From: Planctomycetota bacterium
GTDB taxonomy: Bacteria; Planctomycetota; UBA1135; GCA-002686595
Assembly (NCBI GenBank): GCA_002686595.1
Contig: NYXZ01000096.1
Coordinates: 3,296 to 46,561 of the forward strand
Reading direction: 5' to 3'
Length of the DNA stretch: 43,266 bases
This document shows positions 1 through 43,266 of the stretch, piece by piece (positions within the stretch are counted from its first letter, which is position 1; the number at the start of each line of letters is the position of its first letter). Made by a program: the position numbers and the translations under genes. The notes beneath the pieces were generated by a model. It had not been told where the DNA came from. It worked only from the letters and a program-made list of their open reading frames with translations, and did not search any database.

Positions 1-639
1 GACATGGCCGATCCGGCCGCCCGGGCCTGCCTTCTGGCCTGGGCCCTGGGCCGGGGAGATTCGGCCGCCGCCCACGAGATCCTGGAAGAGGACCTGGCCG
101 CGGGATTGGCGGCAGTGGGGACGGAGAGGCTGCCGGCGGCTTGGGAGCCCCTGTTTGATGTCCTTGAGCAGCGTTCCATCGCCCTGGAACGGGGAGCCGT
201 GCGCAAAATGCTGAGCGCGGCCTTCGGCGAGGCCGGGCGCCAGCGCTGGCCCGTGGTGTTCGCCCGCTGCGCCCTGCGGGCCGGGTGTTCCAGCCGGGAA
301 GAGGATCTGATGCTGCTGGAGAAGGGGCTGCCAGCTGGGGAAATGGGCCGTTTGATCTGTGGCCAGGCCCACGGAGAGGCCCGCGCCGTTGTTATTGCGG
401 CCCTCAAAGCCTCTGCCGGAGCCGAGCGCGAGGCTTGGCTGGAGGCCGTGGCTGTGGGAGTCGAGGGCCTGCGGGCCAGGCTCCAGGATGCGGCGGTGCG
501 ACGCCTGCTGGGGGAGCTTCTCCTGGCTCTGGGAGAGGGGGATGGGGCTCTCCGGAGCCGCATTATCGACGGTGAGTGGCCTGCTCCCCCCGCCGGAGGA
601 GTTGTGCGCGTGGACCTGATGTCCCGTTGGCTATGGTAG
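1..639 (+). CDS. 3' part of an unrecognised gene
   Basis: The frame is open from the first base (codon 1-3 is GAC, followed by an ATG at 4) and ends with TAG at 637-639, so this is probably the C-terminal part of a longer protein whose start lies outside the window. The visible 211 residues are rich in Ala, Leu, Glu and Arg and look wholly helical, with repeated amphipathic segments similar to HEAT or other alpha-solenoid proteins. There is no catalytic motif, signal peptide or membrane segment. I do not recognise the family. The ATG at 4 could be a real start, but the first residues read like the interior of a helical repeat protein. Confidence 0.55.
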   Translation, partial: DMADPAARACLLAWALGRGDSAAAHEILEEDLAAGLAAVGTERLPAAWEPLFDVLEQRSIALERGAVRKMLSAAFGEAGRQRWPVVFARCALRAGCSSREEDLMLLEKGLPAGEMGRLICGQAHGEARAVVIAALKASAGAEREAWLEAVAVGVEGLRARLQDAAVRRLLGELLLALGEGDGALRSRIIDGEWPAPPAGGVVRVDLMSRWLW

Positions 640-813
640 GCCACAGGAGCCCGTTCACCCGCCCGTCTCCCCCCTTCCCGCCTCCGAGCCACGGCGCGCC
701 CCGTCCCGGCGGCCACCAGTTCTCCTAATTACTCACCATCCTAGGGCCTTTTCCTTGGGACAAACGGCCCTCGGGCCGATACACAAGGGTCTCGCCACAC
801 CTCGCCGCCCCCC

Positions 814-1542
814 ATGTCTTCCGCCAAATCAAACCCACCGACACCCTCCGAGGCTGATCTGCGCCCCTCAGGTCTCAAGCCCGCCGAGCACGACGAGGCC
901 ACGGCCGTCTCCATCGAGCGCGAGGAGTTGGCCGTGGTCTCGGATCCGCGGGGCCCGATTGCTGAGCAGTTTCGTTCCCTGCGCAACTCCATCACGGCCC
1001 TCAACCGCGACGGAGGCTCCCACACGATCGTCATGACAAGCGCCGTGGCCGGAGAGGGCAAGACCGTCGCGACTCTGAACTTGGCCTTTGCCCTAGCGGA
1101 AATGCCGGGCACCCAAGTGCTGGTGATCGATGGTGATCTGCACGGACCGGCCGTGGAGTCCTATTTGGAACTGCCCCGCCGCCAGGGCCTGACAGAAATT
1201 CTATCCGGCGACCTGCCCATGGAACGGGGTGTGCGCCGCACGGCGGTGGAACGGGTCAGCGTGATGGGGCCGGGCACATTGCCCCTGAACCCTTCAGAGT
1301 TACTCGGCTCCGACCGCATGCGGGCCCTGCTAAACGAACTGAAGCAGCGCTTCACCTATGTCCTGATCGACACGCCAGCCGTTACGCAGGTGTCCGATGC
1401 CAGCTTGCTCGGTTCCAAGGTCGACGGCATCGTGCTTGTCGTGCGCCTCGGCAAGACGCCTCGCCACGAAGTTGAGCAGACATACAACAACCTCGAGGCA
1501 TTGGGTGGCAATATCCTCGGGACCTGTTTGACCGGAGCCTGA
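814..1542 (+). CDS. CpsD/CapB-type BY-kinase-like ATPase
   Basis: A 242-residue cytoplasmic P-loop ATPase of the bacterial tyrosine kinase/chromosome-partitioning (CpsD/CapB/Wzc) family, which partners a Wzc-like chain-length protein in exopolysaccharide export. Walker A is SAVAGEGKT (76-84), Walker A' is VLVIDGDLHGP (102-112, with D106 and D108), and Walker B is VLIDTPA (183-189). The family-typical PLNPSELL segment is near 157-164. Residues 1-45 are a polar, Pro-rich, probably disordered extension. The usual C-terminal tyrosine cluster is absent: the protein ends GTCLTGA. It may therefore be a non-autophosphorylating homologue, or be modified elsewhere. No polysaccharide gene adjoins it. 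The ATG at 814 has no clear Shine-Dalgarno sequence. The next gene is convergent. Confidence 0.8.
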   Translation: MSSAKSNPPTPSEADLRPSGLKPAEHDEATAVSIEREELAVVSDPRGPIAEQFRSLRNSITALNRDGGSHTIVMTSAVAGEGKTVATLNLAFALAEMPGTQVLVIDGDLHGPAVESYLELPRRQGLTEILSGDLPMERGVRRTAVERVSVMGPGTLPLNPSELLGSDRMRALLNELKQRFTYVLIDTPAVTQVSDASLLGSKVDGIVLVVRLGKTPRHEVEQTYNNLEALGGNILGTCLTGA

Positions 1543-1562
1543 GGGGCGACTCGCGAATCCAT

Positions 1563-1585
1563 CGACAACTCATTTGAGTTGTTCG
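1563..1585. terminator. Hairpin between convergent genes
   Basis: A near-perfect inverted repeat lies about 20 bases after the CpsD-like stop. The arms are ACAACTCA (1565-1572) and TGAGTTGT (1575-1582), extended outward by CG pairs with one bulged T. There is no long U-run on either strand. Its place in the short gap between two convergent genes fits a bidirectional transcription stop. Confidence 0.45.
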
Positions 1586-1621
1586 TGCCGAGGGACTGGT
1601 GGTCGCCGCAGAGCGGAGCTG

Positions 1622-2449
1622 CTAGCTCCAGGAGAAGAGAGCTGTGCGGATGCGGGTCGCTAGACCGCCGGCCTTATCCAAGGGCTCTTGGGGCTTCGCT
1701 GTCCTGGCTGGATTGATGTCAGAGACGACTGCTTCAGTGCCCGCCCGGGCCGCTCGAATCAGGCGCCCGAGGTTTTTCTTTTCCCAGGCAAGGGCCCGCT
1801 TGTAGTCCAACTGGCTCCGTTCCCGCGCCTTGAACGCGGGGCCGTGGTGGATGCGCTGGTCGGCGCTGGAATGACCTTGGTCCAGGGCCGCGTGAAGCAA
1901 CTCGTGGTGCAGCACGAAGCTGACAAACCAGGCGGGGACATGGTCGCGATCGAGAACCGGATGGATGCGAACCAAGTGATCGGCGTGGCTGTAGGTGCCC
2001 AGGCGCAGGGTATGGCGCGCACGACTGCGGCCGCGTCGCCCCCAGGTTATCCGGGGTGGTGGCGCGGCTTGGAAGTCGGCGGCGAAGGTGGTGGCTAGCA
2101 GGGGGCGGGCTAGCTCGGCCAGGTCGTGGACGGTTCCCTTGGTGGACAGGCTTAGTTTGCGCGGGGTGGGCGGGGGCAACTCGGCCAGCGAGGAGTCGAT
2201 GAAGGCATCGAGGCGTTTGCAGGCCGAGCGGGCTCGGCGGCCGGATCGCAGCCAGGCGGCCAGGTCTTCCAGGACCTCCGGAGAGGCCCCGGCGAAAAAC
2301 GCATGCAGCCGTAGACGCCATGACCCATCATGGTTTCGTGTGGCGCGCACCGGAGCACTGCGCGCGCGGCTGTAGCTGAGCTCTACAGGTGCGCCGAGGG
2401 CACGGGAGATGAGCAGAGTGCTTTTCCGTGCGGCATTGGATTGCTCCAA
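1622..2449 (-). CDS. SprT-like zinc metalloprotein
   Basis: A 275-residue cytoplasmic protein with a SprT-like metallopeptidase centre. HELLH (182-186, inside FVLHHELLHAALD) supplies two zinc ligands and the catalytic Glu, and HHGPAFKARE (201-210) supplies the third His. This spacing and the H-x-G-x-x-F form of the second motif are typical of SprT/Spartan-like domains. Residues 1-100 are basic and partly Pro-rich with no known domain. In other organisms SprT-like proteins act on DNA-protein crosslinks or have unknown substrates; the substrate here cannot be inferred. The gene begins 29 bases after the stop of the carboxypeptidase-regulatory-like gene on the same strand, so cotranscription is likely. 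Confidence 0.75.
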   Translation of the reverse strand: MEQSNAARKSTLLISRALGAPVELSYSRARSAPVRATRNHDGSWRLRLHAFFAGASPEVLEDLAAWLRSGRRARSACKRLDAFIDSSLAELPPPTPRKLSLSTKGTVHDLAELARPLLATTFAADFQAAPPPRITWGRRGRSRARHTLRLGTYSHADHLVRIHPVLDRDHVPAWFVSFVLHHELLHAALDQGHSSADQRIHHGPAFKARERSQLDYKRALAWEKKNLGRLIRAARAGTEAVVSDINPARTAKPQEPLDKAGGLATRIRTALFSWS

Positions 2450-2478
2450 CGCTTCCTGGGGACCTCGGCCCGCGGCGG

Positions 2479-4452
2479 TCAGCGGCGGGCTCCGAGGGTC
2501 AGGTCGTAGACGTATTCTTCGTTTTCGACCACGCGCACTTTGCCTTCCGTGGATTTCACATCAGCCATCTGTTCAAAGATGTTGGCGTCCATGGAAGAGG
2601 TGCGTGAGACGGAGATGCGATAGGAGCCGGGGCGCACGTTGGCGACCTCATAGCGTCCATCCTTGCCGCTCTTGGCGGAGTAGGTCTGGGGGAAGGTGCC
2701 GGGCTCCGGTAGGGGCCTGAGTTGTACGCGGGCGCCCATCATGGCGTTGCCGGCCTGGTCGTAGACCGTGCCCACCACGCTTCCACCGCGCGAGAGCAGG
2801 AGGTCTCCCACATCAAGATCGCCACCCTCCGTTACATTCACATCGCGCAGGCTGAAGTTGGTGTAGCCGCGCAGCTGGATGTCCAACATGTATTGGGCAG
2901 GCGTCAGGCCGCTGATGACGAAGGTTCCGTCGCGCTTGGTGCGCACCTTGGCGGAGGTGGCGTTGGTCGGATAGGCATCGCCCAACATGCGCGTGAAGGC
3001 GTCGTCGGTCCAATCGCTGGCGTGGGTCTGAATCATGGCGCGGGCCACGGGTACCTTGTCCGCATTGATCACGCGGCCGCGGATGGTGCCGCCCTGGGTC
3101 ATGCGGACGGTGATGCCGGGCAGCGTCTGGCCATCGATGACGGTGAATGATTCGGAGAAACTGGCGGCGAATCCGGGAGCCATGGCTTCCACCACAAAGG
3201 AGCCGGCCTTGGGGCAACCAATCGTGAACTGGCCTTTCTCATCTTCCACGCCCTTGGGTTCGGTGGTGGGGGAGGTGGCCTTGGCGTTGGGGATGACTTC
3301 GCGCAGGCGGCAGGTGAAGGCCGTCACGGCGCGTCCGGTCATACTGTCCACCACGCGTCCCTGGACCGTGGGCAGGGTGCTGACGCGGATCACAAGATCG
3401 AGTTTGCCGGTTTCCACGCGTTGCACGCGCTCGGGGCGATAGCCCGGGCCGTTGACCAGGATCGTGTAGCTGCCCGGCGGCAGGTCCTCCAACAGGAACT
3501 GGCCGTTTTCATCCGTTCGCACCTGCGTGCGGGTGGTCTTGTTGCTGCTGCGGTAGGTCAGGGCCATGACGGTGGCGCCCACCACATTTTCCTGGCTCGG
3601 ACCCACTACCTGACCGGCGATCATCTCTGCCACCTGCAAGACCACATCCTTGGTCAGGTTGTCAGTTTCGTCGAAGTTGAGGCCGCTCAAGATCAGCGTG
3701 CCGTAACCCGAGGCGGTGACCTCCAGGTTGCGCATGCCGCGCTTGGGGACATTGCTGAAGACATACTGACCCGCTGAATCTGTTTCGACGGTCAGGCGAT
3801 CAGGGCTCGGCTTGTCGGCGCTGAACATGATTGCCGAATCCAGGTTCATGATGGCCCCGGAGACCACATTGCCAGCCGTGTCCCGCACGGTGCCCGTGAG
3901 TCGGGCTCCCTCGTGCAGCACGATGGGCGGCTCTTCGTAGATGCCGGTGGTCCCCACGTTCACATCTGAAATCTCCGCCGGGCTGTAGTCCGCGTGGCGG
4001 GCGGTCAAGCTGTAGCCGTTGCGCGGTTCCACATCCTTGAACACATAGCGCCCGTTGGCGTCACTGGTTGTCTCCCACTGCTCGCCGGTTTGGCCATCGT
4101 CATCGGCGAAGAAGAAGCCCTGGAAGCTGAAGGTGGACAGGATCACCGTGGCGTCGGCGACCGGCTCGCGGTTCATGTTTTGGACCAGGCCCGTGAGCTG
4201 GTTCTCGAAGTCACTGGCCGTGGCGCGCTCCTCGTCCTGGAGCGGCGCGCTGGCTATATCGACCGTGCCGCGCTCGGAGTCCGGTGCATCGGTGAGGGTT
4301 GCCGAGCCGCCGTCGTTCTCTTGCACTTGGGTGGCGGCCTGCTCGACCTCTAGGCCCGAGGGATTGTCGTCGTCGGAGGAGCCGACCTGGAAAGCGAAGA
4401 AGAGCGTGGCTACGGCCACGACGACCATGATCAGGGCGAGGATGGGGCGCAT
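2479..4452 (-). CDS. Membrane-anchored protein with six carboxypeptidase-regulatory-like repeats
   Basis: A 657-residue protein with an N-terminal hydrophobic segment (about 4-23) that should anchor it in the membrane or act as a signal. It continues with an acidic, Asp/Glu/Thr-rich linker to about residue 85. At least six carboxypeptidase-regulatory-like (transthyretin-fold) beta-sandwich repeats follow. Each opens with a phrase such as LTGLVQNMNREPVADATV, LTGTVRDTAGNVVSGA, IAGQVVGPSQENVVGATV, VQGRVVDSMTGRAVTA, IRGRVINADKVPVARA or VVGTVYDQAGNAMMGARV, and most contain G-x-Y/F-x-[FIL]-x-x-[VL]-x-P-G-x-Y strands. No peptidase domain is present. Such proteins usually serve in adhesion, scaffolding or glycan binding outside the cytoplasm. 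The exact role is unknown. Confidence 0.8.
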   Translation of the reverse strand: MRPILALIMVVVAVATLFFAFQVGSSDDDNPSGLEVEQAATQVQENDGGSATLTDAPDSERGTVDIASAPLQDEERATASDFENQLTGLVQNMNREPVADATVILSTFSFQGFFFADDDGQTGEQWETTSDANGRYVFKDVEPRNGYSLTARHADYSPAEISDVNVGTTGIYEEPPIVLHEGARLTGTVRDTAGNVVSGAIMNLDSAIMFSADKPSPDRLTVETDSAGQYVFSNVPKRGMRNLEVTASGYGTLILSGLNFDETDNLTKDVVLQVAEMIAGQVVGPSQENVVGATVMALTYRSSNKTTRTQVRTDENGQFLLEDLPPGSYTILVNGPGYRPERVQRVETGKLDLVIRVSTLPTVQGRVVDSMTGRAVTAFTCRLREVIPNAKATSPTTEPKGVEDEKGQFTIGCPKAGSFVVEAMAPGFAASFSESFTVIDGQTLPGITVRMTQGGTIRGRVINADKVPVARAMIQTHASDWTDDAFTRMLGDAYPTNATSAKVRTKRDGTFVISGLTPAQYMLDIQLRGYTNFSLRDVNVTEGGDLDVGDLLLSRGGSVVGTVYDQAGNAMMGARVQLRPLPEPGTFPQTYSAKSGKDGRYEVANVRPGSYRISVSRTSSMDANIFEQMADVKSTEGKVRVVENEEYVYDLTLGARR

Positions 4453-4540
4453 CGGTTAGATTTCTCGATGGGGATGGATAGGGACGGGGGTGTGCGGTGG
4501 ACGAGTCGAGGTCGGATTCCTTCCAAGTTATCGGCTCGTA

Positions 4541-4546
4541 ATTATA
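4541..4546 (-). promoter_or_regulatory. Candidate -10 box (TATAAT)
   Basis: The minus strand carries a perfect TATAAT here, in a locally AT-rich patch about 90 bases before the start of the carboxypeptidase-regulatory-like gene. No good -35 box lies 16-18 bases upstream, so only the -10 match supports it. Confidence 0.3.
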
Positions 4547-4569
4547 TGGAAAGGCGCCGGGAGTTGGAT

Positions 4570-5127
4570 TCAGGCACCGGCCGCCTTGGAAGGAGCGCGG
4601 TCGCTGGAGCTGGGCAAGCGTTCCCGGGCCGAGGCCGGGGGCAGGGACTCCCAGGAGATCTGGAAGCCCAGGAACCAGGCAAAAACGACCAATTCCAGGT
4701 CAGCCCGGCGTTTGATCTCGATGGTTCCCGCGCGTCCCAGGAGGCCCAGGCGGATGCGGGCCATTTCCCCGGTGCGCGGGGCCACCAACAGCCAGCCGCG
4801 GCCCCAGCCGGGCAGGGGCAGGAGGCGCAGGGCCTTCTGCCCCGTGGACAGGGATACCTCGCGGCGGCGGACGCTCCAGCGCAGGCTGGACCCGAGCCAT
4901 TCGCGGGCCTCGGTCCAGAGGGAGAACTGGCTGCGCAGGAGGCCTGGATCGCGGCGAATCGAGAGCTGCTCGCCCTTTTCCGGCTGGTATTCGCCGGCGA
5001 CCACCATGCCCCACATGTTGCGGCGCACGCGCACGGTGCCCACGGGCCCGTCGTCGCCGGATATGCGGTGGGTCGTGTTCCACAGCCCGGAGACCCGGAC
5101 TTGGAGGTTCTTGTCGGATTGACTCAT
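4570..5127 (-). CDS. Conserved-looking hypothetical protein
   Basis: An unrecognised protein of 185 residues. Its N-terminal two thirds alternate short beta-strand-like segments rich in Arg, Trp and Val, for example VRVRRNMWGMVVAGEY and LRWSVRRREVSL. That pattern fits a small beta-rich domain that begins by positioning a ligand or lipid surface, but no family can be named. Residues about 142-162 (LELVVFAWFLGFQISWESL) form one hydrophobic stretch that may be a membrane segment near the C-terminus. The tail is Ser/Ala/Arg-rich. The ATG at 5127 gives MSQSDKN. The carboxypeptidase-regulatory-like gene follows on the same strand after a 117-base gap. Confidence 0.6.
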   Translation of the reverse strand: MSQSDKNLQVRVSGLWNTTHRISGDDGPVGTVRVRRNMWGMVVAGEYQPEKGEQLSIRRDPGLLRSQFSLWTEAREWLGSSLRWSVRRREVSLSTGQKALRLLPLPGWGRGWLLVAPRTGEMARIRLGLLGRAGTIEIKRRADLELVVFAWFLGFQISWESLPPASARERLPSSSDRAPSKAAGA

Positions 5128-5366
5128 GGGGAACCGCTGCGGGGGAGGTTACAGACGGGGGGGCTAGCGGGGGAGTGCCAGTCCCTGTTTCGACGCCTGG
5201 AGTTCGTTTCCTGAGGGCGCTGACCCACTTCATGGCCTGGAATCGATGTTTTTCGGTCCTGCGCCATCAGCCCACCCCTGCCCGGCTGCCGCTTGTCCAG
5301 CGGCTGGCCGGGGCCAAGCCTCGGGGGCCCGGGTGTATTGAGGCCCCTTCATCCCCCAGCCTCGGC

Positions 5367-5837
5367 CTAAAAAAGGGCCCGCAGGCCCTCCGGCAAGCAT
5401 TCGCCGGTGCTGCCACAGGGGTCGCAGAAGTTGTTGTCGGCCGCGGGCAACTCGTCGCAACAGGAACAGTCCTTGAGTTTGGCAAGGGCTGTCTCCAGCC
5501 GCCCCTGTTGGGCCTTGAGGGCATCGAGGTGGGCCGCCAGCAGCAGTTGGTGCTCCTCCAGGGCGCGGCGGACGCGCTGGAGGAGGGCCGTTCGATCACC
5601 ATCCTTGGGCTGGATGCCGACGATTTCGCGGATGCGTTCCAGGGGCAGGCCAAGCTCCTGGAGGTCGCGGATCATGGCCACCCGCTGGGCGCTGGCGCGG
5701 CGGTAGTAGCGGAAGCCGCCATCGCTGCGCAGGGTCGGCTTGAGCAGGCCCAGTTCCTCGTAGTAGCGCAGGGTGCGCAGATTGGTCCCGGCCAGGGTGG
5801 CGAACTCGCCGATCTTGATCAGATCCTGTTTGCTCAT
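5367..5837 (-). CDS. MerR-family regulator with C-terminal Cys cluster
   Basis: A 156-residue MerR-type transcription factor. Residues 6-75 form the winged helix-turn-helix, with the family hallmarks TLRYYEELGLLKP (22-34) and GGFRYYRRAS (40-49). Residues about 80-122 form the dimerisation coiled coil. The tail has six cysteines (C124, C126, C127, C138, C141, C147), suggesting metal or redox sensing. The spacing does not match classical MerR, CueR or SoxR well enough to name the signal. I chose the ATG at 5837 (MSKQDLIKIGEFA) because it gives the standard MerR N-terminus; longer frames upstream are not family-like. The divergent YugP-type peptidase gene at 6082 is a possible target. Confidence 0.85.
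   Translation of the reverse strand: MSKQDLIKIGEFATLAGTNLRTLRYYEELGLLKPTLRSDGGFRYYRRASAQRVAMIRDLQELGLPLERIREIVGIQPKDGDRTALLQRVRRALEEHQLLLAAHLDALKAQQGRLETALAKLKDCSCCDELPAADNNFCDPCGSTGECLPEGLRALF
5369..5389 (-). terminator. Intrinsic terminator overlapping the merR stop
   Basis: On the minus strand AGGGCC, a TGCG loop and GGCCCT form a GC-rich stem followed at once by a run of Ts. The T-run supplies the last Leu-Phe codons and leads into the TAG stop, so the terminator lies within the last codons of the MerR gene. Confidence 0.6.
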
Positions 5838-5901
5838 AGCGGGGCAGGTCCGGCTCCGCCGGAGACACAAATCTAACCCTAGCGTGAGAATACACAAGGG
5901 A

Positions 5902-5919
5902 GGCTGGGACTTCCAGTCC
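5902..5919. promoter_or_regulatory. Candidate MerR operator
   Basis: An imperfect inverted repeat (CTGG at 904-907 of this kilobase, five bases, CCAG at 913-916, with partly matching flanks) lies 65-80 bases before the MerR-type gene, in its divergent gap with the YugP-type peptidase gene. MerR regulators often bind short dyads in such gaps. No promoter with the long spacing typical of MerR could be assigned around it. Confidence 0.25.
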
Positions 5920-6081
5920 GAGAATGTGGTCCAGGGGCGGTGCGAGGGCTGGTAGCGGGCTTCCGCATGACCCATTCCAGTGACATCATGACCGGCCCAG
6001 CCCGGAGTCCGGTCCGACCAGGAGCGGTGGGCTTGACCTTCCGAGCTGGTACAGCCAGTCCGATAAACCAAGGAAATCACC

Positions 6082-6771
6082 ATGTTTGGCTTCTTCTTCG
6101 ATCCCTTTTGGATGCTCGTCACCCTCATCGGTGGCGGCCTGACCCTGTGGGCTCAAATGCGCGTCAAGTCCACCTTCGGCAAGTACTCCCAGGTGGGTGT
6201 GCGCTCGGGCATGACCGGGGCCCAAGCGGCACGGGCCGTGTGCCGGGCGGGTGGCGTGGAGGAAGTCGCCATCGAACGCCACGGCGGTTTCCTGAGCGAT
6301 CACTACAACCCCAAGACGAGAACCCTGGCCCTTTCGCCGGATGTGCATGACGGGCGTTCGGTGTCCTCCATCGCCGTGGCCGCCCACGAGGCGGGCCACG
6401 CCATCCAGCATGCGTCCAACTACGGGCCCCTGGGTTTGCGTTCGAGCCTGGTGCCCATGGCGGGCATCGGCTCGCGCCTCTGGTACTTACCGTTCTTCCT
6501 GGGGATCGTGCTGAACATGCAGCCCCTGATTCAGTTGGCCGTGTTGCTGTTCTCGGGAGTCGTCCTGTTTCAACTGGTCACCCTGCCGGTGGAGTTCGAT
6601 GCCAGCAAGCGCGCCAAGGCCGTCTTGACCTCCAGCGGAATCGTGTCCACGGCCGATGAGGCGCGGGGCGTTGAACAGGTCCTGGGCGCGGCAGCCATGA
6701 CCTATGTGGCCGCCGTGGCCGCTTCGATCCTGCAACTCCTCTACCTCGTGATGCGGTCCAGTCGGGACTGA
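6082..6771 (+). CDS. YugP-type membrane zinc metallopeptidase
   Basis: A 229-residue integral membrane protein of the neutral zinc metallopeptidase family represented by YugP. An N-terminal hydrophobic segment (about 5-24) precedes a cytoplasm-facing domain with the HEAGH motif (H102, E103, H106). The conserved GGFLSDHYNPKTRTLALSPDVHD-type stretch before it is family-characteristic. Hydrophobic segments follow around 132-172, and one at about 208-224 near the C-terminus. The conserved FDAS-x-R-A segment after the second membrane region is present and probably supplies the third metal ligand. A good Shine-Dalgarno sequence, AAGGAAAT, sits about 6 bases before the ATG. The physiological substrate of the family is unknown. 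The pgi gene follows 56 bases later. Confidence 0.88.
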   Translation: MFGFFFDPFWMLVTLIGGGLTLWAQMRVKSTFGKYSQVGVRSGMTGAQAARAVCRAGGVEEVAIERHGGFLSDHYNPKTRTLALSPDVHDGRSVSSIAVAAHEAGHAIQHASNYGPLGLRSSLVPMAGIGSRLWYLPFFLGIVLNMQPLIQLAVLLFSGVVLFQLVTLPVEFDASKRAKAVLTSSGIVSTADEARGVEQVLGAAAMTYVAAVAASILQLLYLVMRSSRD

Positions 6772-6827
6772 AGCCGTCGCGACTACACTCAGGTGCCAAC
6801 CCCCCCAAACCATCAACTCCACTTGCC

Positions 6828-8219
6828 ATGGACCAGATTAGCCTAGACATCACGAACCTCTTCGCCCCTATCGTGGGCCCGCGCGCGGGGTTGAACGAGG
6901 AGGAGTTCAAAGCCATGGCCGAGCCTTCGCGCCAGGCCCTGGCGGCGGTTCAGGAACGGCGCGAGCGGGACTTGCGTTGGCTGGCCTTGCCCCAGGCCGA
7001 AGGTGTGCGCGATGAAATCCTGACCTATGCGGATTCCGTCAAGGGCCAGTTCGACAATGTGGTCATCCTGGGGATCGGGGGCTCGGGGCTTGGTATGCGC
7101 GCCCTGCAGACGGCCCTCAATGGACCCTATCACGACCTGGAACCCCAGGCCGGATTGCCGCGCCTGTTCGTGCTGGACAATGTGGACCCGGACCTGATCG
7201 GGGAGTTCCTCGAAACAAATGACCCGGCGCGCACGCTGTTCAATGTGATCAGCAAGTCAGGTGGCACGGCGGAGACCATGAGCCAGTTCCTGATCTTCCG
7301 CCAGCAGCTGATCGAGGCCGTCGGCGCGGAAGAACACGCTCGCCATGTGGTCGTGACAACGGACGCGGAGCGAGGGTTCCTGCGCGAAATCGCTGACCGC
7401 GAGGGCTACTGCGCCTTCACCGTGCCCGACGGTGTTGGCGGGCGTTTCAGCGTGCTCTCCCCGGTCGGACTACTGCCGGCGGCCCTGGTGGGGATTGACA
7501 TCGAAGGCCTGCTGAAGGGCGCCGATCACATGGATGAGCGCTGTCGCGGGGCGGAGTTCATGGACAACCCGGCCCTGGTTTGCGCCGCGGTCCAATACCT
7601 GTTGCAGACCAACCACGACCTGCCGATCGCGGTCACCTTTTCCTACAGCCACCGCCTGCGTGATTTGGCCGACTGGTATGCCCAGTTGCTGGCTGAATCA
7701 ATTGGCAAGCGCCAGGGGCGCGACGGATCCACCGTCCACGCCGGGCCAACCCCGGTGCGCGCCGTGGGCGTTACGGATCAACACAGCCAGGTGCAGCTCT
7801 ACATGGAAGGCCCCTTTGACAAGTGGTTTACCTTCCTAGCAGTTGAGCAGTCAGACCACACGGTGACGATCCCCGAGGCCTACGGGGACATCCCCGGCGT
7901 GGGCTACCTCGGCGGCCGCACGCTGAACGAACTCTTTGCCGCCGAACGCGACGGCACGCGCGTGGCCCTGACCGATGCCGGCCGCCCGAACATGACCGTT
8001 TCTTTCCCCCGTGTCGACGCACACACCATCGGCCAGTACCTGTACATGATGGAGCTGGCCGTGGCGGTCATGGGCGAGCACTACGGCGTCGATGCCTTCG
8101 ATCAACCGGGCGTGGAAGCCGGCAAGGTGGCCGCCTATGCCCTGATGGGGCGCGAGGGCTTCGCCGAGGAAAAAACGCGCATCGAAGCTGGCATGCCCAC
8201 GGAACGGCGCACGCTCTGA
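6828..8219 (+). CDS. pgi: Glucose-6-phosphate isomerase
   Basis: A 463-residue cytoplasmic enzyme interconverting glucose-6-phosphate and fructose-6-phosphate in glycolysis and gluconeogenesis. The sugar-isomerase (SIS) fold shows GIGGSGLGMRAL near residue 84 and SKSGGTAETMSQF near 141 for phosphate binding. Both family signatures are present: DGVGGRFSVLSPVG in the middle and GVDAFDQPGVEAGK at about 420-433, the latter carrying the conserved FDQ-x-GVE-x-x-K catalytic region. The length fits the shorter bacterial form. The 3' end is the interesting part: a diverged copy of its last 46 codons recurs 2 kb downstream at 10133-10273, with accessory genes between the copies. Confidence 0.95.
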   Translation: MDQISLDITNLFAPIVGPRAGLNEEEFKAMAEPSRQALAAVQERRERDLRWLALPQAEGVRDEILTYADSVKGQFDNVVILGIGGSGLGMRALQTALNGPYHDLEPQAGLPRLFVLDNVDPDLIGEFLETNDPARTLFNVISKSGGTAETMSQFLIFRQQLIEAVGAEEHARHVVVTTDAERGFLREIADREGYCAFTVPDGVGGRFSVLSPVGLLPAALVGIDIEGLLKGADHMDERCRGAEFMDNPALVCAAVQYLLQTNHDLPIAVTFSYSHRLRDLADWYAQLLAESIGKRQGRDGSTVHAGPTPVRAVGVTDQHSQVQLYMEGPFDKWFTFLAVEQSDHTVTIPEAYGDIPGVGYLGGRTLNELFAAERDGTRVALTDAGRPNMTVSFPRVDAHTIGQYLYMMELAVAVMGEHYGVDAFDQPGVEAGKVAAYALMGREGFAEEKTRIEAGMPTERRTL

Positions 8220-8225
8220 TTGATA
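8217..8225 (+). repeat. 9-bp direct repeat, left copy
   Basis: TGATTGATA starts with the pgi stop codon and recurs exactly at 10117-10125, just before the displaced pgi 3' fragment. The pair bounds the accessory island and could be a target-site duplication. No convincing inverted repeats lie inside it. Confidence 0.4.
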
Positions 8226-8229
8226 CGGT

Positions 8230-9108
8230 ATGTCTGTGACCAACCGCATCCACCTTGGCGACAACCTAGACGTCCTGCGCACCCTGCCCGACGGGTCCGT
8301 GGATCTGATCTACATTGATCCGCCCTTCAACACTGGGAAGCGGCAGGAGAGGCGGCGAATGAAGGTCGTCCATGATGAGGAAGGAGGGGATCGCGTTGGC
8401 TATCAGGGCAAGCGGTACCGCACTGTCGAACTGGGGATGTCTGGCTGGGACGATGTGTTCGACGACTTCATCGCGTTCTTGGTGCCCCGTCTTCAGGAGG
8501 CCCGTCGCATCCTCAAGGCACACGGCAGCTTCTTCCTGCATATCGACTATCGCGAGGTGCACTACTGCCGGGTGGCCCTGGACCAGGTATTCGGCAGGGA
8601 CTGCTTCCAGAACGAGATCATCTGGGCCTACGACTACGGCGCGCGCTCGAAGAGGAAATGGTCTGCCAAGCACGACAACATCCTCTGGTACACGCGCGAC
8701 CCCAAGAACTACACCTTCAACTTCGATGAGATGGACCGCATTCCCTACATGGCCCCGGGGCTCGTTGGCAAAGAGAAGGCAGCCCGCGGCAAGACACCGA
8801 CCGACGTGTGGTGGCACACGATCGTGAGCCCCAACGGAAAGGAGAAGACCGGTTACGCGACGCAGAAGCCCCTCGGCGTCCTGGACCGCATCGTCAAGGT
8901 GCACTCGAATCCTGGCGAGCTAATCATGGACTTCTTTGCCGGTAGTGGAACCACCGGGGAATCCGCAGCTCGTCACGGACGCGATTTCATCCTCATCGAC
9001 AACAACCCCGAGGCAATGGATGTGATGGCGATGCGCCTTGCTGAGTACAGACCGGAGTTCGTCGGTTGTCAGCCCGAGATCCAGCAATCCCAGGAGCCTC
9101 TTCTCTGA
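8230..9108 (+). CDS. Site-specific DNA methyltransferase (beta-class, N4/N6)
   Basis: A 292-residue amino-methyltransferase that transfers a methyl group from S-adenosylmethionine to adenine N6 or cytosine N4 in DNA. The catalytic motif IV is DPPF (30-33, in YIDPPFNTGK). The SAM-binding motif I, FAGSGT (235-240), lies C-terminal to it, which is the beta-class order. The central region (about 70-200) would hold target recognition. The final helix after motif I includes IDNNPEA. DPPF occurs in both m6A and m4C enzymes, so the base is undecided. The ATG is 10 bases after the pgi stop and has no Shine-Dalgarno sequence. The next frame starts within its stop codon (TGATG), but no intact restriction gene follows, so it is an orphan or decayed restriction-modification member. 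Confidence 0.9.
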   Translation: MSVTNRIHLGDNLDVLRTLPDGSVDLIYIDPPFNTGKRQERRRMKVVHDEEGGDRVGYQGKRYRTVELGMSGWDDVFDDFIAFLVPRLQEARRILKAHGSFFLHIDYREVHYCRVALDQVFGRDCFQNEIIWAYDYGARSKRKWSAKHDNILWYTRDPKNYTFNFDEMDRIPYMAPGLVGKEKAARGKTPTDVWWHTIVSPNGKEKTGYATQKPLGVLDRIVKVHSNPGELIMDFFAGSGTTGESAARHGRDFILIDNNPEAMDVMAMRLAEYRPEFVGCQPEIQQSQEPLL

Positions 9109-9232
9109 TGACTCACCAGCTCGAAGGTGAAGATGTCCTGCTCTTGGCCCGATGGCAGACATGCTCCAGGCCGAGTACAATGCGGCTCTCCAACAAACCA
9201 AGACGCCGGATTGGGTTGTGCCCCATCGTTGA
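9108..9232 (+). pseudogene. Frameshifted or deleted ORF coupled to the methyltransferase
   Basis: An ATG overlaps the methyltransferase stop (TGATG) and opens MTHQLEGEDVLLLARWQ. The same frame then turns into an implausible Arg/Ser-rich tail. A single frameshift near 9155 joins it to another frame reading ADMLQAEYNAALQQTKTPDW and on to VVPHR with a stop at 9230-9232. The join gives a natural-looking helical sequence. It could be the remnant of a partner protein, such as a restriction or accessory subunit. If the frameshift is not real, only a 56-codon coupled ORF remains, ending at 9278. Confidence 0.3.
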
Positions 9233-9270
9233 TTGGCACGACCGTTCGGCGAACCCAAAAAAAGCAGGCA

Positions 9271-9477
9271 ATGGCTGAAGATACGAAACCCGAAGAGCGC
9301 GACGAGGCAAACTCGAACGCAGTCGCCCGAGGCATGTCACTGGGAGCGGGCCTAGGGGTCGCCTTGGGAGCAGGCTTCGGTGCGGCGTTCGGTGACGTTG
9401 CCATCGGAGTGGCTTTCGGTGTTGCACTGGGTCCGGCGATCGGCGTGGCCCTCGCCATGGCTGCGAAGGAGAAGTAA
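9271..9477 (+). CDS. Small glycine-zipper protein
   Basis: A 68-residue protein. The first 20 residues are polar and charged (MAEDTKPEERDEANSN). The rest is a Gly/Ala-rich hydrophobic stretch in which small residues recur every fourth position (G-x-x-x-G: GAGLGVALGAGFGAAFG and similar), ending in charged AKEK. This is the glycine-zipper pattern of small membrane-inserting or channel-forming proteins. An AGCAGG element about 4 bases before the ATG supports the start. Short proteins of this type are widespread and mostly uncharacterised. In this island it might be an accessory or toxin-like membrane protein, but nothing shows that. Confidence 0.65.
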   Translation: MAEDTKPEERDEANSNAVARGMSLGAGLGVALGAGFGAAFGDVAIGVAFGVALGPAIGVALAMAAKEK

Positions 9478-9553
9478 TGCCGCCGCCGAACCCGCCCATC
9501 AAGCCGGACCGGGCTGTGCCCGCCGCTGCTCGGCATGACCGTGGACGAATGAT

Positions 9554-10027
9554 ATGAGAGTACTCACTGCAACTCTATTGGCTGTTCCGCTGGCCATCTT
9601 GGCAGACTTCGTCTATGGGTTGGACCAGTGGTTGGGGGTCATCGCGTTTACCTATTGGTATTTACTGTTCTGTGCAATGGTGGCACTGCTTTACTGGTCA
9701 GTATGGTTCATGACCCTGAAGAAGTACGCCACCCTTGTTGGTTCGGCTGCGTTTGCAGTTTTGGCTGCAGTCCTTCTGCTGCCTCCTCCTTCTGAGCGTA
9801 TTCTGATGTCTGCCTTGTTGAGAGTCCCCCCAGGTACAGACTCTGATGCCATTGAGAGAATTGTGGAAGAGGAGTATGGTGGCAGTGGCTATGCACTTCC
9901 AAGAATCACCAAGGAAGATGCTCGGGTATATGTGTCACTGCTATCTCAGGAAGCAGGGAACTGTACGACCCTCATCTTCAAGATTGAAGATGGGATAGTA
10001 GTGAGCGGCGAATACATTCCAGACTAG
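9554..10027 (+). CDS. Hypothetical membrane protein, AT-richer than its neighbours
   Basis: A 157-residue protein I do not recognise. Three hydrophobic segments are visible: about 4-20, 28-54 and 60-77. A soluble C-terminal part of about 75 residues follows (PPGTDSDAIERIVEEEYGG onward) with a beta-strand pattern and a lone Cys. Base composition is clearly lower in G+C than the surrounding genes, and third positions are often A or T, which suggests recent acquisition. The ATG at 9554 follows a weak purine stretch. The gene closes the accessory island; the displaced pgi fragment starts about 100 bases downstream. Confidence 0.6.
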   Translation: MRVLTATLLAVPLAILADFVYGLDQWLGVIAFTYWYLLFCAMVALLYWSVWFMTLKKYATLVGSAAFAVLAAVLLLPPPSERILMSALLRVPPGTDSDAIERIVEEEYGGSGYALPRITKEDARVYVSLLSQEAGNCTTLIFKIEDGIVVSGEYIPD

Positions 10028-10116
10028 AGGGAAGCCAACATTTGGAATGGCCGCCCTCCTTCTTCTAGGGGGTGGAGCCTTCGCCTCGGATGTTTGCACT
10101 TATCGGCCAAGTGCCG

Positions 10117-10125
10117 TGATTGATA
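10117..10125 (+). repeat. 9-bp direct repeat, right copy
   Basis: TGATTGATA, identical to 8217-8225, ends 7 bases before the displaced pgi 3' fragment. Confidence 0.4.
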
Positions 10126-10132
10126 GACGCTC

Positions 10133-10273
10133 CACAACGGCGTTGATGCCTTCTATCAACCGGGTGTGGAGGCCGGCAAGGTGGCTGCCTATGCACTGAT
10201 GGGGCGCGATGGTTTCGCCGAGACAAAGGCGCGCACCGAAGCCGTCAGGCCCACGGAACGGCGCACCCGCTAA
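10133..10273 (+). pseudogene. Displaced 3'-end copy of pgi
   Basis: The 46 codons from CAC at 10133 to the TAA at 10271-10273 align without gaps to the last 46 codons of the intact pgi. 37 of 46 residues are identical, and about 20 of 141 bases differ. The reading frame is open, but there is no start and no upstream pgi sequence: similarity stops at about 10132. The family signature residue Asp in FDQ-x-GVE is Tyr here (FYQPGVEAGK), and the stop is TAA rather than TGA, consistent with loss of selection. Such a copy is expected when a mobile segment integrates at, or recombines with, the 3' end of a gene. Confidence 0.85.
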
Positions 10274-10523
10274 CCAACTCCGGCGCCACCAACCAGCTCC
10301 TGCGCCGCAGGACTCCGGTGCGAGCTGTACGTCTATTATGGCCGGGCGCCCTTCGGTGTCGCCATTCCTCATGTACCCCAACCCTCATAAGCCCCGGACT
10401 CGTTTCTGGGAGCCTTCCAGTAGCGGCTGGTGCTGGCCTTGGCTTGTGCGCTGTAGACCCTAGAGGGGCCTGGGAAGGCTTGCGGTCCGTGGGCTGGGTC
10501 CGGGGTTGAACGCGCGTACGCCC
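10274..10523. other. Non-coding stretch after the pgi fragment
   Basis: About 250 bases between the displaced pgi end and the stop of the minus-strand aldolase gene. I see no gene, no T-run terminator and no tRNA. A small GC-rich dyad near 10290-10325 (CAGCTC ... GAGCTG, with CTGCG/CGCAG inside) is the only structure. Confidence 0.4.
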
Positions 10524-11237
10524 TTACAGTCCGCAGCGGTTTTCGAGCGTATTCGTGCCTGTGAAGCCCAGTTCACTCCGCGAGTCCAACAGCTTCTTTA
10601 CCGCGTCCGGGGAGAGGGGCTGGACATGGCCGATGGCGTGGGCCATCCAGAGGATCTTGGCCATGTGTTCGAGCATATCGAGCTTCTTGAAGGCGTCCAG
10701 GAGGTTGGAGCCGAGGGTCAGGGAGCCGTGCATCTTCAGCATCAGCGAATCTGAGCAGCGCACCAGGTCGCGGATTGAATCCGGCAGCTCCTCCGTGCCT
10801 GGGGTGGCATAGTTGGCGGTGGGGATGCCGCCGATGGTGACCACGATCTCGGGAATGACCGGCGTTTGTAGATCGACGCCGGCGATGGTCAGGGCCACGG
10901 CGTGGGGCGGGTGGCAGTGCAAGACGGCGCGCACATCTGGCCGTTCCCGGTAGACCGTAAGGTGCATGCCGGTTTCCGTGGAAGCTCGCTGGCTGTTGCC
11001 CAGGAGGCGGCCGTCGGCATCCATGTGGGAGATGTGCTCGGGGGCCATGCAGCCCTTCATGGCGCCGGCGGGGGTGATCAGGATCGTTCCGTCTGCCTGG
11101 CGCGCGGAGATGTTGCCGGCAGCGGCGTCGATCAGGCCCTTGTCGTAGCACATGCGACCAACCTCGCAGATGCCCCGCCGCAAGCGCGCCTCTTCGTCGT
11201 TCCAGGACCGGGGACCGGTCACATCCGCGGCACTCAT
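10524..11237 (-). CDS. Class II aldolase, fuculose-1-phosphate aldolase type
   Basis: A 237-residue class II aldolase/adducin-fold enzyme that probably cleaves a sugar phosphate such as fuculose- or rhamnulose-1-phosphate to lactaldehyde and dihydroxyacetone phosphate. It has AAAGNISAR (38-46), the catalytic Glu in STETGMH (E88), zinc ligands LHCH (H107, H109) and KMHG (H170), and a family-length core to about residue 208. The extra C-terminal stretch, with an amphipathic segment DAVKKLLDSRSELG, could be an encapsulation peptide. In Planctomycetes-Verrucomicrobia type microcompartments such an aldolase is encapsulated by the shell. It is last in the minus-strand cluster behind three BMC-P shell genes and starts by an ATGA overlap with a 15-codon mini-ORF. 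Confidence 0.88.
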   Translation of the reverse strand: MSAADVTGPRSWNDEEARLRRGICEVGRMCYDKGLIDAAAGNISARQADGTILITPAGAMKGCMAPEHISHMDADGRLLGNSQRASTETGMHLTVYRERPDVRAVLHCHPPHAVALTIAGVDLQTPVIPEIVVTIGGIPTANYATPGTEELPDSIRDLVRCSDSLMLKMHGSLTLGSNLLDAFKKLDMLEHMAKILWMAHAIGHVQPLSPDAVKKLLDSRSELGFTGTNTLENRCGL

Positions 11238-11296
11238 GCCTGACTCCGGGGCTGGGCGCCGGTCACATGCGGGACGCTCATGCCTCGCTCCGAGGC
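11215..11296 (-). repeat. 44-bp tandem duplication at a gene junction
   Basis: Bases 11215-11252 and 11259-11296 match at 31 of 38 positions with an offset of 44. Each copy contains, on the minus strand, the codons for PRS(E/Q)A, a stop overlapping an ATG as ATGA, and the codons for MS..xVTG. The junction between the third shell gene and the aldolase gene has therefore been duplicated in tandem. Confidence 0.75.
11234..11281 (-). CDS. 15-codon mini-ORF bridging shell gene and aldolase
   Basis: ATG at 11281 overlaps the stop of the upstream shell gene (ATGA). The frame encodes MSVPHVTGAQPRSQA and its own stop overlaps the aldolase ATG at 11237, again as ATGA. Its first residues resemble the aldolase start MSAADVTG and its last ones resemble the shell protein end PRSEA, as expected from the tandem duplication. 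It could keep ribosomes coupled across the duplication. The peptide itself probably has no function. Confidence 0.45.
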   Translation of the reverse strand: MSVPHVTGAQPRSQA

Positions 11297-11604
11297 AGGA
11301 GTTCGGGTCGTCGTCGGTGGTCGTAGATGCGTTCGCCGCCCACCTCGATCTCGTCCACGATGGCGCTGACGATGGTTTTGATTGGGGCGCCGGGGGCGGC
11401 CAGCAGTTGTCTGCCGGAGTTGCCCTCGTCGATTACCAGGACCCGATCGCCGGGTCCGGCGCCGACGATGTCAACGCCGATGCGTGTCTTGGCCGTGGGG
11501 GCGCCAGCGGGCTGTACCGGCCGCAACAGGAGCAGGGTGCGCCCATCCAAGTGGGGAATCTGAACCGGGGAAACCACCGAGCCGATCACATCCGCCAGGA
11601 ACAT
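11278..11604 (-). CDS. BMC-P shell protein, EutN/CcmL family (third copy)
   Basis: A 108-residue EutN/CcmL-fold protein; such proteins form pentamers that cap the vertices of bacterial microcompartment shells. It opens MFLADVIGSVVSPVQIPHLDG, the canonical first strand (V-x-G-x-V-V-x-x-x-x-x-x-x-L-x-G). The central V-x-x-V-G-A-G-x-G-D-x-V-L-V segment and the helix-turn with APIKTIVSAIVDEIEV are also typical. The ATG at 11604 overlaps the stop of the preceding shell gene (TGATG). A longer frame upstream exists but is not family-like. Compared with the other two copies it has a longer, charged C-terminal tail (YDHRRRPELLPRSEA). Confidence 0.88.
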   Translation of the reverse strand: MFLADVIGSVVSPVQIPHLDGRTLLLLRPVQPAGAPTAKTRIGVDIVGAGPGDRVLVIDEGNSGRQLLAAPGAPIKTIVSAIVDEIEVGGERIYDHRRRPELLPRSEA

Positions 11605-11918
11605 CAGGTCCTTACCTTTGAGTTGCCGGCTGAGTTGCCGGCCAGTTCGGCCCCGAGCACCGTGGCCTGTTCCACAACTCCAGTGATGGCCGCGTCCACC
11701 GGCACAAATGTCTCCGGGCAAGCCAGGGCCGCCTCGCGGCCGTCGACATAGTGCACCAGATCGCCGGGGCCGCTGTTGACCGCAGCGCAGGCCACCAGGG
11801 CCTCGCCCAGGTGGGCGCCGTCTTCATCCAGGGGTTGGATCCACTGCAGGGCGACGCCCTCCAGGCCCGGATAGCGGTGGCTGGCCACCAGGCGTCCTGT
11901 CACGCGGGCGAGGTACAT
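11604..11918 (-). CDS. BMC-P shell protein, EutN/CcmL family (second copy)
   Basis: A 104-residue vertex protein of the EutN/CcmL family. It begins MYLARVTGRLVASHRYPGLEG, carries VNSGPGDLVHYVDGREAAL in place of the usual V-G-A-G-x-G-D-x-V motif, and continues PVDAAITGVVEQATV. The tail is a short Gly/Asn/Ser stretch (ELAGNSAGNSKVRT). It is the most divergent of the three. Three non-identical BMC-P proteins are usual in Planctomycetes-Verrucomicrobia type microcompartment loci. The gene starts 9 bases after the first shell gene and overlaps the third by TGATG. Confidence 0.85.
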   Translation of the reverse strand: MYLARVTGRLVASHRYPGLEGVALQWIQPLDEDGAHLGEALVACAAVNSGPGDLVHYVDGREAALACPETFVPVDAAITGVVEQATVLGAELAGNSAGNSKVRT

Positions 11919-11927
11919 GTCAGCAGC

Positions 11928-12221
11928 CTAGGCCCACTTCTCGTAGACGTTTTCTCCGCCGAGATCCCACGAATCGACGATGGCCATGATGGCCGCGTCA
12001 CAGGGTCGCCCGTCGGTGATGGTGGTTTGGCGCGCGCTCGAACCGGTGGCGTAGAGCACCATGTCCTCGGGGCCGGCGCCCACGGAATCCACGGCCACCA
12101 CATACTGGTCCCGCGGCTGGCCTTCGTGCCCGTGGATCTGTACCACGAGGAACTTGCGGTCGAGCAGTTTCTCGTCCTTCTGAGTGGCAACCACGCTGCC
12201 CACAACCTTGCCGATCAACAT
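11928..12221 (-). CDS. BMC-P shell protein, EutN/CcmL family (first copy)
   Basis: A 97-residue vertex protein, the closest of the three to the family consensus. It has MLIGKVVGSVVATQKDEKLLD, LLVVQ-like strand KFLVVQIH, VAVDSVGAGPEDMVLYATGSSAR, then CDAAIMAIVDSWDLGGENVY. In EutN/CcmL proteins the G-A-G-x-x-D-x-V loop lies at the pentamer pore. It starts 25 bases after the stop of the minus-strand foldase gene and precedes the other two shell genes and the aldolase on the same strand. No BMC-H (hexamer) gene is present anywhere in the window, so the shell facets must be encoded elsewhere or be missing. Confidence 0.92.
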   Translation of the reverse strand: MLIGKVVGSVVATQKDEKLLDRKFLVVQIHGHEGQPRDQYVVAVDSVGAGPEDMVLYATGSSARQTTITDGRPCDAAIMAIVDSWDLGGENVYEKWA

Positions 12222-12246
12222 GTTTGGTGTTCCTTGTACTGGCGTT

Positions 12247-13734
12247 TCATCGCTGGGCTGAATCCGCCGTCAGGCGGACTTGGTCTTTCCTCAGGCACTC
12301 TTCCAGAAAACGCCTTCTGAGTTCCCGATGGACATGCCCGCTCATTTCCTCCCAGGGCGCTGGGGGACGGCGGGCACCGGGCCAGATTAGCACGACGCCG
12401 GATGGAACTGGCACGGGACCTAGAATCCTCTGGGCCGGAGTCAGCTCGGACCAGGTCTGCGGGCTCCGCCGATCCACGAAATCGAAGAGCGCCTGGCGCA
12501 GCTGCTCGGGCACCTGGACATTGGCGCGGGTCACCCAACCCAGCTTGCCCTGGGCCTCGCGGCTGGCTTGATCTTCGCTGTGGGCCCGGGCCAGGGCGGC
12601 GAAATCCTCACCGGCCAGGACTCGATCGCGCAGGGCACCGGCCTCGGCGAAACCGGCTTCAAGGGTGCGCGGCACGAACTCATTGGGCAGGGCCGAGCAC
12701 TTGAGGAGGATGATGCTGGTCTCCACGGCGGTGCCGAAGTGGCCGTCGAAGAGCTCCCGTTCGGCGCGGTAGAAGGCCAGCAGCCCCTGGGCGTCCTGGG
12801 TGCGGTCGACCCACAGGTGCGCCAGGGCCGCCACGGGAATGGCGGGATCCATGCGCAAGGCGACGAGATCCAGGCCGCGGGCCGCCAACAGGCTCTCAAA
12901 GGGCACGCCCTGGTTCTTGGGATCGGCATTTGAGGCAGCTCGGCGGCGCTCGATCTCCGCGCTGACAGCTCGCTCGACTGCCGCGTCGGTCAAATCCGGC
13001 ATGCGCTCCCGGGCGCGTTTCAGGAGCAGGGCCTGATGGCAAATGGTCAGCAGGTCAGAGGGGCCGAGTTGCTCGCGCAGGTGCTGGGTGAACTCGTCGC
13101 GTGTCAGAACCAGGTCGCCGCAACGGCTGACCACTCCGTCAGCGAAGGGCCAGGCTTCCTGTTTGAGGCCCCGGGCGGCGATGATCTCATCGAGCCACAG
13201 GCGTTGCTGTTCGCCGGTGATCTTGCTTTCCGGGGGGATGCCCAGGGCGCGCCGGGCCAGTTCCTCCTGGGCCAGGGCCACACCCAAGTAGCGGCGGAAG
13301 ACGGCGGGCGCGACGCCTGAGGACTCCAAATAGGTGGCCAGTCCACCGCTCTCACCGGATTGCACCATGGCCATGTCCAGCTCGTTCCAACGGGCGTTGA
13401 TCGCCTGCTCTGAGATGGCGAGTTGCGCTTGCCGGGCCAACTGCTCAACCAGCCGACTTTCAAGCAGGTGTTGGAGGATTGACGCACCTCGCTCCGAACG
13501 GCCGTGGCGCGCCAAGAGGGCCCGTTCCAGTTCGGCGACGGAGAGCACTACACCTCCGCCGCGCGCCGCGGGGACCGCGCCCGCCTCGTCAGGGCTGGTT
13601 TCCGCTGCAGGCGCTTGGAGGCAGTTGGCGCGGGCCGACGGGGATGGGGCGATGAGGGCCGCCATGGCCGTGGTCGCCAGTAGGCCCCTCAGGCGGGCGC
13701 CATGGGTTTCAGATGAGTGGTGGGGGCGTGACAC
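12247..13734 (-). CDS. Exported SurA-like foldase with parvulin domain
   Basis: About 495 residues from the GTG at 13734, which gives a basic start, a hydrophobic stretch (RGLLATTAMAALIA) and an Ala-x-Ala cleavage site: a Sec signal. The body is SurA-like: an N-terminal helical chaperone part (VLSVAELERALLARHG onward, with repeated ALA/EEL helices), then a parvulin-type (PpiC) peptidyl-prolyl isomerase segment around residues 350-430 marked by ARAHSEDQASREAQGKLGWV. Such proteins fold secreted or outer-membrane proteins in the periplasm. The frame is open upstream to 13989 but those residues do not look protein-like. An ATG at 13665 would cut the signal short. Linkage to the microcompartment genes is by position only. 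Confidence 0.78.
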   Translation of the reverse strand: MSRPHHSSETHGARLRGLLATTAMAALIAPSPSARANCLQAPAAETSPDEAGAVPAARGGGVVLSVAELERALLARHGRSERGASILQHLLESRLVEQLARQAQLAISEQAINARWNELDMAMVQSGESGGLATYLESSGVAPAVFRRYLGVALAQEELARRALGIPPESKITGEQQRLWLDEIIAARGLKQEAWPFADGVVSRCGDLVLTRDEFTQHLREQLGPSDLLTICHQALLLKRARERMPDLTDAAVERAVSAEIERRRAASNADPKNQGVPFESLLAARGLDLVALRMDPAIPVAALAHLWVDRTQDAQGLLAFYRAERELFDGHFGTAVETSIILLKCSALPNEFVPRTLEAGFAEAGALRDRVLAGEDFAALARAHSEDQASREAQGKLGWVTRANVQVPEQLRQALFDFVDRRSPQTWSELTPAQRILGPVPVPSGVVLIWPGARRPPAPWEEMSGHVHRELRRRFLEECLRKDQVRLTADSAQR

Positions 13735-13929
13735 GGCCGGGCAGGATACCCGCCAGCTCCCCGCCGCGGCAAACCCGGACGCCCCCTGGAGGCCGGGGAA
13801 TGTGGGCTCCGGGCGGGCCAGTCGGCGAGCAGGGCACGGGGTGACACTTGAATCTGCAAGGCGCCGCGGGAGCGGAGTTGCTGAGTTGGGCGCCTTCCTT
13901 TGTGATGGATGGGGGCTAGAATCCCAGCC

Positions 13930-14991
13930 ATGGCTCTCAGCGAATCGGATTACCTGGCACTGCTCGTACATCGCGGCTGGTTGAACCACGAGCAGGTGGC
14001 TTCAATCCTGCCGGAACTCAAGGCCGGGGAGGCGCTTGATGAGTTACTAGCAGGCGTTCTTGGTTGGGAGGCTGTCAAGGTGGCGCGCTTGCGGCGCACC
14101 GAAGCCGGGCGCATATTCGAGGTGCCGGGATTTGAGATGTTGGGGGAGCTCGGTTCCGGCGGAACGGCGGAGGTCTTTCGCTGCCGTGAGAAGAAGACCG
14201 GCGAGGTCATGGCGCTCAAGGTGTTGCAACAGGGACCGGCGGGGCACGCGCTGACGAAGGCGGCCTTTGTGCGCGAGGCGAAGCTGCTGGCGCGCTTGGA
14301 GCATCCGGGCATAGTCAAGGGCTTTGGCGTGGCCAGGGCCGGTGAGGTGTACTTCTCCAAGATGGAGGTCATTCCCGGGCGCACATTGCTGGAGGTGTTG
14401 GATGATGGGGAGCCACTTGATGAGGGCGCGGCGCTGACGATTATCTTGACCGTGGCCGAGGCCCTGGCCTACATGGCTGGCCTGGGGTTGGTGCACCGGG
14501 ATGTGAAGCCCGGAAACATCATGTGGACCGAGGAAGGCGAGGTGAAGTTGATCGACTTGGGATTCGCCGCCGGGGCTGGGGAAGCATCGGCTGCGGACAG
14601 TGCCGTGGGCACGGCGGAATACCTATCCCCGGAACAGGCGCGGGGCGGGGCGGCTGCTGACTTGCGCAGCGATATCTACAGCTTGGGTGTCACCCTCTTC
14701 CAGCTCGTCATCGGGCGTTTGCCTTTTGAGGGGTCGGACAACGAGGAGGTGTTGCGCAAGCAGGTGATGGACTCCCTTTCATCGCCGGAGCTCAAGGGGC
14801 GCGGTCTTTCACCCCACCTGCATTATTTCATCGAGAAGATGATGGCCAAGGACGCGGAAGTGCGGCATCAGAGCTGGAAACAGCTGATCGAGGACATCCG
14901 CCAGCAGTTGGCCGGGCGGGAGAGTCTGGATTACGAAGGCCAGGTGCGTGATGAGCGGGGCAAGCGCGGCGGGCGTGGCTTCCGGAGATGA
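13930..14991 (+). CDS. Ser/Thr protein kinase
   Basis: A 353-residue Hanks-type kinase. Residues 1-70 are a helical N-terminal extension of unknown function. The kinase domain runs from about 77 to 335: glycine loop GELGSGGTAEVF, ATP-binding Lys in MALKVL (K97), catalytic HRDVKPGN (H189, D191), DLG in place of DFG (D209), and activation/P+1 segment GTAEYLSPEQ, followed by SDIYSLGVTLFQL. There is no membrane segment or sensor domain, so it should be cytoplasmic. A TAGAAT -10-like box lies 8 bases before the ATG. The stop overlaps the next start (ATGA), giving a three-gene coupled set. Its substrate may be an FHA protein such as the one encoded at 19832. Confidence 0.92.
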   Translation: MALSESDYLALLVHRGWLNHEQVASILPELKAGEALDELLAGVLGWEAVKVARLRRTEAGRIFEVPGFEMLGELGSGGTAEVFRCREKKTGEVMALKVLQQGPAGHALTKAAFVREAKLLARLEHPGIVKGFGVARAGEVYFSKMEVIPGRTLLEVLDDGEPLDEGAALTIILTVAEALAYMAGLGLVHRDVKPGNIMWTEEGEVKLIDLGFAAGAGEASAADSAVGTAEYLSPEQARGGAAADLRSDIYSLGVTLFQLVIGRLPFEGSDNEEVLRKQVMDSLSSPELKGRGLSPHLHYFIEKMMAKDAEVRHQSWKQLIEDIRQQLAGRESLDYEGQVRDERGKRGGRGFRR

Positions 14992-15827
14992 CGGAGGCGC
15001 AGGGCGGTTATCCCTTCGGCTTTACCTGCCAGCGGTCGGGGGCCTGTTGCAGTGGCGCGCGCGGCTATGTGTGGCTGGCGGATGGCGAGGCGCGGGCCTT
15101 GGCGGATGCCATGGAGATGGGCGAGCAGGCCTTTGCCCGGATGTTTTTGCGCACGGTGGCCGACCCGCGCAATGGGGAGCTGCGTTTGTCCTTGGTGGAG
15201 GACGCCGACGGGCGCTGCGCCTTGCTCGCGGGGCGCAACGAGTGTCGCGTTTACGGGGCACGCCCCGCGCACTGCCGTTCCTTTCCCTATTGGGAGTCCA
15301 TCATGACGGACAGCGCGGCCCTGGCCCGGGCCCGGGCGAGCTGCCCGGGGATCGCCCTCGTGCCGGCTCCCGCGATCCTGGAGCGGGCCGGCGATGCCCT
15401 GGCCCAGCTCTACTTGGATTTGGATCGCCAGGTGGCTGAGCACGCGCCTAGCTGCGAAATGCGGGGCCTCTGTTGCCGCTTTGAAGAGGTCGGCCATGAG
15501 TTGTTCGCCACGGGGCTTGAGGCGGACTATGCCCTCAACCTGCACCCAACGCCGGGACCGCCGGAGGCCCCCGGCCGTTGCCCCTACCATGTGGCTGGCC
15601 GCTGTACAGCTCGTGGTGGACGCCCCTTGGGTTGCCGCACCTACTTCTGTGATGGGGCGACGGAGGCAGCCCTGGCCACCGTCCACGAGGACTTCCTGGC
15701 GCGCATCAGGGCCCTGGCGGAGGAGCTCTCCTATCCCCAGGCCTACGGGCGCTTCCCCGCCATGCTAGAGGCGCGTTTGGACCAGCGCCGGGGACGGCCG
15801 GCCACCGGCCAGGGGGAAGCGTCGTGA
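14988..15827 (+). CDS. Double YkgJ-type cysteine-cluster protein
   Basis: A 279-residue protein with two copies of the YkgJ zinc/iron-chelating cysteine cluster. The first has C14, C20 and C21 (CQRSGACC) and later NECRVYGARPAHCRSFPY. The second has CEMRGLCCRFEE and then CPYHVAGRC and GCRTYFC. Each half repeats the C-x5-CC, C-x-VY/C-x-x-R-P-x-x-C order. Single-cluster YkgJ proteins of about 100-150 residues are common, so this is an internal duplication or fusion. The metal and role are unknown; a redox or Fe-S-related function is plausible. ATGA overlaps join it to the kinase before and the peptidase after. Confidence 0.82.
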   Translation: MTEAQGGYPFGFTCQRSGACCSGARGYVWLADGEARALADAMEMGEQAFARMFLRTVADPRNGELRLSLVEDADGRCALLAGRNECRVYGARPAHCRSFPYWESIMTDSAALARARASCPGIALVPAPAILERAGDALAQLYLDLDRQVAEHAPSCEMRGLCCRFEEVGHELFATGLEADYALNLHPTPGPPEAPGRCPYHVAGRCTARGGRPLGCRTYFCDGATEAALATVHEDFLARIRALAEELSYPQAYGRFPAMLEARLDQRRGRPATGQGEAS

Positions 15828-16966
15828 GAAGGGCCGGGCTGTCAGTCCTGGCCCTGGTCCTGGCCCTGGTTATTTGGCGCCTGGCGCCCGGCGGAAGCCC
15901 TGAGCGTGAGGCGTTGCCCGTTGCCCCGCCGGTCTTGGAGTCAGAGGTGTCCCAGCGGACGCCGGCCCTGCCCGAGCTCCCGCCGGGGCCCTGGCTCGAG
16001 TGGAACAATCAGGCTCTCTTGGCTCTGGAGCGTGGGGAGAACGGCCGGGCCGTGGATTACTTGGAGCAGGCCCTGGCGGCCTTGCCAGGGGATGGCGTGC
16101 TGGAGGCAAACCTGGCGGAGGCCCTGGCCCGTCTGGCCCGGCAGCTACACCGGGAAGATGGGGCAACGGCGGAGGTTTTGGGATACCTGGAGCGGGCCGT
16201 TGGCTTGGATTCCAGGCGGGATGACCTGGCCCAGCTGCTGGCCCGTTGGAGGGCGGAGGCGGAGCTGGAGGACGGTTTCAGGCTGGATGAGACGGATCAC
16301 TTTGAGTTCCGCTACGACGGGGAACGGCGGGCCCTTTTGGCTGGCGGGGTCCACGACCTCTCGCAGCAGTTGGAGGCCGCCTATCAGGAACTGGGCGTGT
16401 TCTTCGGCCTGTTTCCGGTGGAAGAGGGTGGGGGCAAGATTCGCGTTGTCCTGTACCGGCGCGGGGAGTTCGGTGCCGTGGCGGGCCTGGGAGATTGGGT
16501 GGCGGGCCTCTTCGATGGTACCGTGCGTCTGGCGGTGGAGGACTTGGCGGGTGAGCGGCGGCGCCTGGGTGAGACCCTGCGCCATGAACTGGTGCACGCC
16601 TTCACCCACCGGGTGGGGGGGGGGCGCTTGCCGGGTTGGCTCGACGAGGGCCTGGCCCAGTGGCTGGAGGCGAACGGCGGGCGGCGTCCGGCGGCCCTGG
16701 CCCGGGCCAGACAAACCCTTGCGGGTGGGCAACCCCATCCCTGGGAGCTTCTGGCCGGCAGTCTGGCCACCTGGACTGATGGCGAGCAGGTGGCCAGGGC
16801 CTATGCCCAATCGCTGCTACTGGTGGACCTCCTGGTGCGGCAATACGGCGAGCGCCTAATACTGGGCCTGGTGGAGGGCTGCGGCGCTGGGCGCACACCG
16901 GAGGAGACATTTCGCGAGCGCCTACAGCTGGACTTGTGGGAAACCGTGGCCGTTCTGGGGCTGTGA
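15824..16966 (+). CDS. TPR plus peptidase-MA-like metalloprotein
   Basis: A 380-residue exported or membrane-anchored protein. The N-terminus (MRRAGLSVLALVLALVIWRLA) is a signal or anchor. Residues about 60-145 hold helical TPR-like repeats (WNNQALLALERGENGRAVDYLEQAL). The C-terminal part is a gluzincin domain of the peptidase MA type with HELVH (about 254-258) and WLDEGLAQW (about 272-280), which supplies the third ligand. The combination of TPR and peptidase MA is common in large-genome bacteria and its substrate is unknown. It closes the kinase/YkgJ/peptidase set and is followed by a strong hairpin. Confidence 0.85.
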   Translation: MRRAGLSVLALVLALVIWRLAPGGSPEREALPVAPPVLESEVSQRTPALPELPPGPWLEWNNQALLALERGENGRAVDYLEQALAALPGDGVLEANLAEALARLARQLHREDGATAEVLGYLERAVGLDSRRDDLAQLLARWRAEAELEDGFRLDETDHFEFRYDGERRALLAGGVHDLSQQLEAAYQELGVFFGLFPVEEGGGKIRVVLYRRGEFGAVAGLGDWVAGLFDGTVRLAVEDLAGERRRLGETLRHELVHAFTHRVGGGRLPGWLDEGLAQWLEANGGRRPAALARARQTLAGGQPHPWELLAGSLATWTDGEQVARAYAQSLLLVDLLVRQYGERLILGLVEGCGAGRTPEETFRERLQLDLWETVAVLGL

Positions 16967-16982
16967 GCTGCAATAAACTGCC

Positions 16983-17011
16983 AAGCGGCCGTGTCTAGGA
17001 CACGACCGCTT
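16983..17011 (+). terminator. Strong hairpin after the peptidase gene
   Basis: AAGCGGCCGTGTC (16983-16995), a TAG loop, and GACACGACCGCTT (16999-17011) form a 13-bp stem with one C-A mismatch, 16 bases after the stop. No U-run follows, so it is terminator-like rather than a textbook intrinsic terminator. Confidence 0.55.
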
Positions 17012-17082
17012 GAACTGTGTCGGAGCTGCGTCAGGAGTTCGCAGGGTGCCGACCGACGGCCGCGGGCGCCGTCATCGAGGTT

Positions 17083-17443
17083 CTAGAGAGAATGCTTCGC
17101 TGTGTGAGGCTCCCCTGAGCGTTTGCAGACGTGATAGCTCGCGAGGAAAAGGACCGACTCAAGAGTCCAGACCCCCAGGAGAAGAACCATAACGACTGAG
17201 ATTGGATTGCTCATCAAGTACCACTTACAGCAGGACAGGCGAACCCGCCCTTCGGTGATTGGATCGGTAGGAATACTCGGTCCCTTTCCTGAGGTTTCCT
17301 TCCGTTTGGGTTGCTTCGCTAATCGAGGCAGGATTTGAAACGCGGAGCAGCCCTTGAGGTTTGTAAGGAATGGGCGAGATCATGCGGATAAAGCCGAAAA
17401 GGGCGGCGACCCGAAGGATCTTGTCCAGTCTGAAATCGGCCAT
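17083..17443 (-). pseudogene. Probable decayed minus-strand reading frame with a membrane segment
   Basis: From an ATG at 17443 the minus strand reads MADFRLDKILRVAALFGFIR. A +1 shift around 17380 joins a second frame that stays open to the TAG at 17083. It reads through KQPKRKE and a Thr/Pro-rich stretch to MSNPISVVMVLLLGVWTLES, then VLFLASYHVCKRSG. The last part, from the ATG at 17214, is by itself a 43-residue ORF with one clear transmembrane helix. Either that small membrane protein is real or the whole is a frameshifted relic. Local base composition is less GC-rich than the neighbours. It overlaps the uncertain 5' end of radC on the other strand, so both cannot be fully intact. Confidence 0.3.
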
Positions 17444-18152
17444 GGAAGATCCTGGTAAAAGTGAGGTTTTGACCCCCGTCTGCGACCAAGTGCGGGGGAG
17501 GACTGGCAAAGCGGTCCTGGCCCGGGGGTGTAATGGCACCGAGAAGGGGTGCGCGGGGGGCGACCCACCGTGGGGGGAGTTGCTCGGGCCGGCTGGGGAG
17601 TTGGCGGAGGAGTTGGCCGGGCGTTGGGGCCTGGTGGAGCTATCCCGGTGGAGCGCGGCGGAACTGCGCCGGGCAGGGGGGCTGGCTCCAGCGGCCTCCA
17701 GGCGACTGGCGGCGGCCTTTGCCCTGGGCCGGGCCGTGGAACGGGACTGCGGGCCCCATCGTGTGCCTCTAAGGAGTGCTGAGGCGGTTTATCGCCTGAT
17801 GGCGCCGGAACTGCGGGGCCTGCGCCAGGAGACCTTCCACACACTGCTTCTGGACACGAAGCACCGCCTGCGGGAGCGCATCAGGGTGAGCGCAGGCACC
17901 CTTTCCACTTCCCTGGTCCATCCCCGAGAGGTCTTCGGCCCGGCCGTGCGGGGAGGAGCGGCGGCGATCATCGTGGTGCACAACCATCCGTCCGGTGATC
18001 CCAAACCAAGCCCGGAAGATCAGGAAGTGACCCGGCGCCTCTTGCGGGCCGGGCAACTACTGGGGATTCCACTCCTGGATCATCTCGTGGTGGGCAACTC
18101 AAGTTGGGCGAGTTTGCGCGAAACGATGGACTTTGTGCCGGCAACTGACTGA
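17442..18152 (+). CDS. radC: RadC-family JAB/MPN+ protein
   Basis: A 236-residue RadC/UPF0758 protein. The N-terminal part contains a helix-hairpin-helix-like segment (VELSRWSAAELRRAGGLAP). The C-terminal JAB1/MPN+ domain has the full metal-binding motif HNHPSGDPKPSPED (around residues 180-193) after the family stretch EVFGPAVRGGAAAIIVVHNH. Historical links to recombination repair are weak; the family is often found near mobile DNA and its biochemical role is unsettled. The start is uncertain: the frame is open to an ATG at 17370, the ATG at 17442 gives near-usual length, and the first 50 residues are not family-like, so a later GTG is possible. The stop lies at the first A-tract of the phased array. 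Confidence 0.82.
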   Translation: MEDPGKSEVLTPVCDQVRGRTGKAVLARGCNGTEKGCAGGDPPWGELLGPAGELAEELAGRWGLVELSRWSAAELRRAGGLAPAASRRLAAAFALGRAVERDCGPHRVPLRSAEAVYRLMAPELRGLRQETFHTLLLDTKHRLRERIRVSAGTLSTSLVHPREVFGPAVRGGAAAIIVVHNHPSGDPKPSPEDQEVTRRLLRAGQLLGIPLLDHLVVGNSSWASLRETMDFVPATD

Positions 18153-18286
18153 AAACAGCGCACAAGGTGCTGAATGCGATACAAATGGGCCCTAAATGGC
18201 TGGGATGATGTCTGATATCGCCAAAAGTGTGAAGAACACGGCATGTCGGGTGCCATATCTGCGCAAAACTGGCACGAAGCGGCCAA
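18151..18286. repeat. Phased A-tract array I
   Basis: From the radC stop onward, short A-runs preceded by G, C or T recur at starts 18151, 18163, 18172, 18182, 18193, 18204, 18214, 18222, 18231/34, 18242, 18254, 18264, 18276 and 18284, a mean spacing of about 10.2 bases. Runs of three or four As are at 18151, 18182, 18193, 18222 and 18264. Spacing near the helical repeat predicts intrinsic DNA curvature. It is less regular than array II. Confidence 0.6.
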
Positions 18287-18304
18287 CATGACTCTGTTTG
18301 CGCC

Positions 18305-18577
18305 GTGGCCGTGGCCAAGGTCCAAGCCGTGGAGATGCCTCGCTTGGCCTCGGAGTCCGTTGAAAAAGGGCCGTGGCGAGTCGCATCCACCTGGTCGGTT
18401 GCCGGGGCCTGTGATCTCCACTGCCCTGGCTGCTGGAAAGCGACGGATAGCGAGGAAGCCAGGGATATAATCGGACGTGAAAGTGCCGGAAGTGTGCGGA
18501 AGGCGCCTGAATCGCGCAGGAAAATGGCTGAGTCTGGCCGAAAACTGGTAGTAACTGGCCGAATCTGGCCACAATAG
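18305..18577 (+). pseudogene. Fragment resembling a radical SAM N-terminus
   Basis: The GC-rich block between the two A-tract arrays contains an open frame from a GTG at 18305. It reads WRVASTWSVAGACDLHCPGC followed by WKATDSEEA. CDLHCPGC is C-x3-C-x2-C, the cluster-binding motif of radical SAM enzymes, and the preceding hydrophobic strand is also typical of their first beta-strand. The frame then runs into array II, becomes Arg/Ser-rich and stops at 18577. No other part of a radical SAM domain is present. It may be a gene relic or a chance match. Confidence 0.25.
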
Positions 18578-18720
18578 GAGTGATCGTGCTGAAAAGGGAG
18601 CAGATCGGTACGAAAAGGCGAGAATCTGGTGAAACAGTCGGAAAACTGCCGGGAACTGGGTCACTAATGCCCGCAAACGATGGAAAGCTGCCTGATATCA
18701 GTCAGAATGTCGCAGGAAGG
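18479..18720. repeat. Phased A-tract array II, about 10.3-bp period
   Basis: A degenerate unit close to GAAAACTGGC recurs about 24 times. Unit starts fall at 18479, 489, 499, 509, 520, 530, 540, 551, 561, 572, 582, 591, 603, 612, 622, 631, 641, 653, 664, 673, 683, 694, 705 and 716, a mean step of 10.3 bases. Runs of three or more As (18479, 18520, 18540, 18591, 18612, 18631, 18641, 18673, 18683) all sit at near-integral multiples of one helical turn. Such phasing should bend DNA strongly. The array fills the convergent gap and enters the last codons of rsmE. Confidence 0.8.
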
Positions 18721-19516
18721 CATCTGCCAGGACTGCCGCTGCGGATTCCGCGGCCGCTTCTACCCTTAACACATGAGGCGCAAGAGCAACCGGCGTCAGG
18801 CCAGCGGCGGCGGCTTGTTCTTCCTCAGCCGATTCGAGGCCACCCTCCGGGCCCAGCAGAATGCGGAGACCGGGCGGGCGGGGTAGGGAGCGGGCCCAAT
18901 CCCCCAGGCTACGGGGGGCGCCGGGGGTGAGCACGGCTCCGGGGTGTGGAGCGGTGCCAGATGGCCTTGTGGTGGCCAGGAGATCGGCCAGGGCCGCCGG
19001 GGGAGCTATTTCCGGGAGCCAGAGGCGGCCGGACTGCTTGCAAGCGGACTGGGCCACGCGCAGGAGGCGTTCCAGGCGGCCCTGGCCCGGCGATCCATGG
19101 GGGCCTGAGCGGGCGGTGAGCAGGGGCTGAATGCGGGCCACGCCTAGTTGGGTAAGGCGGTCGATAAGGGCTTCGGCGCGCTGGGGGCGCGGCCAGGAGA
19201 GGGCCAACTCCAGTTCTGGTAGGGCTGCGCCGGGGGTGCCGGGGGCGGGGGCGGTGGTGGGCGGTCCTAGGATCTCCAGTTCCAGGTTGCGGCGGCCCAG
19301 GGAGCTGATCACCAGGGGCCACGCGCTGCCCCGGCCATCCAGGCCCTGGATACGGTCGCCGGGGCCGAGGCGCAGGACGGTGATGGCGTGGGCGGCATCG
19401 GCCGGGAGCAGGACTGGCGCGTCTGGGGCGGAGCCAGGTTCCAGGAAGAAGCGGGGCGGCTGGGAGGTGCGCGTCACGGGCAGATTCTGGAGTGGAGGGC
19501 GGCCGCGGACAAGCAT
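18698..19516 (-). CDS. rsmE: 16S rRNA m3U1498 methyltransferase RsmE
   Basis: A 272-residue SPOUT-fold methyltransferase that modifies uridine 1498 of 16S rRNA with SAM. The N-terminal PUA-like part begins PPRFFLEPGSA and has HAITVLRLGPGDRIQGLDGRG. The C-terminal trefoil-knot domain has the family motifs ALIDRLTQLGVARIQPLLTARS, LLRVAQSACKQSGR, LLGPEGGLESAEEEQAA and LAPHVLRVEAAAESAAAVL. The length is slightly above the usual 240-250. The ATG at 19516 is used; a GTG at 19477 (VTRTSQPPRFF) would give a more typical N-terminus. The 3' end overlaps the phased A-tract array. The FHA operon starts divergently 315 bases upstream. Confidence 0.92.
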   Translation of the reverse strand: MLVRGRPPLQNLPVTRTSQPPRFFLEPGSAPDAPVLLPADAAHAITVLRLGPGDRIQGLDGRGSAWPLVISSLGRRNLELEILGPPTTAPAPGTPGAALPELELALSWPRPQRAEALIDRLTQLGVARIQPLLTARSGPHGSPGQGRLERLLRVAQSACKQSGRLWLPEIAPPAALADLLATTRPSGTAPHPGAVLTPGAPRSLGDWARSLPRPPGLRILLGPEGGLESAEEEQAAAAGLTPVALAPHVLRVEAAAESAAAVLADAFLRHSD

Positions 19517-19831
19517 GCGTGGGGGATCCGCGGGGCGCTGCCGTCTGACCTCGGACGGCCAGACGGTTGGCTATTGGGGTGCTTGTTTCTAGGATTGGTA
19601 GCGATTCAACCGGGGGCCCCAGGGCCCGTTACTTGGCGGAGATCCAGGGGTACCAAACGGCCTCCGGGTCAATGCGCTGGCGCCTTAGCTTTCGAGTCTC
19701 AAAGTGGGGCCGCGCGAGGGCGGCCCGGGCGGATCTAGCATCCAAGCCTCTCCACTAATCGAGCTATTGCGGCCCTTCAGGCCCGAAGCAGGCCAGCCTC
19801 CGGCCTTTCCGCGGATCCCCACCCAAGCACC
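19517..19831. other. Divergent intergenic region, rsmE / pseudopilus operon
   Basis: 315 bases that must hold promoters for rsmE (minus) and the operon beginning at 19832 (plus). I see one GC-rich dyad, CCGTCTG at 19541-19547 pairing with CAGACGG at 19560-19566. Weak -10-like hexamers (TAGCAT near 19736) lack -35 partners. Short open frames here do not look coding. Confidence 0.35.
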
Positions 19832-21817
19832 ATGACTTCCCGTTTTCAGTTGCGCTTCCTAGACGGCGAGCGCGCGGGGGAGACCATTCCCCTGACGCAG
19901 AGCCCCATGAGCGTGGGGCGCAAGCCAGGGGTCCATATTCAGCTCACAGATAGTTCGGTCTCCGGCGGCCATGCGGAGTTGACGGTGTCTGGAGAGGAAG
20001 TGAATGTGCGCGACCTCGGGAGCACCAACGGTACGCGGGTGGCGGGCCGAGTGGTCCAACAGGCGCAGGCCTTGGCCCACGGCGACGAGGTGCGCTTCGG
20101 CCAAGTGGGTCTGGTCTTCGAGGATGGCAGCTTTTCATCTGGGAGCGCGGCCGCCGCGGCGGTAGTTGGGGGAGTGGGCGCCGAGGCCGGTGTTGGTGGC
20201 GAGGGGGATGATCTCGGACGGATCAGTAGCCAGGCTCTGGAGCGCGCGGGCAAGGGCTCGCGCCTCTACCTCTTGCTGGGTGCCGTGGCCCTGTCCGCCG
20301 GGGGTGCTTGGTATTACTTCGGCCAAGAGGGTGGCGCCGCTTCGGCTGGCACGCGGCCCGTGGTGGCCGTGGCTGGCAACCTGCTGGAGGGAAGCTACTC
20401 CTTTGAAGGTGAAGGGGCGGCCTGGGAGGCGGACGAAGCTGGCCCGGCGGCTTTCTTTGTCGGCTCCGGTGAGTCCTATTCGGGGGCCGCCGCCCTTTCG
20501 GTGGAGTTGGGGGAAGGGGAGTGGGCGCGGCACTACTCTGAAGTGGTTTCCGTGCGTGGCCAGAAACAGCTGACCCTGCGGGCTTGGACCCGAGGGGAAG
20601 GTGAGTTGGAAGGGGCCCTGGGGCTTGAGTTCCAGGGGAGTGGCGTGGAGGTCGTCACGGCCTGGACGGCCCTGGCCTTGGCCGGATCATTCGAACAGGG
20701 CGTCTTGACCTGCGCCGTGCCACCGGGCGTCGACAGCGTGCGCGCCTTTGCGATGGCCGAGGCCAAGGGGGTGGGCGGGAGCCTGGTCGTGGATGATGTT
20801 GTCCTCGTGCCAGGAGCAGGTGAGGGAGCTGGGGCGGCGAGCCCTCTGACCGTTGCCGAGTACAAGCTGCATCTCCTCGGCGCTCCCACTTCTTCGGCGT
20901 TGCTGCACAAGGCCGGGAGGACATTCGTAACAGACCTGCGGTTGGAGGACGCTGGTGCGGGCTCAGGCGGCGGTCGGCCCCTGGCTCTGGCTGTGTCGGC
21001 CCAGTCCAGTGGGTTGGAAATTGGCCTGGACTCGGCGGGTCATGGCGCGGGGGATGCAGTGCTCATGGCGCGTTTGGAACCGGGTGCCATGGGGGCGTCG
21101 GTGGCCACCGTCGGGGGCGGATCCCAGACCGGAACTGGCGGAGGATATCGCACCCATGCCCTCGATTTCGAGCGCCCGGGTGTGACGAGCCTGTTGACCG
21201 GGAAGGGCTTGGATCTATTGCGCTGGAAGTTCAGCGAGCCGGTGGACCTGCGTGGAGCCGTGGTGGGGCAGGGCCTGGAGATCAGTGCGCGCCTGCCCGC
21301 AGGCGCCAGAGTCTTCCTGCAACTCAGCTTTAGGGACGAGCGCTTGGAGGCTGGCAACTTGGCCCACGAAGCGCGCAACTCGGAACGGGCCGGGGCGATC
21401 GGAGCGTGTCTGACTGCCTGGCAGCGACTGTTGGACGAATACCCCTTTGAGGAGGGGTTGGTGGCAGAGGCTGAGGAGTCTCGGGGGCGTTTGGTGAGCG
21501 CCGGCATGGCGGAGTTGACGGACCTGGAACGACGGGTTGAACGGGCCCGTTTCTTTGCCCTGGCGGATTTGTTCAGGCGCTGTCGAGGAGCCGCGGAGGA
21601 GATCTCAAGGACTTACACAGGGAGCGAAGTGGAGTTGGCCGCGGAGCGTTTGACGGATGCGATCAACGGCGATCTGTTGTTGTTGGATTCCGGTCGAGAT
21701 GCCGGAGAACGGGAGCGCCTGCGCGCCATCTTGACTGTTTTGGAAGGACGAGAAGCGGACGAGTTGGCCTCGGCCCTGCGAAATTATATGGAAGAACAAT
21801 ACGGGGAGGCCGAGTAG
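19832..21817 (+). CDS. FHA-domain membrane protein heading the pseudopilus operon
   Basis: A 661-residue protein. Residues about 1-100 form a forkhead-associated domain, a phosphothreonine reader: SVGRKPGVHIQLTDSSVSGGHAEL supplies the Arg, Ser and His positions and DLGSTNGTRVAGR the Asn-Gly loop. A Gly/Ala-rich linker follows, then a transmembrane helix (about 147-164, LYLLLGAVALSAGGAWYYFG). The extracytoplasmic remainder is mostly beta-rich, with a carbohydrate-binding-module-like pattern in 190-340 (SYSGAAALSVELGEGEW). It ends in a helical region (510-655). It may connect kinase signalling to the secretion apparatus. Its stop is followed immediately by the next ATG. Confidence 0.82.
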   Translation: MTSRFQLRFLDGERAGETIPLTQSPMSVGRKPGVHIQLTDSSVSGGHAELTVSGEEVNVRDLGSTNGTRVAGRVVQQAQALAHGDEVRFGQVGLVFEDGSFSSGSAAAAAVVGGVGAEAGVGGEGDDLGRISSQALERAGKGSRLYLLLGAVALSAGGAWYYFGQEGGAASAGTRPVVAVAGNLLEGSYSFEGEGAAWEADEAGPAAFFVGSGESYSGAAALSVELGEGEWARHYSEVVSVRGQKQLTLRAWTRGEGELEGALGLEFQGSGVEVVTAWTALALAGSFEQGVLTCAVPPGVDSVRAFAMAEAKGVGGSLVVDDVVLVPGAGEGAGAASPLTVAEYKLHLLGAPTSSALLHKAGRTFVTDLRLEDAGAGSGGGRPLALAVSAQSSGLEIGLDSAGHGAGDAVLMARLEPGAMGASVATVGGGSQTGTGGGYRTHALDFERPGVTSLLTGKGLDLLRWKFSEPVDLRGAVVGQGLEISARLPAGARVFLQLSFRDERLEAGNLAHEARNSERAGAIGACLTAWQRLLDEYPFEEGLVAEAEESRGRLVSAGMAELTDLERRVERARFFALADLFRRCRGAAEEISRTYTGSEVELAAERLTDAINGDLLLLDSGRDAGERERLRAILTVLEGREADELASALRNYMEEQYGEAE

Positions 21818-23467
21818 ATGGGCCGCCAAGTTACCGGAGTCGATGTGGGCCTGCGTTCGGCGTGCTTCCTGCGCGGGCAGTACAAGGGCAACACCTTCCA
21901 GGTGAAGAACTTCTGCATCGGCACCCATGGAGCCGACAGTTTGGAGCAGGCCTGGGATTCAATGGAGGTGAGCTTCAAACCTCAGGCGGCACGCGTGGCC
22001 CTGACCGGGCGCGATGTGAACATCCGCTATACACGGGTTCCTCAGGTGCCCGATTGGCAGTTGCGCAAACTGATGCGATTCGAGGTGGAGGAAGTGGGGG
22101 ATGCCTCCGGCGCGAGCGTGGCCTCTGACTTCAACCTGCTGCCGGATGTGCCGGAGATCGAGGGTGAGGACATCGTGTTGTTGGCCCTGGCCCGCGACCC
22201 GGTCATGGACACCCACTTGGCGGGACTGGCGGCAGTGAACGGAGCTATTGATAGCTTCGCGCCGGCTTCCCTGGGCCTGTACAACGCCTGGACTCACTAC
22301 GGTGTGGTCGAGGATGAAACCGTGATGCTGGTGAACATCGGCCATGAGAACACGGATGTGGTCATCGTGCGCGGCCCGGACCTGCTCTTCGCCCGCAACC
22401 TGACGGGGGGATCAGGGCTCTTTGATGAGGCCATTGGCCAGCGCTTCGGAGTGGGGCTGGAGCAGGCCGAGCAGATCAAGATTCAACACGCCACCTTGCA
22501 GCCCGGGGCGCGCTATGAAAACGCCAACGCGGAGAAGGCCAGCCGCTGCATCCTAGGGGCGGCTGGTCAGTTGACGAGTTTGCTGCAGTCCGCGGTGCTC
22601 TTCTGCCGCAGCCAGATCAAAGTCACCAGCCTCAAGGTCGACCGGGTCCTGCTCTGTGGGGGTGGCGCTGGCTTGGAGGGATTGCCTGAGTACCTGGCCA
22701 AGGGCATGGGGATGGCCGTGGAGCTCTTTGATCCCTTTAGAGTGGTCGATGTGTCGGCCTTGACGCCGGAGGAGGCCGATCTCTTGGATGAGTACAAGCT
22801 CGAATCCGTGGTCGCCCTGGGCTTGGCCACCATGGGCTCAGCCCCGGAGGCCTACTCGATTGAGGTCTTGCCCGCGGACCTGCGGCGCAAGCGGGAGTTC
22901 TTCGGAGGGACTATCTATCTCGTGGCCTCGGCGCTCTTGGCTCTCTGCTTCCTCGCCTATCACGGTACGGACTATGTGGCCCGCTTGGGTGCTGTACGGG
23001 ACACCGCCAGTCGCTTGAACCGGCAGGTTCGCAGTGCCTCTTCGGCGCACATGCGCACGGATGAACTGGTGGCCAAGGGCGGCGAAAACGACCGGCTGAA
23101 GGAGATAGCTGACGACCTGCACAGTATCGCCGGCAGCGGTGAGCAGCTGGCGCGCGTCATGGAGGCCTTGGAAGGCAGCCTACCCAGGGACTTTTGGGTC
23201 TCACAGATAACCTCGGAATTTGCCTTCGACGGCGACCTGGGCGTGGAGCGCGGTGCCGAGCGGCCGATCCTGCGCATTGAGGGGCGCTCCCGTGAGGGGG
23301 CGGATGCGCCGGCGGTGCAGTACGAGGGATTTGTCAGGGCTCTGCGCTCGCGGCTCCCTGAAATGGAAATCAAGGAGACCCTGAGCCCAACGGGCGCGGT
23401 CTTCACCCTCGATCTGACGGCCTTTGCCCCGCCAGCTGTGGCGTTGCAGGAAGGAGGTGAAGGCTGA
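21818..23467 (+). CDS. PilM-PilN / GspL-like fusion protein
   Basis: A 549-residue inner-membrane assembly protein. Residues 1-340 form an actin/ASKHA-like domain of the PilM/GspL type: VTGVDVGLRSA (phosphate 1), MLVNIGHENTDVVIVRG and LLFARNLTGGSGLFDEAI (PilM core), and LLCGGGAGLEGLPEYLAKGMG (adenosine region). A single transmembrane helix lies at about 366-385. A PilN/GspL-like periplasmic part follows, with a coiled coil (about 390-430) and a ferredoxin-like fold. PilM and PilN are separate in type IV pili but fused in GspL, so this is GspL-like in plan. It starts at the base after the FHA gene's stop and ends by TGATG overlap with the next gene. Confidence 0.85.
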   Translation: MGRQVTGVDVGLRSACFLRGQYKGNTFQVKNFCIGTHGADSLEQAWDSMEVSFKPQAARVALTGRDVNIRYTRVPQVPDWQLRKLMRFEVEEVGDASGASVASDFNLLPDVPEIEGEDIVLLALARDPVMDTHLAGLAAVNGAIDSFAPASLGLYNAWTHYGVVEDETVMLVNIGHENTDVVIVRGPDLLFARNLTGGSGLFDEAIGQRFGVGLEQAEQIKIQHATLQPGARYENANAEKASRCILGAAGQLTSLLQSAVLFCRSQIKVTSLKVDRVLLCGGGAGLEGLPEYLAKGMGMAVELFDPFRVVDVSALTPEEADLLDEYKLESVVALGLATMGSAPEAYSIEVLPADLRRKREFFGGTIYLVASALLALCFLAYHGTDYVARLGAVRDTASRLNRQVRSASSAHMRTDELVAKGGENDRLKEIADDLHSIAGSGEQLARVMEALEGSLPRDFWVSQITSEFAFDGDLGVERGAERPILRIEGRSREGADAPAVQYEGFVRALRSRLPEMEIKETLSPTGAVFTLDLTAFAPPAVALQEGGEG

Positions 23468-24246
23468 TGGATTTCAACGATTATTGGCAGGAGAACAAGC
23501 GCTTCTTGATCACCGTGGGCATCGGCCTCTTGGTGTTCATGATCGGCGAGATGATCTTGGATTCGGTCTGGGGCGAGGACCTACGCGCCCAGCAGCGTTC
23601 GGTGACGAGCGCCCAGCGGGAACTGGCCCGCAGCAAGTTCACCGCGGCCGACTTGACGCGCGCCCGGGAAGAGAACGAAATGCTCACGGTGAGCCTGACT
23701 GAGTTGACGGAGGCCGTGGCGTTCCAGCCGCGGACACGTTTTGTGTTTCACCCGGAGTTGGAATCCGCCAGCAACCGTTATTTCAGCGCCGTCTCTGCCG
23801 TGCGCGGCGAACTGCTGACAATCGCCAGCAGGAACAACCTGCGTCTGCCGGAAGACCTCGGGCTGCCTGCCCTGTCTCCCACCCGGGACGAGGAGATCGT
23901 GCGTTACCTCGATGCCCTCGATGTGGTTGACCGGGCGGCACGACTGGCGGTGGAAGCCGGTGTGGAGCGCGTGGACAAAATCGAAATCCGTCTCGATCCG
24001 GCGCTCTTTTCGCGCAGCGATGTGGGGCATGTGGAGCAAACAAGTATCAAGTTGACCATGAGTTCACAGTCATCCTCCTTGGTGCGCTTCCTATCCCTGA
24101 CCCAGGACCCCCTGGAGCTCGGGCCCCTGCGTGTGCGCTCAGTGGAAATGAGTGCCTCGCGCTCAAAGCGAGACGAGGCTCGGCTCGATGTCGAGTTTGT
24201 GGCAGTGCGCATGCACGGCGTTGACCTCGAGGAGGCCGGCTCATGA
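23467..24246 (+). CDS. PilO/GspM-like inner-membrane protein
   Basis: A 259-residue bitopic protein: short cytoplasmic tail, transmembrane helix (about 13-32, FLITVGIGLLVFMIGEMILD), a coiled coil (about 38-80), and a periplasmic domain of alternating strands and helices. This plan and its place directly after the PilM-PilN/GspL fusion identify it as the PilO/GspM-type partner that dimerises with GspL. Sequence similarity alone would be weak, so the call rests mainly on architecture and context. The start shares one base with the previous stop (TGATG), and the end overlaps the next start by ATGA. Confidence 0.72.
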   Translation: MDFNDYWQENKRFLITVGIGLLVFMIGEMILDSVWGEDLRAQQRSVTSAQRELARSKFTAADLTRAREENEMLTVSLTELTEAVAFQPRTRFVFHPELESASNRYFSAVSAVRGELLTIASRNNLRLPEDLGLPALSPTRDEEIVRYLDALDVVDRAARLAVEAGVERVDKIEIRLDPALFSRSDVGHVEQTSIKLTMSSQSSSLVRFLSLTQDPLELGPLRVRSVEMSASRSKRDEARLDVEFVAVRMHGVDLEEAGS

Positions 24247-26939
24247 GTTTGCGTAAGGAACAGATTGTCTTTGGCCTGACCCTGGCCCTCTTGGTTTGGA
24301 TGTTCATGGGCTTGCGCAGCGGTGCGGTTGCCAAGCGCGGTGGCGGTGGACGCGGCGCCGCACCGGAGTTCGTCAGCTATCCGGCTCCTGACCTGGAGAC
24401 GGCCCGGACGCATGAGCGCGCGGATATGGGGAGGCAACGCGACCTCTTCTCGCCGCCGCGTGACACACGGCCCCTGCCGCCACTGGAGTTGGCGCTGCCG
24501 CCGGTGGCTGACTTGCCGGGTATCTTCCCCTTGCCGTCGCCGGCTCCGGCAGCGCGCCACATGGCGCAACTGTTGCGCCGCCCCATTGTTGTGGTGCCCG
24601 TTGATGGCATTTTTGCCGTGGACGAAGATGGTGCTGCGGAAGAGCTCTCTCTGACAGAGATCCTGCTGGCCGTCGGATCGGATGGAGATGAGCCCATGAG
24701 TCCGGAGGAGCGCGAACAGCAGCTAGCGGAGTATCGGCGCACCTATGATTGGGTGCGTTCCGGTGACTTGCGTTTTGGGCGCATCATGAATGCCGATCGC
24801 TATGATTTGGCGCAACGGCAGGCTGAGCCCCTGGAGTTTGTGGAATTCGTCCCGGAAACGGGAGAGGAGCGCTTCCCGGGGCAGCAGGCCATTCCCATTG
24901 AACGGGAGCGTGTGGCTGAGTTCGGTTTCGCGGACACCACCGCCAACCGTATCGAACTGCGCCGACGCACTTTTCCCGACCCCCTGGGACAAGGGCGGCT
25001 GGAGGATGCCCTGGTCTTTGCGGATGAGTGTGTCTCCCTGCGCCTGGAGGCGCCCCGTGCCCTGGAGATTGCCCGGGAGCTCTACCTCCTGGCGGAGCAA
25101 GCTTCCCACGAAGACCCGCGGGCCCGCTTGGGATTGGCCAATTGTCTGGAGGCTGGCTTCAAGTTTGAGGAAGCCTTTGACATCTACCACGGACTCATAG
25201 AGGGGGCTTTCGCCACGGACGCTGTGGTGCATGTGCGCTTGGCCAAGCTTGAGAACCGCTTCCGCATGGTGGCGGCCGCCGAGGCGCGCTTCGAAATGGC
25301 CGAGCGCTATGGGCGCACGGATTGGCGCGTGCAGGGAGAGTACGGCAACTTCCTGTTGGCCCAGGGCGCCGGGACGGCGGCTGTGGAGCACCTGCGTTTG
25401 GCGAACAAGTTTGAACCCACCGCGCCTGAGCTGAAGGGCGAAAGGGCGCAACTGCGACTGGGCCTGGCGCGAGCCCTGGTCAGCCAGGGCGAGGTGCAGG
25501 AGGCCAGGGAATGGTTTGAGCGCGCATTGCAGGCGGAGTCAGATCTGGCGGCCGCCCACGGTGGCCTGTTGGCCTGCGCCGTGCTCGGCGCCGGTACCGC
25601 GGATGCGGCCAGCGCCGGCGAGGCCGAGGCCGGCGCCCAGGCCGGGGCGGAGCTGCTCTTGAACAGCGCGCTGGCGTCCCTGGCCGCCGGCGACTGGCAG
25701 CAGGCCAAGGGTAGTTTCGAGGCGGCCGCGGCGGCCAATCCCATTGATGCCTATCGCGCCTGGGGCGGCCTGGCTTGGCTGGCAGAGGTGACGGGCTATC
25801 CCGACGAAGCTCTGCGCTTTATCGAATTGGCCCGCGAGAACAATCCCACGGATGCTTGGACGCTCTTTCAGGCGGCGCGCATTCAGGCCGGACGGGATGA
25901 TGTGGAGGGTGCGACGGCAGCCCTGCGCGCGGCCCTGAACCTGGAACTGGATTTCAGCGATGCCCTGGCTCTGATGGGCCGCCTGGCCCGGGACAAGGGC
26001 GACCACGAGGCTGCCGAGCGTTACTACGAACGGGCTCTGGGCGTCGAAGGTGGGCGCGCGGCGATATATGTGTTGCGTGGCTTGAACCTGCTTGAAACGG
26101 GGCAGCACGCCCCAGCTCGCTTGCAGTTGGAGGCCGCCCTGGCCCTGGACTTCGGAAACCCGACGGCCCAAAACGCCCTGGCTTGGTGCATCTACCTGGA
26201 AGGGGAATCCGGCGAGGCCCTGACCGCTCTGGCGGAGTTGGACGACAGCCGGCGGAGCTTCTCCGATGACGATCCCCATCGGGTCTGGGCGCGGCGTCAG
26301 ATCGAACGCATCACGGACCACGAGGACAAGGAAGTTTGGACAGATGGTTTCGACCGCCGCCCGGGGCGCATTGGCAATGGTTGGAAGACCGAGGAAGGGC
26401 ACGGTCCAGAGAGCAGCCTGAAGGAAGGCGCCGTGGTTGTCTCCGGACGCCTGACAGACAAGGGGCGCACGCGCGTGTTCCAGGCGCTGCCGGCTAGCCA
26501 GTTCGTCTCGGTGGAACTGCAGGTCACGGTATCCAGCGACACGCGCGCCCGCGTGGGGCTGTTTGTCTCTCGCGAAATGTATCGCCGCGGTCAGACCGAG
26601 GTGCAGGCAGAGGCTACGGTTTCACGCCATCCCCAGGGCGCGGTGCAGGTGCGGCAGGTCAAGAAGGGTGAACGGGATCTGCCCCATATTGATGTGCCGG
26701 CGATTCCCTGGGCAGCGGGCAAGCCGACATTGCTGCGCCTCGAACGCTATGGCGAGGCCAGCGACACCCGTGTGCGTATTTTCGTCGATGGCATTCCTGT
26801 GGTGGATGACGCGCCCATGCCGACCCTCGGACGCGCCACCACGGAGCTGAAGTTCGGCCTGTTCATCGAAGGCGAGGTGGGGCGCAATGTCACCGTCACC
26901 ATGGACAATGTGGAGGTCGTGCGACGCCATGGGAACTGA
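24243..26939 (+). CDS. TPR membrane protein with C-terminal lectin-like domain
   Basis: An 898-residue protein. The N-terminus has a transmembrane helix (about 9-24). A Pro-rich stretch precedes LLRRPIVVVPVDGIFAVDEDG, which resembles the GspC/PilP-type HR domain only loosely. Residues about 250-680 are tetratricopeptide repeats with clear helical pairs (ALRFIELARENNPTDAWTLF, AERYYERALGVEGGRAAIYV). Residues about 700-898 form a beta-sandwich of concanavalin A/glucanase type (WTDGFDRRPGRIGNGWKTEE to VTMDNVEVVRR). It could scaffold the pseudopilus from the periplasm. No counterpart is part of standard type II systems. It is coupled to both neighbours by overlap. Confidence 0.78.
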   Translation: MSLRKEQIVFGLTLALLVWMFMGLRSGAVAKRGGGGRGAAPEFVSYPAPDLETARTHERADMGRQRDLFSPPRDTRPLPPLELALPPVADLPGIFPLPSPAPAARHMAQLLRRPIVVVPVDGIFAVDEDGAAEELSLTEILLAVGSDGDEPMSPEEREQQLAEYRRTYDWVRSGDLRFGRIMNADRYDLAQRQAEPLEFVEFVPETGEERFPGQQAIPIERERVAEFGFADTTANRIELRRRTFPDPLGQGRLEDALVFADECVSLRLEAPRALEIARELYLLAEQASHEDPRARLGLANCLEAGFKFEEAFDIYHGLIEGAFATDAVVHVRLAKLENRFRMVAAAEARFEMAERYGRTDWRVQGEYGNFLLAQGAGTAAVEHLRLANKFEPTAPELKGERAQLRLGLARALVSQGEVQEAREWFERALQAESDLAAAHGGLLACAVLGAGTADAASAGEAEAGAQAGAELLLNSALASLAAGDWQQAKGSFEAAAAANPIDAYRAWGGLAWLAEVTGYPDEALRFIELARENNPTDAWTLFQAARIQAGRDDVEGATAALRAALNLELDFSDALALMGRLARDKGDHEAAERYYERALGVEGGRAAIYVLRGLNLLETGQHAPARLQLEAALALDFGNPTAQNALAWCIYLEGESGEALTALAELDDSRRSFSDDDPHRVWARRQIERITDHEDKEVWTDGFDRRPGRIGNGWKTEEGHGPESSLKEGAVVVSGRLTDKGRTRVFQALPASQFVSVELQVTVSSDTRARVGLFVSREMYRRGQTEVQAEATVSRHPQGAVQVRQVKKGERDLPHIDVPAIPWAAGKPTLLRLERYGEASDTRVRIFVDGIPVVDDAPMPTLGRATTELKFGLFIEGEVGRNVTVTMDNVEVVRRHGN

Positions 26940-27579
26940 CAGGCCCATGGGCACCAGGGGTGGTCAGGCCGGCTTCACGCTGATTGAGCTCTTGACGGTG
27001 CTCGTAATCCTCTCGATCCTGATGGCCTTCCTGGTGCCCCGCCTGGCCGGCGCCGGTGACGCGGCCAAGCAGAAGCTGACGCGGGCCTACTTGGTGCAGC
27101 TTGAGGCCGCCGCCAGCGAGTACGAGTTGGAGTTCGGTGACTACCCGCCCAGCCAGTTTGAGGCTGTCTGGGGCCAAGCCCCCAATCTGACGAACATGGG
27201 GGCCGAGACCTTTTTGGCGGCCCTCTTCAGCGATCAATGGGACCCGCCGAATCTGGCCGAGGACAAGCTGATCAACATGGATGGTGATGCGGCTCGCAAG
27301 ACGATCACCGGTCTCGGCACTCGTGATCTGTTTGAGTTCTCCGATGAATGGGGCAATCCGATTGCCTACTTCCATCGCCGGGACTACGGGCGCTCTGATA
27401 CCTACCTGTCCTATGACAACGAAACCGGCGAGCTGCTCGAGTCCAGCGTGCGCTCGCTGGATAATCCGCTGACGCGTGGGCCCTATAAGCGCCGCAGCTT
27501 CCAGCTCATTTCCCCCGGGCTGGATGGTCGCTTCGGCACCCCCGACGACATCTGCAACTTCGAGCGAGACCAGGAGTAG
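26929..27579 (+). CDS. gspG: Major pseudopilin, GspG-like
   Basis: A 216-residue type II secretion pseudopilin. The prepilin peptidase site is QAG|FTLIELLTVLVILSILM with Glu at +5 and the hydrophobic N-terminal helix. The C-terminal part has the GspG hallmarks: a DEWGNPIAYFHRRDYG segment in place of DPWGNPY, and SPGLDGRFGTPDDICNF in place of the usual calcium-binding S-x-G-x-D-G-x-x-G-T-x-D-D. At about 200 mature residues it is longer than the usual 130-140 because of an insertion around 70-120. The ATG at 26929 overlaps the preceding gene by 11 bases; an ATG at 26947 is equally plausible and gives a shorter leader. Confidence 0.88.
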   Translation: MGTDRPMGTRGGQAGFTLIELLTVLVILSILMAFLVPRLAGAGDAAKQKLTRAYLVQLEAAASEYELEFGDYPPSQFEAVWGQAPNLTNMGAETFLAALFSDQWDPPNLAEDKLINMDGDAARKTITGLGTRDLFEFSDEWGNPIAYFHRRDYGRSDTYLSYDNETGELLESSVRSLDNPLTRGPYKRRSFQLISPGLDGRFGTPDDICNFERDQE

Positions 27580-27584
27580 GCGCG

Positions 27585-28637
27585 ATGGTCAGTGGGAGCC
27601 CCCGATCAAGTGCGCGCGCTGCGCGCCGGGGCCCGGCTCGCTGGGAGGCGCGGGATGGTTGGACGCTGCTGGAGCTGCTCTTCGTAATGGGCATCGTGGC
27701 CTTCATCTTGGGTTTGGGTTTGGGCGTGTTCGCCGACCTGGATCCCGGGGCGCGTACCGCGGTGGGGCTCGTTCAGAACACTCTGCGAGCCGCCAATAAC
27801 TCCGCCATCGCCCGCGGAGCGCCGGCCAGGGTGCGGCTTGATCCAAAAACCGGCAGCCTGGAGGCCGAAGGCCTGCAGACCATCGGCACCTGGCACTTCG
27901 AGGGGCTGCCCCTGCGCGGCGGCCTCAAACTCGATGGCATTTCCCATGGTGGCTACTTGGTGGACAACGGCTACCAGGGACAGGCGCTTTCCTTTGAGGG
28001 CGAGCCGCGGGGCGCGCGGGTTGAGATGGATATCACAACCGACGCCGCCTGGCAGTTCGATCGGGGTTTCTCTGTTCGACTCTGTCTGCGCCGGGAGGCA
28101 ACCGGCGGGGGCCGTGTTTTTGACTTGGGCGGTGCCCTGCGGCTGGAGGTGACCTCCATGGGGGCCCTGCGCGTCTTCTTTGTGCCGGAGGTCGCCACGG
28201 AAACGGGGAATGTCATTTCCGGGGGACGCATCTTCCTGGAGAGCCAACCCGGTGCCTTGGCTGTTGATACCTGGGTGGAGTTGGACCTGAACTACGACCG
28301 GCGCCTGTTCACCATGGGCCTGGACGGCCTGGAACTGGACCGCGTGGAAGAGAGCGCCGCGGTTTGGCACTTGGACGGCCCCCTGGTATTGGGCGGCGGC
28401 ACCCAGGCCTTTCCCGGCAGCATCGACAACCTGCGCGTGGCGGCTGTCACGGCGAGCACGCAGGCGCAGTTGCCCGAGGGGACACGCCTGGTGGGGGACA
28501 AGCCCGTGGAGATTGTCTTCGCCCCCGGCGGCGGCCTAGATCGCACTGTTCATGGGCGGCCGTTGGAGCTCGAAGTGGAGTTCTTTGACGGTCGCCGCAC
28601 CCCGATTCTGGTCAGCCTCTACGGGACGGTGGAGTAA
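27585..28637 (+). CDS. GspH-like pseudopilin with lectin-like domain
   Basis: A 350-residue minor pseudopilin. The leader is long and Arg-rich, with predicted cleavage at RDG|WTLLELLFVMGIVAFI (Trp at +1, Glu at +5). The next part has the GspH feature of a strand-helix region with AANNSAIARGAPARVRLDPKTG. Unlike ordinary GspH (about 170 residues), it holds an extra region of about 190 residues with a concanavalin A/LamG-like pattern (GFSVRLCLRREATGGGRVFDLG, LDGPLVLGGGTQAFPGSIDNLRV), before a final GspH-type strand set. It starts 5 bases after gspG and its stop overlaps the next ATG (TAATG). Confidence 0.8.
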   Translation: MVSGSPRSSARAARRGPARWEARDGWTLLELLFVMGIVAFILGLGLGVFADLDPGARTAVGLVQNTLRAANNSAIARGAPARVRLDPKTGSLEAEGLQTIGTWHFEGLPLRGGLKLDGISHGGYLVDNGYQGQALSFEGEPRGARVEMDITTDAAWQFDRGFSVRLCLRREATGGGRVFDLGGALRLEVTSMGALRVFFVPEVATETGNVISGGRIFLESQPGALAVDTWVELDLNYDRRLFTMGLDGLELDRVEESAAVWHLDGPLVLGGGTQAFPGSIDNLRVAAVTASTQAQLPEGTRLVGDKPVEIVFAPGGGLDRTVHGRPLELEVEFFDGRRTPILVSLYGTVE

Positions 28638-31600
28638 TGCGACCGTTGCGCTCAATGGGCAGGACCGACACGAGCGGCGGGTTCGCCCTCTTGATCGTGC
28701 TGCTAGTGCTGCTGGCGTTGCTCGTCTTGACCACGCCTTTCTTGCTCAGCGCCCGCAACTCCGACCGGGCCAGCGCCCACTACGCCACGCGGGCCACGGC
28801 TCGCGTTTCCCTGGACACGGCCACGCGCCACGCTCGCGCACAACTCGGTGCCTCTCACCCGTCCCTGGACAGCACGCCGTGGTGGGATTCCATCGAGGAG
28901 GTGACCGTTGACAACACCTTTGAGCGCGAGTTCCTAGACGCCAACGATGCCAAAGGTTTGATGTGGGACTTGGAGGTGGAGGATGTATCCGGCCGCGTTG
29001 ATTTGGACAGCGCCGGTCCCCAGGTGCTGGCCAACATCATGGGGACGGTGACACGAACTCTTGAGGTGGTGGAGGATGATGCGACGGAGATCGAGGTCTC
29101 AAGTGTCGCTGGGTTTGACCCCAACGGTTTCCTTTGGCTGCGCGGCGAGTTGATTTTCTACGAGCGCATCGAGGACGGAGTTCTGGTGGATCTGCACCGC
29201 GGCTTGGCCGCCCTGGAAGACGAGGAAGGCGATTGGATAGGCGAAGGCCCCTGGCCCGCCAGCCGCCATGGAGCGGGGACCAATGTGGTGGATCAACGGG
29301 CCCATGCCTTGCCCCTCTGGCGGGCGGCGGTGGGGGGCGGACAGGTGCGCCAGTTGGAGGCCTTCGGTGAACTGCGCTCCATCGAGGATTTCGTCATGGC
29401 GGACGGGCTGGGCGAGTACTCGTGGGCCGCCCTTGAGCGCTGCACCACGGTCCACGGGGACCAGGGCGGCGGAAGGCTCTGGCAGCGCGCGACGCGCCTG
29501 ACCGGCGATGTGGAAGGGGGCCTGGAAGCGACTCTGCCCGTGGTCGACCTGAAGTGGTTCAACGAAGGAGCCACGGTGCAGATCACCGATGGGGTGAACA
29601 GCGAGGTGCGCCTGGTGCTGGCCATCGACAAACGCAAGGGTGCCCTGCGCTTGCATGATCTGCTGCAAAACGACTATCGCGCCTTTGAGGCGGAGGTGCG
29701 GGTTCTGGCCCGGCGTCCGGTCAACTTGAACACGGCTAGACCGGAGGTCCTCAAGGCGCTTTTCTCCAACCTGCAGATCCGTTCCAAGAACTCGCGCATC
29801 ACCGGCTCCGAGGCGGAGCAGTTGGCGGGCCTGGTGGTGGCTTCACGGCCTTTCACGGGCTTCGAGGATTTCCTGCGGCGCTTGGTGCTGCCGGCGGGAG
29901 GTATCGAGGAGTTGCCGAGTGACGCGGACTACGTGCCGGAAGCCTTCGCCAACGACTCCGCCGTCATCGATCCCTGGGATGCGGTGGCCCTGTATCGCAA
30001 CGGGTTGAACGCCAACGATGTGTACTTGGAGTTCTCGACCATGCCGTACTCCTTCGTCACGCGCGACACCTATGCCATGGACCTGCGGTCCACGGTGAAT
30101 GCCAAGAGCGGCGTGGAACGCGCCAACGCCAGGCGCGAACGTGTTGAGGTGGTGACCCCGCAACAGGAGTTGATGCGCCTGTGGACGCACCAAGAGGACT
30201 TCGACGAGTCTCTGCGCTTGGACCGCGAGGCGCCCTACTGGGCCAGTGGCCCGCGCTCCACCTCGCGGTTCGACGGGACAACCGTGCCGCCCTCGCGCAT
30301 GTGGTCACACATGGGGACCTGGGAGGGCAAGATCTATGTGCCAGGCATTAACGATGACGATGTCGTGCCCTCGGACATGGAGTCGCCACCCACGCCGGAA
30401 CATGTCTTCGCTTCCAGGGAACCGGATGGCTGGGCTCAACTCTGGCCGGCTCGGGAGGACGAACTGGACACCCGGGCCAAGCGCCTTTTGCACTTCGATC
30501 ACGAAACCCGCGATCCGGAGGGCCGCTATTTGCCCGACGAGCCGCTGCGCTACTACACCGCTGAAGAGCTTGTGCAGTACACCGCAGAGCAATCGCCCCT
30601 GTTGCGTGCCCTGGGCCTCAGTTTGTGGATTCGCCCGCGTACCGTCGGCGAGTCACTGGTATTCGATCTGGGGGGAACCTCCCTGGAGTCTGACCGCGTG
30701 AGCCTTTTGGTGGAGGGCGAGGACCTGGTCCTGCGCGTGTTGGATGCCGTCGGCGACCACCCCCAGACAAACATGGTGGAAGCCGGGGAGGTGCGCTTTG
30801 CCCTGGCCGCGGGACAGGATCCGGGTTTGCCGGCGGACGTGTGGAGTCACCTGGACTTCACCGTGGCTGGAAACCGCCCGGACCAGATGCAGTTGATGGT
30901 CAATGGAACGACGCACGGCGTGCGTACGCCAGGGTTGACCCGTCTCACCGGGCCAGCTTCCCAGGACACGGGCTTCGTATCATTGGAATCCGGCGAGGGT
31001 TTCCCTGAAATGGGCGTGGCGCGCATCGGCAACGAGTTGATCGAGTACACATTGGACGGCGAAAGCATGTCGATCCAACACATCGAGGAAGGACCCCTGG
31101 CCGGATTCGGTGGGCGGCTGTCACGGGAACGCTTTGACCTGGCCGGCTTCCCGCTGGCCCTGGCCAACACCCAGGTGGACCACGCCGTGGGCACGCCTGT
31201 TTCGCTCTATGGCTACAGTTTGCCATTGGTGTCGGATGTGCCCATGGGGAACGCGAGTTTGGAGGCGGAGCTCGGTCTGTGGCGCGTGGCGCGGATGGTT
31301 GGTGTCGAGAACGGCGCGACCTCCCAGGGTGACCCGATCAATGTGGGTATCTGGTCATTTGGCCAGGGACTTGAAGGTGTGGCCAGCACCGTGACCGGGT
31401 TGGTGCTCAGCACCGCGGACTACCAAGACGAGGATCCCCAGGAGGCCATGCGCGCCTTCCATCCGGATGGCGGCTATGCAGCCATCATCCAAGTGTCCTG
31501 GAGCACGAATACCACACCTCCGGACACAACCACGGTCTTGGGAAGCCCCCTCGGGGGCGTTGAAGTGATTCGCTATAGCGGTTGGACAGGTACGACCCTG

Positions 31601-33811
31601 CAGATCGCTGCCCGAGGTGATGCTGTGGGAGAACTCGCCAACATCCAGGGTCAGACAACGGGCAATCCTCCCATCGGTGGGCGCCGGGCTTTCATCTTCG
31701 ATTGGGAGAATGTGACCATGCAGGACGGGACCCTGGTCCAAACCATTCCAAACTACGGCACCTATGTGGTTCCCATCTCCCTAGCGGTGCCAAGGGCCAC
31801 GGAGTTGCGCGGGTACCTGGCCGCTCAGGCCGGCGATTCCCAGTTTGCCCAGTTGACCCATCTTGATCAGGCTGAACTAACTGAATGGGTGCGCTACGAT
31901 TGGTTCGAGGCGACCTACGGCCAACTGGTGCGCGACGATCCACAGGCACTGCGGGCCCTCTACTTCGCCATTCTGCTAGATGCGGATGATTTGCGGCCCG
32001 ATGGCCAGGACCTGCCAAGCGATGGTGGGGGCGGAACTGGCGGAACTGGTGGAACTGGCGGAGGCCTCCCGGGAGGCGGAGAGTCCCCGCCCCCCGCCGC
32101 ACCACCTCCTCCGCCGCCGCCCAGCACTTCCCTCGCTTCCGGTCCGGCTGCCGGCGCCCCGCCATCCATTCCTGCTGCCACAACTCTCGCCGGCAGCCAG
32201 TGGGATCCATACCTAGGGGAGTTCGAACTCGAACCCTTCCCCATTTCTCGCGCCGCCTCCGAGGCTTTCCGATTCAGGGGCGTCATGGGAACCCAGATCC
32301 ACGCCCACGACGCCGGCACCAGCGTCTTGCCGGTCTTCCGCGTCTCCGCCGCCGGACCAGACACTGGCCGCGCCGGTCGCTTGGACAACGCTTTCCTGGT
32401 GGGCGCGGACATCGAGCACCCGGGCTGGCCTGTGCGCGTGCACCGGGCCCATATGCCCGCCATGCAGTACGAGGTGCATCCCTGGGCCATTGAAGAGACG
32501 ACCGGCGAGGTCATCACCGGCGATGCCCTGCCTCCCATTGCCCAGGACAACTTCCGCGTCACGGACCAGTATGTGGCGCTCCAGGAATCGGCCAACGAGA
32601 TCATGCTGGCCGGGACGGTGAATGGCGTCGACCTCAGCGTGGTTGACACGCGCCTGCTTTCGCGCTTGGTGCTCTTCCCCTCTGGAGAACGGCCGCGGGC
32701 CGTTGACTACCTGGGCCTCGGACAGGGCTACAGTTCGCGCGCCGCGGGAGTTGTACCCTCGGCGGTGGTGGACGAAGTCTGCTTCCAAGATGACCGTCTC
32801 GCCATGGACACGCCCCTGGTGGACGGGGAATCCATGCGCGGCGCGCGGCTCTTGTTGGCGGCTGCCATTGACGAAGGCGCGGACGAGCTCTTGCTCTTGC
32901 CTCAGACAGTGCGCCTCGCTCTGGGGCCCTATGGTTCGACGAAGAACTTCCTCGAAGATCTTCCTGCGGATGCCGGACTGTTGCGCATCGGCGATGAAAT
33001 TCTGTGCTATGAGGGGCGTAACCCCGAGACGGGCCAGGTGACCATCGCCAGCGGTGGCCGTGGTCTGTTGGGTACGCGCCCGGGGAGCCATGAAATGGGG
33101 GAACCGGTGCACTGGATCGAGGGGCGTAGGGTGACGGTCCTGAGTCGCAGTCTCTCTGCGGATAGCGGAACCCTGGCCGTCACTGACACCTCCGGATTTC
33201 CAGTGGAGGGTACGGTGCTCATCGGCCGCGAGTTGATTCACTACACCTGGCACCGGGAGAACGCCCTGGAGATGCCGCGTGCATCGGAGGAACCAGGTGC
33301 CATGGACCGCGCTGGCCCCGGCATCTTCCGTGGACGCTACGGCACGGAACCGGTGGAGCACGGCGTGGGGACACCGGTGATTCTGTTTCCCTTCCGCTAT
33401 TGGGACCGGTGGACGGAGCGCGCCGATGGGCCGGAGCTCGCCTACCTGGGTCTGCAGGCGGAGCAAACGGCAGCCTGGTGGCGTTCGGTGTTTTGGAGCT
33501 GGGAAGAGCCGGCGGCCGGGGGCAGTCGTCTGGGCGTCCTACAGCGCAGCGACGAGGACACACCTTGGGATGCGGATCCGGATCTCAGTTCTGGACTCGA
33601 TCTGCAGTGGGACGGCGTGGTGAACGATAAGCCTCTACAGGTAGCGGCCCAGGCGGACCGCGTGGAGTGGCGCGTTTTCGTCGACTACCTGCCCGGTGCA
33701 TATGATCCGGACACGGGCCTCTCCCATGGCTGGAAAGCCACGCCGCGTTTCTCGCGCCTGGGTGTTTTCTTCATCGCTCCTTCCCTCGTCCTGCGGAGTC
33801 TGGACCGATGA
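28637..33811 (+). CDS. Giant GspK-like minor pseudopilin, 1724 residues
   Basis: The N-terminus (SGGFALLIVLLVLLALLVLTT) is a pseudopilin helix without Glu at +5, as in GspK, the tip pseudopilin. Residues about 100-360 follow the GspK plan and include RRPVNLNTARPEVLKALF (about 357-374), the helix-hairpin-helix phrase typical of T2SS GspK. The rest is new: a LamG/concanavalin-like region at about 655-770, a Gly-rich then poly-Pro linker at about 1127-1190, a second beta-rich half, and four copies of a module with an IG-x-ELI-x-Y strand and, in most copies, RG-x-x-GT-x4-H-x-x-G. Normal GspK is about 300 residues. It is joined to its neighbours by TAATG and ATGA overlaps. Confidence 0.85.
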   Translation: MRPLRSMGRTDTSGGFALLIVLLVLLALLVLTTPFLLSARNSDRASAHYATRATARVSLDTATRHARAQLGASHPSLDSTPWWDSIEEVTVDNTFEREFLDANDAKGLMWDLEVEDVSGRVDLDSAGPQVLANIMGTVTRTLEVVEDDATEIEVSSVAGFDPNGFLWLRGELIFYERIEDGVLVDLHRGLAALEDEEGDWIGEGPWPASRHGAGTNVVDQRAHALPLWRAAVGGGQVRQLEAFGELRSIEDFVMADGLGEYSWAALERCTTVHGDQGGGRLWQRATRLTGDVEGGLEATLPVVDLKWFNEGATVQITDGVNSEVRLVLAIDKRKGALRLHDLLQNDYRAFEAEVRVLARRPVNLNTARPEVLKALFSNLQIRSKNSRITGSEAEQLAGLVVASRPFTGFEDFLRRLVLPAGGIEELPSDADYVPEAFANDSAVIDPWDAVALYRNGLNANDVYLEFSTMPYSFVTRDTYAMDLRSTVNAKSGVERANARRERVEVVTPQQELMRLWTHQEDFDESLRLDREAPYWASGPRSTSRFDGTTVPPSRMWSHMGTWEGKIYVPGINDDDVVPSDMESPPTPEHVFASREPDGWAQLWPAREDELDTRAKRLLHFDHETRDPEGRYLPDEPLRYYTAEELVQYTAEQSPLLRALGLSLWIRPRTVGESLVFDLGGTSLESDRVSLLVEGEDLVLRVLDAVGDHPQTNMVEAGEVRFALAAGQDPGLPADVWSHLDFTVAGNRPDQMQLMVNGTTHGVRTPGLTRLTGPASQDTGFVSLESGEGFPEMGVARIGNELIEYTLDGESMSIQHIEEGPLAGFGGRLSRERFDLAGFPLALANTQVDHAVGTPVSLYGYSLPLVSDVPMGNASLEAELGLWRVARMVGVENGATSQGDPINVGIWSFGQGLEGVASTVTGLVLSTADYQDEDPQEAMRAFHPDGGYAAIIQVSWSTNTTPPDTTTVLGSPLGGVEVIRYSGWTGTTLQIAARGDAVGELANIQGQTTGNPPIGGRRAFIFDWENVTMQDGTLVQTIPNYGTYVVPISLAVPRATELRGYLAAQAGDSQFAQLTHLDQAELTEWVRYDWFEATYGQLVRDDPQALRALYFAILLDADDLRPDGQDLPSDGGGGTGGTGGTGGGLPGGGESPPPAAPPPPPPPSTSLASGPAAGAPPSIPAATTLAGSQWDPYLGEFELEPFPISRAASEAFRFRGVMGTQIHAHDAGTSVLPVFRVSAAGPDTGRAGRLDNAFLVGADIEHPGWPVRVHRAHMPAMQYEVHPWAIEETTGEVITGDALPPIAQDNFRVTDQYVALQESANEIMLAGTVNGVDLSVVDTRLLSRLVLFPSGERPRAVDYLGLGQGYSSRAAGVVPSAVVDEVCFQDDRLAMDTPLVDGESMRGARLLLAAAIDEGADELLLLPQTVRLALGPYGSTKNFLEDLPADAGLLRIGDEILCYEGRNPETGQVTIASGGRGLLGTRPGSHEMGEPVHWIEGRRVTVLSRSLSADSGTLAVTDTSGFPVEGTVLIGRELIHYTWHRENALEMPRASEEPGAMDRAGPGIFRGRYGTEPVEHGVGTPVILFPFRYWDRWTERADGPELAYLGLQAEQTAAWWRSVFWSWEEPAAGGSRLGVLQRSDEDTPWDADPDLSSGLDLQWDGVVNDKPLQVAAQADRVEWRVFVDYLPGAYDPDTGLSHGWKATPRFSRLGVFFIAPSLVLRSLDR

Positions 33812-34929
33812 TCGGGCGCCTTCCTACCGGCGGCGGCAGGGGGTTACGCCGGGGCTTTACCCTGGTGGAAGTGGTCCTGGCCCTGGGGCTGTTCTCCATG
33901 TTGATGGTGGCGGTCTTCCAACTGCTCCAAGGGTCCTTGGACCTGTGGAACCGCGGCGAAACGCGCCGCAATATCGTCGACCAGGCTACCTCCGCTGGCG
34001 AACTCCTGGCCCAGGACCTGCGCGCCCTGGCCGCAGGCGCAAGCGGTGATGTGCTTGCAGAATGGGTGCCCTTCGACACCGATGGCGATGGTCTGCGGGA
34101 GAAATACTGGCCGCGTCTGCGCTTGGTGCGGCAGGCCACGGAGGCTGAGCTGCGGCGCCGCGGGGCAGCCCCGGACGATTTGCACGGTCCGGGTTTGCTG
34201 GAAGTGGCCTGGGCGGTCTTACCCATGACTACGCCGCAGGAGGCTGGCGTGGGCGGCGATCTGCACAGCTCTCCAGCCGACAAACGGGCCGAAGGCGTCC
34301 TGTGGCGCGGCGAGCGATTGCCAGATGATCCACTGGGAATGAGCTTCTTCGAGCCGGGCTTCTTCAGCCGCAATGGGCGGCCCGCCGGGGGTGCCCTGGA
34401 GGAGGTCAGCGGCGGCCTATTGTGGATGGGAATCTTTTTTGCAACACAGACCTCGAGCGTGCGCGCAGGCTGGGAAACTGGGCCTGAGCTGTGGCACGCG
34501 GCCACGTCCTGGGACGGCTGGCAACGCGAGCGGCCCGCGGCGGATGTGCATCCCTGGAACGAAGCCGGCAGCGGCATGCCTGCTGTGGACGGCGTGGTTC
34601 TGCTGCCCCGGCGCGTACGCGTGGAGCTCGAGTTTGAACGAGCCAAGGATCGTCGGCGGCGAACGCGTTTGGCAGATCTGATCGAGGCCGGCGATACCCA
34701 GCTGGTGGTGGAGGATGGGGAGCGCGTTCCGGCCCGCTCCGGGTCCTTTATCCTGATTGATGCCGAGTGGCTTAAGGTCGTCTCGCGCAGAGGTAAACGG
34801 GTCACCGTGCGCCGTGGTCAGCGCGGCACGATGCCGGTCCAGCACAGCGAGGGCAGCCTGGTGCACCACGGTCTGACGACGGTGGTGGAACTGCCCATCG
34901 CCCTCTACCGGGAGGACTGGAACCTGTGA
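33808..34929 (+). CDS. GspJ-like minor pseudopilin with C-terminal repeat module
   Basis: A 373-residue minor pseudopilin. The processing site is LRRG|FTLVEVVLALGLFSML with Glu at +5, followed by a helix with LLQGSLDLWNRGETRRN, which fits GspJ. Residues about 40-250 would form the GspJ globular domain. Residues about 288-360 hold one copy of the module repeated in the giant GspK-like protein: TQLVVEDGERVPARSGSFIL, then IDAEWLKVV and RRGQRGTMPVQHSEGSLVHH. The protein is much longer than usual GspJ (about 200). ATGA overlaps join it to both neighbours. Confidence 0.85.
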   Translation: MIGRLPTGGGRGLRRGFTLVEVVLALGLFSMLMVAVFQLLQGSLDLWNRGETRRNIVDQATSAGELLAQDLRALAAGASGDVLAEWVPFDTDGDGLREKYWPRLRLVRQATEAELRRRGAAPDDLHGPGLLEVAWAVLPMTTPQEAGVGGDLHSSPADKRAEGVLWRGERLPDDPLGMSFFEPGFFSRNGRPAGGALEEVSGGLLWMGIFFATQTSSVRAGWETGPELWHAATSWDGWQRERPAADVHPWNEAGSGMPAVDGVVLLPRRVRVELEFERAKDRRRRTRLADLIEAGDTQLVVEDGERVPARSGSFILIDAEWLKVVSRRGKRVTVRRGQRGTMPVQHSEGSLVHHGLTTVVELPIALYREDWNL

Positions 34930-35396
34930 AGCTGCTCGCCACCCCCAGGCCCGGGCGGACGGGCTTCACCATCGTCGAGGTCGTGGCGGCCATGGGCATC
35001 CTGTTGATGGGAATGACCGTGATCATTGGCCTGATGACCTTCGGCGCCGCGCTCTCGCGCACGGCGGCCCTGCGCTCGGCGGCGGCCGCGGCTGCGGAGG
35101 CGGTCGTGCTCGATCTGGAGGAGAGCTTCTTCCCGCTGGAGAAAGACGGCAGCGCCGGTGAACCAACGGACATTATTGAACGCCCCCTGATGGCCTTGGA
35201 CGGGCTGATCTACAGCGCCCGGGCCAGCGTCAATCCGGACAATCCCCTGGAATACCGGGTGGATATTGAACTGTCATGGGAAAGCGCCGGAGTGCGCCGC
35301 ACATCGGAGTTCTCCACGTTGCTGCTGCGGCAGATCCCCTTTGGCGAGCGCCTGCGCCGCGAGTTCACAGAGCGCGAACCCAACCGCTCACCATGA
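34926..35396 (+). CDS. GspI-like minor pseudopilin
   Basis: A 156-residue pseudopilin. The processing site is RPGRTG|FTIVEVVAAMGILLMG, with Glu at +5. A hydrophobic helix continues as MTVIIGLMTFGAALSRTAAL with an Ala-rich extension. The compact C-terminal part (LIYSARASVNPDNPLEYRVDIELSWESAG) matches the small beta domain of GspI or PilV, which initiates the pseudopilus tip with GspJ and GspK. Length is usual for the family. Gene order here is G-H-K-J-I, which differs from the common G-H-I-J-K. Both ends overlap neighbours by ATGA. Confidence 0.82.
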   Translation: MKLLATPRPGRTGFTIVEVVAAMGILLMGMTVIIGLMTFGAALSRTAALRSAAAAAAEAVVLDLEESFFPLEKDGSAGEPTDIIERPLMALDGLIYSARASVNPDNPLEYRVDIELSWESAGVRRTSEFSTLLLRQIPFGERLRREFTEREPNRSP

Positions 35397-36937
35397 AGAC
35401 CTCTTGTTATTCTAGGATGCGTCCCACCATGAACCTCTGCCTACATTCCTTTGTCGCCGCGTGCCTGCTGGCCTTGACGTTATCGCCCATGGCTGCCGGC
35501 CAAGCGAGTCAGACCAGCTCTCCCGTGGAAATGTTGCGTCTGCGTTCCGGCGATATCCTCTGGGCGCGGGTAGTGGAGCACACCCCCGAGGGGGTTTTTG
35601 TCGAGCGTCTTTCGAATGGAGGCCGCGCGAGCTTGACGTGGGGTTTCCTCGACCCGCTCCAGGAGGAGGAGCTGCGCATGCGCTACGGCTATGTCGATCT
35701 GGCCCAGGAGGAGATCATGATCGAGGTGGATCAACTGTTGCTCAGCGACGGCTCGGAGGTGGTGGGCAAGGTCATCAGTCGCGAAGGAGATACGCTGACG
35801 GTCAAGGTGGACGGCAATCTGCTGCTCATTCCAAAGATTCGTGTGGCGGCCTCGGGTGCTACGGTGCGTGTGCCGGCCCTCGACATTTACACTCGCGACG
35901 AACTCTACGGGCAACTGTTGGTGGCGACTGCCCCCGATGACCCGGAGGCGCAGTTGGCCCTGGCCCGGGATTGTGAGCGCATTCTGGATTATGCCCACGC
36001 CGTTCTGCACTACCAGAAAGCCAGTGAACTCGACCCTGAGCTACACGCTGACGAAGTGGCCTATGGCATGGCACGCGCCGAGCAGAAAGCCGTGCTGCAG
36101 GAACAGATTGATTATTTGGCCGAGGCAGATCACCTGCGCAAGCGCGGCAAGTTTGATGAGGCCCTGGCCATGTGCGAATCTTTTGCCGAGCGCTTTCCAG
36201 ACAGCATTCTGCAGGAAGACGCCCTCAAGGGAAGGGACCGCGTACTGCGCGGTCGCGATGAAGCGCTGCGTGAGTTGGTTGCGCGCCGTTGGCATTATTG
36301 GGTCACGCGCCTGGCCAAGGTGGCCGCCGTCGGCAGCTACGAGCAGGCTATTGATTACCTCGACGAGAACATGGGCAAGGAAGTGCTCGACCGTGTGCTT
36401 GACGACGCCCGGCGCATTACTGCGGAAATTGGCGAGGATGATGTGACGGCCTTCTGGGTAGAGCGTAAGCGCGGGCGCTGGAAGCGCGCTTCCTATGGCT
36501 ATGGAACCTGGCTCTTGGGGGAAGATGAAGCCCTGGCGGGTTTGGAGGACGGGCCCAAGGTGGCGACGGGCGGAGAGAAGGACGAAGAACGGTTGGCCCT
36601 GGAGGAGCGCATTCAACGCTTCCTGCGCAATCAGGAGCAAGCGCGCAAGGCGCGCGGCTCAAAGGACGACGAAGATGACATCGAGGCGGCCTGGGTACAG
36701 TTGTCATCTTCCTCTCGTGCCTGGTGGATCATCGCCTACTACGCTGAGTTCTCCGGGGAGATGGAGCTAGATCCTAAGCCCTCCCTCAGTAACTGCCGCG
36801 AATGTGGCGGGGTCGGTGTGCGCGAGGTCATCTACACTGGCGGTGCGCGCAGCGGTGAGTCGACTTCCGGCAAGCGTCTGATGCATTGTCCTACCTGTCA
36901 CGGCATCGGCCGTGTGCGCCGCATCCGGTACCGCTGA
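35393..36937 (+). CDS. Secreted protein with C-terminal DnaJ-type Cys motifs
   Basis: A 514-residue protein with a Sec signal (MNLCLHSFVAACLLALTLSP, cleaved near Ala-x-Gly-Gln). Residues about 40-170 are beta-rich and repeat a short Sm-like pattern: LRSGDILWARVVEHTPEGVF and LSDGSEVVGKVISREGDTLT. Helical TPR-like segments follow (about 185-330). The end carries CRECGGVG and, about 25 residues later, CPTCHGIGRV, the C-x-x-C-x-G-x-G form of the DnaJ zinc-binding region, here one pair only. Two Cys pairs outside the cytoplasm could bind zinc or form disulfides. I do not know the function; the operon suggests a pseudopilus assembly factor. The ATG at 35393 overlaps the previous stop. Confidence 0.75.
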   Translation: MKTSCYSRMRPTMNLCLHSFVAACLLALTLSPMAAGQASQTSSPVEMLRLRSGDILWARVVEHTPEGVFVERLSNGGRASLTWGFLDPLQEEELRMRYGYVDLAQEEIMIEVDQLLLSDGSEVVGKVISREGDTLTVKVDGNLLLIPKIRVAASGATVRVPALDIYTRDELYGQLLVATAPDDPEAQLALARDCERILDYAHAVLHYQKASELDPELHADEVAYGMARAEQKAVLQEQIDYLAEADHLRKRGKFDEALAMCESFAERFPDSILQEDALKGRDRVLRGRDEALRELVARRWHYWVTRLAKVAAVGSYEQAIDYLDENMGKEVLDRVLDDARRITAEIGEDDVTAFWVERKRGRWKRASYGYGTWLLGEDEALAGLEDGPKVATGGEKDEERLALEERIQRFLRNQEQARKARGSKDDEDDIEAAWVQLSSSSRAWWIIAYYAEFSGEMELDPKPSLSNCRECGGVGVREVIYTGGARSGESTSGKRLMHCPTCHGIGRVRRIRYR

Positions 36938-38079
36938 TGAACGCGGCTGCCAGGCTCGGCTTGTTGTTCATGTGCCTCGCATGCGGGGCGACTCCGAATC
37001 CGACGCTGGACATAACGGGCCTGGGCCCGGCGCCTGCGACGACGCCGGACCCTGTGACGACGCCGCCGTCGCTGGCACCGACAAGGCCGCTGGCTGAGGA
37101 GACGGAGGGTGCGTTGGAAGAGGGAATCCAGACGAGTTCTGATTCAGGTCACGCGGATGCGGTGGCGGCCGGGAGCGCGGCGCAGAGCGCGTCGCAGAAC
37201 CCAGGCCGGAGCACGGCTGGCGCAGATGCCAAGGATCGGTTTGTGGAAGACGGCGGGGCCCAGGCCACCATCGCTTTGGTCGCCGGGCAGGCCGTGGGCG
37301 CGGGAGAGCTGATTGCCTTTTGGTTCCAGCGTGATCCGGCGGGAGTGCGTGAGATGCTCGAACAACTTGCCCTATCCCGGTTGGTGATGGCGGAGGCGTC
37401 GCGCCTGGGCATGGTGCTGGCGCCGGAGCCGGTGGAGGCCGCCTGGCGCAGCTCACTCGCTGAGCTGGACCGGCGCATCGCCCGGGAAGCTCCTGGAACG
37501 GACACGGAGGATTACATCCGTGAGTTCATGGGGCGCGAGCCGAGCACCTTCCGCGAGGGGCTGCGCCAGGAGATCCTGCTGGAGGCGTTGGCCTCGCGGG
37601 TTGTGCGGGCCTGGATGCTCTGCGAGGAACGCTCCCGCGTGCGCGTGATAGTCACGAAGACCGAGGAGGACATGGACGCCGTGCGGACGGCCCTGGCCGC
37701 CGGTGGCGATTTCGCCGAGCTGGCCCGGAAACACAGCCAGGAGGAGTCGGCGGCGGACGGGGGCCTGCTGCCGCCGATTGTGCATTCCCAGACGGTTCTC
37801 TCGCGCCTGGCCTTCCTGACGGAGGTGGGGGAGGTCGGGGGGCCCGTGGGGGAGCAGGGCAGCCTCATGCTGATCCGGGTGGAGGAGCGTCCCACACCCC
37901 TGGAAATGGATGCGGACTGGTCGGTTTTGGGGCCCGCCGTTGAAGCGAGTCTGGCGTCGAATCCCGTGCAGGATCCGGAATACTGGCAGTGGAAGGAGGC
38001 CATCGGACGGCGTTACGAGGTGGATTTCAGCCCCATACTGGATCTGGTGGGGGAACCGGTGGCCACGGAAAACAGGTGA
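36937..38079 (+). CDS. Parvulin-type foldase lipoprotein
   Basis: A 380-residue protein. The lipoprotein signal MNAARLG-type start runs to LLFMCLACGA, with Cys after Leu-Ala as a lipobox. A disordered Thr/Pro/Ala-rich linker extends to about residue 105. Residues about 110-235 resemble the SurA chaperone N-domain (RLVMAEASRLGMVLAPEPVEAAW), and 236-325 form a parvulin domain (MDAVRTALAAGGDFAELARK, then HSQEESAADGGLLPP). It should fold exported proteins at the membrane. As last gene of the coupled operon (start overlaps the previous stop as TGATG) it may serve the large pseudopilins. scpB starts 61 bases after it. Confidence 0.85.
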   Translation: MNAAARLGLLFMCLACGATPNPTLDITGLGPAPATTPDPVTTPPSLAPTRPLAEETEGALEEGIQTSSDSGHADAVAAGSAAQSASQNPGRSTAGADAKDRFVEDGGAQATIALVAGQAVGAGELIAFWFQRDPAGVREMLEQLALSRLVMAEASRLGMVLAPEPVEAAWRSSLAELDRRIAREAPGTDTEDYIREFMGREPSTFREGLRQEILLEALASRVVRAWMLCEERSRVRVIVTKTEEDMDAVRTALAAGGDFAELARKHSQEESAADGGLLPPIVHSQTVLSRLAFLTEVGEVGGPVGEQGSLMLIRVEERPTPLEMDADWSVLGPAVEASLASNPVQDPEYWQWKEAIGRRYEVDFSPILDLVGEPVATENR

Positions 38080-38140
38080 ATGTCCCGGGAGTGGGGCTTG
38101 GCGGTTGACCCGGCGCCTCTCCTCGCCGATCCTCTCCATT

Positions 38141-38920
38141 ATGGAAAGCGAAGTCGAAGGCGGGGTCCAGGCGGCCAGGGAGGGAGAGCTGGAATCCAGT
38201 GCCGTTGTGGCCGGGGACCGGGAACTCACAGGCGCCGAGAGCCAGCCTGAGGAGACTGGGGCTGTCAGCGAGCCCAGTGAAATAGCCTCTGCCGGAGGTG
38301 GGGCCGAGACCGATCCTTCCCCGGAGTGCGTCAATGCGGATTCAGCTGGGGCGGCGTCGAATGACATGGAGCTGGAAGTTTCCGGGGCGGATGATCTCTC
38401 CGACGGGGAGCTGCAGCGGATGTTGGCGGCCCTGCTCTTCGCCTCGCCGGAGCCCCTGGGCCTGGCACGCCTGTCATCCCTGACCGATGGAGCCCAACCG
38501 GCCCGCTTACGCCAGGTGCTAGCCAAGCTGGAGGAGGCCCTAGGGGCGGCGGAACTGCCCCTGCGTCTGGTGGAGTTGGCTGGCGGCTATCAATTGCTCA
38601 CTACCGAAGACCAGGCTGAGACCGTCGGACAGCTCTCCCGGGTTCGCAAGGCAGAGCGCCTCAGCCCGGCTGCCCTTGAGACCCTCTCGGTGGTGGCCTA
38701 TCGCCAGCCCGTTTCCAAGGCGGAGGTGGAGGCCATCCGTGGCGTCCAGGCCGGGCCCCTGCTACGCGCCCTGGTGGACCGCGGCCTGATTCGTGTCACC
38801 GGACGCGCTCCGGTGCCCGGCAATCCCCTGCAGTACGGCACCACACGCCAGTTCCTCGAACAATTCGGCCTGTCACGGCTGAAGGACCTGCCCAGGGATG
38901 GTGAACTGGCCCAGGGCTGA
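38141..38920 (+). CDS. scpB: Segregation and condensation protein ScpB
   Basis: A 259-residue protein. ScpB binds ScpA (kleisin) and SMC in the chromosome condensation complex. Residues 1-85 are an acidic, Glu/Ala/Ser-rich extension. The double winged-helix core begins ELQRMLAALLFASPEPLGLARL, with LVELAGGYQLLTTEDQAETV and the signature ERLSPAALETLSVVAYRQPVSKAEVEAIRGV, then GRAPVPGNPLQYGTTRQFLEQFGLSRLKDLP. This is the standard ScpB end. The core is usual length (about 175) so the acidic extension is the odd part. An upstream scpA is not visible in the window. Confidence 0.92.
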   Translation: MESEVEGGVQAAREGELESSAVVAGDRELTGAESQPEETGAVSEPSEIASAGGGAETDPSPECVNADSAGAASNDMELEVSGADDLSDGELQRMLAALLFASPEPLGLARLSSLTDGAQPARLRQVLAKLEEALGAAELPLRLVELAGGYQLLTTEDQAETVGQLSRVRKAERLSPAALETLSVVAYRQPVSKAEVEAIRGVQAGPLLRALVDRGLIRVTGRAPVPGNPLQYGTTRQFLEQFGLSRLKDLPRDGELAQG

Positions 38921-38948
38921 GGCCAGCCAGCCACTCTTGCCATCCACC

Positions 38949-38977
38949 TTGCCCACGGGGAGAGGGCCATTTAGACT
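38949..38977 (+). promoter_or_regulatory. Candidate sigma-70 type promoter
   Basis: TTGCCC (38949-38954), a 17-base spacer and TAGACT (38972-38977) lie about 65 bases before the SurA/PpiD-like gene. Both boxes match four of six consensus bases. Confidence 0.35.
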
Positions 38978-39042
38978 CCTGCCCCATTTTACAGACCCCA
39001 GCGGCACCCACAGGGATCCCGCTAGAGACGCCAACCACGGCC

Positions 39043-40884
39043 ATGTCCAAGACCACCACCCAGCACCCGGACCCCCCCCAATCCCACAACCACGACGACG
39101 ATCTGATCGTCGCCCCCAAGGGGTCGAGCAGGCTGCGGTTTTTCCTGACCCTCGCGGCGGTCATGTTCGTCCTGCTCATCTTCACCGTGGGCGACCAGTT
39201 GGCTTCGACCCTGACGGGCAGCGGCGAAGCTGACGGGCCCTTCATGGTTTGGGATCATCCGGAACGAGGGCGCGTCGAGTTGGATCGGCCCACTTTCCTG
39301 ACCCAGAAGCGGGCCCTGTCCTATGTGAAGAACTTGTTCGAGGGACGCGGCGCGCGGGTCGATGATACGGATGCGGCCCTGTTCATCATCCTCGATGACC
39401 TGGCGCTCTCCTCCGGTGTGCGCGTCACTGATACTGAGCTGGCGGAGTTCATCATGACGAGCTTCGGCAGCGGCGAACGCTTCAAGCAGCGGGCGAACAG
39501 TTTTCGCATCAGTGGGCGTGAACTGCAGGGCCACCTACGGCGTTACCTGCGCAGCTCGCGCTTCCAGAACCTGATCCGCGTGGGGGCCGTCGCCACACCG
39601 GATGATATCGAAACGCTCTGGAAGGAACGCCACCAGGAGTACGCCTTCCACTTTGTCGCCAAGCCCACTGCCCAGTACCGCACCACTGCTGAATCCCAGG
39701 TGCCCGGGGCCGAGGAACTGCAGGATTGGTTCCACGAGCTGCCGCTGAATGAACAGCAGACCTACCACAGCGAAGAGAGCTTCCGCCTCTCAGTCGCTTG
39801 GGTAAACATGGACGGTGCGTTCGATTCCACGGCCCTCATGGCGGCTCACCCACGGCCAGAGGATGAGGATGCGGACGCCCAGGCCCAGGCCTACTACAAT
39901 TTGGTTTCATCGTCCCGCTTCCGGCGCGCCACGCCCCTGGATGACGATGGTGAGATGGATCTGCGCACGCGCCTGTACCTGCCCTTTGACGAAGTCGCGG
40001 AACAGTGCGGGAAGGAAGCCCCGGTCTACTTCTCCATGGTCGACTGGCGGCGCAGCCTCGAGAGTGACGCGGGTGTCGTGCCGGGAGACATTGATCTGGC
40101 CGCGGCTGCCGCGGAGCTGGGTCTGTCCGTACAGGCGGAAGCAGCGCCGCGCACCTCAACAGGTTGGCGCACGGGTAATGAATGGGGCGGACGCTATGTG
40201 GCTGGCCGCCTCCCAGTCACCCAGAGCGGTGCGTTTCTGCCAGGCGTGATTGTCGAGGAGGGCGCCCTGGTGGTGGCCCGCGTGGACGAGCGCATCCCCG
40301 CCAGCGAGCCGCCCTTCGATCAAATCCGAGACCGCGTGGCGGAAAACTGGACACAGAAGCACATGCAGCACCTGGCTCTGGAGGCTGTGCAAACCATGTA
40401 CGACCTGCTCGACCAGGGAGCGGGTGAAGGCGCTCGCGGCCAACAGGGTCCTCTGATTTCTTTTGAGGCCATGCTCTCAACGTCCGGTGATGCGGGCTTG
40501 GGAGTGCAGGAAATGACTTGGCTGGAGCGATCCGAACTACCCGAAACCGACCAAGGCAGTATCCATCAGTTCGGTCTCTTTGCCCGCACCAAGCCGGACC
40601 TCTACACGCTGGAAGAAGGGGAGTTGGTGGCTCCCATGGTGGACGGCAGCGGCGAGCACGTTTACCTGGTGCGTTCCCAGGGTGCCCGGGACGCGGCTCT
40701 TTCCAAGATGGAGCCCAAGGAAGTCGCCGGTCTGCGCGGCCTCGCCGGACGCACGGCGGCGGAGGGTTTCGACGAGCGCACCTTCAACTCGCGCAGTTTC
40801 ATGCAGGAGACCTATGGCGTGTGGATCGCCAGTTGGGACTACGAAGATGAAGCTGCCGAGGAGGAAGAAGAGACGGCGGGCTAA
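39043..40884 (+). CDS. Membrane-anchored SurA/PpiD-like foldase
   Basis: A 613-residue protein. A charged, His/Pro-rich cytoplasmic tail (1-37) precedes one transmembrane helix (about 43-62, FFLTLAAVMFVLLIFTVGDQ). The large extracytoplasmic part has the SurA/PpiD N-domain pattern: VRVTDTELAEFIMTSFGSGERF and FRISGRELQGHLRRYLRSSRFQNLI, followed by helices. A parvulin-like region may lie at about 360-430 (GAFLPGVIVEEGALVVARVDERIPASEP), but without the clear HS motif of the other two foldases, so isomerase activity is doubtful. The C-terminus is acidic (EEEEETAG). It is the third such gene in the window. It is convergent with the methyltransferase, with stops 6 bases apart. Confidence 0.78.
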   Translation: MSKTTTQHPDPPQSHNHDDDLIVAPKGSSRLRFFLTLAAVMFVLLIFTVGDQLASTLTGSGEADGPFMVWDHPERGRVELDRPTFLTQKRALSYVKNLFEGRGARVDDTDAALFIILDDLALSSGVRVTDTELAEFIMTSFGSGERFKQRANSFRISGRELQGHLRRYLRSSRFQNLIRVGAVATPDDIETLWKERHQEYAFHFVAKPTAQYRTTAESQVPGAEELQDWFHELPLNEQQTYHSEESFRLSVAWVNMDGAFDSTALMAAHPRPEDEDADAQAQAYYNLVSSSRFRRATPLDDDGEMDLRTRLYLPFDEVAEQCGKEAPVYFSMVDWRRSLESDAGVVPGDIDLAAAAAELGLSVQAEAAPRTSTGWRTGNEWGGRYVAGRLPVTQSGAFLPGVIVEEGALVVARVDERIPASEPPFDQIRDRVAENWTQKHMQHLALEAVQTMYDLLDQGAGEGARGQQGPLISFEAMLSTSGDAGLGVQEMTWLERSELPETDQGSIHQFGLFARTKPDLYTLEEGELVAPMVDGSGEHVYLVRSQGARDAALSKMEPKEVAGLRGLAGRTAAEGFDERTFNSRSFMQETYGVWIASWDYEDEAAEEEEETAG

Positions 40885-40890
40885 CCGCTG

Positions 40891-41865
40891 TCAGCAGGCG
40901 CCGACCGGTTGGGGGATGAAGTCCACCGGCAGTTCCTCCTGGTGCCTGGCCACGACGATCATCTCGTCGAAGAGGTTCACATAGAGGACTGGATTGCCCA
41001 GGGCGCGCAGGGGGGAGAGCAGCCAGCCGAGGGCGGGCATGACGCGCTTGGAGCGCTCCAGGGCGAAATCCAGGTCAACGTACTTGCCGGCTTGGCGAGC
41101 GTGGTTGTGGTGGACGCTGAAGCCGGTTTGTTCCAAAGCCTGCCTGATCGTGCCCGGGTGAAAGTGGAACAGGTGTTCGGCGAGCTTGTAATGGTGCCAG
41201 CGGCGGCCGAGCACCGAGGCTGTCAGGCTGCGCACATTCTGGGTCTCCAGAATAAGGACGCCGCCGGGGGCCAACAGCGTGTGTATGCGACGCAGGGCCG
41301 CCAAGGGATCCGGAATGTGTTCGAGTACATCCCAAAGCGTGATCAGATCGAAGGAGGCCGGCTCAAAGGGGCTGCCCTTGAGGAAGCCGCCGTGGATGCG
41401 CTCTGTACCCAGGCGCTCCTCGGCTTGTGGGCGGATGGCGGCGGAGGGTTCCAGGCCGTGGGCATCCCAACCGCGCTCGGCCATGACCTGTAGGAAGAAG
41501 CCCGCTGCGCAGCCCACATCGAGTACGCGTCCGGGGGCGCATGTGTGGTTCTCCACCAAGTCCGCCCGGCGGCGACAGGTGCGCAGGATGAGTTGGTGGT
41601 CGCCGAGGTAATCCGTGTAGCCGCGTTCCCGCGCGGCGGGCGAGCGCCAGTAGCTTTCCCCGTAGATCTCGCGCACCAAATCTGATTGGGACAGGCGCGG
41701 GCTGGTATAGGTCAAATGGCAGTCGCTGCAGGTGTAGATCGCGAAGGGGCCTTCACGAAACTCAAGGCGCCGTTCGCGGCAGCCGCAAAGGGCGCAGTTG
41801 GTCTCAGTGAGCAAGTCGGTGTCGATGGCCAGTTCGGCCAGGACCTGTTGGCTTGTGTGACTCAT
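40891..41865 (-). CDS. SAM-dependent methyltransferase with N-terminal zinc ribbon
   Basis: A 324-residue class I methyltransferase. Residues about 22-50 hold a zinc ribbon (CALCGC ... CSDC). The SAM site has motif I LDVGCAAGFFLQVMAERGWD, then GLEPSAAIRPQAEER, motif II FDLITLWDVLEHIPDP and LLAPGGVLILETQN. The C-terminal helix-strand region has LAEHLFHFHPGTIRQALEQTGF. This arrangement is common in sugar- and polysaccharide-modifying methyltransferases encoded in glycan clusters. The substrate is unknown. I chose the ATG at 41865, which overlaps the upstream flavoprotein stop (ATGA); the frame is open further upstream but lies in the flavoprotein gene. Confidence 0.88.
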   Translation of the reverse strand: MSHTSQQVLAELAIDTDLLTETNCALCGCRERRLEFREGPFAIYTCSDCHLTYTSPRLSQSDLVREIYGESYWRSPAARERGYTDYLGDHQLILRTCRRRADLVENHTCAPGRVLDVGCAAGFFLQVMAERGWDAHGLEPSAAIRPQAEERLGTERIHGGFLKGSPFEPASFDLITLWDVLEHIPDPLAALRRIHTLLAPGGVLILETQNVRSLTASVLGRRWHHYKLAEHLFHFHPGTIRQALEQTGFSVHHNHARQAGKYVDLDFALERSKRVMPALGWLLSPLRALGNPVLYVNLFDEMIVVARHQEELPVDFIPQPVGAC

Positions 41866-43266
41866 CCGAAGTAGGTTTCCCGGGCCGCCACGGCTGCGGA
41901 CTCCCCAGCGCCCTGGCGAGGCGCGCCATTCAAGAGGCCCTGGGCGATATGTTGGCCCATGGCGATGGAATGGTCCATGTTGTTGTAGCGGAAGAGGCCC
42001 TGGCGGCCGGTGGTGTGCAGGTTGTCCACGGCCCGCAGGCTGCTGCGCAGATGGTCCAGGTGCTCCCGGTACTCCAAATCGTAAATGGGATAGGCCTCTG
42101 CCAGGCGCCGCAGGGCCAGGGGACGCGTGCTGCCGGGCTCCACCAGGCCGGTGCGCACCAAATCCGCTTCCGCCAATTGGGCGGCGCGTTGCAGGTCCAA
42201 ACGCCAGGTGGCATCTCCCCGACGGCAGGTTATCTCGCAGCACAGGGCAGTTGTGGGGCCGGGGGCCGAGGCATCGGAGAAGTTCTTCACCTCGCTGATG
42301 CGGTGGACGCGCAGGTCAGCCTGGGGCAAGTAGATCCAGTGGTCCGGGGATACCCGGGGACAGGCCACTTCCAAGTAGATAAACAGGATGGCCACATGGC
42401 GCAGTTTGCCGGCAGCGGAGAGCACTGGGGCCGGAGGCAGGGGGCGCAGGGCGCGGGCCACGAAAGGTAAAGCCATTGTGTTCACCACCTGATCACCGGG
42501 GACCAGCTCTATGGCTTGGCCGTTTGCCAGTCGAATGCCGCTGACGCGCTGGCCCGGGCCGGAGGAGCGAGTTTCAAGTTCCAAGGTCCGCACCGGACAC
42601 TCGGTCATGACAACACCGCCGTTGGTCACAATAGCGTCGCTAGCTGCCTGGGAGATGGCGCCGATGCCTCCGCGACGCGGATAGTGAAACTCCGTGGTGA
42701 GGCTGCGTGGTTGGCCTTCAGCCGGTGGGCGCAAGGCCTGTTTGAGCACATCCCAAAGACCACGGTGACCGATGCGTTGACGCGCCCAGTCGGCGCTGAT
42801 GCTGGTGCCGACCATGCCCCAGGCCTTGGTGGTGTAGGGCCCGAAGAAAATGTCGTAGAGCGTGCGCCCGAAGTGCGCGACAACCCAGCTTTCGAAATCA
42901 GGGTGCTTCCTCGGGCGCAGGCGTTGGCTGGTGCGGGCCACCGCCCAATCGGCAAAGGCGCGCAGCAGCAGTGTGGGGGGGAGTCCGTTCAGTACATTCT
43001 GTGGCCGCAGCGGATAGTCGAAGAAACGGTCACGCAGCAGGATGCGCGAGAGGCGTTGGCGCAGCAGAATGTCACCGGCCAACCAGGTTTCGAGCTGGGC
43101 CTGAACGGTCGCGCTGTTGGTGTGGAAGCGGTGGGGGCCCAGATCCAGGCAGTAGGGGCCGACTTGAAAACTGCGCGCCATGCCGCCCACTTGGCTTTCC
43201 TTCTCCAGTACAGTCACCTCTTGGCCAGCCCGGACAAGGGCTTCGGCACAGGAGAGTCCGGCTAGG
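41862..43266 (-). CDS. UDP-galactopyranose mutase-like flavoprotein, 5' end outside the window
   Basis: At least 467 residues of a FAD-dependent amine-oxidoreductase-fold protein. The frame is open to the right edge (LAGLSCAEALVRAGQEVTVLEKES), which is the end of the Rossmann nucleotide-binding beta-alpha-beta with the Glu that contacts ribose, so the Gly-rich loop lies just outside. The middle has PHRFHTNS, FFDYPLRPQNVL and FGRTLYDIFFGPYTTKAWG. These are UDP-galactopyranose mutase/protoporphyrinogen-oxidase-like phrases (FxYPL and the Y-T-x-K-x-W segment). Related proteins isomerise UDP-galactose for galactofuranose-containing glycans or desaturate lipids. Coupling with the methyltransferase gene suggests a glycan pathway. 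Confidence 0.82.
   Translation of the reverse strand, partial: LAGLSCAEALVRAGQEVTVLEKESQVGGMARSFQVGPYCLDLGPHRFHTNSATVQAQLETWLAGDILLRQRLSRILLRDRFFDYPLRPQNVLNGLPPTLLLRAFADWAVARTSQRLRPRKHPDFESWVVAHFGRTLYDIFFGPYTTKAWGMVGTSISADWARQRIGHRGLWDVLKQALRPPAEGQPRSLTTEFHYPRRGGIGAISQAASDAIVTNGGVVMTECPVRTLELETRSSGPGQRVSGIRLANGQAIELVPGDQVVNTMALPFVARALRPLPPAPVLSAAGKLRHVAILFIYLEVACPRVSPDHWIYLPQADLRVHRISEVKNFSDASAPGPTTALCCEITCRRGDATWRLDLQRAAQLAEADLVRTGLVEPGSTRPLALRRLAEAYPIYDLEYREHLDHLRSSLRAVDNLHTTGRQGLFRYNNMDHSIAMGQHIAQGLLNGAPRQGAGESAAVAARETYFG

Follow-up and report, generated by a model that had tools for sequence, protein, structure and literature searches.

Helical periodicity of A-tracts in bacterial DNA is usually a faint statistical signal of disputed purpose. 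In an uncultivated member of the Planctomycetota, it is concentrated in one short locus, which raises the question of whether a run of units spaced at one helical turn marks a site kept for the shape of its DNA or a tandem repeat that has decayed. The window analysed here, a stretch of 43,266 nucleotides, lies on contig 12 of a fragmented 3.38 Mb assembly, which is 86% complete and in which no 16S rRNA was found. The locus has a clear unit, polarity and period, so that predictions of curvature, wrapping hand and protein occupancy are testable on one piece of DNA. If neutral, it would be a clean example of a 10-base tandem repeat imitating a designed bend. The array fills the gap between the convergent genes radC and rsmE, and the final 27 bases of rsmE fall within the phased stretch. 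The features discussed below are as follows.

17370–18152, plus strand: radC-like gene with a JAB domain (PF04002, E 4.7e-41), converging on the array
18121–18292, plus strand: array I, about 16 units oriented like those of array II, period 10.22–10.26, the first units overlapping the 3′ end of radC
18293–18435, no strand: interrupting block, without trace of the unit and scoring no better than shuffles
18344–18397, plus strand: decayed left end of a dispersed MITE-like element, 79–89% identical to other copies in the genome
18436–18478, plus strand: irregular lead-in of array II, four units of 10–12 bases with weaker phase
18479–18724, plus strand: core of array II, about 24 units (24–25) of GAA(A/T)(C/G)(T/G)G.C., period 10.24, TT absent
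18698–19516, minus strand: rsmE-like RNA methyltransferase gene (PF04452, E 3e-31), converging on the array

Array II is phased to the DNA helix

The initial annotation, made from the sequence alone, described a degenerate unit recurring in step with the helix over positions 18479–18720, and its placement, unit and phasing all hold, the phasing proving more pronounced than was described. Periodicity of the letter A in this segment peaks at 10.25 bases with a power of 35.4; for 2,000 shuffles that preserve dinucleotides, each taken at its strongest period between 2.5 and 40, the mean was 7.1 and the highest value 15.4. The mean step, first put at 10.3, is better given as 10.24 (support range 10.19–10.30), the finer fit yielding a power of 34.5 at the peak against 10.6 at 10.0 and 9.5 at 10.5. 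Runs of three or more As were said to sit near whole numbers of turns, and every such run in 18480–18686 indeed lies within 0.12 turn of one common phase. G+C is likewise phased (power 24.9 at 10.24). The A-runs thus recur at the helical period well above shuffles, as in phased A-tract clusters.

The earlier count of about 24 A-tracts is sound as a count of units, but less so as a count of tracts: most units of array II contain only AA, a few contain no AA whatever, and array II belongs, together with array I, to a larger array. In a ten-state circular model, which also yields the unit given above, unit lengths are 10 or 11, once 12 and never 9; the roughly 11 departures from 10 bases are all to 11 or 12, with none shorter. 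Retention is uneven along the unit, the two As and two Gs being kept in about 70–80% of cases and the other positions in 35–50%. TT does not occur in either array; for array II, the chance of this by shuffling is about 0.001.

Whether this is a tandem repeat in the ordinary sense has two answers. Unit identity is 0.32–0.49, where copies of an ordinary repeat would be about 70% alike or more, and Tandem Repeats Finder reports just 3.6 copies (18534–18570), so the initial annotation was right that copy likeness is too low. At the same time, the array does share one polar unit in all letters and in a single orientation. Likeness between units hardly drops with distance, and no super-unit of 31 or 41 bases was found, identity having no peak at every third or fourth unit.

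Arrays I and II look like one array

Several lines of evidence tie the two arrays together. Their periods are 10.24 (II) and 10.22 (I). A model trained on array I, the left half of array II or the right half of array II recognises the other two (z 4.6–7.0, above all 300 shuffles), whereas the block at 18295–18436 scores like its own shuffles under the same models. In a profile search of the scanned genome with array II, the second-best place is array I. At a period of 10.24 the two arrays are in phase to 0.04 turn across the interrupting block, an agreement with a chance of about 8% that is sensitive to the exact period and is suggestive but weak. Because each predicts the other, the two share a period of 10.2 and are in step, and neither has TT, arrays I and II are kin; they have the look of a single array of about 44 units, interrupted by foreign sequence with a decayed MITE end.

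Within that block, 18344–18397 corresponds to the left terminus of a short dispersed element (CTAGGAGTCCGTTGAAAAA... ...TTTTTCAACGGGCTCCTAG), for which this genome has at least 26 further matches. The remainder of the block matches nothing, the left element end being its only recognisable part. Most simply, the array would be the older component, into which an insertion came later and has since decayed.

The short-element family has inverted ends of the form CTAGGAG(T/C)CCGTTGAAAAA and many copies in the genome (e.g. L002:1502–1708, L004:840–1018, L034:7201–7389). The TAG of the terminal CTAG ends an open frame of more than 100 codons in 22 of 50 intact termini, counted over stretches that partly overlap, versus 436 of 1,928 ordinary CTAGs, which suggests that these elements often abut or supply gene ends.

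Conserved sequence and probable selection on helical register

Degeneracy of the unit had been taken to mean selection on phase rather than on sequence. This is half right. The shared non-integer period and the absence of 9-base units agree with it; phased non-A letters and the absence of TT do not. In array II, non-A letters depend on phase (chi-square 40.7 versus 17.9, p = 0.001), also when letters adjoining an A are excluded (p = 0.003). When the model was refitted after shuffling the non-A letters alone, the real array scored about 5 standard deviations above the shuffles. Non-A letters of array I match the array II profile (p = 0.02); in array I by itself, their phase dependence is not significant (p = 0.055). 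The unit is degenerate, polar and conserved in its non-A letters too, not in phase alone. Since these letters are phased and TT is missing from both arrays, the polar unit holds sequence beyond what pure curvature needs.

It is quite possible that the array is neutral. A 10-base unit near GAAACTGGCC could have expanded once by slippage in free intergenic space and then mutated, the helical spacing being a by-product of unit length. We rank this account close behind that of a curved, wrap-prone site, which is set out below. A unit still visible in the non-A letters, with strict polarity and no TT, is what such a history would leave. It is harder to see why both arrays should stand at 10.24 rather than 10.0, with insertions only: a higher-order unit of 31 or 41 bases would naturally give 10.25–10.33, but none was seen. 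Plain decay of a 10-base repeat is hard to reconcile with these three features, and the uneven retention and the almost flat likeness over distance also speak against it. Taken together, the shared non-integer period, the lengthening-only departures and the lack of a super-unit favour, without proving, selection on helical register.

The array is confined to a single locus

The array had been called unusual, and the scans bear this out. In 200-base windows across the 1.88 Mb (56%) of its own genome that was scanned directly, array II reaches a power of 29.8 and array I 20.1, and the next place 13.9. Elsewhere, power rose no higher than 13.3 in E. coli K-12 (200 kb scanned) and 14.7 in a set of 80 other prokaryotes (626 kb), so that nothing comparable was seen. 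A sequence model of the array was run over the genome that carries it, 60 relatives, 154 genomes from the same order, the class and, as a sample of the phylum, 392 genomes; it returned the array itself alone at E < 0.01, with few candidates scored per genome in the larger panels, where weak or differently worded arrays would escape. Four weak matches in other genomes have E values of 0.03–0.05, and the two of these that were read are without an array. DNA comparison revealed no phage relatives.

Many relatives retain the convergent radC–rsmE pair, in most cases with ends that are short or overlap. The initial annotation had proposed looking for arrays in the convergent gaps of relatives; none was found in the radC–rsmE gaps examined. 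As it is missing from every examined relative that keeps the pair, the array is not required for it. The array is a single locus, not a general feature of convergent gaps. This confinement, with relatives lacking the array, is also what neutral expansion would predict.

Viral contigs bear on the same point. They carry tandem arrays, short and clean, whose 10-base units (GAAAC...) closely resemble the one described here and span one helical turn each. These arrays lie in unrelated gene settings, with no common gene apparent beside them; some lie inside coding sequence, and the pattern itself was what selected them. Examples are GAAACTGGCA, repeated four times in tandem in L196, and GAAACTGACT in L199/L205, and arrays are located at L196:1232, L199:13635, L201:722 and L204:4163. 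Their existence in unrelated settings shows that 10-base units of this kind expand by themselves, in keeping with a neutral origin.

In the closest relative searched (G017; L050, reverse strand), the radC–rsmE gap is 209 bases long and contains an almost perfect inverted repeat, whose arms of about 40 bases pair at 35 of 40 positions and leave no loop between them; longer imperfect flanks are rich in C+T and in A+G. This is a different yet likewise striking solution in the same convergent gap.

Coding and RNA-level readings

A 198-codon open frame on the minus strand (18080–18676) was considered and rejected as coding sequence, its composition being flat by codon position. G+C by codon position is 0.51–0.55 in all six frames of the array, versus 0.67–0.81/0.44–0.60/0.74–0.79 in the neighbouring genes. 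All minus-strand frames are long here because stops need T on the plus strand.

A terminator region was among the roles first suggested. For an intrinsic terminator this finds no support: no GC-rich hairpin followed by a T run occurs in 18000–18850. Across the window no Rfam family matches at gathering scores, and RNA structure on either strand of the array is not unusual (z −0.4 and −1.0). Alternatively, a C/U-rich minus-strand transcript downstream of rsmE might serve as a Rho loading region, the reading to which we give the least weight of all. The minus strand is richer in C than in G (33% versus 20%), lies directly downstream of rsmE and has no intrinsic terminator. However, its RNA does not fold more loosely than the shuffles do (z −0.4), the periodicity of YC dimers is weak (power 5.8), and a 10.24-base period is superfluous for an RNA site.

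Genomic setting and centromere-like sites

The seven neighbouring genes encode a kinase, a CxxCxxCC protein, a peptidase, RadC, RsmE, an FHA protein and PilM. This setting matters for the idea that the array resembles an operator or centromere, on which a sequence-reading protein would bind one unit per turn and form a filament or ring, as ParR, TubR and omega do on iterons. The analogy has some appeal: the units are polar, bear sequence and span one helical turn each, there is one copy per genome, and the two blocks with a spacer recall the split sites among parC/tubC-type plasmid centromeres, whose direct repeats are also about one helical turn apart (PMC5016525). Those centromeres, however, have well conserved iterons adjoining the gene of the binding protein, whereas the unit here is very degenerate and there are no partition genes among the seven neighbours identified, which are of the radC, rsmE, FHA and PilM kind. 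The array departs from a parC/tubC-type centromere on both counts, and we regard the operator- or centromere-like reading as unlikely.

A further idea, unlikely in our estimate, is that the array is a single-copy chromosomal cis-site, a bacterial site for wrapping or anchoring of a kind not described so far. Its polar phased units would direct one protein either to wrap about 450 bases of DNA between converging genes or to polymerise along them.

Predicted curvature and proposed wrapping

That phased A-tracts curve the DNA here, as the initial annotation held, is well supported by the sequence. In a model that counts AA only, the array region exceeds every other part of the window in curvature. 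In a wedge model, it is among the most curved and at 120 bases ties with a site at 4662. Predicted curvature is thus among the highest of its surroundings, as in phased A-tract clusters. One caveat to these models is that one of two controls, an 11.5-base repeat, was mis-designed. Tracts of AA alone bend DNA weakly.

The weak AA/TT signal of the genome as a whole peaks at about 11.5, on the usual bacterial side, and has a trough at about 10.4–10.5, so the array is not local background. Periods below 10.5 have been linked to toroidal or solenoidal wrapping of DNA around protein (PMC4132750). Being below the 10.5 of relaxed DNA, the period of 10.24 fits a toroidal wrap better than plectonemic DNA.

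We tentatively favour, over any other single reading, a site of curved DNA that is prone to wrapping and lies where two transcription units meet. In this scheme, a 10-base unit would have expanded locally in the radC–rsmE gap and then been held in helical register, at 10 or 11 bases and never 9, because curved DNA matters there; an insertion including the MITE end would later have split the array in two. The array may nucleate wrapping by a nucleoid protein, with an HU-family protein as candidate, where the two transcription units converge. The wrapped array could then fix a bend or loop apex and take up torsion at the point of convergence. Counting against wrapping are the conservation of non-A letters and lack of TT, the absence from relatives, the MITE remnant and about 140 bases lying inside the array, and the many AA-only tracts. 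Phasing, polarity, the shared unit, the kinship of the two halves and uniqueness are, by contrast with this scheme, directly shown.

Torsion also enters a further possibility, very unlikely in our view, that the array loads DNA gyrase to relieve positive supercoiling where polymerases converge. Around their cleavage sites, gyrases favour G+C that recurs every 10–11 bases across a stretch of about 120 bases (PMC12324340), and the array has periodic G+C in a convergent gap; both show helical periodicity of base composition over more than 100 bases. Gyrase sites are statistical preferences, however, not long repeat arrays, and gyrase wraps DNA with the opposite hand, for which we would expect a period at or above 10.5. 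If the role were general, other convergent gaps should also show an array, but none of those scanned does.

Among known bent DNAs, the closest comparison in bacteria is with the clustered A-tracts and the AA/TT periodicity described for intergenic DNA (Hosid et al. 2004, PMC516772; Abel and Mrazek 2012, PMC3431218), which share helix-phased, intergenic A-runs that are local rather than genome-wide. Those clusters have a period of about 11, make no distinction between AA and TT and are found at many loci; the array has a period of 10.24, A on one strand only, one locus and a repeat unit, and is much stronger. Bent DNA is also found in the kinetoplast minicircles of Crithidia fasciculata, where, as in the array, a long run of phased A-tracts extends for about 200 bases and keeps largely to one strand. 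The minicircle is eukaryotic and mitochondrial, with longer A-tracts, and no common ancestry is claimed.

As to proteins that might wrap DNA, this genome has an HU-family gene on contig 138 and no match to the histone fold PF00808. The HU-family protein (L206:1366–1887, minus strand) has a proline-rich C-terminal tail. On contig 86, an endonuclease III-like protein (L165:19019–19924, minus strand), with a cysteine cluster motif read by eye, has as its last part, over more than 100 residues, a histone H1-like tail rich in lysine and alanine. Finally, contig 103 has a tandem array of its own at the contig end (L181:1–240), made of near-identical units around CCCGCGGAACGCGGCCCGGAAGGC.
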